From positions 1 to 64,000 of the forward strand of contig JAIQGL010000002.1 in the NCBI GenBank assembly GCA_020072585.1: DNA of 64,000 nt. The letters are read 5' to 3'. Shown here piece by piece: positions 1-64,000 of the stretch (the stretch's first letter is position 1; each line of letters starts with the position of its first letter). The translations under genes and the position numbers were made by a program. The DNA comes from Terriglobia bacterium. Its GTDB lineage: Bacteria > Acidobacteriota > Terriglobia > Terriglobales > Acidobacteriaceae. Under the pieces are notes generated by a model. The model made no database searches, was not told the DNA's origin, and saw only the letters and a program-made list of their open reading frames with translations.

Positions 1-170
1 AGGTCTGACTAATCTCCGTGTCGAGGTCCTACTGCCTCACTGCACGAGCCCAGCCTGCAACCTGTCTGCTCCAGATTCCTGTTCCGGAGCATATCGCCTC
101 AGAACTTGCTCCTTATTCATGCCATCTCCGTGGTGAAAATTCCCGCACCTGGCAATTCCGGCGATCTCCA

Positions 171-881
171 TCATTCCTCTCGCGCTGCCATGCTTGTTCG
201 CGTCACATTCCACGCCGCCAGCTGGAGCGTATAGGCCAGTTGGGTTATCTGCCGGTGGTCCAGTTTGCCCTCGATGATCGCTCCCTGTAGCCTCTTGATC
301 CCCACCTGTATGCTGTCCGGGTCTTCCATTGTTCCCAGGTCAAGGGTTGCCGTTTTGGCCTCTTCCAGGCGTTCGTGTATGTGGCAAAGCTTCCTGCCTC
401 TCACCCGTGGTGATCCGCATCCACTGCCGTCCAGGTATATATGTTGGCATCGGGCGGCGCGTTGTGCTTTTTCCAGGTTCCGGCGCAACGTTTCCTGGCG
501 TTGCCACTGGTGGTTTTCCACCATGCGCAACCCTGCTTCAAACAGCTTGTGCTCGTCATAATCCACCAGGGACCCGTGCGGACTCCTTTTTGCGTATTCG
601 TGCTCTTCCAGGAATTTCTTGTATTCCAGAAATGCCTGGTAAAACGCCAGGCATAGCTTGCCTTGGGTGGTTTGCTCCCACTTCTTGCGTCCTTCCTGTA
701 TGTAGGCGGCCTGCCCTGCCTCAAAGCGCCGCTGCAACTCCGCCGCTTCCTCTTCTGAATACCACTGCCCCTCGTACTCGTGTGTGGCTTTCGGGTCTTC
801 TCTGCGGTCTCTCGGCCTGATCTCTTTCTCCTCAATTTCTGCTGGATGGCTCCCTGTGTTCCGCATCTTATTTCCGTTCAT
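171..881 (-). CDS. Acidobacterial CGSP/Cys-His motif protein, function unknown
   Basis: A 236-residue soluble, charged protein. The ATG at 881 was chosen over one 27 bases upstream because AGGAGG lies 7 bases before it. The middle is helical and rich in Glu, Arg and Gln. Residues 145-169 carry C145, CGSP from C155, C166 and H169, a Cys3His arrangement that could bind a metal. The C-terminal part (EDPDSIQVGIKRLQ, then a helix ending near YTLQLAAWNV) resembles acidobacterial hypothetical proteins that pair a CGSP-type motif with this tail; that resemblance is from memory. No enzymatic motif is visible. A dispersed repeat begins directly after the stop. The reading frame is secure; the function is not. 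Confidence 0.75.
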   Translation of the reverse strand: MNGNKMRNTGSHPAEIEEKEIRPRDRREDPKATHEYEGQWYSEEEAAELQRRFEAGQAAYIQEGRKKWEQTTQGKLCLAFYQAFLEYKKFLEEHEYAKRSPHGSLVDYDEHKLFEAGLRMVENHQWQRQETLRRNLEKAQRAARCQHIYLDGSGCGSPRVRGRKLCHIHERLEEAKTATLDLGTMEDPDSIQVGIKRLQGAIIEGKLDHRQITQLAYTLQLAAWNVTRTSMAAREE

Positions 882-1130
882 TTCGCATCCTCCTGTATTA
901 AATTCCAATCCTGTAGTTATTCCTTGATCTGCGTTTCATCAGTGCTTATCTGCGGCAATGCTTTGTTTTAGGTTTTCTCCGTGCCTCCGTGGTGAAAATT
1001 CCGTTCTTTTCTGGTCCGTGTGATCGGCGTTTATCAGCGGTAAGGTTTTGTTCTTCAATTTCGGCGATGTTGGGCAATCATGGCAATTCTGGCGATTTTT
1101 TCGTCTACCTACCCCCTCCCCCCCCTATGT

Positions 1131-1170
1131 CAACCCAATACAACCCAAGGGAACCCAAGAGAACCCAAAG
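1131..1170. repeat. Four tandem 10-bp units
   Basis: Four consecutive 10-mers follow one another exactly: caacccaata, caacccaagg, gaacccaaga, gaacccaaag. All share the core AACCCAA, spaced one helical turn apart. They follow a C-rich tract. The role is unknown. Confidence 0.8.
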
Positions 1171-1203
1171 CTGAAAGAATCAGCAGAGGGTCGTGCTTCT
1201 AAA

Positions 1204-1232
1204 ATGGAAAAACCCGGCTGCAAAAGCCGGGT
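1204..1232 (-). terminator. Hairpin, terminator-like on the minus strand
   Basis: ACCCGGCT (1212-1219) pairs with AGCCGGGT (1225-1232) around a 5-base loop. On the minus strand it is followed by a run of T. No minus-strand gene reads into it within the window, so its purpose is unclear. Confidence 0.45.
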
Positions 1233-1429
1233 GTCATAAACTAATAGAATCTTGGAGCGCAGGCGCCCTCGCCTGCGGCTTTTCTCTTCGGACGTCATTC
1301 CGAATAAAATACGAAACTACTCTAGCACCATTTTTCTCCGCTGCAACAAAAAAATCTGTGACCCTCTGCCTGTCAGAGCACGCTTGGTCAGGTTAAAGCA
1401 GATGGCCATCGGCGTGGTAGAATGTGTTC

Positions 1430-1738
1430 ATGGCGAACACACGTAGCTCCACCCTCAGTATCCGCCTGAAACCGGCCACCAAGAAGCGGCTGGCCAGGCT
1501 GGCCAAGACCTCCGGACGAAGCTCGAACTTCCTCATCGCTGACGCGGTGGAGTCTTACGTTGCCGACCAGGAAAAGATGCTGGCGGAGGTCCGCCACGCG
1601 GACCGCAAGGTGAAATCCGGGCACTACATCCGGCATGAGGACATGAAGGCATGGCTCCTCTCCTGGGGCACGGACCACGAGTTGCCGCTTCCCAAATGCG
1701 TTTGCGGCGCGGCGCATGATGAACCGGCGTGCCGGTAG
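1430..1738 (+). CDS. Ribbon-helix-helix antitoxin (RelB/ParD/CopG-like)
   Basis: A 102-residue protein whose first 45 residues look like a ribbon-helix-helix DNA-binding domain: a short strand (STLSIRLKPATKKRLARLAK), then a helix and a second helix (NFLIADAVESYVADQEKML). The C-terminal part would bind the toxin. It overlaps the downstream ParE-like gene by 10 bases, the usual layout of a type II toxin-antitoxin operon. Such antitoxins neutralise the partner and usually repress their own promoter. A GTG at 1424 in the same frame is the alternative start. An unusual Cys/His cluster (CVCGAAHDEPAC) ends the protein. Confidence 0.8.
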   Translation: MANTRSSTLSIRLKPATKKRLARLAKTSGRSSNFLIADAVESYVADQEKMLAEVRHADRKVKSGHYIRHEDMKAWLLSWGTDHELPLPKCVCGAAHDEPACR

Positions 1739-2010
1739 AGATCGTCTGGTCTCCTCAGGCGCTGGCCCGGCTTCAGGAAATCCGCGCCTACGTGGCGCAG
1801 GACAAACCTGAGGCAGCGGCGCGGTTGGCCACGCGCATCGTCGCCGTGGTTGAAGCTCTCCGGAACCATCCACGCCTGGGCCGGGCCGGAACCGAGCCGG
1901 GAATCCGCGAACTGGTCATCGGCGGCACTCCATATGTTGTGCTCTACCGCGTGCGCGGCAAGCGAGTCATCATCAGCACCATCTGGCACGGAGCACAGCG
2001 GAAAGAGTAG
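1729..2010 (+). CDS. ParE/RelE-family toxin
   Basis: A 93-residue protein of typical ParE/RelE-superfamily length. It starts with the family pattern VEIVWSPQALARLQEIRAYV, followed by helices around 'AARLATRIVAVVEALRNHPRLGR' split by turns, and ends with strands REL..GTPYVVLYRV and VIISTIWHG. ParE-type members poison DNA gyrase and RelE-type members cleave mRNA on the ribosome. The shape here, with NHPRLGR and a C-terminal HG, fits ParE better. The GTG start at 1729 lies inside the end of the antitoxin gene, so translation is probably coupled. Confidence 0.85.
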   Translation: MPVEIVWSPQALARLQEIRAYVAQDKPEAAARLATRIVAVVEALRNHPRLGRAGTEPGIRELVIGGTPYVVLYRVRGKRVIISTIWHGAQRKE

Positions 2011-2379
2011 TGAAGGGTAGAGAGCGCCTGCAAGGCGCGGCATTCTTGAGCCCAGGCCGTAAGGCCTGGGTAAGCATGAACAAAGATTGAGCCCCGCGGG
2101 GCGGCACAAAAGGCCGGTTTGGTTCGTTTGAAGAAAGGACGCGCTCTTCAATTCTGCCAGCCACATTGACACCGCAAATCCCTGTCATCCTGACCGACCG
2201 CGCACGACCCTGAACCCTGAGCTTGCGAAGGGAATGGGGAAGTGCGTGGAAGTGGAAGGACCCCGAGGATGATTACATTACGAGTGCCGCATCAGGTAGT
2301 TCTCTTGACAATGTGTGATTTTGGCCGAGCCATGGTTCGTATCAGGGTACGGGCTTCAGGGAGCACAGAAGGAGTAAAT
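2011..2379. other. Intergenic stretch with dispersed repeat
   Basis: No gene seen. It contains copy 1 of the TGTCATCC...CAGGGAGTT repeat at 2183-2305. It also contains inverted short words around 2034-2070, where 'aaggcg' and 'cgccttg'-like segments near 'cccaggccgtaaggcctggg' form a hairpin (CCCAGGCC/GGCCTGGG). Confidence 0.5.
2183..2305 (+). repeat. Repeat A, copy 1
   Basis: It begins TGTCATCCTGACCGACC, contains CCTGAGCTTGCGAAGGG and GGAAGGACCCCG, and ends GCCGCATCAGGTAGTTCTCT. It aligns over its length with 19318-19443. Shorter relatives lie at 41251-41345, 52238-52350 and 52704-52816. Confidence 0.75.
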
Positions 2380-2595
2380 TCATTCTTCTTCTGTCCACCA
2401 GCTTTCGATCCCGTCTTTAAATCTTGCAACGATTGCAGAGCCGTCATAAACAACTAAGCCAATACCACCATGCTGTTCCACCGCATGGGTGGCTGGAATT
2501 CGCCTGGCGTCTTGTTCACCCAGCAACTTCACAAGAACGACCTTGGCTGGTAGCACACGCTGCTTGATCTGGTGCCCAAATGGGTCACGGGTCAT
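2380..2595 (-). CDS. Small protein, third gene of unknown operon
   Basis: A 71-residue protein starting at ATG 2595, with AGGAGG about 9 bases upstream. It starts 17 bases after the preceding gene stops, so it should be the last cistron of the 3440-2380 operon. It contains a hydrophobic stretch around LPAKVVLVKLLG and a C-terminal acidic cluster (WWTEEE). I do not recognise the family. A small chance remains that it is not translated. Confidence 0.55.
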   Translation of the reverse strand: MTRDPFGHQIKQRVLPAKVVLVKLLGEQDARRIPATHAVEQHGGIGLVVYDGSAIVARFKDGIESWWTEEE

Positions 2596-2612
2596 GTCAC
2601 ATGCCTCCTGCT

Positions 2613-2921
2613 TTACTCATCCTGAATAATCTCATCGATTGCGGTATCGACGTCAAGAGCATCTCGGCGTGCTGCATCAAAGATAGCCTCTACTCTATCC
2701 GTAGGATCGTCATCGCTGTTAATAAAGAGCATTACCTGATCTCTCACGTTTGACATCCTGAGCCAACGGCCAGCGCGACCTGTACCTATTACGACGTTGT
2801 ACTTGCCTTTTAAGCTCGCAGTAAATTGGTCATCAGTAGCCGTTGGCTGCCAACGAATTTTTCCTTCATTCGTCGCCGTAACAAGGTAGTCCAAAAACGT
2901 GCTGTCTTTATCTGTAATCAT
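2613..2921 (-). CDS. Hypothetical protein, second gene of unknown operon
   Basis: A 102-residue acidic protein beginning MITDKDSTFLDYLV. The stop of the upstream membrane-protein gene and this ATG are immediately adjacent (TGA then ATG), a sign of tight translational coupling. Predicted structure by eye is an N-terminal helix, a beta-rich middle (IRWQPTA, FTASLKGKYNVVIGTG, RWLRMSN, VMLFINSD) and a C-terminal acidic helix (VDTAIDEIIQDE). The middle resembles small proteins found in variable genomic regions, but I cannot name a Pfam family. Its partner's membrane anchor suggests it may work at the inner membrane face. Confidence 0.7.
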   Translation of the reverse strand: MITDKDSTFLDYLVTATNEGKIRWQPTATDDQFTASLKGKYNVVIGTGRAGRWLRMSNVRDQVMLFINSDDDPTDRVEAIFDAARRDALDVDTAIDEIIQDE

Positions 2922-3440
2922 TCACTTACCATCCTCAGCTCGATTTCGGGCTTCACCAAGGGCACTACTCAGTAACTCTGCCACCTGCAATTGTGTGCTA
3001 GACAGGCGTTTAAGTTTGGCTGGCCTGAAATCATTCACATCTGGTGCCGCAGCCTCATTTGCGATTGAGTTTACAAGGCTACTCGCATTCAAGATGTCAT
3101 TCCTTCGATCCGCCGATAATCCCTTGGGCCATCTAGTTAAGCTTTCCCTACAGCTAGTCATGATTTCCTGCGCCCGTATTCTCACGGCCATCCATTCCCG
3201 TTTGTTTAGATAGTCTCCAATTTGTTCAATATTTCGGCGCGCTTGTTGTAGTTCCTCTGCTAGATTTCTTTTTTCAGCTAAAACCTTCGCATCTTCAGCT
3301 GCCTTTTTTGCCCCTTTCGCAACGTGAAGTACGAACAAGCTGAGGGCGAGACCGGCCACGCTCGCAAATGTCCCTATAATCGTCCACGAGTCAACGCGGG
3401 TGATGGAGCAAACCGATAAAAAGAAAAGAAAGGCGTGCAT
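2922..3440 (-). CDS. Membrane-anchored coiled-coil protein, first gene of unknown operon
   Basis: A 172-residue protein with one N-terminal transmembrane segment (about residues 19-41, WTIIGTFASVAGLALSLFVL). A charged helical stretch follows (residues 42-80, Lys/Glu/Ala rich) that should form a coiled coil, and then a mostly helical cytoplasmic domain. No catalytic motif is visible. The ATG at 3440 has no clear ribosome binding site. The gene is followed without a gap by 2921-2613. Base composition is more AT-rich than the flanking metabolic genes, which suggests acquired DNA. A one-TM anchor with a small soluble partner is common among phage-defence or stress operons, but no effector domain is recognised. 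Confidence 0.7.
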   Translation of the reverse strand: MHAFLFFLSVCSITRVDSWTIIGTFASVAGLALSLFVLHVAKGAKKAAEDAKVLAEKRNLAEELQQARRNIEQIGDYLNKREWMAVRIRAQEIMTSCRESLTRWPKGLSADRRNDILNASSLVNSIANEAAAPDVNDFRPAKLKRLSSTQLQVAELLSSALGEARNRAEDGK

Positions 3441-3609
3441 AAAAAGTGCTTAGACTTAACTATTTTACTTAGCCAGTCATTTTGTTCCAATGTTCACATC
3501 CGAGTTGCAAATTATAACGTGTGCCCAGTCTAAATAGACAAATCTCCATAAAATCCTGCTCATATTCGCTCGCACCGTGACAGCGCATCCCTCTCACGAT
3601 AAATGTCTG

Positions 3610-3670
3610 GGCACGACTTTAGCGTTTAGCCCGGCGCGAGCATCGCGAGCAAGGGCTGCGTAGTCGTGCC
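3610..3670. repeat. Long compound palindrome
   Basis: GGCACGACT (3610-3618) pairs with AGTCGTGCC (3662-3670). Inside, AGCCC (3628-3632) pairs with GGGCT (3653-3657), and inside that CGCGA (3635-3639) pairs with TCGCG (3643-3647). The three nested stems form one rod, as in REP-like elements. Confidence 0.75.
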
Positions 3671-3864
3671 GAAAGACGCAGACAAAGATTTTTCCTTACG
3701 CCGTAGGCTTGCGCGCAGCGAAGCGGAGTGCACACAAAAGATGTGCCGCCCCTGCGGCGCTCGCAATCTTAAAACCCAACTTCCCAGGACTCACGTCCTA
3801 GGGCTCAATAATTCCGCCCTGCGGGCTGCGATACATAAAGCCTTAGAGCTTATCGATTTTTCGC

Positions 3865-3898
3865 TTGACATTCGTCTATCTATCAATAACACTGTTAT
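3865..3898 (+). promoter_or_regulatory. Likely promoter and operator of HTH gene
   Basis: A consensus -35 box TTGACA lies at 3865-3870. The -10 box is not clear (AATAAC at 3885 is a weak candidate). ATAACACTGTTAT at 3886-3898 is a perfect 13-base palindrome ending 3 bases before the ATG and could be an autoregulatory operator. The second HTH gene (start 52043) also has TTGACA upstream, with ACAATA 17 bases further on. Confidence 0.45.
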
Positions 3899-3901
3899 CG
3901 A

Positions 3902-4243
3902 ATGAAAACGTATTCGACGCGCCAAGCCTCCAAGATGCTTGGGCTTTCTTGGGTCGCCCTGGCGCATTACATCAAGGTAGGAAAAGTGCCTCCGCCGCAG
4001 ATATTCAATATCGGCGGTAAGAATATCCACGCCTGGACTGAGGCCGAAATTGAACACGTCCGCAAGCTCCTGCCTAAGATCGCCAACGGCAGGAAAACCC
4101 GTTACAAAAAAAGCAATCAGCAATCAGCAGTCAGTACTGAGCAATCAGCAAAAACAAAGACACCGGCGAAGACGCCGGTGCCAAACAAATCTCGTAACCC
4201 TAAGAAGAAGCAACCATCGCCCAAAGCTAACGCTAAGAGCTAA
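3902..4243 (+). CDS. MerR/excisionase-like HTH protein (module 1)
   Basis: A 113-residue protein. Residues 1-70 form a winged helix-turn-helix of the MerR/excisionase type (STRQASKMLGLSWVALAHYI, then KVPPPQI). It is closely similar to the 90-residue protein at 52043-51771, including the shared block LLPKIANGRKTRY. The tail is Lys/Pro-rich, and residues around 75-85 are encoded by a low-complexity AGCAATCAGC repeat, so part of the tail looks like a repeat insertion. It is probably a DNA-binding regulator of the genes that follow. The downstream leader is shared with the second module. Confidence 0.8.
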   Translation: MKTYSTRQASKMLGLSWVALAHYIKVGKVPPPQIFNIGGKNIHAWTEAEIEHVRKLLPKIANGRKTRYKKSNQQSAVSTEQSAKTKTPAKTPVPNKSRNPKKKQPSPKANAKS

Positions 4244-4259
4244 TGGCTAACGGCTGAAC

Positions 4260-4334
4260 CTTAACGGGCAGCGCCCGGTGCTACCAACACCGAACGCGCC
4301 CTAACCAAAACCGCCTACGGAGAGGCAATTATGG
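4260..4334 (+). promoter_or_regulatory. Conserved leader of HTH module 1
   Basis: This untranslated segment aligns base for base with 51721-51648 on the other strand. Shared words include GCGCCCGRTGCTA, ACACCGAACGCGCCCTAACC and the GGAG-AGGCAA ribosome-binding region before an ATGGC start. GGGC/GCCC and CGGTG/CACCG (4276-4280 with 4288-4292) can form small hairpins in this copy only. It could be an operator or an RNA control element. Confidence 0.7.
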
Positions 4335-4435
4335 CTACCACTGAAGCTACACGTCCCGCCTTTTGGGTGCAACCCGCAGCAAGCACTCGCGCCGCAGCCC
4401 ACTTCACTCAATCCTTAAAGCAGGTGCGCCTATGA
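4331..4435 (+). CDS. 34-residue ORF coupled to downstream gene
   Basis: The ORF starts at ATG 4331 after GGAGAGG, with 6 bases of spacing, and encodes MATTEATRPAFWVQPAAS and so on, ending at TGA 4435. Its stop overlaps the next start as ATGA (4432-4435), so the two should be translated in coupled fashion. The start sits exactly where the 108-residue gene of module 2 (start 51651) begins relative to the shared leader. This is strong positional support that ribosomes initiate here. It may be a leader peptide or the shortened equivalent of the module 2 protein. I do not recognise the peptide. Confidence 0.6.
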   Translation: MATTEATRPAFWVQPAASTRAAAHFTQSLKQVRL

Positions 4436-4773
4436 CCTCCGCGCGCCGCACCGGAAAATCCAGACGCAGAAAGCCTGCCCCATTTGGCAAGCTGCCTTTG
4501 TCCGTCACCAACCGCGACGGGAAAACCACCATCCGCCAGCTTGCTGACCGGCGTATCATCCGGCTGGGCGAGGTCCGAGGCAAGACCGTGGCTTACGTGG
4601 AGCTGTATACCTCCAAGCAGGACAGCCACTCTCTGAACATCCGATTCACTGACAAGACGCGTCTGGCTCTGGCCATCTCACCGGGCTTTACCATCAAGGC
4701 TCAGTATTACAAGGTAGAGGGCTTGGGTGATCCGCAGGTGCTCAAGCGCTGGCCGGAGATCAAAAGCGAATAA
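4432..4773 (+). CDS. Basic protein of unknown function (HTH module 1)
   Basis: A 113-residue protein starting at ATG 4432, which overlaps the stop of the 34-residue ORF (ATGA). A more upstream in-frame start at 4363 is less likely because no ribosome binding site precedes it. The N-terminus is strongly basic (SARRTGKSRRRKP). The rest is beta-rich with VTNRDGKTTIRQL, VAYVELYTSKQDSHSLNIRF and KAQYYKVEGLGD, ending ILKRWPEIKSE-like. The family is not recognised. A DNA- or RNA-binding role is possible from the basic N-terminus alone. Confidence 0.6.
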   Translation: MTSARRTGKSRRRKPAPFGKLPLSVTNRDGKTTIRQLADRRIIRLGEVRGKTVAYVELYTSKQDSHSLNIRFTDKTRLALAISPGFTIKAQYYKVEGLGDPQVLKRWPEIKSE

Positions 4774-4795
4774 TTGCCCTGACCCTCTGTGTGTG

Positions 4796-4824
4796 CCCAT
4801 CCTTCGCGCTTTGCGAAGGATGGG
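4796..4824. terminator. Perfect 12-bp hairpin between convergent genes
   Basis: CCCATCCTTCGC (4796-4807) pairs perfectly with GCGAAGGATGGG (4813-4824) around GCTTT. It sits between the ends of the 4773 (+) and 4857 (-) genes. It has no T-run but could limit read-through both ways. A relative lies at 48816-48848 in the same convergent setting. Confidence 0.55.
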
Positions 4825-4856
4825 ATTCAAAGACTCGCGAGACACAAACTATGATC

Positions 4857-5729
4857 TTACCCCGCCAGAAACTCCGCTGTCTCCTTTAAAAACAAATCCA
4901 GCTGGTCATGGTGCACCCAGTGTCCGGCCTTCGGCACCTTGATCATGCGGCAGTTGCGCATGGCCTTTACGCGGGGATCTTCTTCTGGCACCGGAGCAAA
5001 ACTTTCCAGTCCCCAGAAGAGCAGGGTGGGAGAGGCGATCTGTCCGTAGATTTCAGCGGTATCAGAAAGAGTATGGCCGAAAGGAGAGATGGCGCGGGCA
5101 TAGTTATCAAACTTCCAGGTGAGGCAGCCCTCGGAGTCCCAGTTGGTGCCGTGCAGTGTGAGATGGCGCGCGACCTCATTGCTCAGGTGCGGATTGGCTT
5201 CCTTCATCCGGGCCATGGCGGCGTCAAGGCTGGGATACGATTTCAACTTGCGCTTTTCAATGTCACGCCGCGCTTCCAGCCAGTAGCGCAGCCTGCCGGA
5301 AGCTGGCCCATGCACGCGATGGGCTGGCGGGAATCCAATGCCTTCAATGGAGACGGCCTTGGAAACGCGGCCGGGATAGACGCCCGCGTAGTGCAGCACA
5401 ACGATGCCGCCCAGGGAATGGCCGACGAGGCGGATCGGGAATTCGTCAATGATATCGAGCAGCGCGGAGAGATCGAGCACATGTTCAGCGACGTTGTACA
5501 TTGCGCCGGGCGCCCAGGCGCTGTTGCCGTGTCCGCGCAGGTCAAGTGCGTAGACGTGGTAATGCTCGCGCAGGGAGCGCGCTACCCAGTCCCAGCTGCG
5601 GGCGTGGTCAAGCCCGCCGTGGACGAGCACCAGCGCGGGTTTGCCGTCTTGCCCGTAGTCCCAGAATTGCAGCTTCAAGCGATCAGAGTAAAAAAAGTGT
5701 GAGATCGGTTCCATTGTCATGGGTTCCAT
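4857..5729 (-). CDS. Alpha/beta hydrolase
   Basis: A 290-residue alpha/beta-hydrolase-fold enzyme. It has an oxyanion-hole region LVLVHGGLDHARSW (about 33-46), DLRGHGNS (63-70) and the nucleophile elbow GHSLGG with Ser105. A C-terminal GHWVHHD supplies the catalytic His (about residue 273). No signal peptide is seen, so it is likely cytoplasmic. I chose ATG 5729; the frame stays open upstream to 5984, but that part overlaps the divergent gene at 5857. The substrate is unknown; esterase or haloalkane-dehalogenase-like chemistry is typical of this fold. Confidence 0.85.
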   Translation of the reverse strand: MEPMTMEPISHFFYSDRLKLQFWDYGQDGKPALVLVHGGLDHARSWDWVARSLREHYHVYALDLRGHGNSAWAPGAMYNVAEHVLDLSALLDIIDEFPIRLVGHSLGGIVVLHYAGVYPGRVSKAVSIEGIGFPPAHRVHGPASGRLRYWLEARRDIEKRKLKSYPSLDAAMARMKEANPHLSNEVARHLTLHGTNWDSEGCLTWKFDNYARAISPFGHTLSDTAEIYGQIASPTLLFWGLESFAPVPEEDPRVKAMRNCRMIKVPKAGHWVHHDQLDLFLKETAEFLAG

Positions 5730-5856
5730 GTTTTTAAAGCGCGTCGCCACTAGCATTCTAACGTGCAGCTCTGGAGATTGACGATTTGACGGATCCGCTC
5801 GCTGGCCCTTAGACTCGCCATTCCGCGCTCGTGCGCACGGATCGGAGGCCCAAAAA

Positions 5857-6273
5857 ATGTTGCCCAATGCATACGGACAAGCCATCAGTCTGGAGAGCGC
5901 CAGAAAAGCCGCAGCCGCGGCGCTGGCTGAAGCCGCCAGGAACCACTGGACCATGGCGGTTGCCGTGGTTGATCCTAACGGCACGCTGATCTACTACGAG
6001 AAAATGGACAACACGCAGCTGGGGAGCGCCAACGTCGCCGTCGCAAAAGCCCGGTCGGCGGCGCTGTTCAAACGTCCGACCAAGGCATTTCAGGATGCGC
6101 TGGCCGGTGGCGGGGCCGGTTTGCGCGTGATGGCGCTGGAAGGCGCGGTGCCGGTGGAAGGCGGACTGCCTCTGCTGGCCGATGGCAAAATCGTTGGCGC
6201 GATTGGCCTCTCCGGCGACACCAGCGAACACGATGGCCAGTGCGCCCAGGCAGGCGCGAGCACCATCAAATAA
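5857..6273 (+). CDS. GlcG/HbpS-like heme-binding family protein
   Basis: A 138-residue protein with the compact GlcG/HbpS (DUF336) pattern: an N-terminal helix (ARKAAAAALAEAARN), AVAVVDPNGTLIYYEKMD, a helix ALFKRPTKAFQDAL, then GAVPVEGGLPLLADGKIVGAIGLSG. Family members bind heme or cobalamin-type ligands, or act in glycolate loci. The exact role here is unknown. It is divergent from the hydrolase at 5729. A strong terminator follows, so it is probably monocistronic. The start is somewhat uncertain because no strong ribosome binding site precedes ATG 5857. Confidence 0.85.
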   Translation: MLPNAYGQAISLESARKAAAAALAEAARNHWTMAVAVVDPNGTLIYYEKMDNTQLGSANVAVAKARSAALFKRPTKAFQDALAGGGAGLRVMALEGAVPVEGGLPLLADGKIVGAIGLSGDTSEHDGQCAQAGASTIK

Positions 6274-6296
6274 GTATTAGAAATTTTGATCTGCCA

Positions 6297-6332
6297 AGCT
6301 CGCTGCCCGCAGGGTGGCGAGCTCTTTTTTTT
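6297..6332 (+). terminator. Rho-independent terminator
   Basis: A 12-bp stem (AGCTCGC 6297-6303 with GCGAGCT 6317-6323, extended inwards by TGCCC/GGGTG) around a GCA loop, followed by CTTTTTTTT. It ends the 5857-6273 transcript. Confidence 0.9.
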
Positions 6333-6480
6333 ACAAGCGAAAGAGCTAACGCCCCTGCCCGAGTTCAAGTGAAAGTTTTTTCGGCACTTCATTTTCAATT
6401 TCTCGCCCCCGGTTTTTGGGCTTTCATCGGGGCGTGAGCTGTGGCACCATGAATTTTCCCCGCAGGAAGGACCCTTATTT

Positions 6481-7077
6481 ATGGTGCGCCGCGTTCTTAT
6501 CTTCGTAGTACTGGCCTCTTTGGCGCAGACTTTGTACAGCCAGCGGGAGTCCAGTCGGCCCGTTCCTGTGGATCTGAAGGTCCCTGATGTTGAGATCGTC
6601 AATCAGGAAGGGCAGCACCTGCGCTTTGATTCCGGCGTAATCAAGAACCGGACGGCGGTGATCAGCAGCTTTTTCACCACCTGCACCTCTTTCTGTCCGC
6701 TCACGCAGCAAAACCTGGGCAGGCTGGCCAAGGTCCTGGGCAAACGCATGGGCAGCGACGTGGTTTTTATCTCTGTAAGTATTGATCCGGTCAATGACAC
6801 GCCCGCACGCATGAAGGAATGGAGCGAAAAATTCCATACCGGCCCGGGATGGACACTGGCGAGCGGCAACAAGAGCGATATTGAGTCGCTGCTTAAGTCA
6901 CTCGGCTTGTATGTTGAACTGGCGGGCAGACATCAGTCGGCGGTGATTATCGGCAATCCCACAGCAGGCTGGACCCGCGCCAGCATCTGGGCAGAGCCGG
7001 AAAAATTACAGAAAGTCATCGACGGTGGATACTCTTCCGGCCACGCCGTAAACGGCGATAGCGCACGCTCACAATAA
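6481..7077 (+). CDS. SCO1/SenC/PrrC-family copper chaperone
   Basis: A 198-residue protein with an N-terminal signal peptide or anchor (residues 1-20) and a thioredoxin-like SCO domain. The copper motif CxxxC is C68-C72 (TTCTSFCPL), and the distal His lies in GRHQSAVIIG (about 150). SCO proteins deliver copper to, or reduce, the CuA site of cytochrome oxidase outside the cytoplasmic membrane. No oxidase genes are nearby, so it acts as an orphan here. The start ATG follows a GGAAGGA-containing region. Confidence 0.9.
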   Translation: MVRRVLIFVVLASLAQTLYSQRESSRPVPVDLKVPDVEIVNQEGQHLRFDSGVIKNRTAVISSFFTTCTSFCPLTQQNLGRLAKVLGKRMGSDVVFISVSIDPVNDTPARMKEWSEKFHTGPGWTLASGNKSDIESLLKSLGLYVELAGRHQSAVIIGNPTAGWTRASIWAEPEKLQKVIDGGYSSGHAVNGDSARSQ

Positions 7078-7277
7078 GTCCCGAAATAACTACAGAATTT
7101 TGAAATCCAGCTTCTCAGGATTTCCGCTCGCCCATTTCTTTTGTGCGGCATAACCATGGCCATAAAACTTTTGTACTGCTCCTCTCTGCGCAAGCTGTCA
7201 TTCGCTACCAGCCAGCAACCCAAGCTGCTGGATTCACATCACAGCTTGTACCCCTGATAGTTGGGAGCGGGAGCGCC

Positions 7278-9581
7278 ATGTCTCGGTCAAGCACGTTTTT
7301 CCGTCTATTGCAGTTTTTCTTCATTCCTATTCTTATTGCTCTTTGTGGTTGCGGCGGGGTCGGCGATGGCACCGGCGGTGGTAACAAAGGGCCTTCACAA
7401 GCTGTGATCGCATTCGCCGTCAAGCCAGACATCATTATTCAAGGGCAGAGCACCACGCTTTCCTGGCAGGTAACGAATGCCAGCACGTTTTCCATTTCGC
7501 CTTCGGTAGGGACCACTCCGCTGCCCATGACGGGCCAGGCCACGGTTTCTCCGTCGCAGACAACCACATATATCGCCACTGCGGCCGATGCCCAGGGCCG
7601 GACCGTAACATTTCCTCTCACGGTCACGGTAATTGCTGCCGGTTCTGCTCCCACAATCACGATGAGCGTCTCGCCCGGAGTCGTGGCTGCCGGACAAAAC
7701 ACTACTTTGTCCTGGGCCAGCACCAACGCCACCGCAGTCACTATCTCGCCCTCCATCCTGGCTGATGACGTCACCTCGGTTGCCCTGTCCGGGTCGATTA
7801 ATCTTGTTCCCACCGCGACCACTACGTATACCGCCACGGCCACCGGGGCCTCCGGAGTGCTGGTGCAAGCATCGACCACGGTCAATATTCTTGGCGTGAC
7901 TCTCACGGCTACGCCCAGCAAGGTGGGCCCCGGCCAGAGCGCCAGCTTGAGTTGGACAAGCACCAACGCCACAGCTCTGAGCATTGATCAGGGAGTTGGG
8001 GTGGTGAACGGACCGAGCGGCAGTCTAAGTGTTTCGCCCGCGGCCACAACTATCTATACGATTACCGCCACCAACGGCACGGCCACGGCAACGGCCACGG
8101 CTACCGTGAATGCGCCGCTGGCAGTTACTTTGAAAGCGAATCCTGAAAATATTGCTCCGGGCGGACATTCAACTTTGACCTGGGTGGCCCAGGGCGCAGC
8201 TTCTCTGAGCATCGATCAGGGCGTCGGAGCGGTTACCGGCGCGAATGGCAGCGTCTCTGTCTCGCCGGCACAAACTACTACCTACACCATCACTGCCATG
8301 GATGCGCAGGGCACCATTACCACCAGCGCGGCGACGGTAAGCGTTGGCATCAATACCGGCTTGCAGGGCATTCAACACATCATCGTGATGATGCAGGAGA
8401 ACCGCTCGTTTGACAGCTATTTCGCCAAGCTCGGTGACTATGCTGCTTCGCGCGGTATCGCCAATTACCAGATCAATGCCGGCTATGACGCGAATATTTT
8501 GCTGCCCCTTATCAACGGCGGGACGGGCCATCTTTTCCACGAACCCACCGTGCGAACGGAAAATCTCTCGCCCGCCTGGAATGAAAGCCATTTCGACGTG
8601 CATCAACTGCCGGACGGCACGTTCAAGATGGACCGCTTTGCCCTGACGACTCATTCCGTGGACCACAACTTTGATCAGAACGGCCTTAGGGCGCTCGGAC
8701 AATATGATCAGACGGACCTGCCCTATTACTACGAACTGGCCACTCAGTTCGCCACCAGCGATTCGTTCCATTCTTCGCTGCTGGCCAACACCGTGCCCAA
8801 CCGCCAATATATGTTCTGTGCTACCTCGCAAGGTAGAATCTTTCCCTCACCCGCCGGGTCTCCGCAGTGGACGTGCCCAACCATCTTTTCCAGCCTGCAA
8901 AATGCCGCGGTGAAATGGGCTTACTACAATAAAGACGGCATTTTCCTTGCTTCGTTCACCGATTGGAACAATCCGGCCATCCAACACAAGACCTTCCCCA
9001 TGCAAGCCTACTTTGACATCCTGGCCCGGCCCACCGCCGATCAGGACCTTGCTTCTTTCGTGTGGATCGATTCCGGTTCGGGCGGCACCGGCCTGGATGA
9101 GCATCCGGATACCAACATCCAAAAGGGAGCAGCCTACGTTAAGACCATCATCGATGCCCTGATGAACAGCCCGGCCTGGCACGATTCCATCTTCATTCTC
9201 GTTTATGACGAAGGCGGCGGGCTTTATGATCACGTGCCGCCCTTCAAAGTAGTTGCTCCGGACAATACTCCGCCGGCGCTTGGCCCCGGCGATCTGCCCG
9301 GCGACTTCACCCTGAGCGGGTTCCGCGTTCCCATGATCGTGATTTCACCTTTCGTGAAGCCGCATTTTGTCTCCCACACCAGCCGCGAGTTGACTTCGAT
9401 CCTGAAGTTGATTGAAACCCGGTTCAACCTTGCTCCTTTGACCGCGCGTGATGCCGCGGCCGACGATATGACGGAGTTCTTTGACTTCATCAATCCGCCG
9501 GCATTCCTCACGCCGCCACCGCTTCCCGCCCAGCCAACCAACGGCCTGGACGATATGACTAAAGAAGCTCCGCCGCAGTAG
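7278..9581 (+). CDS. Phosphoesterase (phospholipase C-like) lipoprotein with Ig-like repeats
   Basis: A 767-residue protein. The start at ATG 7278 gives a lipoprotein signal with a likely lipid-modified Cys25 (LCGC). Residues about 40-360 contain four repeats of roughly 80 residues with conserved 'G..TTLSW.(S)TNAT..SI' and 'VSPA.TTTYTITA' patterns; these are Ig-like beta-sandwich modules. From about residue 365 comes a PF04185-type phosphoesterase domain starting QHIIVMMQENRSFDSYF, with later landmarks HSVDHNF, SSLLANTVPNRQY, DEGGGLYDHVPP and RVPMIVISPFV. Family members cleave phospholipids or phosphodiesters outside the cell. The repeats probably project the enzyme from the outer membrane. 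It is followed by a terminator. Confidence 0.88.
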   Translation: MSRSSTFFRLLQFFFIPILIALCGCGGVGDGTGGGNKGPSQAVIAFAVKPDIIIQGQSTTLSWQVTNASTFSISPSVGTTPLPMTGQATVSPSQTTTYIATAADAQGRTVTFPLTVTVIAAGSAPTITMSVSPGVVAAGQNTTLSWASTNATAVTISPSILADDVTSVALSGSINLVPTATTTYTATATGASGVLVQASTTVNILGVTLTATPSKVGPGQSASLSWTSTNATALSIDQGVGVVNGPSGSLSVSPAATTIYTITATNGTATATATATVNAPLAVTLKANPENIAPGGHSTLTWVAQGAASLSIDQGVGAVTGANGSVSVSPAQTTTYTITAMDAQGTITTSAATVSVGINTGLQGIQHIIVMMQENRSFDSYFAKLGDYAASRGIANYQINAGYDANILLPLINGGTGHLFHEPTVRTENLSPAWNESHFDVHQLPDGTFKMDRFALTTHSVDHNFDQNGLRALGQYDQTDLPYYYELATQFATSDSFHSSLLANTVPNRQYMFCATSQGRIFPSPAGSPQWTCPTIFSSLQNAAVKWAYYNKDGIFLASFTDWNNPAIQHKTFPMQAYFDILARPTADQDLASFVWIDSGSGGTGLDEHPDTNIQKGAAYVKTIIDALMNSPAWHDSIFILVYDEGGGLYDHVPPFKVVAPDNTPPALGPGDLPGDFTLSGFRVPMIVISPFVKPHFVSHTSRELTSILKLIETRFNLAPLTARDAAADDMTEFFDFINPPAFLTPPPLPAQPTNGLDDMTKEAPPQ

Positions 9582-9604
9582 CGCGGAGTTCGCGCAAAAG
9601 GGAG

Positions 9605-9638
9605 GGCCGCAAACTCAAGCGTTGTGGCCTTTTCTTTT
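9605..9638 (+). terminator. Rho-independent terminator
   Basis: GGCCGCAA (9605-9612) pairs with TTGTGGCC (9622-9629) with one G-T pair, followed by TTTTCTTTT. It ends the phosphoesterase transcript. Confidence 0.8.
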
Positions 9639-9671
9639 CGGGTAGCATAGTGCCAGGGCGGAATTGGCTCT

Positions 9672-10700
9672 GTGCTCATTACATTTCTCATCATCTTTTC
9701 TGGCGTGCTGTTGTTGCAGGTATTGCTGCAACTGATTTGCGTGCGTCTGGATGCCCGCAAATTCCCGCCTCCCGGCGCGATCATCAAGACTCCGCGCGGG
9801 CCCATGCACGTGCGGCAAATGGGCAGCGGTGGTCCGGCCATCGTGCTGGAAGCGGGCATTGCCGCTTCCACTCTTAACTGGACCCTCCTACAGCCGCGGT
9901 TGGCAGCGTTAACCAACACGTACAGCTATGATCGTCCCGGCTACGGATGGAGTCCTTTGCTCCGCAGAGAATGCACGCTCCAGCGCATGGTCGGCGATCT
10001 CCACGAACTGGTTGTTGCTCTCAACGTGCCCAGGCCGTATGTTCTTGCCGGACATTCTTACGCCGCTTACATCCTCCGTGTTTACGCAAATCGCTTTCCC
10101 GGTGAACTCGCCGGGATCATCCTGGTGGACCCGCTCACGCCCGAAGAATGGATCAAACCAAGGCGCTTTCAGCGCTGGCAGCTGCGCCGCGGCGTCTGGT
10201 TCTCGCGGGCTGGAGCGTTGCTGGGATCGCTGGGTGTGGTGCGCTTTTGCCTCTGGCTTTTAGAGCACGGCAGTACCGCCGTGCCGCGGCGTGTCCTGAG
10301 AACATTTGGCGTAAAAGCCAGTGAAACCGGGCACCGCATCCTGGGTGAGCTTACCAAGCTGCCGCCGGACACGGTTCGTCTGATCCGCGAGCGCTGGAGC
10401 CACGCTAAATTTTTCTGGACCATGGCCCGTTATATTCAAAACCTGCCCGCTTGCGCCGCGGAGGTCGCGGGCTGTGACATTCCCGCGCATATCCCGGTCA
10501 CCGTGATCTCCGGCGCGCACCAGTCGCGCGTGCGCATAGCGGAGCACAAAGCCATCGCGGCCCGCTCTTTGCAGGGGAAACACATCATCGCCGCAAACAG
10601 CGCGCACTGGATTCACCTGGACCAGCCGGAATTGATCGTTGAAGCTTTCTGTGAAATGGCAGAAAAATTGAAGGCAGAAAATATCGAGAGCATTCAATAG
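9672..10700 (+). CDS. Membrane-anchored alpha/beta hydrolase
   Basis: A 342-residue protein starting at GTG 9672. It has an N-terminal transmembrane helix (about residues 2-24, ITFLIIFSGVLLLQVLLQLI) and an alpha/beta-hydrolase domain: YDRPGYGWSP, nucleophile motif GHSYAA (Ser about residue 128), a lid region of basic helices (about 160-240) and a C-terminal SAHWIHLDQPE with the catalytic His. The substrate is unknown; the fold and lid suggest an esterase or lipase-like enzyme. It follows the terminator of the previous gene and is probably transcribed alone. Confidence 0.85.
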   Translation: MLITFLIIFSGVLLLQVLLQLICVRLDARKFPPPGAIIKTPRGPMHVRQMGSGGPAIVLEAGIAASTLNWTLLQPRLAALTNTYSYDRPGYGWSPLLRRECTLQRMVGDLHELVVALNVPRPYVLAGHSYAAYILRVYANRFPGELAGIILVDPLTPEEWIKPRRFQRWQLRRGVWFSRAGALLGSLGVVRFCLWLLEHGSTAVPRRVLRTFGVKASETGHRILGELTKLPPDTVRLIRERWSHAKFFWTMARYIQNLPACAAEVAGCDIPAHIPVTVISGAHQSRVRIAEHKAIAARSLQGKHIIAANSAHWIHLDQPELIVEAFCEMAEKLKAENIESIQ

Positions 10701-10717
10701 CTCACTGTTGCTCTCCT

Positions 10718-10862
10718 TTTGTGTCCCTCTGTGTCTTCTAGTGGTAGAGAGCTTTCTAAAAATCCGTGTCATCTGTGTTTATCCGGGGTAAGGTTTTTAC
10801 ACTAAAAATTATTTCTGCAAGATTTCCTCCGTGTTCCTTGTGTCCTTTGTGGTTAAAGGTTT
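10718..10862. repeat. Repeat D copy (cctttgtggttaa / tttatccggggtaagg words)
   Basis: This intergenic DNA consists of words also seen at 121-142, 935-1052, 34436-34521 and 54188-54321, such as 'cctttgtggttaaagg' and 'tgtgtttatccggggtaagg'. No coding signal is present. Confidence 0.6.
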
Positions 10863-10897
10863 TGCGTATTAAAATTCGAACCGGGCTTCCACCATTC

Positions 10898-11617
10898 ATG
10901 AAAAAAGTCGTTGAACGTGAGAAAAACAAAAACTACTACCGGGTGCTCCACGTCCCTATATGGATATGGGTCTTCTGGATTCTCCCTGGGCATCTCACTG
11001 CGGCCCTCTACGCGCATGGCCCTGATCGCCGCCATTGGATCTGGCTGGCGATCGTAACCACCGTATGCATCTGGCGCGGATTTGCCGGGTATCTGCCCGG
11101 CGGCGAGCCCCGGCCTTACATTACGCATTATGGCGAGCCCAAGCCCAACCTTTGGTATCGCGTGGTCTGCTACACCGCCGCGTGGATTGATCTGCTGGTG
11201 CCTTTCACCATTAACCTGATTGGTCTTGCCATTAATTTTTTCACCGGACGCTGGATCATCAACGATCTTTTCCTCAAGCTTTATTACCCGCTGGCCGCGG
11301 CCGTGGTGGTGGCGACCGTCCTCAATTTCACCCCCCGCGCGGGCCGTTCCACGCGCAATGAAGGCGCGGAAAAAGGCTGGTTTTACGTCGCCGTTTGGAC
11401 AGTGGTTCCAACACAGCTTGCCGGCTGGGCCATGTGGCGGCTGGGAAAATACTTTGACCTCTCCACCGCCAGCCTGGGACACCTTCGTCTGGCAACTTTC
11501 CTGATTGTTGCCGGGGCTTTCTTCACTCTGGGCCTGTTGGGTAAGCTGCCGCGGACCCCGCGATACCACATTCCCGAGGGCGTCATCTCTGACATGCCGG
11601 TTTCCGCCGGCGCCTGA
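10898..11617 (+). CDS. Integral membrane protein of unknown function
   Basis: A 239-residue protein. I chose ATG 10898 because the upstream in-frame stretch to 10766 is repeat DNA. Four or five hydrophobic segments are visible: VPIWIWVFWILPGHLTAALY, WIWLAIVTTVCIW, ITLLVPFTINLIGLAINFF-like, YPLAAAVVVATVLNF, VVPTQLAGWAMW and FLIVAGAFFTLGLLG. No family signature is recognised. Charged loops such as GGEPRPYITHYGEPKP lie between helices 2 and 3. Confidence 0.75.
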   Translation: MKKVVEREKNKNYYRVLHVPIWIWVFWILPGHLTAALYAHGPDRRHWIWLAIVTTVCIWRGFAGYLPGGEPRPYITHYGEPKPNLWYRVVCYTAAWIDLLVPFTINLIGLAINFFTGRWIINDLFLKLYYPLAAAVVVATVLNFTPRAGRSTRNEGAEKGWFYVAVWTVVPTQLAGWAMWRLGKYFDLSTASLGHLRLATFLIVAGAFFTLGLLGKLPRTPRYHIPEGVISDMPVSAGA

Positions 11618-11652
11618 AGATTACAGCCGCCGCATTTCATTGGCAGCACCGA

Positions 11653-12300
11653 TCACTTCGCCAGGCAAAACGCCACGATGGTGTTCCCGCGCTGGCCGGT
11701 TTTCTTTTCCGTCTTCGCAATCAGCTTCTGTTCAAGGTCATCTGGATCGGCGACCATCTCGCAGGCAACGATCTGTTTTTCTGTTGCGCCGTGATAGCAC
11801 AATTCGCAGACAGCCAGGCCGCCTTCTTCTCCGGAGCGCACCGGCGGACCAAACGTGCGGCACGTCATCGGGCGCGCGGAATACAAATCACATGCTCCTG
11901 TGGCGGGATCAAGCGCGGGGCAAGGCTCATCATTGGCAAAATCAGCAAAGCGGGCTTCAGCATCTTCATCTTCTCCCAGAATGCCGGTCTTTGGATTGCC
12001 AGGAAAAGTGGGCGAGAGTCGCGTCACCGCCTGCTGCGCGCGTTTGCGGACCTGCGCCGCGCGTTGTGGATCGCTGGTTTTGAGATCAGCCAGGCCTTTG
12101 CGCAAACGCATGGCATCAAGCTGGCTGATGGCGAATGGTCCGTAGCAGCATTGCGTGCAGCCCTTGCGGCATGCCAGCCAATCTCCGCTTTTGCGTGCGG
12201 TTGCAGCCAGGGCGGCATCCACAATCTGGATCAATTTCTGGTCGGCCGCGGGCAGGGAAGTACGCACACTCAAAGCATACCCCAATAAGACATTCCGCAT
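11653..12300 (-). CDS. YkgJ-family cysteine-cluster protein
   Basis: About 215 residues. The Cys pattern CRKGCTQCCYGPF near the N-terminus, followed by C-P-ALDPATGACDLYSARPMTCR and a C-terminal CELCYHG, is typical of the YkgJ (UPF0153) putative Zn/Fe-binding family. The biochemical role of the family is unknown. The start is uncertain: ATG 12300 lies at the end of a terminator T-run and has no ribosome binding site, whereas in-frame TTG 12273 and GTG 12267 follow GGGG. A terminator separates it from the upstream gene at 12752-12360. Confidence 0.8.
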   Translation of the reverse strand: MRNVLLGYALSVRTSLPAADQKLIQIVDAALAATARKSGDWLACRKGCTQCCYGPFAISQLDAMRLRKGLADLKTSDPQRAAQVRKRAQQAVTRLSPTFPGNPKTGILGEDEDAEARFADFANDEPCPALDPATGACDLYSARPMTCRTFGPPVRSGEEGGLAVCELCYHGATEKQIVACEMVADPDDLEQKLIAKTEKKTGQRGNTIVAFCLAK

Positions 12301-12331
12301 AAAAAACGGGCGAAGCTGGTTTGCTCCGCCC
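12301..12331 (-). terminator. Rho-independent terminator
   Basis: Reading on the minus strand, GGGCGGAGC (12331-12323) pairs with GCTTCGCCC (12316-12308) and is followed by G and six T. It ends the 12752-12360 transcript. Confidence 0.85.
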
Positions 12332-12359
12332 ATCTGCTCTGGCTGGCAATGGTTGCTGG

Positions 12360-12752
12360 TTATTTCTTTTCTTCTGCCTTCTGTTCCTTGCCCGTCTGCT
12401 TGGCCTTGCGCAGCATTGAGATTTTCTCAACATTCACGGAGTGGTCGGTCTCGTTTAGTTTGGCCTTGATCCGCACATGATGGCCTTCGTGGCCCTTCAC
12501 TGCATCCATGTTTTCGATGTTCCAGGCCTGTTTGTCTTTGTCATTGATAAAGACCGTCTTGCCGGCTTGATCTTTGACCCATCCGGTCAGGCTCATGGTC
12601 TTGCCCTTTTCCGCGGCCTTGGCTTCTTTCTTTTCCGCCTTTTGGACCTTCTTATCTCCGGCTGTCTGTTCCTTTGTTGCGGGTTCCTGCGCCGCCATGG
12701 TCAATGAAGCTGCAATCAGGAATGCAAACAAAAATGTGGCTATGCGTTTCAT
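12360..12752 (-). CDS. Secreted Lys/Glu-rich protein with small beta domain
   Basis: A 130-residue protein with a clear signal peptide (residues 1-20, ending TMAAQ) and ribosome binding site GGAAGGAG. A Lys/Glu/Ala-rich segment spans residues 22-50. A domain of about 60 residues follows, starting MSLTGWVKDQAGKTVFINDK and running to HHVRIKAKLNE...VNVEKISML, which has the look of an OB-like DUF5818-type domain (from memory). It ends in another Lys/Glu-rich tail. It is probably periplasmic. It is transcribed alone and followed by a terminator. Confidence 0.8.
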   Translation of the reverse strand: MKRIATFLFAFLIAASLTMAAQEPATKEQTAGDKKVQKAEKKEAKAAEKGKTMSLTGWVKDQAGKTVFINDKDKQAWNIENMDAVKGHEGHHVRIKAKLNETDHSVNVEKISMLRKAKQTGKEQKAEEKK

Positions 12753-12880
12753 CAGAGTGTGCTCCTTCCGTCGGTTCGTTCTCTACTCCGGCTAAGATGC
12801 TGGGCAGTGCCGAAAGGAGGGCTGCCATCGTTATACAAACAAATCACTTAGGCAACACCTGGTTTGAGAAAATGTTGCGG

Positions 12881-13420
12881 TCAGGCCTTCAGTTTTTCGC
12901 CGAATTTCTGTTCAAACTTCTTGACCTTGGGCGCTACCACAAACTGGCAGTAAGGCTGGCTCCCGTTATTGGCGAAGTATTCCTGGTGATAATCTTCAGC
13001 GATAAAAAATTTGCTCGCCGGTTCCAGTGACGTAACGATTGGGTTTGGCCAGGTGCGCGCCGCTGTCAGCTCGTCGATCTTCTTTTTTGCTTCACGCTGT
13101 TGTTCTTCTGAAGCGTAGAAGATCACCGAGCGGTATTGTGCGCCCATATCGTCGCCCTGGCGGTTGAGCGTTGTGGGATCGTGGATGGCAAAAAACACAT
13201 CCAGAATTTCCTTGAAGCTTACCTTGCCGGGATCAAAGGTAACGCGCACCACCTCAACGTGCCCGGTATCGCCATTGCACACCTGGCGGTAGGTCGGATT
13301 GTCAACGTGGCCTCCCATGTAGCCTGACTCGACCGAGGTGACGCCCTCCATGCGGTCAAACACCGCTTCAAGACACCAGAAACAGCCGCCGCCCAAAACT
13401 ATAGTCTGTAAATTTTCCAT
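12881..13420 (-). CDS. msrA: Peptide methionine sulfoxide reductase MsrA
   Basis: A 179-residue cytoplasmic enzyme reducing methionine-S-sulfoxide in proteins and free methionine. The signature GGGCFWCLE near the N-terminus has catalytic Cys13 and Cys16. Other conserved blocks are GYMGGHVDNPTYRQVC, GDTGHVEVV, FFAIHDPTTLNRQGDD.GAQYRSVIF split across residues 80-100, and FFIAEDYHQEYF. Length and motifs match free-standing MsrA. No msrB is present nearby. Confidence 0.96.
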   Translation of the reverse strand: MENLQTIVLGGGCFWCLEAVFDRMEGVTSVESGYMGGHVDNPTYRQVCNGDTGHVEVVRVTFDPGKVSFKEILDVFFAIHDPTTLNRQGDDMGAQYRSVIFYASEEQQREAKKKIDELTAARTWPNPIVTSLEPASKFFIAEDYHQEYFANNGSQPYCQFVVAPKVKKFEQKFGEKLKA

Positions 13421-13546
13421 AAAGATTGGATGCCTTTGCGCTCTGAAAGTTCCATTCCCTGCGTGCTGAACAGATGCCTGACAGATTACTCATGATTGAG
13501 GGCGCCTGACAACTCCACGCCGCCAGAATGACTCTTATAGAAATCC

Positions 13547-14581
13547 ATGAGAGCTGAAAATATAAAAAAGCTATTGGCGCGCCGGCAGGCCGCGCTTCTC
13601 CATAATCCGTTCTTTGCCTTGATCTTGTGCGTCCTGGTGACGTCGTTTACCGCTTTCGGGCATGCCCAGGTGACCATCGCCCAGATTAGTGACACGCATC
13701 TCGGGGAATCCCATTCACCGCATGCATTCGATAACTTGCGCCGCGCGGTGGATATGGTGAACGCTCGCCATCCTGATGCAGTAATCGTCAGCGGCGATAT
13801 CGGCGAAAACTATGACGAGTGGCTCCGCGCCCGCGGCATTTTAAAGTGGCTGCATGCACCCACGTACTATGCTCCCGGAAACCACGATGTTCACAGCAAT
13901 GACGTTGAGCGCTATCGCGGCGTTTTTGGTCCGGACTACTATCGCTTCCAGGTAAAAGGCGTGACCTTCCTCGTCATCGACTCCCAGCTTCTGGGAAACT
14001 TTGACCAGTTTGACGCCCAGTCACCGCCGCCGCTGCCGCCGCAGGCGGAACGCGAATCACAAAAGATGCTCTCCTGGCTCGCGCATCAAGCTCCTGGCTC
14101 TGAAGCTGACAATCGCAACCGCCGCCGCTGGTGGAATTTTGGCAGAAGTCGCGATGACCAGCGGCAGGCCCCGCCGCGTGGCGATGCCGGCGATGCGAAT
14201 GACCGCCGCAGCGGTCCAGACGATGACCGCCGAGATAGCGCCGGCGATAGCGATGATCGCGGAGGGGGAATTGTCATCGGCATCCAGCACATTCCGGCCT
14301 ACCGCTCTGACGTGCCGCCCGATCAAAAACCGTACTGGGTCATCAGTGAGCCGTATCGCTCGCGCGAGATGGATCTGCTCCACAAGCTGGGGGTAAGACA
14401 CATGCTGGTGGGGCACTGGCACGTGGGAAAGATTTTCCAGGCTGGCGGCGTTATCTGGCATGTTGCGCCCAGTACCAGCAGGCTGCTTCCGTGGAGCGGG
14501 CAACTTGGGTTCGCCATGCACACCATCAGCCGTGAAGGCGATGTAAGAACAGAGTTTGTGCCGTTAGGCACAGGGCCGTAA
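13547..14581 (+). CDS. Exported metallophosphoesterase (calcineurin-like)
   Basis: A 344-residue protein with a hydrophobic N-terminal export segment (about 18-40). The metal-binding motifs of the calcineurin-like fold are all visible: D49-T-H51 (ISDTHLGE), GD84 (SGDIGEN), GNHD at 111-114, QHIP and GHWH near the C-terminus. Between blocks four and five lies an Arg/Asp-rich low-complexity insertion (about residues 190-245), which is unusual for the family. It probably hydrolyses phosphomono- or diesters in the periplasm. The natural substrate is unknown. Confidence 0.88.
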   Translation: MRAENIKKLLARRQAALLHNPFFALILCVLVTSFTAFGHAQVTIAQISDTHLGESHSPHAFDNLRRAVDMVNARHPDAVIVSGDIGENYDEWLRARGILKWLHAPTYYAPGNHDVHSNDVERYRGVFGPDYYRFQVKGVTFLVIDSQLLGNFDQFDAQSPPPLPPQAERESQKMLSWLAHQAPGSEADNRNRRRWWNFGRSRDDQRQAPPRGDAGDANDRRSGPDDDRRDSAGDSDDRGGGIVIGIQHIPAYRSDVPPDQKPYWVISEPYRSREMDLLHKLGVRHMLVGHWHVGKIFQAGGVIWHVAPSTSRLLPWSGQLGFAMHTISREGDVRTEFVPLGTGP

Positions 14582-14675
14582 AACCGTGCCGTTCGTAAAA
14601 CTATGGGCCGTCTTTTATCCCGTATCCCGGCGGCGCAGCCAGTTTGGCGAATAACTCAAGGCTATGGTTCACGAG

Positions 14676-15113
14676 CTATGCCACAAGCAGATCTTCATAA
14701 CCGCGCGCCTCGATCTCTTCCCAGCTGATAGGAACGCTGACCGGCCATGGCTCAGCTACGCCCATCAGCGCTATTGCGCCGCCCAGCAGCGCCAAATTCT
14801 TGGTGAAGTTGATCATTTCATTCATGCGCTGATTCGGGTCCTGTATGTTCCAGAAATTATGCATCACCGGCGAAACTCCGGCCAGGAACCCGGCAATCGC
14901 CGCCGTGCCCAGCTTTGGTTTTACGCCCAGCAGAATGCTTGTGCCTCCCGCGATGAGTGCCACACCGGTGGCGGTGACCGCCGCTTCAGCCAGCGGAACG
15001 TTCTTCGACTGCGCGTATTGCGTCAGTGATTTGCGCTCTTTGAGATGGTTGATGCCATTGTAGAGAAAGAAACCACCAAAGATCAGACGACCGATCAGGA
15101 ATGCAGCTTTCAT
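14676..15113 (-). CDS. DoxX-family membrane protein
   Basis: A 145-residue protein. ATG 15113 was chosen over the longer frame to 15155 because GAGAGGTAGG precedes it. Four hydrophobic helices are visible: FLIGRLIFGGFFLYNGINHL, AAVTATGVALIAGGTSILLG, GTAAIAGFLAGVSPVMHNFW and LALLGGAIALMGVA. The first includes the DoxX-type GRLIFGGFFLYNGINH. DoxX proteins are small membrane proteins linked to redox or quinone functions. The specific role here is unknown. Confidence 0.88.
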   Translation of the reverse strand: MKAAFLIGRLIFGGFFLYNGINHLKERKSLTQYAQSKNVPLAEAAVTATGVALIAGGTSILLGVKPKLGTAAIAGFLAGVSPVMHNFWNIQDPNQRMNEMINFTKNLALLGGAIALMGVAEPWPVSVPISWEEIEARGYEDLLVA

Positions 15114-15236
15114 TTTGAATCCTACCTCTCGCACACAATGATTCGCCCCCTCCACTAGGATTCGAGTTTGCGGAACTGGGTGGCCAGCATCCCGGCTTGG
15201 GATTTATTACAAGCTGTTCAGCGAAATGTCGGGGCC

Positions 15237-16793
15237 TTATTTCCTGGCCGGATTGTAGGGAGTGGGCGTTGGTGTTTGAGCTTTGAAGTCTATCTCCTCG
15301 TTGAGTTTGTCGATCATCGAACGCACTGCCGCGGCGCGCTCGCCGAACGGGGCATATTCCAGATACTTATTCAGGGATTCGCTGGTGCCCGGCGGGACCA
15401 CGTATTTTCCATGCTCCAGCGTGCCTTGCCCGAACAGGATGGAAGCCTTGATGTAGTAAGCGTCTGCCATGCTGGGATCAGAAGAGATGGCGCGTTCGCA
15501 GGCAGGCAGCGCTTCTTGTTCGCGTTTCAGGTTGTAATACGTGGCGCACAGGTTGAAGTAGGGCAAGGCTGGATAGGCGGCCATTTCCGAGGCCTGGGTA
15601 AATGGCCCAATGGCTTCATCATATTTTTTCAGCTGTACCAGCAGGTTGCCTTCAGCGTTCAGCATCTGGCCCAACCCGGTTTTGGTGCGTCCTGAATCGG
15701 GTTTTTCTTCCAGTATTTTTCTGGCGGCTGCCACGCCTTTTTCATAAGCCTGAAGTGCATCGCTCTGTTTGTTTACGTTGTTGAGCGCGCCGCCCAGGGC
15801 TTGATAGTACTCCCACTGTGTTGGATCATCCGCGATTGCCTGACTGCACTTCTCAATCGCCGCCTCGGTTTTGCCATGATTCATCAGGGCATTGCATGCC
15901 AGGTAATGCGACGTTGCCGGTTGCGTGGACAAGGCAGCGGCCTTGTCATACAGCGCCACCGCCTCATCGACTTTATCGATCCGGTTGTCACAATCGGCTT
16001 CAGCAAGCAAAAGGTCGATGACGTTTTTGAGCGCCCGGTCAGTGTCGGATGGATTGGCCAGTATCTTTTCCGCCACCTCAACGCCCCGGGCAAAGCTCTC
16101 CGCCGCCTCCTGGTAGCGCATTTGACGCATCTGGAGCGTGCCCAGGTTCTGGTAGAACTCCCAGCGATTGCGGTCCAGAACAATGAGCTGCTGTAGCAGG
16201 TCAATCGCGGACCCCCAGGCCTCGAGTTCCATTGCGGTATGAAACCGGGAGATCAGGCGGTTGATCTTGGCCGCATTGGAATTCTCCTGGCGGATCAACT
16301 CAAGCTGCTCTTTGGTTTTTTTGCCGGCAGCCAGGTTCGTTTCTCCGCCTGGGACCACCGGCTCCCGTGTCGCAGTCGACAAATCCACATTCAGAATATT
16401 GTGGACGTTTATGTCGCTGTCTTCGCCGATATTTTTTTTGCCGGAATAAACGTGGCTGCCATCGGAGGCGGTGATCTCAATCTCGTAAACGCCGTAGTCC
16501 ACGCCTATCATGACGAAAGCGCCTTTTTTGTCGGTCTTTACTTTGTAAACGCGGCCGGTCCCCTCCATCACCGTGGGCGTTTCTACCCTGGCGGCGGGGT
16601 CCTTGCGCATATGTCTATCCACGATGCCGACATTTTTGTAGACAATCTCAGCGCCCACCAGTGGGTTGCCCTCGCGGTCCAGGATGCGTCCAGAGACGGT
16701 TGCCACCCCCCAGTGCTGTGGCGGCAATACCATTGCGATCAGATGTTGTGGCGGCAGCAACAGCGCGATCAGGATTAGGCAGCAGCTCTTCAA
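15237..16793 (-). CDS. Secreted TPR protein with carboxypeptidase-like N-domain (copy 1)
   Basis: A 518-residue protein starting at TTG 16793 with GGAGAA upstream. It has a signal peptide (MKSCCLILIALLLPPQ), then a beta-sandwich of the carboxypeptidase-regulatory type (ATVSGRILDREGNPLVGAEI, up to about residue 150), then a chain of TPR repeats (residues about 190-470: WEFYQNLGTLQMRQMRYQEA, HYLACNALMNHGKTEAAIEK, WEYYQALGGALN, PYFNLCATYYNLKREQEAL). It ends in a Pro/Thr-rich tail. TPR domains mediate protein-protein contact; no enzyme is present. It is a close paralogue of the gene immediately upstream (18438-16936) and probably arose by tandem duplication. Confidence 0.88.
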   Translation of the reverse strand: MKSCCLILIALLLPPQHLIAMVLPPQHWGVATVSGRILDREGNPLVGAEIVYKNVGIVDRHMRKDPAARVETPTVMEGTGRVYKVKTDKKGAFVMIGVDYGVYEIEITASDGSHVYSGKKNIGEDSDINVHNILNVDLSTATREPVVPGGETNLAAGKKTKEQLELIRQENSNAAKINRLISRFHTAMELEAWGSAIDLLQQLIVLDRNRWEFYQNLGTLQMRQMRYQEAAESFARGVEVAEKILANPSDTDRALKNVIDLLLAEADCDNRIDKVDEAVALYDKAAALSTQPATSHYLACNALMNHGKTEAAIEKCSQAIADDPTQWEYYQALGGALNNVNKQSDALQAYEKGVAAARKILEEKPDSGRTKTGLGQMLNAEGNLLVQLKKYDEAIGPFTQASEMAAYPALPYFNLCATYYNLKREQEALPACERAISSDPSMADAYYIKASILFGQGTLEHGKYVVPPGTSESLNKYLEYAPFGERAAAVRSMIDKLNEEIDFKAQTPTPTPYNPARK

Positions 16794-16935
16794 TTTGTGT
16801 TCTCCGGCAAATCTTAACTCAATCTCTCGCAGTCGATACTTTCAATCGACACCGGCGCCCGCCAAAAAGTTTCGCCGCTGCTCCATTTGCCTGAGCAAGG
16901 CAACCATCGGATCAACCTGAGACCTCGATTCGGGC

Positions 16936-18438
16936 TTATTTCCTTGCCGGTTTGTACGGAGTCGGCGTTGGAGTCTGGGCTTTCAGCTCTATTTCCTCAT
17001 TCAGCTTGTCGATCATCGAACGCACGGCACTGGCGTGCTGGCCAAACGGAGCGTACTCCAGATACTTATTCAGCGATTCGCTCGTACCCGGCGGGACCAC
17101 GTACTTTCCATGCTCCAGCGTGCCTTGCCCGAACAGGATGGAAGCCTTGATGTAATAAGCGTCTGACATGCTGGGATCAGAAGAGATGGCCCGTTCACAG
17201 GCGGGCAGCGCGTCTTGCCCGCGCTTCATGTTGTAGTATGTGGCGCACAGGTTGAAATACGGCATGGCCGGATAAGCCGCCACTTCCGCGGCTTGCGTGA
17301 ATACGGCAATTGCTTCATCAAACTTCTTCTGGCTCACCAGCAGGTTGCCTTCTGAGTTCAGCATCTGGCCCAGCCCGGTCTTGGCGCGCCCTGAATCGGG
17401 TTGGGCCTCCAGGATTTTTTGGGCGGCTGCCACGCCCTTTTCGTAGGCTTGCAGTGCGTCCTGTGGTTTGTTTGCGGTGTTCAGGGCCCCGCCCAGCACC
17501 TGATAGAACTCCCACTGCGTTGGATCATCCGCGATTGCCTGATTGCATTTCTCAATTGCTGCTTCGGTCTTGCCGTTGTTGCTGAGCGCATTGCAGGCCC
17601 GGTAGTGCGCCATTCCCGGATGCGGAGTCACCGCCGCTGCCTTGTCGTACAGCGCCACGGATTCCTCCATCTTGCCCAGCCGGTTATAACAATCGCCTTC
17701 CGCAATCAGCATATCGCCTATGCTGGCACGGGCCTCGGCCGGATCAGTCGCTGCGGGCAATAGTTTTTCCGCCACCTCCACGCCCTTGGCAAAATTCTTC
17801 GCGGCCTCCTCGTAGTGCCTCTGGTTGGCCTGAATGGTGCCCAGGTTCTGGTAAAACTCCCAGCGGTTGGCGTCTATGGCGATGAGCTGTTGCAGCAGGT
17901 CAGTGGCAGTCGGCCAGTCCTGCGTTTCCAGTGCGCTGTGAAACTGCACGATCAAGCGGTTGATCTTCCCAGCGTTGGAGTTTTCCGTCTTGATCAGCTC
18001 CATCTGCTCTTTTGATTTCTTGCCCGCCGCCAGGTTCGTCTCCGCTCCCGGCGCCACGGCGCCCGCGGGAACAACAGAGAGATCAACGTTTAAAACATTG
18101 GAGACGTTCGGGTCAGCGTTGTCCCCGATTCGCTTCTTGCCTGTATAAATCCTGCTGCCGTCCGGGGCCTTGACCTCAATTTCATAGATCCCAAAATCCA
18201 CCCCCAACAGAAGGAATGTGCCTTTTTTGTCCGTCTTGATTTTGTAGAGGCGGCCGGTCCCATCGATGATCTTTGGCTGGTCCGTCATCCCATCAATGAC
18301 CTGGCCAACATGCTTGTAGATGATCTCGGCGCCGGCCATGGGCTTGCCTTCACGGTCCAGAATGGTGCCGGTAACCGTCGCATACCACCGCTGCATCGGC
18401 AACAAGAGCGCTAAAAAAATCAGGCCGTAACTTTTCAT
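16936..18438 (-). CDS. Secreted TPR protein with carboxypeptidase-like N-domain (copy 2)
   Basis: A 500-residue paralogue of the 16793-15237 protein with identical architecture: signal peptide (MKSYGLIFLALLLPMQ), beta-sandwich (TVTGTILDREGKPMAGAEI), then TPR array and TPTPYKPARK tail. ATG 18438 was chosen because it aligns with the start of the sister gene and follows a G-rich sequence; the frame remains open to 18483. The C-terminal half is more conserved between copies than the N-domain, and the block SSDPSM.DAYYIKASILFGQ near the end is nearly identical. The spacing of 142 bases and common direction suggest one operon. Confidence 0.88.
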   Translation of the reverse strand: MKSYGLIFLALLLPMQRWYATVTGTILDREGKPMAGAEIIYKHVGQVIDGMTDQPKIIDGTGRLYKIKTDKKGTFLLLGVDFGIYEIEVKAPDGSRIYTGKKRIGDNADPNVSNVLNVDLSVVPAGAVAPGAETNLAAGKKSKEQMELIKTENSNAGKINRLIVQFHSALETQDWPTATDLLQQLIAIDANRWEFYQNLGTIQANQRHYEEAAKNFAKGVEVAEKLLPAATDPAEARASIGDMLIAEGDCYNRLGKMEESVALYDKAAAVTPHPGMAHYRACNALSNNGKTEAAIEKCNQAIADDPTQWEFYQVLGGALNTANKPQDALQAYEKGVAAAQKILEAQPDSGRAKTGLGQMLNSEGNLLVSQKKFDEAIAVFTQAAEVAAYPAMPYFNLCATYYNMKRGQDALPACERAISSDPSMSDAYYIKASILFGQGTLEHGKYVVPPGTSESLNKYLEYAPFGQHASAVRSMIDKLNEEIELKAQTPTPTPYKPARK

Positions 18439-18708
18439 AAAGGCCCCCAGCAGCAAACCCCAGAGCCATGTTTCCAGAGTCATGTTTCCAGAGCCATGGA
18501 CTTAAGCAAATTCTAGACCAAAGTGCGCTGGCGCGAACGGGATAAATCGGACACCAGGGCCCATCGCCGAAGTGTTCCTCTTCTATCCATATCGCAAGCG
18601 ATCATAGAGTTTAAGCATGGGACGAAATGCATATAAGTGGCCATGAGGTTGCGCTTCTCAATTGCCAATCTTGGCAATTCCGGCGATTTTGGCAATCTGT
18701 ATGAAGTC

Positions 18709-18785
18709 GCGCGGCGTAATAATCGCCGCGCCTCAAGCTGTCATCGTGAGCGAGCGGCGAAGCCGGGAGTCGAACGATCTAAACC
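18709..18785 (+). repeat. Repeat B, copy 1
   Basis: A GCGCGGCGTAATAATCGCCG-type palindrome is followed by TGTCATCGTGAGCGAGCGGC and GAGTCGAACGATCTAAA. It aligns with 19021-19102. Its TGTCAT..TGAGCG start resembles repeat A. Confidence 0.7.
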
Positions 18786-19020
18786 GGCAAAGCCAACCTT
18801 ATGCCCCTCTGCCTGTGTACCTTCAGCCAGAGACCCACCCCCCATAGACGCTATGTTGAAAGCAAAGGGCAAACCCAAATTCGACAGTACTGTCGACCGA
18901 ACTGTCGAAGCTTCTTTTTGGCCGTTTTCCCCGGTCAAATCGGTGTCATTGAACAGGTCTTTTAGCCGTTGTAACCCTCTGCTGACGCATCGGTCGGCAG
19001 TGGGTCGCACCGTTCCAAAG

Positions 19021-19102
19021 CTGCGCGGCGCAAAGACCGCCGCACTTCGAACTGTCATTGTGAGCGAACGGCGCAGCCGGGAGACGAACGATCTAAAACC
19101 AG
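19021..19102 (+). repeat. Repeat B, copy 2
   Basis: Direct repeat of 18709-18785. Shared words are TGTCAT, GTGAGCGA, GGCG..GCCGGGAG and CGAACGATCTAAA. Confidence 0.7.
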
Positions 19103-19317
19103 AGCCTCAAATTTTGGCTGATTGCTGACTACAGAAGTGCTGACCGCCAATTTTCAAAGAACGTACCTGTTGCACCCTGAGGCGCTGCCGAAATATAGCG
19201 CATAATGAAGAGCGAATCAAGAGCGAAAGTTATCATGTCACGTGTCCGCATAATTTCCAAAATGCCGCCATTCAGCATCCCACGCGTAAATCTTGTCTCG
19301 GCAACAACTCCTCACCC

Positions 19318-19443
19318 TGTCATCCTGACCGACGCCGATGGACCCTGACCCTGAGCTTGCGAAGGGGAACGGGGAGTAAGGCGGAGTGGAAGGACCCCGG
19401 CACTGTTTCCTTTGCCATGCCGCATCAGGGAGTTTTCCCCATA
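19318..19443 (+). repeat. Repeat A, copy 2
   Basis: It begins TGTCATCCTGACCGACG and ends CATCAGGGAGTTTTCCCCAT, where GGGAGTTTTCCC is itself palindromic. It aligns with 2183-2305 and shares its end with 52704-52816. Confidence 0.8.
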
Positions 19444-19548
19444 CATTTTCATGTTGATTTTGGACCTGTCGTGGCTCCGCCGCGCGCAGCGCACAAAGAG
19501 GAAATGTGCCAGCCATATTTGTAGTAGGATTACAGCCTTCGTACGTGC

Positions 19549-20775
19549 ATGAAATCTCTCTTCGCTGGATACTACCGCCCCACCAAGGAAGAGTTCGACG
19601 AACTCTGGAAGAACTGTATTTTCGTCTTTGATACCAGCGTACTACTAGACCTCTATCGATCCACGGCAAAGACTCGCGATGTCTTGCTGAGCATTCTTGA
19701 GAAGATTAAGGACCGTATCTGGCTTCCTTATCAGGCCGCGTGGGAATACCAAGAAAATCGCCTAGACGTTATTGCTGAGGAACGTGAGCTTTACTCAGAG
19801 CTCAGAAAAGCACTGGATGGACTGGCTAAATCCGTTCAGCAGAAGATGCACAATCATGCAGTTGAAAGCGCAGAAAAAATCAAAGAGGAGCTTGAAGCGG
19901 CGACCAAGAAGATAGTGGCTATTATCGACCAAGGTGCCAGTGACCATCCTGATCTGATTGCATCTGATCATATCCGGGAAAAGATAACAGAGTTATTTGA
20001 TGGTCGCGTTGGCCACAAACTGGATGAAAAACGTTTGGCCGACATTTATAAGGACGGCCCCAGGCGCTACGAGCAGAAAATACCACCCGGTTACAAAGAT
20101 GTGGAAAAGGGAGGCACGAGGCAGTTTGGTGATCTTGTAATTTGGAACGAGATTTTAGACCACGCACGGAGTAAGAAGCGGGCAATCATTTTTATTACAA
20201 GCGATACAAAGGAAGATTGGTGGTGGAAACAAGGCCAGTTTACTGTTGGACCTCGACCGGAACTCGTTCAAGAATTAATGGCACTCTCCGAAGAACGATT
20301 TTATATGTATAACGTCGAACGTTTCTTGAAGGAGGCGGAGAAGAATCTAGATACAAAAGTGGGGACGGGAACAGTAAAAAAAGCGGCAGAAGAATTCAAG
20401 GAGATAGAGCAGAAACGCACACTAGAAGCACCTCTGTACGATATGACAGGCATAGAACGCTCGTTACTGCATCAATCCGAACTAAGGGAGGGGCTTACGC
20501 ATTTGTCGTCATCGCAATGGTCAACGGTGCCAATGGAAGATTGGGTTCGAGCCGTTCAGATTGCAACTGGTAGGTCTTTGAGCCAGCTTGAAAGTGCTTA
20601 TTTAGCAAGACTTATCGGGACCCCAGGAGCAGTGGACGCAACCGCCGCTGTTGTCCCAAGTTGCTGGGACATTGCAAAGTTTTGGGGTACTCTTTTTCGT
20701 CAACTCGAATCCAAAGGTATTGTCCTTTCCCCCATTTCATCTCCCCCTAATCCTACTGGAAGCAACTTTAAGTAG
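19549..20775 (+). CDS. PIN-like domain protein (putative RNase)
   Basis: A 408-residue protein with a PIN-like (PIN_8 type) domain in the first 260 residues. Asp28 lies in FVFDTSVLLDLYR, WLPYQAAWEYQENR follows, and an acidic pair lies in FGDLVIWNEIL and FITSDTKEDWWW, the pattern expected for metal-dependent RNA cleavage. A long helical, Lys/Glu-rich segment (about 60-125) is inserted between the first and second blocks. The C-terminal 150 residues are unrecognised. Base composition is AT-richer than neighbours, the gene stands alone, and repeats lie upstream, which suggests horizontal acquisition. PIN_8 proteins occur in abortive-infection contexts, but no partner is seen here. Confidence 0.8.
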   Translation: MKSLFAGYYRPTKEEFDELWKNCIFVFDTSVLLDLYRSTAKTRDVLLSILEKIKDRIWLPYQAAWEYQENRLDVIAEERELYSELRKALDGLAKSVQQKMHNHAVESAEKIKEELEAATKKIVAIIDQGASDHPDLIASDHIREKITELFDGRVGHKLDEKRLADIYKDGPRRYEQKIPPGYKDVEKGGTRQFGDLVIWNEILDHARSKKRAIIFITSDTKEDWWWKQGQFTVGPRPELVQELMALSEERFYMYNVERFLKEAEKNLDTKVGTGTVKKAAEEFKEIEQKRTLEAPLYDMTGIERSLLHQSELREGLTHLSSSQWSTVPMEDWVRAVQIATGRSLSQLESAYLARLIGTPGAVDATAAVVPSCWDIAKFWGTLFRQLESKGIVLSPISSPPNPTGSNFK

Positions 20776-20843
20776 ATCCTGTAGCCTCGATCGCGTGCGC
20801 CAGCCTAATCAAAACCAGCCTGCGTGGCCAGTTTGTTTGTTTT

Positions 20844-21146
20844 CTATTTCCGTCGTTGCGTTGGCAATGGCGTTTTGAGTCTCTTTTCAAGTGCAATGCG
20901 GACTTTACCGAATTGTGCCCAATCGTCGTTTTCAGCCGAGTCTAGCTGGTTTAACAGCAGGGTATTGATTTCAAGCTGTACTTCTTGGGTAAGTCCAAGC
21001 ATGTCCCTGAGATCACGAGTGTTAATGATGTCGGTTTGGCCCAGTTCCTCCAGCCTTTGAACAATGAAATGAAACGAGCGATTCAGCAGGAACATGCGGC
21101 GGTAAATATTTAGCCTCTCACCGCTGGTGAAATTGACAGCAGCCAT
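20844..21146 (-). CDS. Small helical hypothetical protein
   Basis: A 100-residue protein starting at ATG 21146 with GAGAGGCGA upstream. Mostly helical by eye (RRMFLLNRSFHFIVQRLEEL, DLRDMLGLTQEVQLEINTLL), with a basic end (KRLKTPLPTQRRK). It converges with the PIN gene, 68 bases apart, and shares its AT-richer composition. It is not a recognised antitoxin, but it could belong to the same acquired segment. The family is unknown. Confidence 0.6.
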   Translation of the reverse strand: MAAVNFTSGERLNIYRRMFLLNRSFHFIVQRLEELGQTDIINTRDLRDMLGLTQEVQLEINTLLLNQLDSAENDDWAQFGKVRIALEKRLKTPLPTQRRK

Positions 21147-21266
21147 TGTCGCCTCTCATTAGGTGTTTTTGTTTGCCACCTGCTGATTGTCGTCTATGGG
21201 TTCCTTTTCACCTATCGGAGCTAACCGACAGCCCCAAAATTTCAAATTTTAAATTGCAAATTTCCT

Positions 21267-22766
21267 TCACTCGGTCCAATCAAACGTCCTGGTTACTGCC
21301 TTCTTCCACTGCCTGTACATCTGCTCGCGGCGTGCTTCATCGAGTTCGGGCTTCCACGTTTTTTCCGCCCGCCAGTGGCCGCAAAGCGCTTCCACGCCGT
21401 TGAAGAATCCCACAGCCAGCCCTGCTGCGTAAGCGGCGCCCAGTCCTGTGGTCTCTTTGATCGCGGGTATCACCACCGGACGGTCCAGAATGTCTGCCTG
21501 AAACTGCATGAGCAGATGGTTGTTCACCATCCCACCATCCACGCGCAGCACTTCCAGCCGTATGCCGGAATCCTGCTCCATCGCCTCCACAACCTCGCGC
21601 GTCTGGGACGCCACGGATTCCAGGACCGCGCGCGCGAGATGGCCTTTGTTGGCATAGCGCGTAAGCCCCACAATCACGCCGCGCGCGCTCTCTTTCCAAT
21701 AAGGAGCGTACAGCCCGGAAAATGCCGGGACCATGTAGACGCCGCCGTTGTCTTGCACCGTAAGCGCCAGCTCTTCGATCTCCGCGCTGGTCTTGATCAG
21801 GCCAAGATTGTCGCGCAGCCACTGCACCAGCGCTCCGCCGATGGCGACGCTGCCTTCCAGCGCATACCGCGCCGGTTGCTTTCCCAGCTTGTAAGCCACG
21901 GTCGTAAGCAGCCCGTGCCTGGATACCACCGGACGCTCGCCGGTATTCATCAGCAGGAAACAGCCGGTGCCGTATGTGTTTTTTGCTTCTCCTTTCTTGA
22001 AGCAGGTCTGACCCACCAGGGCCGCCTGCTGATCGCCAAGGATTCCGGCGATTGGCACGCCCTGCAACGGGCCCTCCGCAATGCGGCCGTAAATCTCACT
22101 GCTGGAGCGGATTTCGGGGAGAATTTGCCGGGGAAGGGAAAGCGCGCGCAACAACTCCGCGTCCCACTGGAGTGTATGCAGGTTCATCAACTGGGTGCGG
22201 CTTGCGTTGGTCACGTCAGTTGCGTGAACGCCGCCATTCTCGCCGCCGGTCAGGTTCCACAGCAGGAACGTGTCCATGTTGCCAAAGATCACGTCGCCGG
22301 CCTCTGCCTGCTGCCGCACGCCGGCTATACTTTCAAGCAGCCAGTTGACTTTGAGAGCGCTGAAGTAGGTTGAGAGTGGTAGTCCGGTGCGGCTCCGAAA
22401 AAATTCGTCGCCTGTTTCCCGGGCCAGCCTGGCCACCTCGCCGGCCACGCGCATGTCCTGCCACACAATCGCCGGTGCCAGAGGTTTGCCGGTCTTCCTG
22501 TTCCACAGTACGGTGGTTTCACGCTGGTTGGTGATGCCCACCGCCGCCAGATCGCCCGCCTTCAGGCGCGCTTGGGCCAGCGCTTCACCAATGACATCCT
22601 GCGTTCGCTGCCAGATTTCTTCCGCATCGTGCTCCACCCATCCCGGCTGCGGATAGATCTGGCGATGCTCTTTCTGCGCGCAGGCCGCTATCCTGCCCGC
22701 GCTGTCAAACACAAGGAAACGCGTGCTGGTGGTTCCCTGGTCAATCGCGCCAATGTATTTGGTCAT
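21267..22766 (-). CDS. glpK: Glycerol kinase
   Basis: A 499-residue FGGY-family kinase that phosphorylates glycerol to sn-glycerol-3-phosphate with ATP in the cytoplasm. It begins with the phosphate-binding loop [14 protein letters not shown], followed by [36 protein letters not shown] and WQDMR. Later blocks include [40 protein letters not shown] and [10 protein letters not shown]. Length and motifs match GlpK along its length. No glpF or glpD is adjacent. Confidence 0.96.
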
Positions 22767-22938
22767 GATTCGTTCTGCATAATCGCTGAACGCTCCCCCT
22801 CACTTCGAATTGTCAATTGTGGCACTTTTGGCAATCTTACTTTTGCAATCCTGGCAATTGCCGGATGAAGTACTTCCGTCCTCAAGCTTACGCGTATCAT
22901 CTACTTCCGGTACACTTTCATTTTCCAAAGGGAGGACC

Positions 22939-23373
22939 ATGGACAACGCACCGCAGTCATTTTCCAGCCACGCCAAATATGATCCGCTGTTCCACTATTT
23001 TTTATTGCCTGTTCTGGCGATCAATGTATTGGTGGTCGGTTATCTTCTGTTTCGCCATCCCGGAATAGGAGGCACGTGGCTGCTGGTTCTTTCGCTCGCG
23101 TTCCTGGTGCACGTCGAACGCACGCGCAACTATGCCACCCATCTTCAGGACCGTATTATTCGTCTGGAAGAACGCCTTCGTCTGGCGGCGGTCTTACAGG
23201 AGCCCCTGCGCTCCCGCATCGGCGAACTCACCACCTCTCAGCTGGTCGGCCTGCGCTTTGCCTCTGACGCGGAGCTGCCCGCACTTGCCCAGCGTGCGCT
23301 CGACGAAAACCTCAGCCGCTCTGACATCAAGAAAGCCATCACCGACTGGCGGCCGGATTACTCGCGCGTGTAA
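22939..23373 (+). CDS. DUF6526-like two-helix membrane protein
   Basis: A 144-residue protein. ATG 22939 was chosen because GGGAGG precedes it; the frame upstream is repeat DNA. It begins MDNAPQSFSSHAKYDPLFHYF, then has two membrane helices (LLPVLAINVLVVGYLLF and GGTWLLVLSLAFLVHVE) and a cytoplasmic helical domain (LQDRIIRLEERLRLAAVL to IKKAITDWRPDY). The order fits what I recall as DUF6526, abundant in Acidobacteriota. No function is known. Confidence 0.8.
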   Translation: MDNAPQSFSSHAKYDPLFHYFLLPVLAINVLVVGYLLFRHPGIGGTWLLVLSLAFLVHVERTRNYATHLQDRIIRLEERLRLAAVLQEPLRSRIGELTTSQLVGLRFASDAELPALAQRALDENLSRSDIKKAITDWRPDYSRV

Positions 23374-23623
23374 GTTTTGAACTTGGGAAGGGCATATCAG
23401 GCAAAGAATGTGTCCTGATTTGTGAAGTTCGACAGTTCCACGCTTTATATCGCTTGCGTTGGTTTTTACTCAATTGCCCGATTTTGGCAATTCCGGCGAT
23501 TTTGGCAATCTCTTTTGATCAGCGCAAATCTGCGGCAAAATGTTTTTGCGGTAGAACAGGCAGGTACCCACTTTTACCGGCACGTCATATACAATTTCCC
23601 GTCGCTCACCTTAGGAGTCCCAC

Positions 23624-25885
23624 ATGCGCCGAGTTCTGTTTACCGCACTGATCTGCCTGATCGCCCTGCTGCCCCTTTCCGCCGCCAGCCCTGATGAAGA
23701 CGCGCTTTACGGCTTTACCGCGGCCACGTCGCGCACCGAGCGTGACTGGGAAAACAAATTCCGCGCCATCCCGGACGCGAAGAACCTTCGCGACTCCATG
23801 CAGCGGCTCAGCGCCCGTCCGCACCATGTGGGCTCGCCCTATGACAAGCAGAATGCCGAGTGGATACTCTCACAATTCAAGTCCTGGGGCCTTGACGCGC
23901 AGATTGAACAGTTTGACGTTCTCTTTCCCACGCCCAAAGAGCGCGTTCTGGAACTGACTGAGCCAACGCATTTCACCGCCAAACTTCAGGAACCGCCGGT
24001 TGCGAGCGACCCGACTTCCAACCAGCAGAGCGAACAGCTGCCCACCTACAATGCCTACTCGATTGACGGTGACGTGACGGGCCGCCTTGTCTATGTGAAC
24101 TACGGACTGCCGCGCGACTATGAAGAGCTTGACCGCCTTGGCATTTCTGTGAAGGGTGCGATTGTGATTGCGCGCTACGGAAACTCCTGGCGCGGCATCA
24201 AGCCCAAAGTGGCTGCCGAGCACGGCGCTATCGGCTGCATCATTTATTCCGATCCCCGCGATGACGGCTACTTTCAGGATGACGTTTTTCCCGCAGGTCC
24301 CATGCGCAATGAGAATGGCGTGCAGCGCGGCAGCGTGATGGACATGCCCACATATCCCGGCGATCCCACCACGCCCGGAGTTGGCGCCAAAGGCGATGTA
24401 AAACGCCTGGCCCTTAAAGACATCACCACGCTCACCAAAATTCCCACGCTGCCCATTTCTTATGGTGACGCAAAACCTCTTCTTGCTGCGCTCAAAGGTC
24501 CCGTGGCGCCGGAGAGTTTTCGCGGCGCGCTTCCTCTCACCTACCACGTTGGTCCCGGCCCGGCCAAGGTTCACTTGAAAGTTGCCTTCAACTGGGACAT
24601 CAAGCCGGTCTATGACATCGTCTTCAAAATCCCCGGCTCTGAATCTCCTGATCAGTGGATTGTCCGCGGTAATCATCATGATGGCTGGGTGAACGGAGCC
24701 GAAGATCCTATCTCTGGCCAGATCGCGCTGCTTGAAGAAGCACGCGCCCTGGGCGAACTGCTCAAGCAGGGCTGGAAGCCCAAACGCACCATCATCTACT
24801 GCGCATGGGACGGTGAAGAGCCCATGCTGCTTGGTTCCACCGAATGGGCTGAGTTCCATGCCGACGAACTCAAACAGCACGCCGCTATCTACATCAATAC
24901 TGACGGCAATGGCCGCGGCTTTCTTGGCGTTGAAGGCTCACACTCGCTGGAGAAGTTCGTCAACTCCGTGGCCCGTGACATCACCGATCCCGAGAAGAAG
25001 GTCTCTGTGTGGAAGCGCAGCCAATCTTACCGCCTGACCCAGGGCCGTCCGGACGACCGCAAGGACGCGCGTACGCGCTCTGACCTTCGCATCGGCGCTC
25101 TGGGCTCCGGCAGCGACTACACCGCGTTCCTCGATTATCTCGGCATCGCGTCTCTCAACGTCTCCTACGGTGGAGAAGACGATAGCGGCATCTACCACTC
25201 GATTTACGACGACTTCTTCTGGTATATGAATTTTTCTGACAAGGACTTTGTGTATGGGCAGGCCCTTTCCCAGACTGTCGGCACCATGGTGTTGCGCTTC
25301 GCGGATGCTGATGTGCTGCCTTACGATTTTTCTGATTTTGCCGATACCATTCACAAATACTCTGACGAACTGAAGACCCTGCTCAAGAACAAACAGGAGC
25401 AGGTCCGCGACCGCAACCAGGACATCGACGATGGCGCTTACAACGCCGCTTCTGACCCGCGCCGGCCCACCGTTGCTCCACCAAAGGAAGAGGTCCCGCC
25501 GTTCCTCAACTTTGCCCCGCTGGAGAACGCGCAAAATGCCCTGGATCACAGTGCACAACGATATTCAAAAGCTGTGAAGGCATTCAGTGGTGCAACTCTC
25601 TCGCAACAATCGTTGCAGTCGATCAACACAAAGCTGCTTCTGGCTGAACGCAAGCTGACCAACCCTGACGGTCTGCCCCGCCGTCCATGGTTCAAGCACA
25701 TGATCTATGCGCCCGGCTTTTACACCGGCTACGGCGCCAAGACGCTCCCCGGCGTGCGTGAAGGAATTGAGGAGAAGCGCTATCAGGAAGCGGAGAAGGA
25801 GATTATCCGCGCCGCCCAGGCCCTTCAGAATTACGCCGCTGCGATTGACTCCGCCGCGGCGGACCTGGAGAAGGCCGTGCGTTAG
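23624..25885 (+). CDS. M28 metallopeptidase, glutamate carboxypeptidase II-like
   Basis: A 753-residue exported enzyme with a signal peptide (residues 1-20). Domain order matches GCPII/PSMA: an N-terminal segment, a PA insert (about 130-300, with GRLVYVNYGLPRDYEELDRL and VKGAIVIARYG), an M28 catalytic domain (about 330-550) and a C-terminal helical TFR-like dimerisation domain (about 610-750). The two-zinc ligands are visible: H351/H352 in GNHHDGW, D361 in GAEDP, E398-E399 in WDGEEPM, D427 in NTDGNG and H525 in YHSIYDD. It should release C-terminal or N-terminal acidic or neutral residues from peptides in the periplasm or outside the cell. Confidence 0.94.
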   Translation: MRRVLFTALICLIALLPLSAASPDEDALYGFTAATSRTERDWENKFRAIPDAKNLRDSMQRLSARPHHVGSPYDKQNAEWILSQFKSWGLDAQIEQFDVLFPTPKERVLELTEPTHFTAKLQEPPVASDPTSNQQSEQLPTYNAYSIDGDVTGRLVYVNYGLPRDYEELDRLGISVKGAIVIARYGNSWRGIKPKVAAEHGAIGCIIYSDPRDDGYFQDDVFPAGPMRNENGVQRGSVMDMPTYPGDPTTPGVGAKGDVKRLALKDITTLTKIPTLPISYGDAKPLLAALKGPVAPESFRGALPLTYHVGPGPAKVHLKVAFNWDIKPVYDIVFKIPGSESPDQWIVRGNHHDGWVNGAEDPISGQIALLEEARALGELLKQGWKPKRTIIYCAWDGEEPMLLGSTEWAEFHADELKQHAAIYINTDGNGRGFLGVEGSHSLEKFVNSVARDITDPEKKVSVWKRSQSYRLTQGRPDDRKDARTRSDLRIGALGSGSDYTAFLDYLGIASLNVSYGGEDDSGIYHSIYDDFFWYMNFSDKDFVYGQALSQTVGTMVLRFADADVLPYDFSDFADTIHKYSDELKTLLKNKQEQVRDRNQDIDDGAYNAASDPRRPTVAPPKEEVPPFLNFAPLENAQNALDHSAQRYSKAVKAFSGATLSQQSLQSINTKLLLAERKLTNPDGLPRRPWFKHMIYAPGFYTGYGAKTLPGVREGIEEKRYQEAEKEIIRAAQALQNYAAAIDSAAADLEKAVR

Positions 25886-26135
25886 GCAAGAGCCGCAACT
25901 CTGGCTTCTGCTGACGGGAGCGATGCTGCAAGCGACGGACCCGCGAAGCCGGATGAGTAGCAGTGGCAAGGGGCATCAATAGCCGGACGGAGGGATGGCC
26001 GTCCCGATTTGGCATTCAAGGTGGTTCAGAGAGCAGTTTGAGTTTGCGATGACCTAGAAGAGCGGATACACTTTCCGTCTCAGGCGCCTATCCTCATTGA
26101 TCGGAGCAAAGAGTTCATCAGGAGGCAACAACGTC

Positions 26136-26678
26136 ATGAGCCGGCTCGAAAAAACGGCTGCCGCTGCAATGGTTGTTTCCTTCCTCCTGTTAGTGGGGGT
26201 CACTACACGCAGTTTTGTGCTAAGCCGCAGACCTGATCCGGCGACCGTTCCGCTGGTAAAGATCGGAGAAGCGGTCCGACTGCCTGGATTCACGCCCGGC
26301 TCCGCCAAACTTACATTCGTAATCGTCCTGTCCAGCCAGTGTGCGTATTGCCTCCATGACCTGCCGCTCTATCGGCGGCTCTCCGCGGCGCGCTCATCTT
26401 CCGGAGGAATGATGCATCTGATTGCGGTTCTGCCGGAGAAGACGGCTGTCGCGTCCGCCTTTTTGGGCAGCTCAGGCGTGGACACAGACAACGTGTTGTC
26501 GATGGCTCCCCTTGAACTCGGAGTGAAGATGGTCCCGACGTTATTGCTGCTGGATGAAAACGGGAAACTGGAAAGATACTGGGTGGGCGAGATGAACCAG
26601 GAGCATGAGCGGGAGGTGCTGGCAGCGTTGACGGCGTCCTGCCGTGCTTGCCGCCTTCCGGCCACCTATATGCAGTGA
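26136..26678 (+). CDS. Membrane-anchored thioredoxin-fold protein (TlpA-like)
   Basis: A 180-residue protein starting at ATG 26136 after AGGAGG. It has an N-terminal TM helix (about 9-30), then a thioredoxin-like domain with CxxC at C69-C72 (SSQCAYCLHDLPLYRR), a region around 130-150 containing the likely cis-Pro (GVKMVPTLLLLDENG) and two more Cys near the end (CRACRLP). It is probably a periplasm-facing disulfide reductase or peroxide-linked protein. It lies 49 bases upstream of a gene for a Cys-rich exported peptide and probably shares its transcript, so the peptide could be its substrate. That pairing is inference. Confidence 0.8.
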   Translation: MSRLEKTAAAAMVVSFLLLVGVTTRSFVLSRRPDPATVPLVKIGEAVRLPGFTPGSAKLTFVIVLSSQCAYCLHDLPLYRRLSAARSSSGGMMHLIAVLPEKTAVASAFLGSSGVDTDNVLSMAPLELGVKMVPTLLLLDENGKLERYWVGEMNQEHEREVLAALTASCRACRLPATYMQ

Positions 26679-26727
26679 CCAGGTCAAAATACCGGAGTAC
26701 TACTAAAAAGAAGAAACAGGAGTAAAC

Positions 26728-26940
26728 ATGAAACGTTCGTTGTGCATGTTCTTGCTGGCCGCGATGATGACTACGACCGCAATCGCTTTCGCGGCAAAAT
26801 CTCCATTTTCCAAACAGAGCATAGGTGGCTGCAATTCGGTGTGCCGCAGAAACAGCGATTGCACCAGCACGCTATGCCCGAACTGCGAACCTTTTTATCG
26901 CAATGGTGTCGCAGCATCGGCCTTGTGTCATGCTTTTTGA
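26728..26940 (+). CDS. Cys-rich exported peptide
   Basis: A 70-residue product with AGGAG upstream of ATG 26728. A signal peptide (residues 1-22, AIAFA/A) leaves a mature peptide of about 48 residues with six Cys (35, 39, 45, 50, 53, 67), enough for three disulfides or a metal site. The family is not recognised. It lies 49 bases after the TlpA-like gene. Candidate functions are a redox-matured structural or antimicrobial peptide, or a metal-binding protein; the sequence does not decide. Confidence 0.65.
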   Translation: MKRSLCMFLLAAMMTTTAIAFAAKSPFSKQSIGGCNSVCRRNSDCTSTLCPNCEPFYRNGVAASALCHAF

Positions 26941-27061
26941 TCCGGCAGGCGCCGCCGGTTTGCCATGGCGTTCCGGCGGCTCCCGCTGAATCAAAATATT
27001 TTTGGTTATCCGGGCTCGCGCGATAGGTTGGCTCGTGGGGATTTTGAATGATGCAATGGCC

Positions 27062-28063
27062 TTACGGAACCCACGCCATCCCGTCCGGCCCTGCGCCAAC
27101 ATCAATCGCGCCGACCTGGGTGAGTTTCGCCAGATCCAGAATCGCAATTTGCCCGGCTTCTGCGCAGGCCACGTAGGCGCGCTGACCGTCCGGAGCAATC
27201 TGAATCCCGAGCGGTACTGCGCCAACAGTGATCTTCTGTACTACTTTGCGTTCCTTCGCGTCCAGCACAAGCACCGTGCTTGACTCTGCATCGGAGATTA
27301 GCACCAGCTTTCCGTCGGGAGTGAACTTCAACCGGTTCGAATGTTTTGTGAGCGCGGGAATCGTGGCTACTACTTTTTTTGTTTCTGTATCGATCACGCT
27401 CACGCCGCCATCTTGTGAGTGCGCGGTCCAGACCTCTTTGCCGTCGGGTGAGAGATCAATTGCTTCCGGGCGTTTACCCACGGGGATCACCGTGTAATGC
27501 CAGTTGCCGCCCTGGCCCATGGGTTCCATTACGCCCACCGAGTCAGAGAAAATGTTCGATGTATAAATCCTGGTCTGCTCTTTGTTGATCACCAGCATGT
27601 GGGTCAGGTCCTGGCCTGTGCCCATCAGCCAGTCAAGGCGGTCAGCCGCCGGGTCATAGCGCACAATCACCTTGTTCGCTTCCGCCGTGAAATAAATCTT
27701 GCCCTTGCTCTCAACAATCCCGTGCGGACGCCGCAATGCGCCCAGGTTCACTCGGCGCAGCTCCTTCCTGGCTTCCAGGTCGATCACGGAGATGCTCTCG
27801 CCCGGCGTCTGGTCGCCATAGTTAGCAACGAAAGCGAGCTTGCCGTCGGCTGAGACCGTGACCTCGTGCGGTCCCGTTCCGGTTGCAACTTCGCCGATGA
27901 CTTTCTTTGCCGCCGGATCAACGATCAATAGCTTGGCCCCGGGTTTGTTCAACACCAGCAGCAATGGCCTGGGCAGCTCTGATGCGGAAAGCACAGAGCC
28001 GAAAGCGATCAACAGGAGTGAGAGAACGAAGAGCGAGAGAGGCGTGTGCTTGAATCGATTCAT
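27062..28063 (-). CDS. Exported YncE-like beta-propeller protein
   Basis: A 333-residue protein. ATG 28063 follows GGAGG. It has an N-terminal signal peptide (LFVLSLLLIAFGSVLSAS) and then about seven repeats of the YVTN/YncE type, each with a pattern like 'V.VI D...KKV..I..G..P..I..SPDGK..Y', for example VSADGKLAFVANYGD, LSPDGKEVWTAHSQDG and IAPDGQRAYVACAEAG. It is probably a periplasmic propeller that binds a partner or ligand. No catalytic residues are assignable. Confidence 0.9.
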   Translation of the reverse strand: MNRFKHTPLSLFVLSLLLIAFGSVLSASELPRPLLLVLNKPGAKLLIVDPAAKKVIGEVATGTGPHEVTVSADGKLAFVANYGDQTPGESISVIDLEARKELRRVNLGALRRPHGIVESKGKIYFTAEANKVIVRYDPAADRLDWLMGTGQDLTHMLVINKEQTRIYTSNIFSDSVGVMEPMGQGGNWHYTVIPVGKRPEAIDLSPDGKEVWTAHSQDGGVSVIDTETKKVVATIPALTKHSNRLKFTPDGKLVLISDAESSTVLVLDAKERKVVQKITVGAVPLGIQIAPDGQRAYVACAEAGQIAILDLAKLTQVGAIDVGAGPDGMAWVP

Positions 28064-28297
28064 AAACCTCCGCGAAAACATGTCTTGCGGCCAGCGTGTT
28101 AATCCACTTGCTTGCAGTGCTTAGACGTGCCGCCGGTCGAAATGTGAGACGTTGCGCGCGGCGCAACAGAGTAACTCTTACTCAGCAGACGAGACGCCAA
28201 TCGCCGCCGCAGCCGTATCGTGCACAGGTGTTTCTACACCGGACAGCCTTCCGCTTGAGGTAGCAGCCTCAACCATGTGGTACGCCGCCCGTGACCG

Positions 28298-29119
28298 CTA
28301 CTCTGATCCCCATTCAAAAGAGAGCGCGGGAGCGCAACTCTTGCCCTTGACCGTGACCTGGGTGGTGCCCATGGTCCTGCCTTTTACATAAGGTGAGAGC
28401 ACGGCCCAGAATTCTCCCTGGGCATTTACCTTCGGCTGTGAATCATGCACTTCCTGGTAAGACACCGTGTGGAAGCTGAGTTGGTCGCCGGGGGCAAATC
28501 CTTTGCCCCGGATTACGGCAAGTTCGAACTTCGGGCTCAGGCGCACGATTTCCAGGCTACAGGTCTTGTCATGCTCAATCATCGGCGCGGGGACAATGGA
28601 AAAGAAAATTCTGGTACTGTGGTCTTCAGAAACCAGGGCATGGCGATAAATCTCTCCGATGCCCGGCGTGTAGGTCAGCTTTAATTCCGCGCCCTTCATG
28701 CGTTGGCCGCAGCTCTTGGTGGAATCCGGCGGGCAACCGACGGTTCCGTCGGCCGCGATGACCAGCCCCTCCATCATTGTGGCCGGTATGGCCAGGGTAA
28801 TAGGCCAGGCCATCAGCGTGTAAAACTTGTTCTTGGGAGCTCCGGTTACCTTCACGTGATATTGCATGACCGGTTTGCCATCCACCTGGTCTTTTTTGGT
28901 CAGCTGCACATCCACCTTGGCGCCCTCTGTGGTTGATTTGTCCCAGTCAATCGTGGCCTGGGCTGTTTTTTCCATCAACAGTTCATCTGTGGGGGCCTGC
29001 GGCTGGGCCGGAGCAGGCGCGGGCGTTGCCGGTTTTGATTTGGCTTGCGGAGTTGAAGACTGCCCGGCAGCCAGTAAACACACGCTGAAAAGCGTTACAT
29101 AAATAAGAGTATGTCGCAT
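28298..29119 (-). CDS. Exported hypothetical protein
   Basis: A 273-residue protein. ATG 29119 gives a good signal peptide (HTLIYVTLFSVCLLAAGQ); the frame is open far upstream, but that part has no coding character. An Ala/Pro/Gln-rich linker (about 20-45) is followed by a beta-rich region (VDVQLTKKDQVDGKPVMQYHV, FYTLMAWPITLAIPATMMEG). The C-terminal 90 residues look like an IPT/transglutaminase-free beta-sandwich with GFAPGDQLSFHTVSYQ. Two Cys in VGCPPDSTKSCGQ could form a disulfide. The family is unknown. It is divergent from the S9 peptidase at 29276. Confidence 0.75.
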   Translation of the reverse strand: MRHTLIYVTLFSVCLLAAGQSSTPQAKSKPATPAPAPAQPQAPTDELLMEKTAQATIDWDKSTTEGAKVDVQLTKKDQVDGKPVMQYHVKVTGAPKNKFYTLMAWPITLAIPATMMEGLVIAADGTVGCPPDSTKSCGQRMKGAELKLTYTPGIGEIYRHALVSEDHSTRIFFSIVPAPMIEHDKTCSLEIVRLSPKFELAVIRGKGFAPGDQLSFHTVSYQEVHDSQPKVNAQGEFWAVLSPYVKGRTMGTTQVTVKGKSCAPALSFEWGSE

Positions 29120-29275
29120 AATGATCTGGAGAATACCACACGCGTGCCGCCGCCGAGATGGTAGGCCCTTACCGTCGCGTGCATTCAGGCGCGGGTTTGC
29201 TACACGCATGGGTTTGATACACACGTGGCCCGCCTGTATATTGAGGAACCGAATTAAAACTGGAGATTTGCAGAA

Positions 29276-31267
29276 ATGAACAAAGCGGGAAGAAACATCT
29301 TTGTGGCTATCTTCGCTTGTCTGGTATTGGTTCCTCTCGCTCTTGCTCAAACTGCGGCCCGTCCCCGCGCAGAAGCGATCAAGTCGCCCATGGCCAATGT
29401 GATGAGCGCTCTTTTCAACGCCATCACATTTGATCAAACCGCTATCTCACCGGACGGCAAGCAGGTGGCGTGGGTGGAAACGGTTAAAGGAAGCTCGGCC
29501 ATTTATGTTGCGGCAACGGGTGGCGGCGCGCCACGCCGCATCACCGCTTCCGGCCCGGCGGAGAGCGGCATTGCATGGTCGCCTGATAGCAGGCAGATTG
29601 CATTTCTCTCTGATGCCGGAAAGCCCGGCCAGCCCCAGCTTTATGTCAGCGTTGTCTCGGGCGGTCCCAGCCGGAAGCTCACCAGCGTAAAAGGATTTCT
29701 CGCTTCTCCCGGTTGGTCGCCTGACGGCAAGACGATCGCGGTCCTTTTCACTGAGAATGCCGAGCGCTCCGCTGGCCCCCTGGTTGCGGAAAAAGCGCAG
29801 ACCGGAGTGATCCAGGAAGCTGTCACCGAGCAGCGTCTGGCGCTGGTGGATGCTGCCGGCGGCAAGCTGCGCCAAATCTCGCCTGCTGATATGTACGTCT
29901 ACGAATATGCATGGTCGCCTGACGGCAAGAGTTTCGTTACCACCGCCGCTCACGGCAATGGCGACAACAACTGGTACATCGCTCAGGTCTATACCATTCC
30001 AGCCGCGGGCGGCGACATGAAGTCGGTTTACAAGCCGCCCATCGACTCGCAGATTGCTATCCCTGCGTGGTCGCCCGATGGAAAATCTGTTGCTTTCATT
30101 TCCGGCATCATGAGCGACGAGCCTGCCGTGGGTGGTGACATCTTTATTGTTCCCGCGGAAGGCGGCGAGGCCAGGAATGTTACTCCCGGCATGAAAGCTT
30201 CAGCCAGCTGGCTTACCTGGCCGGCAGGCGGCAAAATTCTTTTTGGTGAAGAGGTAGACGGCGAAAGCGGCGTGGCCACCGTGGATGTGGCCAGCGGCAA
30301 CATTGAAACACTCACTCATGTGCCGGGCCAGCTTACCGCCAGCGGATGGGGCACCGCAGTCTCTCTCGCGTCTGACGGCAAGACCGCCGCCGTCGTTCGC
30401 CAGTCACTGGCGCATCCCCCTGAGGTGTGGGCAGGCGCAATTGGACAATGGAAGCAGATCACCTCACGCAACGCCAGTCTCAAGCCTGCATGGGGAGAAG
30501 CCAAAAGCATTCACTGGCAGAATGACGGATTCAACCTGCAAGGCTGGCTGCTCTATCCGCTCAACTTTGATGCGGCAAAGAAGTATCCCATGGTGGTGCA
30601 GGTGCATGGAGGCCCCAGCGCCATGGCACGCTCGTCCTGGCCTACTTCGCATAGCTTTGGCGTCGCGCTTTCTTCCGCCGGATATTTTGTCTTCATGCCG
30701 AATCCACGCGGCAGCTTTGGCCAGGGTGAGGCCTTCACGCGCGCCAACGTGAAAGACTTCGGATACGGCGATTTCCGCGACATCATGACCGGAGTTGACC
30801 AGGCGTTGAAAGAAGCTCCCATTGACGAGCATCGTCTCGGTATTACCGGCTGGAGCTATGGCGGCTATATGACCATGTGGGCGGTCACGCAGACCAACCG
30901 TTTTGCCGCGGCTGTTGCGGGCGCGGGGCTGGCGAACTTCCAGAGCTATTACGGCGAAAATCAGATTGACCAGTGGATGGTCCCGTTCTTCGGCGCTACT
31001 GTCTATGACGATCCCCAGGTCTATGCCAAGAGCTCACCCATCACGTTTATCAAGAACGCGAAAACGCCCACGCTCGTTCTTGTAGGTGACAGCGATGGTG
31101 AATGTCCGACTCCGCAGTCGTATGAATTCTGGCATGCGCTCAAGACGCTGGGCGTAAAAACAGAACTGGTTGTTTACGAGCATGAAGGCCACATGTTCGC
31201 CGATCCAACGCACCAGCGTGATGTGATTGAGCGCGTTGCCGCTTGGTTCAACCAGCATTTAAAGTAA
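29276..31267 (+). CDS. S9-family serine peptidase (prolyl oligopeptidase-like)
   Basis: A 663-residue exported enzyme with GGAG upstream of ATG 29276 and a signal peptide (residues 1-25). The N-terminal half is a TolB/WD-like propeller with repeated 'WSPDGK' words. The C-terminal half is the alpha/beta-hydrolase catalytic domain: oxyanion region HGGPSAM, nucleophile GWSYGGYM with Ser527, an acidic residue in VGDSDGECP (D605 or D607) and His639 in HEGHMF. Such enzymes remove dipeptides or cut after Pro in short peptides. It acts alone here. Confidence 0.93.
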   Translation: MNKAGRNIFVAIFACLVLVPLALAQTAARPRAEAIKSPMANVMSALFNAITFDQTAISPDGKQVAWVETVKGSSAIYVAATGGGAPRRITASGPAESGIAWSPDSRQIAFLSDAGKPGQPQLYVSVVSGGPSRKLTSVKGFLASPGWSPDGKTIAVLFTENAERSAGPLVAEKAQTGVIQEAVTEQRLALVDAAGGKLRQISPADMYVYEYAWSPDGKSFVTTAAHGNGDNNWYIAQVYTIPAAGGDMKSVYKPPIDSQIAIPAWSPDGKSVAFISGIMSDEPAVGGDIFIVPAEGGEARNVTPGMKASASWLTWPAGGKILFGEEVDGESGVATVDVASGNIETLTHVPGQLTASGWGTAVSLASDGKTAAVVRQSLAHPPEVWAGAIGQWKQITSRNASLKPAWGEAKSIHWQNDGFNLQGWLLYPLNFDAAKKYPMVVQVHGGPSAMARSSWPTSHSFGVALSSAGYFVFMPNPRGSFGQGEAFTRANVKDFGYGDFRDIMTGVDQALKEAPIDEHRLGITGWSYGGYMTMWAVTQTNRFAAAVAGAGLANFQSYYGENQIDQWMVPFFGATVYDDPQVYAKSSPITFIKNAKTPTLVLVGDSDGECPTPQSYEFWHALKTLGVKTELVVYEHEGHMFADPTHQRDVIERVAAWFNQHLK

Positions 31268-31417
31268 ATGTCCGGCAGGGGCTTATTTGCAGCTAAAAAA
31301 GGCCTTCGTACAGTCACAAAAAATCGTGAGCGGGTTAAGGTAAACGGGTGACGATCAGGTGCTCGCAAGCGTGTAGGCTGGGAATGACCCAAAAAATCAC
31401 CTCAAGGTTGTTTTCTG

Positions 31418-31786
31418 ATGCCCCCTGCCAAACGCGCTTCCCGGATACTGCTTGTCAATGGCGATCCCACCGTGCAACATCTGCGTGCGCTCATGCTCCG
31501 CATGGAAGGCCATCGTGTGGATACAGCCGCCGATCTGCACGCCGCCCACGCGGCCATTGCCGTATGCAGGTATGACCTGGTCATCGTTGACGTTGGCTAC
31601 TTTGCCGCGCCCGGATTGGATTTCTGTGAGGAGATCAAGAAGAAACGCCCCGGACAAAAAGTCCTGATGCAGGTGGATGCCCATCTTTTCCTGGAGCGTG
31701 AGAGCTGTCCTGACAAAGTAGTGGCAAAACAGGATGGCCCGCAGCATTTTGTGCATGAAGTGGAGCGAATGCTGCAAGCATCATAG
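31418..31786 (+). CDS. Stand-alone, partly degenerate receiver domain
   Basis: A 122-residue CheY-like receiver. The phosphoacceptor Asp58 (LVIVDVGYF) and an acidic residue at the N-terminal loop (NGD16) are present, and a Lys is present in VVAKQDGP. The usual Thr/Ser in the fourth strand is replaced (VLMQVDAHLF), so phosphorylation-dependent switching may be altered. No output domain or partner kinase is adjacent. The start is the only convenient ATG; its ribosome binding site is weak. Confidence 0.75.
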   Translation: MPPAKRASRILLVNGDPTVQHLRALMLRMEGHRVDTAADLHAAHAAIAVCRYDLVIVDVGYFAAPGLDFCEEIKKKRPGQKVLMQVDAHLFLERESCPDKVVAKQDGPQHFVHEVERMLQAS

Positions 31787-31849
31787 GAACGCTTGCACGA
31801 AAAGGGAAGATTCTGCCTCCGCGTCCTCGGCGGTAAATTTTTTAGCGCA

Positions 31850-32776
31850 TCACTTAGGCGAAACCACCCGACCGTACTCTGACGCCCGCGCAATGCGGTC
31901 AAAGTAGCTGTAAGCAAGCGCGGATATTCTGCGAATCGCTGCTGAGCCGTCTTTCTCGTCTTTAAGATAAGTTGTCATCACGCACAAAATGTAAGGGCGG
32001 TCCTTCAGCAGCACAATTCCAGAGTCATTGCGGACGGCCTCAAGCTCCCCTGGCTTGTTGGCGGCCACTGCGTCGTCCGGCAGGCCTTGCAACAGGGAAC
32101 TCTCCTTATGCGTGCTCAGCATCTTAATAAAGTCAGCGGTCATTTCTTGGTTGAGCAGCTTGCCGCGATAAATCGTCTCCAGCAGGGTCATCATCTCGCG
32201 CGGCGTGGAAACATTCTCGCGCCCCTCGCCCGCCGCTTTCAGGTCCATCATCTGGCGCCGCAGCCGCGTTGCATGCAGACCAAGGCTGTCCAGCATGGCG
32301 TTTACGTTGTCCATTCCCACGCGGCGGATCAGCACATTGGTGGCGCTATTGTCACTCACCGCTACCATCATGGTGGCCAGGTCGCGCAAGGTCAGGCGCG
32401 TAACGCCGGGTGTGAGCCCGAGTAAAATGTCACTGCCAGCAACCAGATCTTCTTTGCGGACCACATATTCTTCCGTGAGTTTGAGCTTGCCCTGCTGCGC
32501 CTGGAGGTAGAGATTGGCCAGCACCGCGATCTTGATGGAGCTTGCCTGCGGCATGATCTCGTCGCCGTGAATGAAGAACGTCTCGCCCGACGTGAGGTCT
32601 TTCACGGCGAGCCCCATTACACCGTCGAGTTCCCGGTCCACGCGGCCAAGTTCTTCCTGAAGCTTCTGCCACAACACCTGCTGCTTTTCTGTTGCGGGTT
32701 TTTCCGGGCAGCATTGCGCCATGGCGGGCACGGAGGCAAGCGCAATCAGCAATGGCAGAAGAAGTCTCTTGGTCAT
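31850..32776 (-). CDS. Class A beta-lactamase-like serine hydrolase
   Basis: A 308-residue exported protein with a signal peptide (residues 1-20). ATG 32776 was chosen because the longer frame overlaps the next gene. Serine beta-lactamase-fold motifs: S79xxK82 (QASSIK), S141-D142-N143 (VSDNSAT), and K-P-G (NKPGEL) where KTG would be expected. The omega-loop pattern ExxLN of true class A enzymes is not seen; the region reads RRQMMDLKAAGEG. It may bind penicillin-like substrates without efficient deacylation, so an antibiotic-resistance role should not be assumed. Confidence 0.85.
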   Translation of the reverse strand: MTKRLLLPLLIALASVPAMAQCCPEKPATEKQQVLWQKLQEELGRVDRELDGVMGLAVKDLTSGETFFIHGDEIMPQASSIKIAVLANLYLQAQQGKLKLTEEYVVRKEDLVAGSDILLGLTPGVTRLTLRDLATMMVAVSDNSATNVLIRRVGMDNVNAMLDSLGLHATRLRRQMMDLKAAGEGRENVSTPREMMTLLETIYRGKLLNQEMTADFIKMLSTHKESSLLQGLPDDAVAANKPGELEAVRNDSGIVLLKDRPYILCVMTTYLKDEKDGSAAIRRISALAYSYFDRIARASEYGRVVSPK

Positions 32777-32879
32777 CGCGTGAGTGTACACAGAGCATTG
32801 CAGCTGGGGCAATGGGCCTTGAAGGAGGTCAGAGATGGCTGTTTCGCAGCTTTCTTTTTTGCCGTCGCTTTCTTCGCTT

Positions 32880-33212
32880 TTACCCACGAAGGACCCCCCG
32901 TAATTGGCCCCCCACCCAGAAATATGCGATTACGATCAGGCTCAGGCAGATCAGCACAAGAACGAAGGAAGGCACTCTGAGTTTGCGGCCGAACCACCAA
33001 ATCCCTTCGAGCAGCAGGCAAAACGGCGCGAAGACCAGAAGAAAGCCGCCCAAGAGGCGAAATTCGTAAGCGCCCGCGACGTCGCGCATGTGGTCGGAAA
33101 AAAGGTGAAATCTCTGGTCCAGCGCCTGCCAGAAGAACATAGGCAGCGCTACGACGAACAGCGCACCGAGCAGCCCGGTGACTCCCACGAATACACGATT
33201 GGATAATTTCAT
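32880..33212 (-). CDS. Small membrane protein
   Basis: A 110-residue protein starting at ATG 33212. Three hydrophobic helices: FVGVTGLLGALFVVALPMFFW, LLGGFLLVFAPFCLLLEGIWW and FVLVLICLSLIVIAYFWVG. No conserved motif is recognised. It lies about 100 bases upstream of the beta-lactamase-like gene in the same direction, so they may share a transcript. Confidence 0.7.
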   Translation of the reverse strand: MKLSNRVFVGVTGLLGALFVVALPMFFWQALDQRFHLFSDHMRDVAGAYEFRLLGGFLLVFAPFCLLLEGIWWFGRKLRVPSFVLVLICLSLIVIAYFWVGGQLRGVLRG

Positions 33213-33239
33213 TCTTCTGAACTCGCTTAGAATGATTGC

Positions 33240-33596
33240 ATGCGTGGCCAGTTTCGCATCATCCGGCATCCGGCTCCATCAAACATCGACTCCGCAGTCC
33301 ATGAGTGTATCCTGACGGCCATTCATGAGAGACGCCTGCTGCGGTTTACTTATCTCGATAAAGTTCGAATCGTAGAGCCGCATGATTATGGCATTCAAAA
33401 AGGGACCGTGAACCTCTTTGCCTATCAAATTGCAGGTGAAAGTAGCAGCAGTCGTCTGCCTGACTGGCGTAAGTTTGCGGTGCCGCGCATTTCGAGACTT
33501 GAGTTGCTGGAGAAGTCCTTTCCCGGCAGCCGGTCTGTCCCGTCGCAAAGACATCAGGAGTGGGACGTTCTCTTTGCCAGGGTGGACCATTCCTGA
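33240..33596 (+). CDS. WYL-like domain protein
   Basis: A 118-residue protein that looks like a free-standing WYL-type domain: LRFTYLDKVRIVEPHDYG, LFAYQIAGESSSSRLPDWRKF and ISRLELLEKSFPGSR follow the usual order of conserved strands and the Arg/Gln/Trp positions that bind a ligand. WYL domains sense nucleic-acid or nucleotide signals, and many control defence or DNA-repair operons. There is no HTH partner in this gene. The start is uncertain because the upstream sequence overlaps the divergent promoter area. Confidence 0.7.
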   Translation: MRGQFRIIRHPAPSNIDSAVHECILTAIHERRLLRFTYLDKVRIVEPHDYGIQKGTVNLFAYQIAGESSSSRLPDWRKFAVPRISRLELLEKSFPGSRSVPSQRHQEWDVLFARVDHS

Positions 33597-33650
33597 CTCC
33601 GGTCTTGAGTGAACGCACGTTTCACACCACCGGCGTATACTCTTTTGGCT

Positions 33651-34430
33651 ATGGCAAATCTTGATAAGCATTCTGCTGGATCTTTTTGCTGGATCGAACT
33701 GGCAACCACTGACCAGAACGCCGCCAAAACTTTTTACACCTCTCTTTTCGGCTGGGCGGTGGATGACAGCCCGATGGGCCCCGGTGATTTTTATTCCATG
33801 TTCAAACTTTCCGGCCGCGATGCCGGCGCCGCCTACACCATGCGCAAGGAGCAGCGTGCACAAGGCGTACCGCCGAATTGGATGATCTACGTCGCGGTTG
33901 AAAACGCTGACCAGTCAGTGAGCAAGGCAGCCCAGGCCGGCGGCACGGTGCTGTCTCCTGCATTTGACGTGATGGATGCAGGCCGCATGGGCGTGATCCA
34001 GGACCCTACCGGAGCGGTTTTTTCCGTGTGGCAACCCAGGAAGAGCCAGGGCATCGGCGTAAGCGGTGACAACACATTTTGCTGGGCAGATCTCAGTACG
34101 CCCAATCCTGACCGGGCAAGCACCTTTTACGCTGATGTGTTTGGCTGGCAGCTCATGAAAGACGAAAAAGACCCTTCCGGCTACGTCCATATTAAGAACG
34201 GAGAAAACTTTATTGGTGGAATTCCTCCATCCACGCACCGCAATCCAAACGCGCCTCCGCACTGGCTGATCTATTTCCAGGTTGCAGATGCGGAGTCCGC
34301 AACCGCCAAAGCCGGCCAGCTTGGAGGAAAAGTTTTAATGCCGGTGCGCAAGATGGAAAACGTGGGCACATGGTCCATCGTTGCCGATCCACAGGGCGCG
34401 GTGTTTTCGTTGTTTAAATCGGCCAGGTAG
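33651..34430 (+). CDS. Two-domain VOC-family protein
   Basis: A 259-residue protein. ATG 33651 gives the usual start MANLDKHSAGSFCWIELATTD. It contains two consecutive VOC (glyoxalase/bleomycin-resistance) folds, each opening with a 'F.W.(E/D)L.T......FY..LFGW' signature (residues about 11-35 and 140-165) and closing near 'GAVFS(L/V)'. The arrangement matches CFP-30/32-like antigens and putative glyoxalases. The metal site is not obvious, so the catalytic activity is unknown. Confidence 0.85.
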   Translation: MANLDKHSAGSFCWIELATTDQNAAKTFYTSLFGWAVDDSPMGPGDFYSMFKLSGRDAGAAYTMRKEQRAQGVPPNWMIYVAVENADQSVSKAAQAGGTVLSPAFDVMDAGRMGVIQDPTGAVFSVWQPRKSQGIGVSGDNTFCWADLSTPNPDRASTFYADVFGWQLMKDEKDPSGYVHIKNGENFIGGIPPSTHRNPNAPPHWLIYFQVADAESATAKAGQLGGKVLMPVRKMENVGTWSIVADPQGAVFSLFKSAR

Positions 34431-34435
34431 CTCTT

Positions 34436-34521
34436 AACCACAAAGGACACGAAGGTTCACGAAGGTAATCATTAAAAACATTGCGCTCTCCACTTCGTGT
34501 TCCTTCGTGTCCTTTGTGGTT
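34436..34521. repeat. Inverted repeat pair between convergent genes (repeat D)
   Basis: AACCACAAAGGACACGAAGG (34436 onward) is mirrored by CCTTCGTGTCCTTTGTGGTT (ending 34521), with arms of about 30 bases and only a few mismatches. The stop codon of the minus-strand gene lies inside the right arm. It may act as a two-way terminator. Confidence 0.75.
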
Positions 34522-35023
34522 ACCTGTTCTTAGCGGGATCAAAACGGAGCTGCTTGAACTTGTTATCGCTCCACTCGTAGTAGTAGGTCCCGCATTTGGC
34601 TTCTTCGGGGCAGCCATCGGCGATGAGCAACCGGCTCTTTAACTGGTAGACCGCGCCCTGGTATTCATGACCTCCCTCGACCACCGCCATGGACATGCCG
34701 AGAATTTTGAACGGAGCGGAATAGACTTTGCCGGAAACCGCGTCCACCACGGCGATCGACATGCACCCGGAACCGCATCCCCATTCGGCGATGGTGTAAT
34801 GGCCGGCGAAGTTCGCGCCTTTCGCGGCTGCGCTGGTGATCGCGCTGCGGAACGTTCTCTGGGCTTTTGTGGTCAGGATGGGCCTGGCGATCTTGCCATG
34901 GAAACTCTCAGGCACCGCGAAATCCGCGAACTTGAGGGCCCACACGGCTTCTTTTTCTTTCACCTGCGCGAACACGCACATGCACGCCAGCAACAGGACC
35001 GCAACAGCAGTTCTACTTCGCAT
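34520..35023 (-). CDS. Exported protein with NFAGHY / GCGSGC motif
   Basis: A 167-residue protein. ATG 35023 gives a good signal peptide (TAVAVLLLACMCVFAQ). The mature part has NFAGHY (H75) and WGCGSGC (C83, C87), a pair I recall in uncharacterised exported proteins of several phyla. Later CPEEAKCGTYYYEW adds two more Cys. The fold is probably a small beta-rich domain. The function is unknown. The stop codon lies in the inverted repeat at 34436-34521. Confidence 0.75.
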   Translation of the reverse strand: MRSRTAVAVLLLACMCVFAQVKEKEAVWALKFADFAVPESFHGKIARPILTTKAQRTFRSAITSAAAKGANFAGHYTIAEWGCGSGCMSIAVVDAVSGKVYSAPFKILGMSMAVVEGGHEYQGAVYQLKSRLLIADGCPEEAKCGTYYYEWSDNKFKQLRFDPAKNR

Positions 35024-35176
35024 GCGCGCATTATAGCCTGGCACATTTGCCCGCGGCAGGTATCTGATTTTCACATTATGGTTTCATAGTGAAGATTTTC
35101 GCGTTAGTTTTAAGCCGAAAGTGATAGCATGGCCGCTCATTGCAGATTTTAGACCGCTGTCCTGCGAGGGTCACGA

Positions 35177-37222
35177 TTGACTGCACTCACCGGCCGAAGT
35201 TTTGCGAAGAGCCTATCCGCGTGCTCTTTTGTCTTCTGCATCCTCTTTTTTCCCACCCGCGCAAGCGCCCAGAAAGCCCCATTGGTCGATGTCGGCGTGA
35301 TTGTGCCCAAGGATGTAATGACCGGAGAGACGGCTTCAGGCAGCATTGTTACCAATCCCAACGATTACATCAGCATTCCCGGCATGCGCGTGGTCAAAGG
35401 ACAAATTCCGGGCATGCAAGGGCCGTCTTCCGCGAACCTGCTCAGTAATTATTCCTTGCGCGTTGGTACGGAAGGCGCTGCTTTGCCGGCGGACCGTCCC
35501 TTCAGATTCATCGTCGCAAAGGAGCTCTCCATCCGCGTGTTCCGCACCGGCGGACGTGAGGATGAAGGCTGGAGCACGCAAATCCCTCTCTTCACGGCTG
35601 GCTCGACCCTTTTTCCACTTCCAAAAAACTTCAGCATGCCTCCGCTGAATCTGGCCGGGGCCCTCCAACGCATTCACGGTCCATTTTCGGGTGACAGCGA
35701 TAAAACTAGCATTCGCGTGAACGGCGTTCCGGTAAGGCTCCTGGCTGAATCGCCACGAGGGGTGTATTGCCTGCTCCCCGCTGACCTGCCTCCCGGACCA
35801 GCGGATTGGACCGTGAATGACCAGGCGCATAACGCGCACCTGCGGAGCTGGGTCTTGGGATTGCAGATGTCAGCCGATAAATTGAAGCTGATGAAAGGCG
35901 AGTCCACCGCTTTTCATGTATACGTCAGAGGCGTAGAAACCATTCCCCGCGAAGCATGGTTTGGCAGCGGAGAGGTGCCGGAGTTTGTGGACCCTGCCGT
36001 GATTCGCAAGTTTCTGCCGGACTTCAATCCGCCTTCTCCATCACAGCCTGGTGTTCTGGTGCTTACGCTGGAGAATATGTCCACCGGAACCGTGAACATG
36101 AGCGGCGGCGACCGGCTTGTGTTTACCTTTGGCTACGGCCAGGGCAAGTATGAACATCACGGCACCATCACCGCGAAACGGGCCGGAAGTTTTAATGTGG
36201 ATGGCACATTGATTCCGTTTTTGCACGATCAACCAGAAATTCCCGGCGACACTTCCATGACAGTCGACAATGGGCACAACCCGCCGGTCAATACTCCGTC
36301 GCCAACTCCCACGCCGGTTTCCACCACGGAGAAAAAGAAGAAAGAGGAAGATTGCCCGCAACGCGGCAAAGGCTGTGTTGCCCTGGTGATCGACTTCAGC
36401 CACAACGTGACCTGGGAGTTTGATATGGAGAGCCTGAGCAAGAAGCTCACCGCGGCCGGTTGTGACACGGACTATGTTGCGCCCGATCTGTGGGAGATCC
36501 CGCTGCCACACACTTACGGGTATGAAGGCGTGGCTTCCTACACCACCGCGCCCGATCCAAAAGACCAGGAGGCGGCCCGCGCACACAACACGCCGGAGTG
36601 GAAGAAGATCAGGGACGCGATTGCCGCGCACCGGGAGAAAGTTGCCAGGGGCGTTGAACTTGCCATTGAGATCGTGAACGGTCACGGCGCGGAGGCCCGC
36701 AAGACGGAAACGCTGGCCTGCGGCAATTGGGAATGGCAGGAGTACACCGGCGACTACCTGTATCGCGCTGAATTTCACTCCGGTAACTACCGCGCCGCCA
36801 ACAAAAACGTTTGCGGCTGGTTTACCTCAGACTTCAGTTGCTACGGCGGGCTTACCCCCAAAGTAGTGGATGAGCTGAACAACCTGACGACCGCCACCTG
36901 CTCTCAGGCCTCGGCCATTGCCTGCCCTAATCATGCCGGGTGGGAGGCGGACTCTTCCACCTCCACGGCCACCAATACGGAGACGTGCAGCAACGGCAGC
37001 ATCGGCTGGCAGAAGAGCTACATCGGCGATCCGCTCGATGCCGAAACCGACAGACGCAAGGAACTGCCCGCAGGATCGGCGTCCAATTACTCGGGCCTGA
37101 TCGACGCTCTGCGCTCAAAAGCCGGGGAGTCGTCTACCAGCCGCTACGCCGACCGCGGCTATGCTAAAGACAAACCTCCGGCGCATGCCCGCGGAGGCTA
37201 CGGTGAAGAGTCCAGCAAATGA
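35177..37222 (+). CDS. Exported protein with a possible clan CD (caspase-like) cysteine peptidase domain
   Basis: A 681-residue protein starting at TTG 35177 with GAGGG upstream, with a signal peptide (residues 1-31). Residues 35-350 are beta-rich and unrecognised. After a Pro/Thr linker, residues about 390-570 carry a layout like clan CD peptidases: a first strand (GKGCVALVIDF), a helix (DMESLSKKLTAAG), a strand ending in Asn-Gly-His-Gly (EIVNGHGAE, His503) and a second Asp-x-Ser-Cys block (SDFSCYGGLTP, Asp552 and Cys555). The dyad spacing (about 52) is plausible. This reading is inference from motif order only. The next gene overlaps by 4 bases. Confidence 0.6.
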   Translation: MTALTGRSFAKSLSACSFVFCILFFPTRASAQKAPLVDVGVIVPKDVMTGETASGSIVTNPNDYISIPGMRVVKGQIPGMQGPSSANLLSNYSLRVGTEGAALPADRPFRFIVAKELSIRVFRTGGREDEGWSTQIPLFTAGSTLFPLPKNFSMPPLNLAGALQRIHGPFSGDSDKTSIRVNGVPVRLLAESPRGVYCLLPADLPPGPADWTVNDQAHNAHLRSWVLGLQMSADKLKLMKGESTAFHVYVRGVETIPREAWFGSGEVPEFVDPAVIRKFLPDFNPPSPSQPGVLVLTLENMSTGTVNMSGGDRLVFTFGYGQGKYEHHGTITAKRAGSFNVDGTLIPFLHDQPEIPGDTSMTVDNGHNPPVNTPSPTPTPVSTTEKKKKEEDCPQRGKGCVALVIDFSHNVTWEFDMESLSKKLTAAGCDTDYVAPDLWEIPLPHTYGYEGVASYTTAPDPKDQEAARAHNTPEWKKIRDAIAAHREKVARGVELAIEIVNGHGAEARKTETLACGNWEWQEYTGDYLYRAEFHSGNYRAANKNVCGWFTSDFSCYGGLTPKVVDELNNLTTATCSQASAIACPNHAGWEADSSTSTATNTETCSNGSIGWQKSYIGDPLDAETDRRKELPAGSASNYSGLIDALRSKAGESSTSRYADRGYAKDKPPAHARGGYGEESSK

Positions 37223-37893
37223 GCGCCAACGCCATGAAGAGACAAAGCCTCATGCCAGCCAGCTACAAAGCCGTTGTCACTTTGGTGTGCGCCTGGGCCG
37301 TTTTTCTTGCTGTAGCGGAAGCGCAGCAGAAGAAGCTCCCGCCCGGCTATGAGAAGAAACGCGAAGCCATCAGGGGCTTTGAATCGGGCGTTGTGCCGCT
37401 TTTCGTTCTGGGGGACCTGAATGAGGACGGCGCCGTTGACCAGCAGGACCTCAAGCTCTTGCGCGCTTATGTCGCGCACGCAGGCGGCTCCGGCATCTCC
37501 TGCCTAGCGGCCGCTGACCTCGATGACAACGGAGCCATCTCGTCAAAAGACGTGGCGGTCCTGGAGCAGATTCTTGCCAAGGGTGTGGTCAAAGCCCCGG
37601 CCCTTTCCGCGCACTCCCGCCTTGGTTGCGATTTCAAGAACTTTTTTATCGCGGCGCGTCCGCAAGGTATTCCCGGCGGAACAGTCCCGATTCATTTCCT
37701 CGATCCGCGCTTTACCACACAGAATTCAAGCGTTGCCCTGGCTGCCGGGCCAGCCACGGTTGCAAAGGCGAGCGGCGCGTACGTTGTCCAGGTGGCAAAG
37801 AACGCGCCCAGCGGTTCGATCATCATTGTGTCCATCACGCTGGCCAACAGCCAAAAATACTCATACTCTTTCAGCGTCGCGCCGGCGCCTTGA
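37219..37893 (+). CDS. Exported dockerin-type I-like protein
   Basis: A 224-residue protein whose ATG overlaps the stop of the preceding gene (ATGA), so the two form an operon. After an export signal (about 12-36), two calcium-loop motifs of the dockerin type appear: D66xN68xD70 to D77 (GDLNEDGAVDQQDLKLLR) and D100xD102xN104 to D111 (ADLDDNGAISSKDVAVLEQ). The C-terminal 100 residues are beta-rich (IPIHFL-like, SIIIVSITLANSQKYSYSF). Dockerins bind cohesin partners; no cohesin is visible nearby, so the partner is unknown. Confidence 0.75.
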   Translation: MSANAMKRQSLMPASYKAVVTLVCAWAVFLAVAEAQQKKLPPGYEKKREAIRGFESGVVPLFVLGDLNEDGAVDQQDLKLLRAYVAHAGGSGISCLAAADLDDNGAISSKDVAVLEQILAKGVVKAPALSAHSRLGCDFKNFFIAARPQGIPGGTVPIHFLDPRFTTQNSSVALAAGPATVAKASGAYVVQVAKNAPSGSIIIVSITLANSQKYSYSFSVAPAP

Positions 37894-37935
37894 GCTTGTT
37901 CGTTACGGGTACCTGCGGCGATGCCGCATCATGGC

Positions 37936-40338
37936 TTATTCGTTCCGCAGCACCACCAGCGGATCCACACGAGTGGCCCGCAGCGCGGGCACGCAGCACG
38001 CCACCAAGGCCAGAATGGCCAGCAACAAGGAGACGCCCAGCAAAGTGGCCATGTCCGTCGGCTTGGTGCCGTAGAGAAGACTGGCGATTGCGCGTGAAGC
38101 AATCAAGGCAAAAACCAGGCCTGCGGCAATGCCCATGGCGATCAGTCTTACGCCTTCTTTGAGTACCAGGCGCAAAACATCGGCGCGTTGCGCGCCCAGG
38201 GCCATGCGCACGCCGATTTCCTGGCGACGCTGCGACACGTAATAAGACAGCAGGCCGTAAATGCCGATGGTGGCCAGGAACAACGCCACGCCGGCGAATA
38301 CGGCAAACAGCCACATGGGCGCTCGCCGCGGCGCCAGCGAGTCGCTCAACACGGTCTCCATGGTTTGCACTTCAGAGACCGCCTGGTTGGCGTCCAGCTG
38401 ATGCACCTCATGGTTGATGGCCTGGCTGAGCGATCCGGGATCGATGCTGGTCCGCACGACCAGGGAGAACCCGAGAAACTTCATCAGCTCCGGCTTCTGC
38501 TGGGCCAGGGCGTAAAACGTCGGCATCGGCTGGTCATCCAATCCCTGCAACTTTGTGTCCGCGACCACGCCCACGATTTCACTCCAGCCAGGATCGCCCC
38601 AGCCCACGTCAAAGCGCTTTCCAATCGGGTCTTGTCCGGGGAAGAGCTGCCGCGCAAAAGCCTGGTCCACAACCACGACTTTGGGTGATTCGGCGGTATC
38701 GCCGTCATTAAAATTGCGGCCCTTCAGCAGGCGCATGTGCATGGCGGAAATGTAATCGCCGGCAACAAATTGCTTGTTGGCGATCAGCGGGGCCTTGGGG
38801 TCTACTGGCCGTCCTTCAATTGTCACGTCGCCATTGGTGGAGCCTCCCTGAAGGGGCAACGTGGTTACCATTCCCGCCGCGCGCACGCCGGGCAGCGTTC
38901 GCACCCGTTGCACGATCTGCTGGAGGTAAACGCTCTCGGTTTTGGGGTCGGCATATCTTCCCGGAGAAGGATTAATGACCATGGTGAGCACGTGGTCAGA
39001 ATCGAATCCTTTGTCGACATTCAGCAAGCGGACGAAGCTGCGAAGCAGCAAGCCGGACGCTGCCAGCAGCACCAGCGAGAATGTCAGCTCCAGGACCACC
39101 AGCACGCGGCGCAAACCCTGCGACCCGGAGGCGGCGCCTGTCTGCCAGCCTCCCTGCTTGAGCCGGTCATGCAAGTTGCCCCGCGCGGCCTGAAGGGCCG
39201 GCGCCAGACCAAAGACGATGCCGGTCACGATCGCCAGCAGCAGGGCGAAGCCGAGGACTGTTAGATTGATGTGCACTTCAGCATTGCGCGGCAGCCAGCG
39301 AGCGAGCAGTGAAGTCAATGCGTCCAGGCCGGCCCAGGCAAAGGCCACGCCGAGTGCTCCACCCAGAAATGCCAGCAGCGTGCTCTCTGTCAAAAGCTGG
39401 CGCAGCAGCCGGAAGGGCGCCGCGCCCAGCGAAATGCGGATGGCAATCTCTTTTTGCCGCGCCGCGGCGCGCGCCAGCAACATGTTGGCCGTGTTGGCGC
39501 AGGCAATCAGCAGGACCACGGCCACCGCCACTAGCATGGTCAGCAGCAGTGGCCGCGAATTTCCGGCAAGGAATTCCTGCAAGCGGCTGATCGCAATCCC
39601 GGTTTCGTTGGTTGCCGTTTTCTGCACGCGCGGCAGCGCGGTTTTAGCCGCCACCTGGGCCTGGGCGAAGGTGGTGCCTCGCCGCAGCTTGCCCACGACG
39701 GGAAGGAAATTTAGCCCATCGGGTGCGATCTGCGTGTCCAGGCGCAGCGGCAGAAGCAGCTTGGGATTGTTGCCAAATTTGAAGTTCGCCGGGAGCACGC
39801 CGACCACCGTGTACACGCGATCGCTCAGGGTAAGCTTCTGCCCGAGCACTGCGCGGTCGGAATGGAAACGCTCCTGCCAGAAGGAGTGTGCCAGCATGAC
39901 CACGGGATTGGCCTGGCGTGGTTCCTCTTCCGCGGTGAACCCTCGTCCCAGCGCCGGTTCCACGCCTAGCAATGGCAGCAGGTTGGAGGAGGCGCGCAGG
40001 GCACGCAACTGCTCCGGCTCACCCACTCCGGTCAACGTGACGGTGGCATTCGTATAGGTCGCCACCTCTTCAAAGATGTCTTTCTGCTCGCGCCAGCCCA
40101 GAAAAGCGGGGTAAGACATGGGGATAGGGCCTAATTGCTCCGATACGCCCTGAAGCATCACCAGCCGATCCGCGTCGGGATACGGAAGGGGCCGCAGCAA
40201 TACGGCGTCAACCACGGTGAAGATCGCGGTATTCGCGCCGATTCCCACCGCCAGGACCAGAACGGCGACCACGGTGAAGCCGGGGTTGCGACGCAGCATA
40301 CGAAACGCGAAACGAATATCCTGAAGCAAGTTTTCCAT
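37936..40338 (-). CDS. ADOP-type ABC transporter permease
   Basis: An 800-residue protein. ATG 40338 gives the family start ENLLQDIRFAFRMLRRNPGF. It has a MacB-like periplasmic core (about 40-260) with VVDAVLLRPLPYPDADRL, two FtsX-type permease segments (about 270-420 and 680-790) and motifs such as IACANTANMLLARAAARQKE and GLLSYYVSQRRQEIGVRMALGA. The duplicated FtsX layout and length match the acidobacterial duplicated orphan permeases (ADOP). No ATP-binding subunit lies nearby. The substrate is unknown; MacB relatives move antibiotics, peptides or lipoproteins. Confidence 0.92.
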   Translation of the reverse strand: MENLLQDIRFAFRMLRRNPGFTVVAVLVLAVGIGANTAIFTVVDAVLLRPLPYPDADRLVMLQGVSEQLGPIPMSYPAFLGWREQKDIFEEVATYTNATVTLTGVGEPEQLRALRASSNLLPLLGVEPALGRGFTAEEEPRQANPVVMLAHSFWQERFHSDRAVLGQKLTLSDRVYTVVGVLPANFKFGNNPKLLLPLRLDTQIAPDGLNFLPVVGKLRRGTTFAQAQVAAKTALPRVQKTATNETGIAISRLQEFLAGNSRPLLLTMLVAVAVVLLIACANTANMLLARAAARQKEIAIRISLGAAPFRLLRQLLTESTLLAFLGGALGVAFAWAGLDALTSLLARWLPRNAEVHINLTVLGFALLLAIVTGIVFGLAPALQAARGNLHDRLKQGGWQTGAASGSQGLRRVLVVLELTFSLVLLAASGLLLRSFVRLLNVDKGFDSDHVLTMVINPSPGRYADPKTESVYLQQIVQRVRTLPGVRAAGMVTTLPLQGGSTNGDVTIEGRPVDPKAPLIANKQFVAGDYISAMHMRLLKGRNFNDGDTAESPKVVVVDQAFARQLFPGQDPIGKRFDVGWGDPGWSEIVGVVADTKLQGLDDQPMPTFYALAQQKPELMKFLGFSLVVRTSIDPGSLSQAINHEVHQLDANQAVSEVQTMETVLSDSLAPRRAPMWLFAVFAGVALFLATIGIYGLLSYYVSQRRQEIGVRMALGAQRADVLRLVLKEGVRLIAMGIAAGLVFALIASRAIASLLYGTKPTDMATLLGVSLLLAILALVACCVPALRATRVDPLVVLRNE

Positions 40339-40509
40339 CGCGTGCTCCGATTGTTCAAGGCTGACCATCCTTAGACCAAGCCGCTGTGGAATGGTTAGTG
40401 CGTTTTGATCGCCCGACGCCTGTTCAATAGGATGAAATTCCCCGGCTGTACAGTAGTCTTAAGTATGGAGAGGGAAGTATAAAATAAGACGTTTGCCCTT
40501 TCAGGCCCC

Positions 40510-41049
40510 ATGCATACCAACAAAAACCTGATCGCGAAACATTTTGGCCTGCGCGGCGTCGCCGTGCTTGAGGCCGGCAAGGGCCTGTTCGGACTGGCCC
40601 TGGGAGTATGGCTGGTGACGCTGCGGCACAAGGACCTGGAGACCGTCGCTGCTCACCTGCTTTATTTCCTGCACCGAGTCCTTCACCTCAGTCCTGACAG
40701 CCATATCGCCCACACGATCATGCGGGGCGCGGCCCGAGTGAACCATGAGAATATCCATCTCTGGGCGCTGTTTGCCTTTGCCTACACTGCGATCCGCTTC
40801 ACTGAAGGCGTGGGATTGTGGCTGGAAAAACAGTGGGCTGAGTGGTTTGCCGTAATCAGTTGCAGCTCATATACGCCTTATCTGGTGCTGGAAGTAAGGC
40901 GCCACAACAACCTCTTCACCTGGGGCGGGCTGGTGATCAATACGCTGATCTTATGTTATCTGGCGTGGCTCTTGTGGGATTCACACAAGAGCAGAAAGCA
41001 AGCCGAAGCGGCCCTCAGCGAGCCGGTTGAACCTGCGGCAGAAGTTTAG
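40510..41049 (+). CDS. DUF2127 membrane protein
   Basis: A 179-residue protein with four hydrophobic segments: GVAVLEAGKGLFGLALGVWLV, NIHLWALFAFAYTAIRF, FAVISCSSYTPYLVLEV and TWGGLVINTLILCYLAWLL. The organisation and the Glu/Gly-rich first helix match the DUF2127 family. The C-terminus is charged. The role of the family is unknown. It is divergent from the ADOP permease. Confidence 0.85.
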   Translation: MHTNKNLIAKHFGLRGVAVLEAGKGLFGLALGVWLVTLRHKDLETVAAHLLYFLHRVLHLSPDSHIAHTIMRGAARVNHENIHLWALFAFAYTAIRFTEGVGLWLEKQWAEWFAVISCSSYTPYLVLEVRRHNNLFTWGGLVINTLILCYLAWLLWDSHKSRKQAEAALSEPVEPAAEV

Positions 41050-41401
41050 ACTGCCGGACGAAAATATTTTTTGTAAAAAGTGTCCCGGAGATGGGCAAAA
41101 GTCACACTAGTAAGGGGCTGTTGGCTGTTGGCTCTTGGCTTCTGGCCGCGCAAGGCTTTCAAGCCCGCATTTATGGCTGCTCCAATCCCGTGAGGGATGC
41201 GGTAAGCTAGCAATGGCCTGCGAAAAAACGTGGGGTGAGAGAAGTCTCAAAGAGAACTCCCTGAGGCAGCCGTCGTTATGCATTCATTCTCGGGATGCTT
41301 CGACTTGCGCTCATTCCGCAAAGCGGACTCGCGCTCAGCATGACAAGTCCCTGAAAGGCCTGCTCCAACCCCTTGAGGGTCTACATTTAATCCGAAACAG
41401 G
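41050..41401. other. Intergenic stretch with repeats
   Basis: No gene seen. It contains a low-complexity GGCTGTTGGCT tract (about 41116-41145), repeat A copy 5 (41251-41345) and a 25-base direct repeat around it (GGCTGCTCCAATCCC near 41168 and GCCTGCTCCAACCCC near 41357). Confidence 0.55.
41251..41345 (-). repeat. Repeat A, copy 5
   Basis: Reading the minus strand, it starts TGTCATGCTGAGCGCGAG, includes AAGTCGAAGCATCCCGAG and ends CTCAGGGAGTTCTC. These are the same head and tail as repeat A elsewhere. Confidence 0.65.
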
Positions 41402-43114
41402 CTACTTTGCTTCATACACGGTCTTGCCGCCCACAACGGTACGCAATACTCGGGTCTTCAGGATCTCAGCCGGCGCGACCTTGGTAATGTCGCGGTCGAG
41501 CACGACGAAGTCCGCCAGCATGCCCGGACGGAGCTCGCCTTTTTCATGCTCGGCAAACTCGGCAAAGGCCGAGCCGCTGGTATAGGCGGCGATAGCGTCA
41601 TCAATGAGAAGCTTTTGTTTGGGGAAGTATTCCCGTGTGCCAGACTCATTCTTGCGCGTGACGGCCGCATAGAGGCCGCGGAACGGAGTGATCGGTTCCA
41701 CCGGGTAGTCCGTTCCGAAGGCCAGCAGAATGCCGTTGTCTTCAAATTCCTTCCAGGGATAAGAATGTTTGGCCCGTGCGGGACCGATGTGCGACTCAGC
41801 CCAATTCATGTCGGTAAGCAGATGGTTGGGCTGGACGGAGGCGATCACGCCCAGTTTCCTGAATTTCTCAAAGTCCTCCGGCGCGATGACCTGATCGTGT
41901 TCGATGCGGAAGCGCATGTTCTTCTTATTGCTCTTCTGGATGGCATAGGCAAATGCATCCAGCGCCATGCGGGCGCCACTATCGCCTATGGCATGGAAGC
42001 CGATTTGAAAGCCGGCGCCGGCACGTTCCGCCGCCATGGCGCTCAGTTTGTCCTGCTCATAGCGGGGGATGCCGGCATTCTTTGGATCATCGTCGTAAGG
42101 CGCGAGCATGGCGGCGGTGCGCGAGCCCAGCGATCCATCCATGAAACCCTTGAGCATGGTGGTGTGCAGCAAGGGATCTTTTGCAGAGTGATGCTGCCGC
42201 ATCTTTTCCAGCTGCTCGACGGGCGCGTCAAAGGGCAGCCACTCAGCAATCCGCAGCGTGAGCTTGCCTTCTTTTTCCATCTGCTCATAGGTGAGGAAGT
42301 CTTCCCAGTCAGAGTTGTCCTGGGCGGAGGTGATGCCATGGCTGGCAGCGTCTTCCAGAGCCAGTTCTGCTGCGCGGCGGCGCTGGGCCTGTGATGGCGG
42401 AGGAATCTTGCTGAACACCGCCTCCATTGCAGTCTCACGCAGAACGCCCGTCGGCTCGCCCTTGTCATCACGGTCGATCTTGCCGCCGTGCGGATCAGGA
42501 CTTTGTGCGGTGACGCCCGCGGCTTTCAAAGCGGCGCTATTGGCGATGGCAATGTGGCCGTCGACGCGGTTGAAGATTGCGGGGTGATCGCCGGTGACGG
42601 CGTCAATATCTTGCCGAGTCGGGGTCTTCTGTTCCGCCCAGAGGGTGTGGTCCCAGCCGCGGCCCTGGATCCATTCGCCGGGCGCGGCGGTTTTTACGCG
42701 CGCGGCGATGCGCTGCTTCATGTCTTCGAGGGATTTGCTTCCTACCAAGTCTACGTTCAGCTTTTCAAAGCCACCGGAGCCCAGATGCACATGGGCATCA
42801 TTGAAGCCGGGCATCACGAAATGGCCACCGAGATCGATGACCTGGGTCTTGGGGTCTTTGAAATGCTCAACGTAGTGATTGGAGCCAACGGCGAGAATCC
42901 TGCCGTCTGAGACCGCCATCGCTTGACCCGGCTTAAACACAATCGTGGTGGTCGTGATTTTTGAAGGCGCGTCCGCAGTATAGTCCCAGCTGCTGACCGC
43001 ACCACCATAGATATTGCCATTTATAAATATGACGTCCGCAGGGGTTTGCGCTTGTTGCGCGGAAGACAGACTTGCCATTGTGAGCACCACCAGCACAGCC
43101 AAGAGAATTTTCAT
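41402..43114 (-). CDS. Exported amidohydrolase (YtcJ-like)
   Basis: A 570-residue exported enzyme (signal peptide 1-20) of the amidohydrolase_3 type. Metal-ligand blocks: NDAHVHLG (first HxH), a later His-containing block at FHAIGDSGARMALD, RIEHDQVI and GTDYPVEP near the C-terminus. The closest named relatives I recall are YtcJ and N-substituted formamide deformylases, so an amide-bond hydrolase is likely. It overlaps the upstream M20 peptidase gene by 4 bases (ATGA), so they form one operon. Confidence 0.9.
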   Translation of the reverse strand: MKILLAVLVVLTMASLSSAQQAQTPADVIFINGNIYGGAVSSWDYTADAPSKITTTTIVFKPGQAMAVSDGRILAVGSNHYVEHFKDPKTQVIDLGGHFVMPGFNDAHVHLGSGGFEKLNVDLVGSKSLEDMKQRIAARVKTAAPGEWIQGRGWDHTLWAEQKTPTRQDIDAVTGDHPAIFNRVDGHIAIANSAALKAAGVTAQSPDPHGGKIDRDDKGEPTGVLRETAMEAVFSKIPPPSQAQRRRAAELALEDAASHGITSAQDNSDWEDFLTYEQMEKEGKLTLRIAEWLPFDAPVEQLEKMRQHHSAKDPLLHTTMLKGFMDGSLGSRTAAMLAPYDDDPKNAGIPRYEQDKLSAMAAERAGAGFQIGFHAIGDSGARMALDAFAYAIQKSNKKNMRFRIEHDQVIAPEDFEKFRKLGVIASVQPNHLLTDMNWAESHIGPARAKHSYPWKEFEDNGILLAFGTDYPVEPITPFRGLYAAVTRKNESGTREYFPKQKLLIDDAIAAYTSGSAFAEFAEHEKGELRPGMLADFVVLDRDITKVAPAEILKTRVLRTVVGGKTVYEAK

Positions 43115-44355
43115 TCATGCACTCCGGTCAGGGCCAACAACACCAGCAGAATTCTTTTCAGTCCCAGGTCGCGTTGGGTGCAGTCAAACCATTCGCGCAG
43201 TGTATGCGCGCCGCCGCCGTCGCCCCCAGCACCGATGGTCGTGGCTTCAATTCCGAGCGAGAGCGGAACATTGGCATCGGTGGAGGCGAGCCGCGGAAAG
43301 GATTCTATCCGCAAATGCTTGTCCACGGCGCGCACGATTTTCAGTATGCGCGCGTCCGCGGGTAACTCCGCCGCAGGGCGATCGCCAATGCTTTCCAGCG
43401 CCAGTGTGATCTTGGGCTCGCCGGCGCGATGCGAGAGTGGGACCTCGCTCCAGGCCTCGGCCACGCACTCGCGCAGGCGGTCTTCCAGTTTTTGCAGCTC
43501 TTCCATGGAAGCCGACCTCAGGTCCACGCGCGCCGTTGCCGATTCTGGAATCGAGTTGACGGATGTTCCCCCGGAGATCACGCCAACATTGAAGGTGGTG
43601 CGCGGCGACTCCGGTACGAGCACCTCACTGAAGTGGGCCAGTGCGCGGGAAAGGAGAACGATCGGGTTCGGGACGCCAAAGTCACTCCATGAGTGTCCGC
43701 CGGGACCGCGGAAGGTAATCTCAAACCTCCGGCTCCCCAGCGCCTGGTTCACGTAAGTGTCCGTGCCCGCGCCATCGATCACTAACAGAGACTGGATGGT
43801 ATCGCGCCATTTCGGCGTGGAAAACAGGTGCCGCATGCCGCGCAGATTGCCTTCGCCCTCCTCGCCAACATTGCCGATAAAAACAATATTGGTTGCGAAC
43901 TTGAATCCAGCCCGCTTCAGGACCGTAGCCATTGCCAATAGAGCGGTTACGCCAGCGGCGTTGTCACTGATTCCAGGGCCGTAAAGACGGCTGCCTTCTT
44001 CACGGGTTTTGAGCGCGGTACCGTGAGGAAATACCGTATCCAGGTGCGCGCTCACGCCTATCAGCGACGCGGCAGGTTCGCGCGAAAGCAATCCCAATAC
44101 GTTGCCTAGTTCGTCCACCTGGACATCTTCCAGTCCAAGCGCTGCAAATTTCAGTCGCAGCCATTCGCTGCGCGCGGCCTCGCCAAAGGGAGGCGAAGGG
44201 ATCTCAGTAAGCTCGCGCTGCCAGCGGCGAAACTCCATCTCCTGATTGTGCAGATACGTAAAAGCAGCGTGCACGCTCCGCATCTCCGCGATGCGGGCAA
44301 TCTCGCGCTGAGAGGAGGTCCGCGAGGAGTCAGGAATCGGTGGGCGGCTGGCCAT
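43111..44355 (-). CDS. M20-family metallopeptidase
   Basis: A 414-residue protein of the M20/M25/M40 class. Zinc-ligand blocks: SAHLDTVF, GPGISDNAAG, GNVGEEGEG and a C-terminal GGAHTLREW. An inserted dimerisation domain (about 195-310) includes GPGGHSWSDFG and TSVNSIPESATARVDLRS. It probably hydrolyses small peptides or acylated amino acids. No signal peptide is obvious. The stop overlaps the start of the exported amidohydrolase by 4 bases, so translation is coupled. Confidence 0.9.
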   Translation of the reverse strand: MASRPPIPDSSRTSSQREIARIAEMRSVHAAFTYLHNQEMEFRRWQRELTEIPSPPFGEAARSEWLRLKFAALGLEDVQVDELGNVLGLLSREPAASLIGVSAHLDTVFPHGTALKTREEGSRLYGPGISDNAAGVTALLAMATVLKRAGFKFATNIVFIGNVGEEGEGNLRGMRHLFSTPKWRDTIQSLLVIDGAGTDTYVNQALGSRRFEITFRGPGGHSWSDFGVPNPIVLLSRALAHFSEVLVPESPRTTFNVGVISGGTSVNSIPESATARVDLRSASMEELQKLEDRLRECVAEAWSEVPLSHRAGEPKITLALESIGDRPAAELPADARILKIVRAVDKHLRIESFPRLASTDANVPLSLGIEATTIGAGGDGGGAHTLREWFDCTQRDLGLKRILLVLLALTGVHE

Positions 44356-44403
44356 TCTCTTGAATGAATACTATATAGCCCGCCCGCAGGCGCGCCAAAT
44401 CGC

Positions 44404-44433
44404 GAAAAGAAAGGCGGCCCATGCCGGGCCGCC
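44404..44433 (-). terminator. Rho-independent terminator
   Basis: On the minus strand GGCGGCCC and GGGCCGCC form an 8-bp stem around a 5-base loop, followed by TTTCTTTT. It ends the 44661-44455 transcript. Confidence 0.93.
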
Positions 44434-44454
44434 CTAATATAGGTTTCCAGAGAG

Positions 44455-44661
44455 CTATTTCGGGGTGGTGCTGGTGCTGGTGGGGCCAGAGCTCTTCTTG
44501 CTTTTCTTGCCGCCCTTGTGGCCCTTCTTCTCGCCTTTGGTCTTTGTGGCCTTTTGGGTTGCGGGTTTGTCAGTGGATGCCGGTGTGCCGCCCGTAGCCT
44601 GGGCCATTGAAAGCGTGGCGCCCAGCAACATGGCAAACGTGATTGTAAGTAGCTTCTTCAT
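44455..44661 (-). CDS. Small exported Lys-rich peptide (copy 1)
   Basis: A 68-residue product with a signal peptide (residues 1-20, MKKLLTITFAMLLGATLSMA). The mature part is Thr/Lys/Ser-rich and strongly basic in the middle (KGEKKGHKGGKKSKKSS). A paralogue lies 145 bases upstream. Such short, disordered, basic exported peptides are common in Acidobacteriota; whether they bind polyanions is unknown. A dedicated terminator follows. Confidence 0.7.
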   Translation of the reverse strand: MKKLLTITFAMLLGATLSMAQATGGTPASTDKPATQKATKTKGEKKGHKGGKKSKKSSGPTSTSTTPK

Positions 44662-44749
44662 GCAGTTCTCCTTCAGTGGAAGTCAGTTTTTAAAGCAATC
44701 AAAACTCTGGGGGATATTGTTGAGCGACATTGTAACGCGAGAGCAGCGC

Positions 44750-44781
44750 AAAAAGAAAAAAGCGGCCTGCTTAGAGGCCGC
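44750..44781 (-). terminator. Rho-independent terminator
   Basis: On the minus strand GCGGCCT and AGGCCGC form a 7-bp stem, followed by TTTTTTCTTTTT. It ends the 45009-44806 transcript before the next small-peptide gene. Confidence 0.92.
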
Positions 44782-44805
44782 CTGGTAGAACAATTTTCCA
44801 GAAGG

Positions 44806-45009
44806 TTATTTCGGTGGCTGGGCTGCGGTATCGGCGGCCTTCTTGGATTTCTTGGCGCCTTTTTTCGCATGGTGATGTTTCTTGGTTTTTGTGGTGTCAG
44901 TCTTCGCGGTATCAGTGCCGCTTGCCGGTGGCGTGGTGCCGCCTGCCTGAGCAAAGCTCATGGCGGAACCAAGGACCAGTGTGCAAGCGATTGTGAATAG
45001 CTTCTTCAT
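44806..45009 (-). CDS. Small exported Lys-rich peptide (copy 2)
   Basis: A 67-residue paralogue of the 44661-44455 product, with the same signal-peptide form (MKKLFTIACTLVLGSAMSFA), Thr/Asp/Lys-rich middle (TKTKKHHHAKKGAKKSKK) and Pro/Lys end. Its own terminator follows, so the two genes are separate transcripts despite being neighbours. The Lys/His-rich core could bind metals or acidic polymers; this is not shown by the sequence. Confidence 0.7.
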   Translation of the reverse strand: MKKLFTIACTLVLGSAMSFAQAGGTTPPASGTDTAKTDTTKTKKHHHAKKGAKKSKKAADTAAQPPK

Positions 45010-45094
45010 TCGATCTCCTTTAAAGGGAAGTTCAGAGTGTTACTAAGTCAAACCCGCTACCGCGAAAATAGTTGCGTCTGTTTCCGGCCCCGCC

Positions 45095-46345
45095 CTAAGT
45101 ACCTGCCGGGACTTTCTGGCAGCAGGCGAGAATTTCCTCCTCGGTCAGGCAGCGGTCTGAGGCTTTGGCCCGCTGAAAAATGCGGTCCACCAGCTCTTCA
45201 GAAGCGGTCATACCCTTGCGCTCCAGCCAGAAAATCACATTGGACTTGCCGGACATGGGGCCTATCTCAATGATCTGTTCCAGGCCGAAGTAATGAGAGG
45301 GTACACCGGAGTAGACGGAATTAGCCAGTTCAATATCGCCTTTGCGAAATGCCTTAATAACAGCTGCGGCATGTACTCCCGTCGCTGTACGAAAGGCATC
45401 TTCCCCCATCACCGGGTAATTGCGGGGGATAGGCACGCCGGTGGCCTGCGACACCGTCATACAGTATTCCTTCAGCTTGGTCAGGTCCTGCTCCGCCCAA
45501 GGAGAAATGCCCATCAGTTTCAGGTTGACCAGCATCTGGTCCATCTGCGTATTCCCAACGCGTTCGCCGATGCCCAGCGCGGTGCCGTGTACGCAATCCG
45601 CGCCCGCAGCCAGAGCAGCCAGCGAATTAGCGACGGCCAGTCCGCGATCGGAATGGCCATGCCAATCCACGCGAATCTGCTGCCCTGAGGGCTTGACCAC
45701 TTCATCCAGAATAAAACGGATCAGCGCCTGCACGCCGCTGGGTGTTGCGTGCCCCACGGTGTCACAAATAACAATGGCCGTAGCACCACACTGAATAGCG
45801 GTAGAGTAAAGCCGTTTGACTGTCTCAGGGTCGCAGCGTGAGGTGTCTTCCGTTACGTACATCACCTCCAGCCCCAGAGATTTCGCGTAGCTGACGGCGC
45901 TTTCTGTCGTGCGGAAAAGAAAGTCGTCGGTCCAGTTTTCCGTGTAGCGGCGGATGGGACTGGAGCCAAGGAAGCACGCCACTTCAAGGGCAATCCCGGC
46001 GCGCTGTGAAATCTCCGCCACAGGACGGATGTCGGTTTCAAGGGTACGGGCAGCGCAGTTGGGCTTGATCTTCAACCGGCAGGTGGCAATCTCACGCGCC
46101 AGCATTTCCACGTCCGCCAACGCACGCGGCCCGGCCCCGGGCAGGCCGATATCCACAAAGTTGATCCCCAGGTCTTCCATCAGGTGCAGGATCTTGAGCT
46201 TCTCTTCAATAGAAGGATCTTTTACGGAAGGAGATTGCAGGCCGTCACGCAACGATTCATCGTCCAGCATGACCTGCCTGGGAGGCTTGAATTCGGCCCC
46301 CGGAACAGTGTTCCAGTCGTAGACCAAATGAGAGTGCTTCAGCAT
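45095..46345 (-). CDS. HMGL-family acyltransferase (2-isopropylmalate/homocitrate synthase-like)
   Basis: A 416-residue TIM-barrel enzyme. ATG 46345 follows GGAG with about 10 bases. Motifs of the HMGL family: LRDGLQSPSVKDPS (catalytic Arg and Asp), GATAIVICDTVGHATPSGV, RVDWHGHSDRGLAVANSLAAL (metal-binding HxH) and TALGIGERVGNTQMDQML. The length is shorter than LeuA, and the LeuA regulatory domain is absent, as in homocitrate/citramalate synthases and short LeuA-like proteins. The acceptor and product cannot be set from sequence alone. It probably acts in the cytoplasm on acetyl-CoA and a 2-oxoacid. Confidence 0.85.
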   Translation of the reverse strand: MLKHSHLVYDWNTVPGAEFKPPRQVMLDDESLRDGLQSPSVKDPSIEEKLKILHLMEDLGINFVDIGLPGAGPRALADVEMLAREIATCRLKIKPNCAARTLETDIRPVAEISQRAGIALEVACFLGSSPIRRYTENWTDDFLFRTTESAVSYAKSLGLEVMYVTEDTSRCDPETVKRLYSTAIQCGATAIVICDTVGHATPSGVQALIRFILDEVVKPSGQQIRVDWHGHSDRGLAVANSLAALAAGADCVHGTALGIGERVGNTQMDQMLVNLKLMGISPWAEQDLTKLKEYCMTVSQATGVPIPRNYPVMGEDAFRTATGVHAAAVIKAFRKGDIELANSVYSGVPSHYFGLEQIIEIGPMSGKSNVIFWLERKGMTASEELVDRIFQRAKASDRCLTEEEILACCQKVPAGT

Positions 46346-46385
46346 CACTTTGTTAAGCTCCAAGGGGTTATAGCTTATTTTACTC

Positions 46386-48047
46386 TCAAAGTAACTTGCG
46401 CCGGAGATAAGATTTTGTGCTTTTCACCCCGCCTTGCATGCGTTTTATTAGTTTTTTTGCGAACAGAAGATCTACAAATCCACTCATCTGGTTCGCGAAC
46501 GCCGGACCATAGCCATACCACCACAATTTTTTCATGCGCGGCATCCGGTCTGAATCAACATACTTGGGCCACACCATCTCCTCCAGGCCAAAGCGTCCGT
46601 GCGTGCGGCCGATTCCGCTGGCCTTCACGCCTCCATGGGGCGCTTCACTGATGCCAAAGCAGGCAAGCACATCATTCACCATGACCGTGCCGGCGTTGAT
46701 GCGGCGCGCCAGCGCTTCACCGCGCGCGCGGTTTTTGGTGAAGATGCTAGCGGCCAGTCCGTATTCTGAATCGTTGGCCAGCGCGATGGCTTCGTCTTCC
46801 GTCTTGAAGGTGCGCACCGGCAGCACCGGTCCAAAAGTTTCTTCGCGCATGACCGTCATGGAGTGGTCGACGTCGGCAAGAATCGTCGGAGCAAAAAAAT
46901 TCGGGCCCAGCTGGGGCAGAGGACTGCCTCCGGCCAGCAGCCGCGCGCCGCGCTTCACGGCATCTTCCACATGCGATTGCACAATGCTGAGCTGGCGCTC
47001 GTGAATCATTGGCCCCACGTCGATCTCAGAGTCGGCGCCGTCTGGGCGCCCCATCTTTTGCGCCGGCGTAGATTTGTTGTTACCCGACTGATCGGGGCGC
47101 AAAAGGCGGGAATGGCCCAGGCGCAATTTGTCCGTCTTGGCAATGCACGCTTTCAGAAATTTTTCATAGATGCTCTCATGCACGTAACAGCGCTCGACGG
47201 AGAGACACGTTTGCCCCGCGTTCATGAACGCGCCCCACACCGCCGCGCTTGAAGCCACGTCAACATCGGCATCTTCCAGCACGATCATGGGATCTTTTCC
47301 GCCCAGTTCCAGAACCACGGGGAGTAACCGTGCGGCTGCCGCCTGGGCCACGCGTTTGCCCGTAGCCACGCTTCCGGTAAAAACCATTTTCTGGACGTTG
47401 GTTGAGAGCAGCGCCGCGCCCGCCGAGCCGTCACCGGTAATGACTTGAAGCAGCGCCGGGTCCAGACCTGCTTCGCGCAACAGCCGTTCAAGTTCGAGCG
47501 ATGAGAACGGAGTAAATTCAGATGGCTTCAGCGCGACTGCGTTGCCCGTGGCCAGCGCCGTGAGCGTCTGCACAGAGGGAACGCTGAAAGGGTAATTCCA
47601 CGGACTGATGATCCCCACCACGCCGTAGGCTTCACGCAGAAGCTGGCCGCGCTTGAGCTTCATCGCAGGATTGCCGTGCGGTACCGGCTCCGGCCGCAGG
47701 AAAGCGGGCAGATTGTCCTTGAGGTACTTCACCGTATCCAGCACGACCAGGATCTCCGTGGAGAGCGCTTCTGCCTGGGGCTTGCCGGCCTCGCGGCTGA
47801 TCACCGCCGTGACGGCTTCTTTCTGGTCGCAGAGCAATTCGCCAAAGCGCGAGAGAATGCGCAGACGGTCGCGCACCGGCGTGGCGGCCCAGCGAGGCTG
47901 TGCGGCAGCGGCGCGGTCCACGGCAGCGGCAATCTGTTTCGCCGTCAGGTTGGGCAGCGTGCCGATGGTTTCATGCGTGGCGGGATTATGAATGGCAAAT
48001 TGTGCGCCTGGTTGAGTTGCGGGTTCGGGTTTGGGAATGGCATTCAT
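46386..48047 (-). CDS. NAD(P)-dependent aldehyde dehydrogenase
   Basis: A 553-residue member of the aldehyde dehydrogenase superfamily. Landmarks: YGVVGIISPWNYPFSVP, FTGSVATGKRVAQAAAARLLPVVLELGGKDP (catalytic Glu in LELGG), MNAGQTCLSVERCYVHESIY (catalytic Cys) and a C-terminal GISEAPHGGVKASGIGR. A segment of about 25 residues (LLRPDQSGNNKSTPAQKMG and after) inserted near the middle is not typical and may derive from a repeat. The substrate is unknown. It lies directly upstream of the LeuA-like gene on the same strand and may share a transcript with it. Confidence 0.92.
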   Translation of the reverse strand: MNAIPKPEPATQPGAQFAIHNPATHETIGTLPNLTAKQIAAAVDRAAAAQPRWAATPVRDRLRILSRFGELLCDQKEAVTAVISREAGKPQAEALSTEILVVLDTVKYLKDNLPAFLRPEPVPHGNPAMKLKRGQLLREAYGVVGIISPWNYPFSVPSVQTLTALATGNAVALKPSEFTPFSSLELERLLREAGLDPALLQVITGDGSAGAALLSTNVQKMVFTGSVATGKRVAQAAAARLLPVVLELGGKDPMIVLEDADVDVASSAAVWGAFMNAGQTCLSVERCYVHESIYEKFLKACIAKTDKLRLGHSRLLRPDQSGNNKSTPAQKMGRPDGADSEIDVGPMIHERQLSIVQSHVEDAVKRGARLLAGGSPLPQLGPNFFAPTILADVDHSMTVMREETFGPVLPVRTFKTEDEAIALANDSEYGLAASIFTKNRARGEALARRINAGTVMVNDVLACFGISEAPHGGVKASGIGRTHGRFGLEEMVWPKYVDSDRMPRMKKLWWYGYGPAFANQMSGFVDLLFAKKLIKRMQGGVKSTKSYLRRKLL

Positions 48048-48432
48048 GGCGGGTCTTCAGATATTCTACGCCGCGGTGCAAGCTGAAACCCTGCCACGGC
48101 TACACGGAGGCACCGAGAAGAACAAAACTTTACCACGGAACAACGCGGATGAGGTGATCACGAGCAAACCCAAAAACCTCTTCGGCACCCGGCATTTTGA
48201 AAAGCGGTAAGCCATCTTAACGGGAGACAATTTGAAGGGGCCCTTTTGGGAATCCCTTTTCAGGAAACGGAAAGTAGAACAGAGCTGCTTTTTCTTGATA
48301 GAGGTCCTTTTTCCGCATGAGGATATTTCTTGTGCTTCGCAAGCGCGCTGGGCATTTGCTCAGCTTTTGCACAAATTTTTATTTCGGATGTTTCAAGTCG
48401 CGTGGAAGCAAAGAACAGAAAGGACACTTGCC
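48048..48432. other. Intergenic stretch, little seen
   Basis: Apart from fragments resembling repeat D ('accacggaacaacgcggatgag' near 48133) and the 5' leader of the Cys-rich peptide gene, I see nothing with coding or structural signal. Confidence 0.5.
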
Positions 48433-48600
48433 ATGTCAAAGAAGAGAACGGCAATTCTGATCACGAAACTCAGTTTCTGTATGGCCATGATCATTGTGAT
48501 CTGGGTACAGCCGGCAGCATTATCCGCCAGAGAAGGCACGGCAATCGTTTGCCCGCCCAACTGCAAACCTACAGGCCAACAGTTTTGCATCTGCTGGTAG
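48433..48600 (+). CDS. Small exported Cys-rich peptide (copy 1, intact)
   Basis: A 55-residue product with AAAGGA upstream of ATG 48433. A signal peptide or anchor (residues 8-31) is followed by a short mature peptide with C40-x3-C44-x7-C52-x-C54. The same Cys spacing is kept in the frameshifted neighbour (48635-48797) despite different residues between. I do not recognise the family. It may be an exported metal-binding or disulfide-stapled peptide. No processing enzyme lies next to it. Confidence 0.65.
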   Translation: MSKKRTAILITKLSFCMAMIIVIWVQPAALSAREGTAIVCPPNCKPTGQQFCICW

Positions 48601-48634
48601 TTTGCCGGGAAACCGAACAGAAAGGGACAAATTC

Positions 48635-48797
48635 ATGTTAAAGAAAAGAACAGCGCCTGATCGTTAGTTTTTGCCTGGGATTCACGCTTCTCATCCTGAC
48701 GCCTCCGGCGCCGGTATCGGCCGGCACGAGCCCATATTTTGATTGTCCTCCGGGTTGCAGGGATGGGGGCCCTCTCCCCTGCTTCTGCCCCAAGTGA
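48635..48797 (+). pseudogene. Frameshifted second Cys-rich peptide gene
   Basis: ATG 48635 and its leader (AAAGGGACAAATTC) match copy 1, and the frame opens MLKKRTA like MSKKRTA there. It then hits a stop at 48665. One base out of frame the sequence continues VSFCLGFTLLILTPPAPVSAG and FDCPPGCRDGGPLPCFCPK to TGA 48797, with exactly the same Cys spacing (x3, x7, x1). The cause is a single-base indel near 48651-48657, either a real lesion or a sequence error. Confidence 0.75.
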
Positions 48798-48815
48798 TCG
48801 GCGGAGATTCCTTGT

Positions 48816-48848
48816 CCCATCCTTTTCGCAACGGCGCGAAAGGATGGG
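48816..48848. terminator. Hairpin between convergent genes, related to 4796-4824
   Basis: CCCATCCTTTTCGC pairs with GCGAAAGGATGGG with one bulge, around a short loop. It lies between the end of the Cys-rich pseudogene and the end of the minus-strand NTF2-like gene. Confidence 0.55.
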
Positions 48849-48870
48849 GCCTGGGCTATTTGACCGGCCG

Positions 48871-49365
48871 TTATTTGATCAAACAATCCTTCCGCCCGGT
48901 ATCTGCGACGCTGGCAATGAGCCATTTCCCATCCGCGCGAACCAGGTTGAATAAATCGGTTCCGCAGTGGTCCACCTTGCCGTCCACCAAGAACTCGAAT
49001 GGGGCCCACACCACGGCCAGATCGTTATCGATGCGCACGAGTGGATCGTGAATGCGCTCTTCGATCTGTGCCTTGCCGGGTTTGCCCACTGCTTCGGCAA
49101 AGGCGTCAAAGGTCATCTGGGTCGGCTTGCCGTCCCGCATCAGCACCATGCCGCTGCCGGGCAGCAACGGTTTCTTGATTGCGGCCGCGTCGCGTTTTGC
49201 CATGCCATCAAACATCGCGGTGATCGGAGCCAGGACCGCCTGGTCTTCCTTTGAGAGGGCCCCTGCCGAGGGCGGTGTGGCGGCGTGGAGCGAGTTGATC
49301 AGAGAGCCGGCGGCTGTTGCTCCGATGAGAAGCACAACGATGGGGAAGCGTTGAAAGATCTGCAT
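48871..49365 (-). CDS. Exported NTF2-like (SnoaL/DUF4440) protein
   Basis: A 164-residue protein with a signal peptide (residues 1-28) and a DUF4440-type NTF2-like fold: LAPITAMFDGMAKRDAAAIKKPLL, a cone-shaped beta sheet with VRIDNDLAVVWAPFEFLVDGK, HCGTDLFNLVRADGKWLIASVADTG. Proteins of this fold bind small ligands or act as isomerases and lyases. No catalytic residues are assignable. Probably periplasmic and transcribed alone. Confidence 0.85.
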   Translation of the reverse strand: MQIFQRFPIVVLLIGATAAGSLINSLHAATPPSAGALSKEDQAVLAPITAMFDGMAKRDAAAIKKPLLPGSGMVLMRDGKPTQMTFDAFAEAVGKPGKAQIEERIHDPLVRIDNDLAVVWAPFEFLVDGKVDHCGTDLFNLVRADGKWLIASVADTGRKDCLIK

Positions 49366-49822
49366 GGGTCAAGATTGTAAACCCGTTGGGGCAACCGGCG
49401 GACGCGGAGAGAAACGAAGAATGTAAAGCGAGCATTTCATTTTTTAAGCGCTCCGCTGCATTGCGTCCCAGCAAGCCAGAAGCGGGCTCACTGGGAGCAG
49501 CTGCGCGCGGATCTCCACCCCGCCACGCGAAAACCGCGCGTGTCGGGGCCCCGGGCCTGCGGTATGGGATACGGTGAGTAGTTTTTAATCCGCCACCCGA
49601 GGGACCGTGACGCAGATCACATACAGGTTTTTGGATCGGGATTAAACTTCGATTCCGGCATTCCGTGACGAGGAATTCCACAACCGGAGCCAACCTTCCT
49701 GTTGTTAATGGAGGCCCCATGAACGCCCTGTGCCGGGCCCACCTCTGAACAAAGTTTAACTTTCAAAGTCCGGCCCCCAGACGCGATTGCCCCCTCCTAC
49801 TTTCAGTTACAGGAGATATCCA
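49366..49822. other. Intergenic stretch with structured repeat C
   Basis: It holds repeat C copy 1 (49409-49533) and then about 290 bases with no recognised feature before the hydrolase gene's ribosome binding site. Confidence 0.5.
49409..49533 (+). repeat. Repeat C, copy 1 (possible structured RNA element)
   Basis: A direct copy lies at 52100-52226. Shared words: AATGTAAAGCGAGC, CATTTTTTAA-like tract, CGCTGCATTGCGTCCCA, TGGGAGCAGCTGCGCGCGG, ATCTCCACCCC and GCCACGCGAAAA. The central hairpin pairs CCCAG with CTGGG and AGCC with GGCT; in the other copy it is CCCA/TGGG with CAGGC/GCCTG. The different sequence with pairing kept suggests a structure. Confidence 0.7.
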
Positions 49823-51178
49823 ATGAAGCGTCTTTTCAAGCACACTTTTTTCCTATCCGTTCTCACGGTTCTATTGATTTCATGCACTGCCCTCGGGCAG
49901 TCCACGCTAACCGGCTCGCTCCCAGACGGCGCGACCTATCTGATTGAAGTTCCCGTCCAGTGGAACGGCACGCTGCTGCTTTACAGCCACGGCTACGTGC
50001 CGCCAGGCGCGGCAAATCCGGCCCAGGATGTTGGCGATCCTGGCACACGCCTCTTTCTGCTGGATAACGGTTTTGCTCTGGCCGGCTCCTCCTATCCAAG
50101 TACCGGATGGGCCGTCCATGAAGCGCTGATCGATCAGATGGCGGTGCTCGACCTGTTCGACAGCAGCATTGGACACCCGCAGCGCACTATCGCATGGGGC
50201 CATTCGATGGGCGGCGGCATCACCGCTGGCCTGATCCAGAGGTTTCCCAATCGTTTTGACGCGGCCCTGCCCATGTGCGGCGTGCTTTCCGGCGGCGTAG
50301 GCATCTGGAACGAGGCGCTGGATACGGTCTTCGCCTTCAAGACCCTGCTGGGATTCGGCACCGGTCTGCAAGTGGTCCACATCACCGACCCGCTGACCAA
50401 TCTGGGCATCGGCGAGCAACTGCTGGCAGCGGCGCAATCCACGCCCCAGGGCCGGGCGCGCATCGCCCTGGCTGCGGCGTTGAGCGATTTCCCAGGATGG
50501 TTTGACCCGGCGTCGCCGGAACCGGCGGCCACGGATTTCGACGCGCAGGAAGTCAACCAGTTCCTGTGGTTCGCGAACGTGGATTTCCCATTCCTTCTCG
50601 CTTTCCGCACCGAACTGGAGTTCCGCGCCGGGGGCAACCCGTCGTTTAACACCGGCGTGAATTACCGCAAGCAACTGGCGCGCTCCGCCGACCGTGAAGA
50701 AGTGGAAGCCCTGTACGCGGCCGCAGGGCTCAGCCTGGATGCCGATCTCGACACGCTGAATAACGCGACCCGCATCACCGCCGACCCCGGCGCAACCGAT
50801 TACCTCGTCCAGAACATCATCTTCAACGGAGTAATCCACGTTCCGGTGCTGGCCATGCACACCAGCGGTGACGGCCTGGTGGTGCCGCAGAATGAGAGCG
50901 CGTACCGGCTCGTAGTCGACCAGGGGAATGACGATGACTTCCTGCGCCAGACGTATGTCCATCGCGCCGGACACTGCACGTTTACCCCGGCGGAAACCGT
51001 GACCGCTCTGGGCGTGCTGCTGAACCGCCTTGATACCGGCAGATGGAGCGGATTGAGCCCTGACGATCTGAACGGAATTGCCGCGCAACTCGGCCCGCTC
51101 AACACCGCGCCACCATCGTTTTTCAGCTTCAGTCCGGGACCGTTCCTGCGGCCGTTTGACGCCGGCCAGGACCAATAG
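49823..51178 (+). CDS. Exported alpha/beta hydrolase
   Basis: A 451-residue exported protein. ATG 49823 follows AGGAG. A signal peptide (residues 1-25) is followed by an alpha/beta hydrolase with nucleophile Ser128 in GHSMGG, an insertion-rich lid (about 190-300), a C-terminal HTSGDGLVVPQNES with a possible acid, and YVHRAGHCTF with the His. The organisation resembles secreted esterases and PHB-depolymerase-like enzymes, but the substrate cannot be told. Confidence 0.85.
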   Translation: MKRLFKHTFFLSVLTVLLISCTALGQSTLTGSLPDGATYLIEVPVQWNGTLLLYSHGYVPPGAANPAQDVGDPGTRLFLLDNGFALAGSSYPSTGWAVHEALIDQMAVLDLFDSSIGHPQRTIAWGHSMGGGITAGLIQRFPNRFDAALPMCGVLSGGVGIWNEALDTVFAFKTLLGFGTGLQVVHITDPLTNLGIGEQLLAAAQSTPQGRARIALAAALSDFPGWFDPASPEPAATDFDAQEVNQFLWFANVDFPFLLAFRTELEFRAGGNPSFNTGVNYRKQLARSADREEVEALYAAAGLSLDADLDTLNNATRITADPGATDYLVQNIIFNGVIHVPVLAMHTSGDGLVVPQNESAYRLVVDQGNDDDFLRQTYVHRAGHCTFTPAETVTALGVLLNRLDTGRWSGLSPDDLNGIAAQLGPLNTAPPSFFSFSPGPFLRPFDAGQDQ

Positions 51179-51225
51179 AGCCAGGCTTGGAATTGCATTA
51201 TTTATGGTTCACTACTCAACCCGGG

Positions 51226-51312
51226 GCCCTGACACAAGATTCCCAGCTTGCCTGGTCCTGGCAAGCTGGGATGGCGACACGCGCGATTTTCGCGTGTCAG
51301 GGCAAGCGCCCT
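51226..51312. other. Set of alternative hairpins
   Basis: GCCCTGACAC (51226-51235) pairs with GTGTCAGGGC (51294-51303). Inside lies a perfect 12-bp hairpin (51241-51252 with 51260-51271). Alternatively GACACGCG (51276-51283) pairs with CGCGTGTC (51291-51298), and AGGGC (51299-51303) with GCCCT (51308-51312). The outer stem and the latter two use the same bases and exclude each other. Confidence 0.6.
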
Positions 51313-51324
51313 GGTGATGATGCG

Positions 51325-51651
51325 TTAGCTTGCACGTTCCGTTTCAAGGCAATGTTGCTGGAAGTGGCGGGCGTTGGCGGTTTCGCGCTCCGCCAGAACG
51401 GCCATGGCTTCACGGTTGGCCTGCGCCCGAAGCCGGGAAAGCAGGTTGTAGATGCCATGGAGGCTTTCCGAGGAGGAGAAGCAGTTGACCTTCTTTAGCT
51501 CTTCAAGGCCGTGCAGGGCCTGTTCAAAGCCATTGTTCATTTCCGCGAGGCAGCGGTAGGCGTGGGCCCTTACCGGCAGGGGTTGTGTGGGTTGAGACTG
51601 AGGTTGATGTTGCGCAAGGTGGATGGAGCGTTTAGCTTTGTTTACAGCCAT
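51325..51651 (-). CDS. Hypothetical protein of HTH module 2
   Basis: A 108-residue basic, helical protein. ATG 51651 follows GGAGG and sits at the same position relative to the shared leader as the 34-residue ORF of module 1. The first 35 residues are Gln/Pro-rich (AQHQPQSQPTQPLP), followed by two long helices (GFEQALHGLEELKKVN, LLSRLRAQANREAMAVLAERET). I do not recognise the family. It is downstream of the HTH gene at 52043 and is probably controlled by it. Confidence 0.65.
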   Translation of the reverse strand: MAVNKAKRSIHLAQHQPQSQPTQPLPVRAHAYRCLAEMNNGFEQALHGLEELKKVNCFSSSESLHGIYNLLSRLRAQANREAMAVLAERETANARHFQQHCLETERAS

Positions 51652-51721
51652 GGTTGCCTCCTTCAAGGCGACTACGGTTAGGGCGCGTTCGGTGTTCTAG
51701 CATCGGGCGCGTCCGTTAGTT
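51648..51721 (-). promoter_or_regulatory. Conserved leader of HTH module 2
   Basis: This leader aligns with 4260-4334 on the opposite strand over about 70 bases, with ACACCGAACGCGCCCTAACC unchanged. The first copy has small hairpins that this copy lacks, which favours a protein-binding site over a conserved RNA fold. Confidence 0.7.
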
Positions 51722-51770
51722 GAGCAATTAGCAATTGGCAAATAGCAACTGGCCAAATGGTTGTGGTTAG

Positions 51771-52043
51771 TTACTTCTTCTTTGGTTTGCGAGGCACGGG
51801 CGATTTCGTCTGTGCCTTTTCTTGTTCACGGAGTTTGGAGTAACGGGTTTTCCTGCCGTTGGCGATCTTGGGCAGGAGCTGGCGGACGTTTTCGATTTCC
51901 GCGTCCGTCCACATGTGGACGACGCGGCGGCCCACGGTGACGATTTCAGGCGCGGGGACTTTTCCTATCGCGATGTAGTTGGCAAGGGTGTCATAGTTAA
52001 TGCCCAGCCTCTTTGCCGCTTCGCGAGTGGAATGCTTGATCAT
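51771..52043 (-). CDS. MerR/excisionase-like HTH protein (module 2)
   Basis: A 90-residue protein with the same DNA-binding domain as 3902-4243: STREAAKRLGINYDTLANYI, KVPAPEIVTVG, AEIENVRQLLPKIANGRKTRY. It lacks the repeat-derived tail of that paralogue. TTGACA with ACAATA 17 bases downstream lies before the start (about 52080-52050), a good promoter match. Its genes point opposite to module 1. Confidence 0.8.
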   Translation of the reverse strand: MIKHSTREAAKRLGINYDTLANYIAIGKVPAPEIVTVGRRVVHMWTDAEIENVRQLLPKIANGRKTRYSKLREQEKAQTKSPVPRKPKKK

Positions 52044-52099
52044 TTACCCATATTGTCGGAAATATATGGATGGTGTCAATGAAATTGATGAACGATTGT

Positions 52100-52226
52100 G
52101 AGAAACGAATAAAGTAAAGCGAGTGCTTTATTTTTTAAAGTGCGCGCTTCGCTGCATTGCGTCCCATCAGGCAAAAACCGCCTGCTGGGAGCAGCTGCGC
52201 GCGGATCTCCACCCGCCACGCGAAAA
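52100..52226 (+). repeat. Repeat C, copy 2
   Basis: Direct copy of 49409-49533 (see there). In this copy the central hairpin is CCCA-T-CAGGC paired with GCCTG-C-TGGG. Confidence 0.7.
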
Positions 52227-52237
52227 AAACGCCAAGC

Positions 52238-52350
52238 TGTCATCCCGAGCGGAGCGCCTGAAGAATCTTTGCTACAAGCCGCTCACCGGCGCGTAGTCGA
52301 GGGACCCCGGGAATGTGTCGACGGCCATATTGTCTCAGGGAGTTCTCTTC
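52238..52350 (+). repeat. Repeat A, copy 3 (left arm beside GIY-YIG gene)
   Basis: It starts TGTCATCCCGAGCGGAGCG and ends CTCAGGGAGTTCTCTTCC. It is an inverted partner of 52704-52816; the first 25 bases of the two arms match closely, as do GTCGAGGGACCCCG and CAGGGAGTT. Confidence 0.8.
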
Positions 52351-52381
52351 CGATTTCTCCGTGCTATGATTCTGCCCCTGA

Positions 52382-52720
52382 ATGACCGCAAGAGAGCACG
52401 AATATTGGGTCTACATCATGGCGAGCCTCTCCGGCACGCTGTACACGGGCATTACAGGAGTTCTCTTCACCCGCGTGATGCAGCACAAAGCAGGTGAGAT
52501 CGAGGGCTTCACCCGTCAATACAAATGCAACCGCCTGGTTTATTACGAGAGTTTTGAGGACGTAAGGATGGCCATTGCGCGGGAAAAGCAGATCAAGCGC
52601 TGGCGGCGCTCGAAGAAGATTGCCTTGATTGAGAAGATGAATCCGCGCTGGGCAGACTTGGCCGAACATTGGGGACAGAAAATGCTGTTTCGCGGACAGA
52701 GCATGGGGAAAACTCCCTGA
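52382..52720 (+). CDS. GIY-YIG nuclease-domain protein
   Basis: A 112-residue single-domain protein with the GIY-YIG fold: HEYWVYIMASLSGTLYTGIT at the N-terminus, an HK and Arg pair, then ESFEDVRMAIAREKQIKRW with the Glu expected for metal binding. GIY-YIG enzymes cut DNA at single strands with one metal ion. Free-standing copies of this length, related to YhbQ, often have no known role. The ORF lies precisely between two inverted repeat A copies, starting 31 bases after the left arm. The last 15 codons run into the right arm, so the C-terminus is encoded by repeat DNA. Confidence 0.8.
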   Translation: MTAREHEYWVYIMASLSGTLYTGITGVLFTRVMQHKAGEIEGFTRQYKCNRLVYYESFEDVRMAIAREKQIKRWRRSKKIALIEKMNPRWADLAEHWGQKMLFRGQSMGKTP

Positions 52721-52816
52721 AATGGCATAGCTGCGGATGTAACTTCGGGGTCCCTCGACTGCGCGCCATACAGCAACTTTGTACAGATATTCTCAGGCGC
52801 TCCGCTCGGGATGACA
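52704..52816 (-). repeat. Repeat A, copy 4 (right arm beside GIY-YIG gene)
   Basis: The minus strand reads TGTCATCCCGAGCGGAGCG and so on, ending CAGGGAGTTTTCCCCAT, matching 52238-52350. The GIY-YIG stop lies inside this arm. Confidence 0.8.
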
Positions 52817-53249
52817 GACTTTTATTGGGATTTAAAACCAGCCAGATGCCTGGCTAATAATTTTAGACGAATGTCTATTGACATTATAGCTTATCTGTGC
52901 AAGAATGCAAAATGTTCGACCGAGAGCGGCGTCGGGGGCTGAAAAAGCCCAAAAGCCCAAAAGGCCTGCAACCCTACCGCCTGTGGGCCCTCGTATCGCT
53001 CACAGTTGCTGTGGCCCCGCTGATACGGAGTTAAGTCTCTGGTTCTGCCTGCGGCTTGGGGCTGGAAGTGTCTTCGGGATTGCCAAAACTGCCAAAATTG
53101 ACAATTTGAAACACCGCGATGCACTTCGCAGGCGAGGGCGCCTGCGCTCCACGTAAAACTTAAGACTTCACAGGCAAGAGTGCCTGTGCCACAAAAATTC
53201 AAAAACAGGAGCCACCCATTGGGTGGCTTTTTTAATTTGGAGGAAGAGC
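52721..53249. other. Repeat-rich leader region upstream of the putative nuclease gene
   Basis: It contains the rest of repeat A copy 4, a TTGACA promoter candidate at 52878, the GC-rich palindrome 53127-53150, a GGCAAT-type repeat (53078-53108) and two hairpins before the gene at 53250. No other gene is seen. Confidence 0.55.
53169..53233 (+). promoter_or_regulatory. Leader hairpin and terminator before a ribosome binding site (possible attenuator)
   Basis: CACAGGCA (from 53169) pairs with TGCCTGTG around AGAG. Then GCCACCC (53211-53217) pairs with GGGTGGC (53221-53227) around ATT, followed by TTTTTT (53228-53233). The GGAGGA ribosome binding site begins only a few bases later, so the terminator would stop the gene's own mRNA unless bypassed. 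Confidence 0.65.
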
Positions 53250-54101
53250 ATGACGAAGCAGGAGATTAGCGAATCGATCATGGGCTGCGCGGAAAAGCTG
53301 GGCCGCACGCCGAGCATTTTTGAGGTGATGAAGATGGCGCAGGTGACGCGCCGGCAGATCAGAGCGGAGTTTGGCTCGTTCACGCAGGCGCTACGCGAGT
53401 GCAACCTGGAACGCGAGATCAGCAGCGGACAGAAAGTGCCGCTGGAAACGCTGTTCGCAGATTGGGCGGGCGTGGTGCGGAAGGTGGGAAAAGCGCCGAG
53501 CATGAGCGAATACGAAGCGCTGAGCAAATACAGTTGCAAACCTCTGGTCCGGTGTTTTGGCAGTTGGCGGCAGGTGGCGTATGGCTTGACGCAGTTTGCA
53601 GAAGGTCGCGGCCTGGCGGAGGAGTGGAAGGCGGAGCTGGAGTTGGCGCGCGTGAAGAGCGGCGACCAGGATGCGCAATGGATGTTACCGCGGGAGGCGC
53701 CGACGACGAGGTCCAAAATGCTGGCGGCCTGGCGGGAGAGGGCGCTGACGGCAGGGCCAACCGCGGGGCCGACCTATGGGCCTCCGATGTGGCCGGGGCC
53801 GCTGGCTTATGCGCCGGTGAATGAGCTGGGTGTGGTGTTTCTGTTTGGATGGATGGCGCCGCAGCTGGGCTTTGTCGTCCATAGGCTGCAACCGGAGTTT
53901 CCCGACTGCGAGGCGATGCGCCTGGTGGGGGAAGACAAATGCCAGCTCGTAAGAATCGAATTCGAGCATGAAAGCCGCAACTTCCTGAAGCACATGCACG
54001 ACGTGAAGGGATGCGATCTGATTGTCTGCTGGCGGCATAACTGGCCGGAGTGTCCGCTGGAGGTGCTGGAGCTGAGAAGTCTATTGCCAAAATTGCCATG
54101 A
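53250..54101 (+). CDS. HNH-repeat protein with putative PD-(D/E)xK-like C-domain
   Basis: A 283-residue protein. ATG 53250 follows GGAGGA with 6 bases. Two copies of a homing-endonuclease-associated helical repeat are visible: LGRTPSIFEV to FGSFTQALRECNL (about residues 15-53) and VGKAPSMSEYEA to FGSWRQVAYGL (about 72-105). A Gly/Pro/Ala-rich linker follows. The C-terminal 70 residues contain VRIEFEHESRNF, GCDLIVCWRHNWPECP and EVLELRSLL, which read like the strands of a restriction-endonuclease fold (IEFE and CDLIVCW). Nuclease activity is inference. The last codons overlap a GGCAAT repeat. Confidence 0.75.
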   Translation: MTKQEISESIMGCAEKLGRTPSIFEVMKMAQVTRRQIRAEFGSFTQALRECNLEREISSGQKVPLETLFADWAGVVRKVGKAPSMSEYEALSKYSCKPLVRCFGSWRQVAYGLTQFAEGRGLAEEWKAELELARVKSGDQDAQWMLPREAPTTRSKMLAAWRERALTAGPTAGPTYGPPMWPGPLAYAPVNELGVVFLFGWMAPQLGFVVHRLQPEFPDCEAMRLVGEDKCQLVRIEFEHESRNFLKHMHDVKGCDLIVCWRHNWPECPLEVLELRSLLPKLP

Positions 54102-54335
54102 CTCACCCCAACAAGCCAAAACCGGGCTTGCCGGGGGCCCCGGATTGCCAAAGATCGCCGAAATTGAAAAGCAAAACCAAGAACCTCACCACTGATTAAC
54201 ACAGATAACACTGATCAGAAAAAAACAAAACCTTTGAAGCACGGAGGAACGGAGGAGGCGGGGAAACCCGCTAATCAATTGACCTTCTTCTGATCAGTGT
54301 TTATCTGTGTCGATCAGTGGTAAGTTTTTGGTTTT
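54102..54335. repeat. GGCAAT repeat and 34-bp inverted repeat
   Basis: A GGCAAT-type repeat lies at 54143-54168. Inverted arms at 54188-54220 (ACCACTGATTAACACAGATA) and 54288-54321 (TATCTGTGTCGATCAGTGGT) frame a short GC-rich centre. This sits between the convergent ends of the nuclease-like and truA genes. Confidence 0.7.
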
Positions 54336-55181
54336 TCAATATTCCACGCTGACCAGAAAGAGTCCGCTGGCCGGAGCGGTTGCGGCGGCGGCGGAGCGGT
54401 CACGCAGATCGAGAATGCGGCGCACGTCGGCTGCGCTGAGGCTGCCTTTGCCGACCATGAGAAATGTTCCTACCAGGTTGCGGACCATGTGGTGAAGAAA
54501 TCCGTTGCCCCGGACGGTGTAGACCAATTCTTCGCCCTGCCGCTGCCAACTGGAGCTGAAAATCGTGCGCACATTGTTGATCTCGTGTCCGTCGTTGCGG
54601 CTTTCCGGAGCTTCGTTCTTGCGCTTTTCCGGGGTACTACGCTTTTCAGGGGCGTTGCGTTTTTCAGGATCGACGGCGGCAAAGCTGGTGAAGTCATGTT
54701 CGCCTTCCACCAGGCTTGCGGCGGCGATCATCCGCGATTCGTCCAGGGGGTAAGGGTGGTGATAGACGTAGCGGGCCAGGAATGGAGGACAAATTGCTCC
54801 ACGATAGATGCGGTAGCGATAGGTTTTGGCGGTGGCTGAGCGTCGGGCGTGAAAATCGGGCGGCATTTCGTCGACGGCCAGAACGCGGATGGAGCGTGGA
54901 AGCACATCATTTAATGCGCGTATCAGATTGGGCGCAGGAATAGGGGAGTGAATCGTTACGCTGGCGGTTTGCGCCAGAGCGTGGACGCCGGCGTCAGTCC
55001 GCCCGGAGCCTTGGGGGAGTGTTTTTTCGCCGGTCAAGTGTTCGAAAGCGGACACCAGTGTCCCCTGAACGGACACACGATCGGGCTGCACTTGCCATCC
55101 GGCGAAATCGTGGCCGTCATAGGCCAGTGTGAGTTTAAGATTGCGGGCCAAAAGTCTGTACCTGACACTTTTTAACGCCAT
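54336..55181 (-). CDS. truA: tRNA pseudouridine synthase A
   Basis: A 281-residue enzyme that makes pseudouridine at tRNA positions 38-40. ATG 55181 gives the usual start; the frame stays open to 55223. Catalytic Asp63 lies in GSGRTDAGVHALAQ. Other conserved blocks are KLTLAYDGHDFAGWQVQP, ALNDVLPRSIRVL, HARRSATAKTYRY, GEHDFTSFAAVDP, FLHHMVRNLVGT and GKG. An insertion of about 30 residues made of repeated PEKRN/PEKRS/PEKRK words near residues 180-200 is unusual and probably comes from local repeat expansion in DNA. Confidence 0.94.
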   Translation of the reverse strand: MALKSVRYRLLARNLKLTLAYDGHDFAGWQVQPDRVSVQGTLVSAFEHLTGEKTLPQGSGRTDAGVHALAQTASVTIHSPIPAPNLIRALNDVLPRSIRVLAVDEMPPDFHARRSATAKTYRYRIYRGAICPPFLARYVYHHPYPLDESRMIAAASLVEGEHDFTSFAAVDPEKRNAPEKRSTPEKRKNEAPESRNDGHEINNVRTIFSSSWQRQGEELVYTVRGNGFLHHMVRNLVGTFLMVGKGSLSAADVRRILDLRDRSAAAATAPASGLFLVSVEY

Positions 55182-55353
55182 AAAGCGGCGCTGAGCCGAT
55201 ATACTATCGGGTTTTCGCCACACAAAGCATTCGATTCTGGAACCACAGAGGGCATTCCCGCGTATCTTGATTGCCGTGAAGGTGACGGAACCGGGAAATG
55301 GCAGTCTCTAATTAGTTAAATTAATCATCAAGTTACGTATTGGGAGAAGAAGA

Positions 55354-57468
55354 ATGTCCGCAGCTTTTATCCGCAGGGATTTCATCAGGAAGACCGCTTG
55401 CGCTGTTTGTCTTTTCACATTGCCCATGGCGGCGCAGCAGGCAAATACCGACATGGCGATGCAGGTGGTACAGAGTGGAAGCCAGGCGGGCGCGCCGATG
55501 TCGAACGCTCCTGAGCCTAAAGCTTTGCCCCAGCCAACGCACGTGGATTACTCCAAGCCGGCGCCGTTGCTGCCCAATCCGTTCGCGCGCTACATTCCGC
55601 GCGACGTGCCACCGCCATCGTTCACGAACGCGCCGAAGATCGAACAGCTGATCCAGAACGGCAAGCTGATGTTGTCATTGAATGACGCCATCGCTATTGC
55701 ATTGGCTGACAACCTGGATATCGCTGTTGCTCGCTACAATTTGCCAATCGCTGATACCGATATTTTGCGCACGAAAGCCGGAAGTTCCTTCCTTGGCGTG
55801 AATTCAGGCGTGGTTTCAAATACGCCAGGCGGAGGTCAAGGCGGCATTGGAGCCGGGGTTTCAGGAGCCGGAGCCGGAGGCACAACGGCCGGAGCCGGAG
55901 GAGCTGGCGTGGGCGCCGGCGGTTTCGTCGGTTCGACAAGCGGCGCCGGACCTCAGCCGGATAATTTTGATCCGGTCATCTCCGGTACATTTGCAATAGA
56001 GCAATCGACCTCTCCATCCAACTTCGGTTTGCTGTCTGGTTTGAGTGGTACCGGCGCTACAACACCTTTGGCGAGGGCGCATACAACCACCGGCGATCTT
56101 ACGTATTCGCAGGGATTTTCACCCGGTACCGCTTTCTCGGTTTCATTCAACAATCAAAGGCAGACGAACAACGGTTCTGCGCAAACATTTAATCCGGCCC
56201 TGACATCCAGCTTCCGCGCTACGGTTCGTCAGCATTTGCTTCAGGGATTTGGCCGCAGCCTCAATTTGCGCTTCCTCCGTACGGCGCAAAACAATAAGAA
56301 GATTACTGAAGAGGGTTTTCGTCAGCAGGTGATCTCCACCGTGAGCCAGATTGAGAACATTTACTGGGACCTGGTGAACGCATACGGAGCGTTCAAAGTG
56401 AATGAACGATCTCTTGCTTTGGCGCAAAAGACCCTTTCTGATAACCAGAAGCAGGTTGAAATTGGTACATTGGCGCCTTTGGATGTAGTACGCGCCCAAA
56501 GTTCCGTGGCGAGTGCCGAGCAGGCCCTTATTGCCTCAAGGACCAACCTTCAGCTTCAGCAGTTGACGATCAAAAACGCGTTGACCCGAAGCTTGCCCAA
56601 TGACTCGCCTGTAGTGCAGGCAGACGTGATCCCTACGGACACAGTTCAAATTCCGGAGCAGGAGAATCTGCCGCCAGTACAACAATTGGTACAAATGGCG
56701 CTGGAAAACCGGCCTGATTACAGGCAGCAAAGAATCACGTTAAAGAATAATGAGATCAACATTAAGGGCGCCAAAAATGGATTACTTCCAACAGTGGATC
56801 TGATTGCATTTTATGGCGCTTCAGGGCTGGCAGGATTGCAGAATCCTTTAGGCACATGCCCTCCGGGCATAACCACTCAATGTACCCCTCCAGGAACGAT
56901 CGCCAACAGCGGTTTCGGTGACAGTTTCTCGCATCTGTTTAACTCATCGGGACCCGATAAAGGCGTGCAGATCAACATCCAGATTCCTCTCGGCAATCGC
57001 GTAGCCCAGGCAACCCAGGTACGCTCCATGCTGGAGTACCGGCAGTCACAGTTATCGCTGAAAACGGTTGAAAACGTGATTACCATCGGTATTCGCAACG
57101 ATGTTTTCACCCTGGAAAACAACCGTGCGGGCGTCTCCGCGGCACAAAAGGCGCGCGACCTTGCCGCTAACACCCTGGATGCTGAACAGAAGAAATACAA
57201 TCTCGGTGCTTCTACTTATCTGGCTGTACTTCAGGGTGAGCGCGATCTCGCTCAGGCTGAATCTACCTTGGTGAGCGCCATGACAAATTACGCAAAGGCC
57301 CGTGTCCAGCTCGATAGAGATACCGCACAAACGCTGGATCGGTACAACATCAAAATAGACGAGGCGGTCACCGGAACTGTGAAGACCCAGCCCAACGTTC
57401 CCGGAATTATCCCGAACAAGACTGCTCTTCAGGAAACCGAAACTCCGGCGCAGCAGCCGCCGAAATAG
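55354..57468 (+). CDS. TolC-family outer membrane protein
   Basis: A 704-residue exported protein of the outer-membrane efflux (OEP/TolC) type: an N-terminal export region (residues 10-30), a first helical hairpin (LSLNDAIAIALADNLDIAVARYN), a Gly-rich segment of about 45 residues (near 150-195) not typical of the family, then the second repeat with FRQQVISTVSQIENIYWDLVNAYG and long coiled helices (LALAQKTLSDNQKQVEIG), and the C-terminal half with NNEINIKGAKNGLLPTVDLIAFYG and a tail with DRDTAQTLDRYNI. It probably forms the outer channel of an efflux or secretion pump. No partner pump gene is adjacent. A strong terminator follows. Confidence 0.9.
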   Translation: MSAAFIRRDFIRKTACAVCLFTLPMAAQQANTDMAMQVVQSGSQAGAPMSNAPEPKALPQPTHVDYSKPAPLLPNPFARYIPRDVPPPSFTNAPKIEQLIQNGKLMLSLNDAIAIALADNLDIAVARYNLPIADTDILRTKAGSSFLGVNSGVVSNTPGGGQGGIGAGVSGAGAGGTTAGAGGAGVGAGGFVGSTSGAGPQPDNFDPVISGTFAIEQSTSPSNFGLLSGLSGTGATTPLARAHTTTGDLTYSQGFSPGTAFSVSFNNQRQTNNGSAQTFNPALTSSFRATVRQHLLQGFGRSLNLRFLRTAQNNKKITEEGFRQQVISTVSQIENIYWDLVNAYGAFKVNERSLALAQKTLSDNQKQVEIGTLAPLDVVRAQSSVASAEQALIASRTNLQLQQLTIKNALTRSLPNDSPVVQADVIPTDTVQIPEQENLPPVQQLVQMALENRPDYRQQRITLKNNEINIKGAKNGLLPTVDLIAFYGASGLAGLQNPLGTCPPGITTQCTPPGTIANSGFGDSFSHLFNSSGPDKGVQINIQIPLGNRVAQATQVRSMLEYRQSQLSLKTVENVITIGIRNDVFTLENNRAGVSAAQKARDLAANTLDAEQKKYNLGASTYLAVLQGERDLAQAESTLVSAMTNYAKARVQLDRDTAQTLDRYNIKIDEAVTGTVKTQPNVPGIIPNKTALQETETPAQQPPK

Positions 57469-57491
57469 TTTTTACTCGGTCCGGAATCTCC

Positions 57492-57522
57492 ATCGGCTGG
57501 CTTTATCGCCAGCCGATTTTTT
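57492..57522 (+). terminator. Rho-independent terminator
   Basis: ATCGGCTGGC (57492-57501) pairs perfectly with GCCAGCCGAT (57508-57517), followed by TTTTTT. It separates the TolC-family gene from the DUF3857 array. Confidence 0.95.
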
Positions 57523-57653
57523 GTCTCCAAAGACTTCGGCAAATTTCTTCTGCGTTCGCCATGCAGAAACTCTAAAATTTTCTCGCAGGTTCTGGTATAG
57601 TCAACCACGCCCCCACCCATATTCGCCAATATTTCCCCTGATGGAGATAGCTC

Positions 57654-59682
57654 ATGTCTCATGCACGGTCCCTTGTCCTGCTGCTTCTTTTGGCGGCAAG
57701 CGTTTGCCTGGCTGCCAAGGATTAAAGATAAAGACAATGACAAGGAAAAGCCGCCCCAGGGCTGGCTTCCAATCACGCAGCAGGACCTGGCTATCAAGGA
57801 AGTGCCGCATGATCCCGGGGCCGATGCCATCCAGCTCTATATGAGCTATTACAAAGACGATGATGCGAGGTTCATCTCTGTCTACAAGCGCATTAAAATC
57901 TTGCGCGAACCGAAAGACCCGGCAAATGATCGTGCGAATGTTGAGATTCCCATTAATCCCCAGCAATCGCTGAAAGAGCTGTTTGCCAGGACCATACATC
58001 CCGATCAGAAGATCATTGATTTCACAGGCAAGCCATTTGAGAAGGTATTGATCAAGAGACGGGGTGTGAAATACACGGTCAAGGCCTTTACTCTCCCCGA
58101 TGTAACGGTTGGCAGCATTATTGAATATCGATATGTGATCGATCTTCCGCGCGGCGTGGTAAGTCCTATTTCTGCATGGCCCGTTCAGGAAGACATCTTT
58201 ACCCTGAAGGAAAATCTTCGCTTCCGCGCGTTTCAGGGATTGGTAATCACGCCTACCGAATGGACGAACGTGTCGCGCAGGTCGCAGGTGTCCTATTCAT
58301 ACCTGAACCAGATTGACGCCAACGTGCCGGAAAAGAAACAAGGCAATCTGATGGAGCTTGAGCTCCAGAACGTGCCGAAATTTGATGCCGAGGACTACAT
58401 GCCGCCGGAAGACGATTTCCGCCCGGTCATTCTTTTTTACTACGGTGGCCGGGAGATGGCCTCGCCGGATAATTTCTGGGAGGAATGGCAGAAGCTGATC
58501 ACCGAGTATGTGGAGAGGGTCATCGGCAATTCGCGTGAGGTTCGTGATGTGGCCTCCCAGGTTGTCGGCACAGAAACTGATCCGGAAAAGAAACTGCGCA
58601 AGCTATACACGCGGGCTCAGCAAATCAGAAACCTTTCCTTTGAACGCGAACGTACGGCAGTGGAGAACAAGGAAGAGCATCTTAAGCGCAACGTCAGCCC
58701 GCAGGAAACGTTCCATCGCGGTTACGGCACCTCCTGGGAAATTAACGTTTTGTTTACGGCGCTGGTTCGTGCAGCCGGCTTTGATGCCACCATGCTTGGT
58801 GTGGCTGACCGCAAGGAGCGGTCCTTTAACAAGATCGTACTGTGGCTGGGACAATTGGATGCAAGCGCCGTTCTGGTCAATGCCGGAGGCAGGGAGATGG
58901 TGCTTGATCCGGGCACGCGCTTTTGTCCCTTTGGGGTTCTGCGGTGGAAAAACACCGCAACCAGCGCGTTGAAATTCAGCAAGGGCGGAGGCTTCATTAC
59001 TACTCCCCAGCCGGAAAGTTCTTTGCTGCACCGCTCTGCCCAGGTCTCATTGGGAACGGACGGCGCGTTGACCGGTGAAATCGCGGTGGACTTTAAAGGC
59101 CAGGACGCATTGGAACACCGGCTGGATGCGCTTGACGAAGATGAAGCTGGCCGGCGCAAGAGCCTGGAAGACGAGGTACAGGCCTGGCTTCCCAAAGATG
59201 CAGTGGTCAAGCTGAAGGACGCTCAAGGCTGGGAGGCGGCTGACGAGCCACTGGTGGCCCACTTCAAGATAGAGGTCCCCGGTTTTGCATCCGCTGCCGG
59301 AAAACGCCTTCTGTCGCCGGCTTTTTTCTTTCCTACGCTGCAGAAAAATATGTTCACCAGCCAGTTCCGCAGATATCCCATCTCCTTTCCTTATCCCTTT
59401 ACAGAAGAGGATGAACTTAGCATGACGTTGCCGGAAGGCTACCGTGTGGAAGAGCCGCCCTACCATCGCAAAGCCGGGCTTGCCTATGCTGGCTATGAGA
59501 TCACTTCCACGGTTGACGAGCGCAGGCTGGTGACCAAGCGAAAGTTGCGCTTTGAAGGACTTGAACTCCCTCCCGACAAATATGAAGAACTTAAGAATTT
59601 TTTTAGCATAGTGCAAAAAGGAGATGAAGGCCATGCCGTCCTGCGCCCGGAAGGTGAAGAAAAGGCCCAGAATCCGAATTAA
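57654..59682 (+). pseudogene. DUF3857-family gene 1, frameshifted after signal peptide
   Basis: ATG 57654, after GGAGATAG, opens a good signal peptide MSHARSLVLLLLLAASVCLA and reaches TAA at 57723-57725. In the next frame the sequence continues as a DUF3857/transglutaminase-like protein to 59682; removing one T of GATT at 57720-57723 rejoins the frames as AKDKDKDND. The mature part resembles 59815-61779 throughout (WLPITQQDL, IHPDQKIIDFTGKPF, TLPDVTVGSIIEY). An alternative start at ATG 57661 would give a protein without a signal. A sequence error, a real lesion or ribosomal slippage could each explain this. Catalytic Cys and His of transglutaminases are not present. Confidence 0.75.
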
Positions 59683-59720
59683 CCATGACCTGCCGTTACC
59701 ACAAGTATTAGGGCAGACTA

Positions 59721-59736
59721 AGTCTCTGCAGAGACT
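59721..59736. promoter_or_regulatory. 16-base perfect palindrome upstream of DUF3857 gene 2
   Basis: AGTCTCTGCAGAGACT reads the same on both strands. It lies 79 bases before the GTG 59815 start, with an AT-rich promoter-like stretch (TATAGT at 59761) between. It could be an operator. Confidence 0.45.
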
Positions 59737-59814
59737 CTGGAAAGATTAACCATATTGGTATATAGTTTGCGAAACTAACCCCCTTACCAAAATAGTGCCG
59801 AGGAGTTCCTTGAC

Positions 59815-61779
59815 GTGAAATGTATCCGGCTGTTCCTGTCACTAGCTCTGTTTGCAGCCTCTGTGGCGCCAGCTATGGCGCAAAAAGAAGACTGGCTCCC
59901 CATCACCCAGCAAGACCTGGGAATGAAGCAGGTTCCCAATAGTCCCGGCGCTGACGCAGTGCAGCTTTATTACGCGGACTTTATTAATGACCAGGAGCAA
60001 ACCGAATTTTTCTACCGTCGCATTAAGATATTGAATGAAAAGGGAAATCGCCATGCTGACGTTGAGATTGTGATACCTCCTGAATTCTCGCTCTCAGGCT
60101 TGAAAGCGCGCACCATCCACCCGGATGGGAAAATTATCGAGTTTGCCGGCAAACCATTTCAGAAAACGATTATCAAGGGCCGTGGCATCAAGATTCTGGC
60201 CAAGGCCTTCACCATGCCTGACGTTACTGTAGGCAGCATTATTGAGTACAAGTACAAGGTAGACTCGCCGGGAATCTTTCTCGACAATTCCTGGACAATC
60301 CAGCATGAGCTCTACACGGTAAAAGAAAGCTTCCGCATGAAGCCTTATTCGGGCGGTCTGGAAGGCTTTCAGGGCGGCTTTCAGGTGGCTGCGTTGTCCT
60401 CCCACATGCCCAACAACATTAAGCCAACTCAAAAAGGAGGAGGGTATGAGTTGGAGGTTGAGAACATGGCGGCCTTTGAGGCCGAAGGCTATATGCCTCC
60501 GGAAGAAGACTTCAAGCCGCAGATGCGCTTTTTTTATATCGGCCTGAATACTTCAACCGCTGACAAGTTCTGGCAGGAGGCCGGACGTAAATGGAATGAT
60601 GAGGTAGACCATTTCATCGGTACGCGCAAGGAGATCGCCCAAGCGGCAGCCGAGGCCATTGGGACTGAAACTGACCCTGAGCAGAAGCTGCGCAAGCTCT
60701 ACGCCCGGGCGCAGGTAATTAGAAACCTGACCTATGAGCGCGAACGGTCAGAGGAAGAGCAAAAGAGAGAAAATCTGAAGGCAAACCAGAATGTTGCTGA
60801 TGTTCTGGCGCGCGGCATTGGATACCGTGACGACATCACGCGTCTTTTTGTTGCTCTTGCCCGCGCCGCCGGCTTTGACGCCTCGATTGTCCGCGTGAGC
60901 AACCGTAAAGATAAATTCTTCGATAAGGGATTGCTCTCCAAACGGCAGCTCGATGCCGAAATTGCCGTTGTCAGCCAGGGCGGCAAGGATATTTATCTTG
61001 ATCCCGGAACTCGATTCTGCCAGTTCGGTTATCTTCGCTGGATACGGACCTCTGCCGCGGGCCTGAAGCTGGATAAAAAAGGCGGCACTTTTGTGACCGC
61101 GCCCTCGGCAACCTATGACAAAGCAACCATCAAAAGGACCGCGGACCTTGCCCTGGATGCAGACGGCAATTTGAAAGGCACAATTGCCGTGAGATATGAA
61201 GGCGGTGAAGGCATGGAGCACAGGCTGGACGAGATGGACGCGGACGAAGCGGGAAAGAAAAAGGATCTGGAAGACGAAGTGAAGACCTGGCTTCCCAATG
61301 GAGCAAGCGTCAAGCTGGATAACGCTGATGGTTGGGATTCTCCCGGGCTGCTGACGGCATTTTTTAACGTTGAAGTACCGTCTTATGCTTCAGCCGCGGG
61401 CAAGCGCCTGCTGGTGCCGCCCTATCTTTTCCAGGCAAAACAAATGGATGCTTTTAAGCATTCAGAACGCAAGTTTCCCGTCTATTTCCCATACGCATTC
61501 ACCGAATCAGACCGGGTCAACATCAAAATTCCGGAAGGATATTCTTTAGAGACCGTTCCGCAGGACCAGACTACGAATATCGGGTACGCCGTGTATCAGA
61601 ACCAGGTGCAGATGAACGGCCGGCAACTGGTTACGCAGCGTCTCTTGCAGGTAAACGGTATTTTCTTCCGGCTGGACCAGTATCCGGCCGTAAGGGATTT
61701 CTTCGGCAAAGTCCGCGCTGGAGACGAACAGCAAGCGGTTCTCACAGGGGGCAGCACCAATGCGCAAAAAACCAACTAA
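59815..61779 (+). CDS. DUF3857-family exported protein 2
   Basis: A 654-residue exported protein starting at GTG 59815 with GAGGAG upstream, with a signal peptide (residues 1-21). It has a DUF3857 beta-sandwich (about 30-250, with TMPDVTVGSIIEYKYKV and AEGYMPPEEDFKPQM), a transglutaminase-like middle (about 270-440) and a C-terminal domain. The catalytic Cys is absent (GYRDDITRLFVALARAAG in place of a G..C motif) and the His is lost too (LDAEIAVV); an Asp block remains (IYLDPGTRFC). It is probably a structural or binding pseudoenzyme. It overlaps the next gene by 20 bases. Confidence 0.88.
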   Translation: MKCIRLFLSLALFAASVAPAMAQKEDWLPITQQDLGMKQVPNSPGADAVQLYYADFINDQEQTEFFYRRIKILNEKGNRHADVEIVIPPEFSLSGLKARTIHPDGKIIEFAGKPFQKTIIKGRGIKILAKAFTMPDVTVGSIIEYKYKVDSPGIFLDNSWTIQHELYTVKESFRMKPYSGGLEGFQGGFQVAALSSHMPNNIKPTQKGGGYELEVENMAAFEAEGYMPPEEDFKPQMRFFYIGLNTSTADKFWQEAGRKWNDEVDHFIGTRKEIAQAAAEAIGTETDPEQKLRKLYARAQVIRNLTYERERSEEEQKRENLKANQNVADVLARGIGYRDDITRLFVALARAAGFDASIVRVSNRKDKFFDKGLLSKRQLDAEIAVVSQGGKDIYLDPGTRFCQFGYLRWIRTSAAGLKLDKKGGTFVTAPSATYDKATIKRTADLALDADGNLKGTIAVRYEGGEGMEHRLDEMDADEAGKKKDLEDEVKTWLPNGASVKLDNADGWDSPGLLTAFFNVEVPSYASAAGKRLLVPPYLFQAKQMDAFKHSERKFPVYFPYAFTESDRVNIKIPEGYSLETVPQDQTTNIGYAVYQNQVQMNGRQLVTQRLLQVNGIFFRLDQYPAVRDFFGKVRAGDEQQAVLTGGSTNAQKTN

Positions 61780-63721
61780 CGCAATTCTATTTCTTCTGCT
61801 GGCCGTGTTGCTTCCAGCCGCCGCAAACGCGGGCGTGCCGGACTGGCTGCGTAGCGTTGCGCAGCAGCCCTCCAAGACGTATCCCGATGATGTGAACGCC
61901 GTTGTTCTGCTGCATGAAACGGAAACCACCGTAAAAGACAGCGGCGAGACAATCACCCGAGAACGCCGCGTTATCAGGGTGCTTCGTCCGGACGGGCGCG
62001 ATACCGCCTTTCAGGGAGTCCCATTTGATGAGGAGACCCGCCTGAACTATTTCAAGGGCTGGAGCATCAGCCCCAAAGGGCTGGAGTACGAAGCAAAGAA
62101 GGACGATGTCGCCGAGATTGCCTCAGGCGAGGGCTACGAAATCTACTCGGATGCCAAAGCCAAGGTAATGCGGATCCCCGGTGTGGATGTGGGGACCGTG
62201 GTGGGCGTGGAATGGGAGCAGAAACGACACCCTTATACTTTTGAGGACCAATGGTTCTTCCAGCGATCGCAGCCGGTGGAGCATGCGCGGTTTATTCTGC
62301 ACCTTCCGCCCAGTTGGGAATTTCGTGCCGCGTGGATCCACTACGCGGAACAGTCTCCCCAGGTCCAGGGCGGCACCTATGTGTGGGACCTCACCAACAT
62401 TCCCAGAATCGAGCATGAAGCTGAAATGCCGCACTTGCGTGCGCTGGCAGGGCAACTTGTGGTGACTTACTTTTCAGAAAAAACCAAGGGCCGTACGTAT
62501 TCAACATGGGGAGATTTTGCCGCGTGGTATACACAGTTGACCACGGGCATGCGTGATCCCTCCCCCGCGCTGCAGCAGAAGGTATTGGAATTGGCGCCTT
62601 CCACACTGCCGCTCCTGGACCGCATTAAAGCGCTGGCCCGCTTCGCCCAGCGTGACGTCCGCTACGCCGCCATTGAAATTGGTATTGGCGGCTACCAGCC
62701 ACATCCCGCCAGCCTGACCTTCAGTAATCGCTATGGGGATTGCAAGGACAAAGCCACTGTATTGAGCGCCATGTTGGCGCAGATCGGCGTGAAATCTTTC
62801 TACGTTCCCGTGCACACGGACCGCGGAATTTATACTGAAAAGACGCCCCCGACAAATGGCTTTAACCATGTCATTCTGGCCATCCAGCTTCCTCAGGGCA
62901 GCTTTACCGGAACCATGCCGGCTCTGTATGAGCATCCGCAATTAGGTCATCTGCTGATTTTCGATCCCACCTCACGCGTTGTGCCGTTCGGCCAGATACC
63001 GGCTTACGAACAGGACAACTACGGCCTTCTGGTAACGGACCTTGGAGGTGAGTTGGTCCACCTTCCTCTCAGTACACCAGAGTCGAACCGCATCACGCGG
63101 ACAGCTGGACTTTCTCTGCTGCCTGACGGCTCACTGAAAGGGGAAGTACAGGAGGTTCGCACCGGTTCGGAAGCCGCCATCGGACGCTATATGTTTGAGC
63201 ACCAGACAACCGCCGATCGCCGGAAGATATTGGAGCGTTTTCTTGGCCGGATGCTGGGCAATGTGCAACTGGACAGCGTAGAAGCTGACAATCTGGATGA
63301 GATCGACAAGGACCTTGTGATTCGCTACAAGTTTACTGCCGAGCACTACGCGAAAAATGCCGGGGCCCTGCTCCTGGTCCGCCCGCGCGTTGTGGGTGAA
63401 AAGCTGGGTGCGCTGGATATGACCAAGCCACGGCACTATCCCTACGAATTCGATGCGCCCACGCTGCAAACTGACATTTTTGAATTTCACCTGCCCGAGG
63501 GCTACAAAATCGATGAACTACCTGAAGCTGCGAAGGCGAACTTTGCATTCGGGGAATACAACAGCAAGATTGAAAATTCCGGGACCCAGCTCAAATACAG
63601 CCGCGAATACAAGATTAATGCAGTCCGGGTGCCGGTTGAAAAAATCGGTGACTTAGGCAAGTTTTTCCATCAGATCAATCAGGATGAACGGAATATGGCG
63701 GTCCTGAAAAAAGGGAATTGA
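61760..63721 (+). CDS. DUF3857/transglutaminase-like exported protein 3 with intact triad
   Basis: A 653-residue exported protein. ATG 61760 lies within the end of the previous gene (20-base overlap), with a signal peptide MRKKPTNAILFLLLAVLLPA. It has a DUF3857 domain (about 40-250), then a transglutaminase-like domain with the full catalytic set: Cys328 (NRYGDCKDKAT), His370 (GFNHVILAI) and Asp402 (LLIFDPTS). Family members cut or join peptide bonds at Gln or act on cell-surface peptides. Compared with genes 1 and 2, this copy alone keeps the active site. Confidence 0.92.
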   Translation: MRKKPTNAILFLLLAVLLPAAANAGVPDWLRSVAQQPSKTYPDDVNAVVLLHETETTVKDSGETITRERRVIRVLRPDGRDTAFQGVPFDEETRLNYFKGWSISPKGLEYEAKKDDVAEIASGEGYEIYSDAKAKVMRIPGVDVGTVVGVEWEQKRHPYTFEDQWFFQRSQPVEHARFILHLPPSWEFRAAWIHYAEQSPQVQGGTYVWDLTNIPRIEHEAEMPHLRALAGQLVVTYFSEKTKGRTYSTWGDFAAWYTQLTTGMRDPSPALQQKVLELAPSTLPLLDRIKALARFAQRDVRYAAIEIGIGGYQPHPASLTFSNRYGDCKDKATVLSAMLAQIGVKSFYVPVHTDRGIYTEKTPPTNGFNHVILAIQLPQGSFTGTMPALYEHPQLGHLLIFDPTSRVVPFGQIPAYEQDNYGLLVTDLGGELVHLPLSTPESNRITRTAGLSLLPDGSLKGEVQEVRTGSEAAIGRYMFEHQTTADRRKILERFLGRMLGNVQLDSVEADNLDEIDKDLVIRYKFTAEHYAKNAGALLLVRPRVVGEKLGALDMTKPRHYPYEFDAPTLQTDIFEFHLPEGYKIDELPEAAKANFAFGEYNSKIENSGTQLKYSREYKINAVRVPVEKIGDLGKFFHQINQDERNMAVLKKGN

Positions 63722-63744
63722 CGGTTGTCTGGGGATTGGCGCTA

Positions 63745-64000
63745 ATGCATGCGGTGATTGTTCGAAGAATATTGGTGGGAGCTCTTCTGCTTTTGTCCGC
63801 CGTTGCGGCGGCAGCTGAGACCCATGAATGGCTGCAAGTCGATCCCAAAGATCTGGCGATGAAGGAATTCAAGCCGGTGCCCGGCGCTGAGGCGGTCCAG
63901 CTCTACTACGCCAATGAAATCGATGATGTGGGCCACACCAACTTTTTCTATTTCCGCATCAAAATTCTCACTGACGGTGGCAAACATTACGCCAATGTCG
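63745..64000 (+). CDS. DUF3857-family exported protein 4 (cut by window edge)
   Basis: ATG 63745 opens a frame running off the window: a signal peptide (VIVRRILVGALLLLSAVAAA) and then WLQVDPKDLAMKEF and PGAEAVQLYYANEID, matching the starts of genes 1 and 2 (LPITQQDL, PGADAVQLYYADF). It begins 23 bases after the gene 3 stop and belongs to the same cluster. Only the first 85 codons are visible, so its catalytic state cannot be judged. Confidence 0.85.
   Translation, partial: MHAVIVRRILVGALLLLSAVAAAAETHEWLQVDPKDLAMKEFKPVPGAEAVQLYYANEIDDVGHTNFFYFRIKILTDGGKHYANV

What the first reader, a model, noticed from the sequence alone, without database searches (positions are those of the whole stretch)
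3902..4773. Two paralogous HTH modules in opposite orientation share a near-identical leader
The HTH genes at 3902-4243 and 52043-51771 are clearly paralogous (LLPKIANGRKTRY shared). Each is followed by an AGCTAA/TTGCTA low-complexity tract, then a 70-base leader that is almost identical (4260-4334 versus 51721-51648) up to the ribosome binding site and start codon. The proteins downstream differ entirely. A conserved regulator and leader with variable cargo suggests a modular element that swaps its output gene.
Basis: partly seen in the sequence, partly recalled or inferred. Interest (0 to 1): 0.72.

Follow-up and report, generated by a model that had tools for sequence, protein, structure and literature searches.

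The report
Antisense-RNA gene cassettes in fifty-odd copies
The shared "leader" of the two window genes looks like a small antisense-RNA gene lying backwards over the start of each protein gene, part of a cassette that this soil bacterium carries more than fifty times with exchanged protein genes and that elsewhere in its phylum often sits before DNA-recombinase genes.

Summary
The own genome (genus Ca. Angelobacter, by database matches) has 40 leader matches; 38 of 40 lie just behind the HTH gene. My reading: the leader is the complement of a ~75-nt antisense RNA gene of the SymR / plasmid-R1162 kind. Support: (1) Rfam symR matches its antisense strand and R1162 its sense strand, full length but below the gathering scores; the 33 R1162 and 9 symR hits listed for the genome lie at loci with the same two cargo families. 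(2) A sigma70-like promoter lies backwards inside the first 42 nt of the cargo ORF, at 7 nt from the start-codon block in 64 of 77 copies; silent codon positions are fixed for it. (3) The antisense strand folds better than the sense strand in 77 of 77, with compensatory changes. Cargo is helical family A or beta family B (19: 20), scattered over the HTH tree. HTH promoters carry individual dyads. Elsewhere in the phylum the element often precedes recombinases. At least 15 own-genome copies lack the HTH. There is no transcript or bench evidence.

The parts
3902..4243 (+). copy 1: HTH regulator gene (MerR/excisionase-like HTH with the nearly invariant tail LLPKIANGRKTRY)
   Evidence: Pfam MerR E 0.0058, below the curated cut-off
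3865..3901 (+). copy 1: promoter of the HTH gene (TTGACA at 3865-3870) with the dyad TCAATAACACTGTTATCGA at 3883-3901
4266..4301 (+). copy 1: long hairpin P1 of the leader (on the antisense strand it would be the last hairpin of the RNA)
4313..4326 (+). copy 1: second hairpin, GCCT/AGGC, pairing the Shine-Dalgarno region
4259..4336 (-). copy 1: predicted antisense RNA, about 75 nt, start near 4336, complementary to leader, SD and start codon
4344..4372 (-). copy 1: predicted antisense promoter inside the ORF (-10 TAGCTT 4344-4349; -35 TTGCAC 4367-4372; 17-base spacer)
4331..4435 (+). copy 1: 34-codon ORF that starts at the leader's ATG and carries the antisense promoter
4432..4773 (+). copy 1: cargo family B gene (113 aa, beta domain), overlapping the short ORF at ATGA
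51771..52043 (-). copy 2: HTH regulator gene
52048..52079 (-). copy 2: promoter of the HTH gene (TTGACA at 52074-52079) with dyad CCATATATTTCCGACAATATGG (52048-52069)
   Evidence: this dyad is centred at -15.5, not near -10 as is usual for the stronger ones
51646..51723 (+). copy 2: predicted antisense RNA over the leader and start codon
51610..51638 (+). copy 2: predicted antisense promoter inside the cargo ORF (-35 TTGCGC 51610-51615; -10 TAGCTT 51633-51638)
51325..51651 (-). copy 2: cargo family A gene (108 aa, helical hairpin)
   Evidence: E 8e-20 to family A

Best explanation
Each locus is an expression cassette built round a cis-encoded antisense RNA gene. Inferred working: the sense mRNA starts from its own promoter (in the HTH-coupled copies a TTGACA-type promoter just before the HTH gene; in most stand-alone copies apparently directly before the leader) and runs through the leader into the cargo gene. 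From the opposite strand a ~75-nt RNA starts at the complement of the cargo start codon (AGCCAT). Its promoter lies in the first 42 nt of the cargo ORF, which explains the shared protein start MA(V/T)xxxKRSxxxLAQ. This RNA folds into two stable hairpins, covers leader, Shine-Dalgarno site and start codon, and would block translation, as SymR does for symE. The HTH protein most likely represses its own promoter at the dyad over the -10 region; recognition helix and dyad seem to have diverged together, so copies should be mutually insulated. Regulator and cargo are exchanged round the leader. In other Acidobacteriota the same valve often sits before serine or tyrosine recombinases or ArdC, genes of mobile elements. 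Shown by computation: copy number, HTH adjacency, two cargo families, antisense promoter signature and silent-site constraint, antisense-biased folding, compensatory changes, Rfam resemblance, dyads in about half the copies. Inferred: transcription, repression, HTH binding, function of A and B.
For: Antisense promoter: in 77 copies mean score 4.97 against 1.17 for 462 control windows (p 6e-31), -10 end exactly 7 nt before AGCCAT in 64 of 77, TANNNT at that place in 70 of 77; sense T at the third position of codon 6 in 71 of 77 against 16.6% of 6956 downstream codons (p 3e-48), Gln codon 14 CAA:CAG 56:2 against 143:175 (p 3e-15); TANNNT also in 12 of 13 stand-alone copies. Fold: antisense MFE mean -42.1 against -28.2 kcal/mol for sense, lower in 77 of 77; 231 control stretches -21.9 and -19.3; odd pairs in the three upper P1 pairs are A.C in sense 17 times and G.U once, that is mostly G.U in antisense; over all 12 pairs of 25 sequences A.C 15, G.U 4. 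Covariation: 8 of 12 P1 pairs with changes on both sides, 0 of 500 shuffles; antisense alignment 9 of 14; SD hairpin 0 of 500 permutations. Rfam: L054 antisense symR 51.2 bits, sense R1162 50.4 bits; own genome 33 R1162 and 9 symR hits, at loci with A or B. symR promoter inside the symE ORF: PMC1891008, passages. HTH: dyad 0 of 1000 permutations; recognition helix against operator r 0.21, 0 of 2000, unchanged after removing other columns. Exchange. Recombinases.
Against: No transcript data. All Rfam matches are below the gathering score (own-genome best 58.5 against 61 for symR, 41.5 against 55 for R1162), only 150 of 840 and 150 of 966 first-look candidates were scored, and at the same loose E<=1 the two models also ring in 7 and 4 of 14 control genomes, E. 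coli among them. The R1162 model matches the mRNA strand, not the antisense strand, and no literature on R1162 was read. HTH-coupled copies lack a clear T-run after P1 (mean longest 2.8; stand-alone 3.8), so the antisense 3' end is unproven. 13 of 77 copies do not put the best-scoring promoter at exactly 7 nt. The SD-hairpin excess is small (mean 4.47 against 4.16). The dyad is not evident in all 39 copies: 18 score at least 5, 11 at least 6; W2's best dyad is off-centre. Operator similarity also follows other variable HTH columns (r 0.20) and HTH similarity follows the upstream control stretch weakly (r 0.09, p 0.03). The HTH tree has 6 well-supported forks of 36. Cargo A and B have no known function. 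In 8 of 20 further loci no recombinase was found.
Confidence: 0.8

Rival explanations
1. The leader is a sense-strand RNA control element (riboswitch- or antitermination-like) to which the HTH protein's conserved basic tail binds; the antisense promoter signature is incidental.
For: The HTH tail LLPKIANGRKTRY is nearly invariant while its DNA-contact positions vary; the SD hairpin is conserved; R1162's model matches the sense strand.
Against: The leader occurs with no HTH gene (at least 15 own-genome copies) and behind unrelated regulators. The antisense strand folds better in 77 of 77 and odd pairs favour it. Silent codon positions are fixed for an antisense promoter.
Confidence: 0.1
2. One reading: the HTH protein binds the leader DNA or RNA and the pair is the module.
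For: 38 of 40 leader matches in the own genome have the HTH gene next to them.
Against: Stand-alone copies and copies behind RHH or zinc-ribbon-like genes; HTH promoters carry individual dyads that track the recognition helix although the leaders are nearly the same.
Confidence: 0.08
3. The near-identity of leaders is only the trace of recent duplication and gene conversion of a two-gene operon, with no regulatory role.
For: Homology between copies rarely runs past the operon's edges; 40 HTH copies in the own genome against 0-12 in eight congeners.
Against: Compensatory changes in the hairpins across families of the phylum, silent-site constraint and recurrence in 33 of 396 phylum genomes.
Confidence: 0.04

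Closest known systems
SymE-SymR type I toxin-antitoxin locus of E. coli (Rfam RF01809; PMC1891008, passages read)
   Same: Antisense RNA over the 5' end of the target mRNA; its promoter is embedded in the target ORF; full-length but sub-threshold Rfam matches (own-genome best 58.5 bits, gathering 61; L054 51.2).
   Different: Target is not SymE by Pfam; dozens of copies; cargo exchanged (A, B, recombinases, ArdC); an HTH or RHH gene in front, where symE has a LexA site.
R1162-like plasmid antisense RNA (Rfam RF00043)
   Same: Its model fits the leader end to end, down to CUAACC, the SD hairpin and AUGGCU.
   Different: The match is on the mRNA strand of our loci and below the gathering score; chromosomal, multi-copy. 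Its role in R1162 is recalled, not read.
PtaRNA1, plasmid-transferred antisense RNA (Rfam RF01811)
   Same: Weak full-length antisense match at one locus, L054 (25.4 bits, gathering 47); spread on mobile elements (recalled).
   Different: Score far below the cut-off; the original paper was not found.
IS10 RNA-OUT control of transposase (recalled, no call)
   Same: Short hairpin antisense RNA limiting translation of a recombinase gene.
   Different: No sequence comparison made; here the same RNA type serves unrelated recombinase families and non-recombinase cargo.
Excisionase / MerR-type small HTH regulators (PHROG 66; Pfam MerR and HTH_17; PADLOC mad1)
   Same: Weak profile matches.
   Different: Below the Pfam cut-offs; nearly invariant basic tail and highly variable contact residues within one genome.

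Membership tests
SymE-SymR (RF01809) | Score over the Rfam gathering threshold (61 bits) | tested here: not met
   Own-genome best 58.5 bits, 0 over the cut-off, 150 of 840 candidates scored; L054 51.2.
SymE-SymR (RF01809) | Antisense promoter embedded in the target ORF | tested here: met
   By sequence only: 64 of 77 at 7 nt; silent-site constraint; symR itself per PMC1891008 (passages).
SymE-SymR (RF01809) | Target protein is SymE (AbrB-like) | tested here: not met
   No Pfam match over a cut-off for W1's B, W2's A, 12 aligned A proteins, L205 (B), L215 (A), L047 (B).
SymE-SymR (RF01809) | LexA/SOS control of the sense promoter | not tested
   Not searched for; a regulator gene with its own dyad is found in front of the HTH-coupled copies instead.
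R1162-like plasmid antisense RNA (RF00043) | Score over the gathering threshold (55 bits) | tested here: not met
   Own-genome best 41.5, 150 of 966 candidates scored; L054 50.4.
Type I toxin-antitoxin systems | Antisense RNA that represses a toxin whose unchecked expression harms the cell | not testable with these tools
   Antisense gene predicted; toxicity of A and B needs an experiment.
Pfam MerR / HTH_17 | Curated cut-off reached by the two window HTH proteins | tested here: not met
   25.1 against 28.2 and 21.5 against 27 bits at best.
Mobile-element recombinase operons | Recombinase gene downstream of the element | tested here: inconclusive
   Outside the genus at many loci; own-genome flanks were not searched for recombinases.

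The most novel reading that the evidence does not exclude
A mobile-element antisense valve has become a self-multiplying, fully modular cassette in Ca. Angelobacter: over fifty copies, each insulated twice from its sisters, by a private repressor-dyad pair in DNA and by a private loop in the antisense hairpin (34 distinct loops among 38 own-genome copies read), with the leader as the joint at which regulators and cargos are exchanged; cargo A and B would be toxin-like or anti-element proteins held silent. SymR, R1162 RNA, PtaRNA1 and this element would be one superfamily of portable translational valves.
Probability: 0.3. Interest if true: 0.86.

Novelty: new variant of a known kind. Interest (0 to 1): 0.72.

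Why it matters
It would extend SymR-type antisense control to Acidobacteriota and show one portable antisense valve attached to many unrelated genes, including recombinases of two unrelated families. A 2025 abstract (PMC12390103, seen in the search listing) says type I systems had been found only in Proteobacteria, Firmicutes and Tenericutes, and goes on to Cyanobacteria. My two searches with Acidobacteria as a term held 0 papers; the listings (15 of 36 shown; 7 of 7) name no Acidobacteria in a title. The 39 aligned HTH-promoter pairs of one genome are also a natural data set on how DNA-binding specificity diverges after duplication.

Tried and rejected

Limits of the counts: genome searches with RNA models over 40 genomes score only 12 candidates per genome, so 33 of 396 and 13 of 396 are lower bounds, and both include the own genome. 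A or B labels rest on profile hits anywhere in the fetched locus; several copies (L030, L037, L038, L044) have broken or shortened cargo frames. The stand-alone loci L212 and L213 lie near contig ends with only about 400 bases upstream. The 77 copies are those that one search's pattern or a second pattern caught: 38 own-genome, the rest congeners and distant; L037, L038, L039, L047, L099, L102, L104, L105, L132 and L202 among others are not in it. One search also listed some cargo-internal false rows, dropped by length, and repeated rows. Many of the 77 are related, so p-values overstate independence. The 25 sequences were chosen by me for diversity and the structure was drawn by me. One search read 67 leaders and missed two. 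The recombinase profiles were built from 5 and 7 of my own loci.

Full report
1. What was checked. The two HTH genes and the two leaders are at the stated places. In a search of the own genome (G000, 6.9 Mb, 74 contigs) the 96-base leader query gave 40 matches and the HTH protein 40. I fetched up to about 3 kb on each side of each (the window held two). 38 of the 40 leader matches lie behind an HTH gene on the same strand; L036 and L043 do not. HTH copy number is 40 in the own genome and 12, 6, 3, 2, 1, 1, 0, 0 in eight congeners; 14 of 61 genomes searched, the own one included, have a match. The genus is described in PMC9723581 (passages seen).

2. The regulator. The alignment of 39 HTH proteins shows strong variation at the recognition-helix positions 16-18 and in the wing 33-42, against a nearly invariant LLPKIANGRKTRY. 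38 of 39 copies have TTGA at the -35 place before the HTH gene; L013 does not. An inverted repeat tends to be centred about 10 nt before the start codon: pairing each left arm with another copy's right arm never reached the observed mean in 1000 permutations; 18 of 39 copies score at least 5, where permutations average 2.5. Recognition-helix similarity follows operator similarity (r 0.21, 0 of 2000 permutations; the same after removing other columns), more than it follows an upstream control stretch (r 0.09, p 0.03); other variable HTH columns follow the operator too (r 0.20), less so its core (r 0.13 against 0.20). Self-repression at a private operator is the simplest reading; it is inferred.

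3. The cargo. Two families: A, a helical hairpin (model pLDDT 80), and B, with a beta domain (pLDDT 68 overall, mostly 81-90 from residue 51 on). No Pfam match over a cut-off was found for the A and B proteins scanned, none in NCBIfam for 7 B proteins. Among 39 HTH-coupled own-genome copies 19 carry A and 20 carry B. On the HTH tree the label needs 11 changes (shuffled mean 13.2, 77 of 500 as low) and at least 4 are forced. Exchange is visible at the leader: L119 and L122 (both G007) share 93.5% identity from the leader to the cargo end but have different HTH genes; L042 and L012 share HTH and leader at 84.6% but carry B and A.

4. The leader. In sense orientation it has a long hairpin P1, a conserved C-T-R-A-C-C, a second hairpin that pairs the Shine-Dalgarno site, then ATGGC. 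P1 keeps pairing through compensatory changes across the phylum: 8 of 12 pairs, 0 of 500 shuffles, slid controls at most 2. L054 has a P1 that pairs throughout, by eye. The second hairpin exists in several alternative sequences; 52 of 57 copies have at least 4 pairs, where permuted arms give 41 on average.

5. Why an antisense RNA. Rfam scans with a relaxed threshold gave full-length matches to symR on the antisense strand and to the R1162 RNA on the sense strand at many leaders. In the own genome the R1162 model has 33 hits at E<=1 (150 of 966 candidates scored): 25 are leader matches, two are L047 and L048, six are new stand-alone loci. The symR model has 9 hits (150 of 840 scored): L047 and eight stand-alone loci. 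Together these are 13 new stand-alone loci; profiles find A or B in all 13 and the HTH in none. All scores are below the gathering thresholds, and at E<=1 the models also ring in 7 and 4 of 14 control genomes, so I do not file the loci in these Rfam families; the weight lies on the tests below.

6. Three tests of the antisense reading. Promoter: 77 copies against 462 control windows, p 6e-31; 64 of 77 have the -10 end exactly 7 nt from AGCCAT, where the symR match also begins. Silent sites: T at the third position of codon 6 in 71 of 77 (background 16.6%), and CAA rather than CAG at glutamine 14 in 56 of 58 (background 143 of 318); these are what TANNNT and TTG need on the other strand. Folding: the antisense strand is the more stable in 77 of 77 (controls differ by 2.7 kcal/mol on average, the leaders by 13.9); imperfect pairs in the three upper P1 pairs are A.C in sense 17 times and G.U once. 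In E. coli the symR promoter is embedded in the symE ORF (PMC1891008, passages). Many of the 77 copies are related, so the p-values are too small; the direction is uniform.

7. Elsewhere in the phylum. A model of the sense leader hit 13 of 396 genomes, a model of the antisense RNA 33 of 396. Downstream genes, by Pfam: serine recombinase (L133, L189, L191, L193), tyrosine integrase (L129, L130, L196, L199, L201, L202), ArdC (L194); by reading only, recombinases also at L194, L200 and L203. Among the 17 loci, L188, L190, L195, L197 and L198 showed no recombinase directly behind the element, and L192 and L204 carry A. Of 20 further loci, two of them in congener G007, 12 have a recombinase match behind the element (6 serine, 6 tyrosine) and 8 none. 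Six named loci (L054, L056, L057, L060, L061, L062) carry A, B or both. L113 and L123 have the HTH directly before a large serine recombinase with no leader (Pfam for L113). The upstream gene varies too: RHH (L196, L199, L201, L203) or zinc-ribbon-like (L193 weakly by Pfam; L194 and L200 by eye only).

8. Reading. A cis-encoded antisense RNA valve, perhaps ancestrally on mobile elements, carries exchangeable regulators in front and exchangeable genes behind. In Ca. Angelobacter it has multiplied to at least 55 copies: 40 HTH-coupled and 15 stand-alone (13 new loci plus L036 and L043), besides the degenerate window copy at 20844-21146. What A and B do is unknown; toxin-like cargo is the obvious guess from SymE but has no evidence here.

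9. Novelty. SymR-type control is known; what my searches (open-access library only, listings partly shown) did not turn up is its occurrence in Acidobacteriota, its multi-copy modular form, and its use before recombinases. Hence 'new variant of a known kind'.

Noticed in passing
window 2023-2070 (-) and 3783-3827 (+): Acido-Lenti-1 RNA (RF01687): one match over the gathering score (44 bits) and a weaker one (28.9 bits), the latter just upstream of copy 1's promoter.
   Followed up: no
window 1-134: The first ~134 bases recur at 99-100% in nine other contigs of the genome, mostly at contig ends, and at 87-88% in congeners: probably the end of an insertion element that breaks the assembly.
   Followed up: no
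window 52382-52720 (+): A GIY-YIG nuclease gene (Pfam E 4.2e-14) lies upstream of copy 2 in opposite orientation; the stretch has matches in congeners.
   Followed up: partly
leader P1 loop, e.g. L017 and L028: The bases that close the P1 loop are mostly C..A or T..G, each the reverse complement of the other (36 and 24 of 67), as if the loop were often inverted; the similar copies L017 and L028 have nearly reverse-complementary loops.
   Followed up: partly
L113 (G004), L123 (G007): A relative of the HTH sits directly before a 502-aa large serine recombinase without any leader, hinting that the HTH may have begun as a recombinase partner.
   Followed up: partly
L194, L200, L262: The antisense element precedes an ArdC-like antirestriction gene followed by a serine recombinase (L200 by reading).
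   Followed up: partly
W1 and L010, L019, L021-L023, L025, L029, L039: In these copies the shared protein start is a separate short ORF before the A or B gene, possibly a translation-coupling leader peptide.
   Followed up: no
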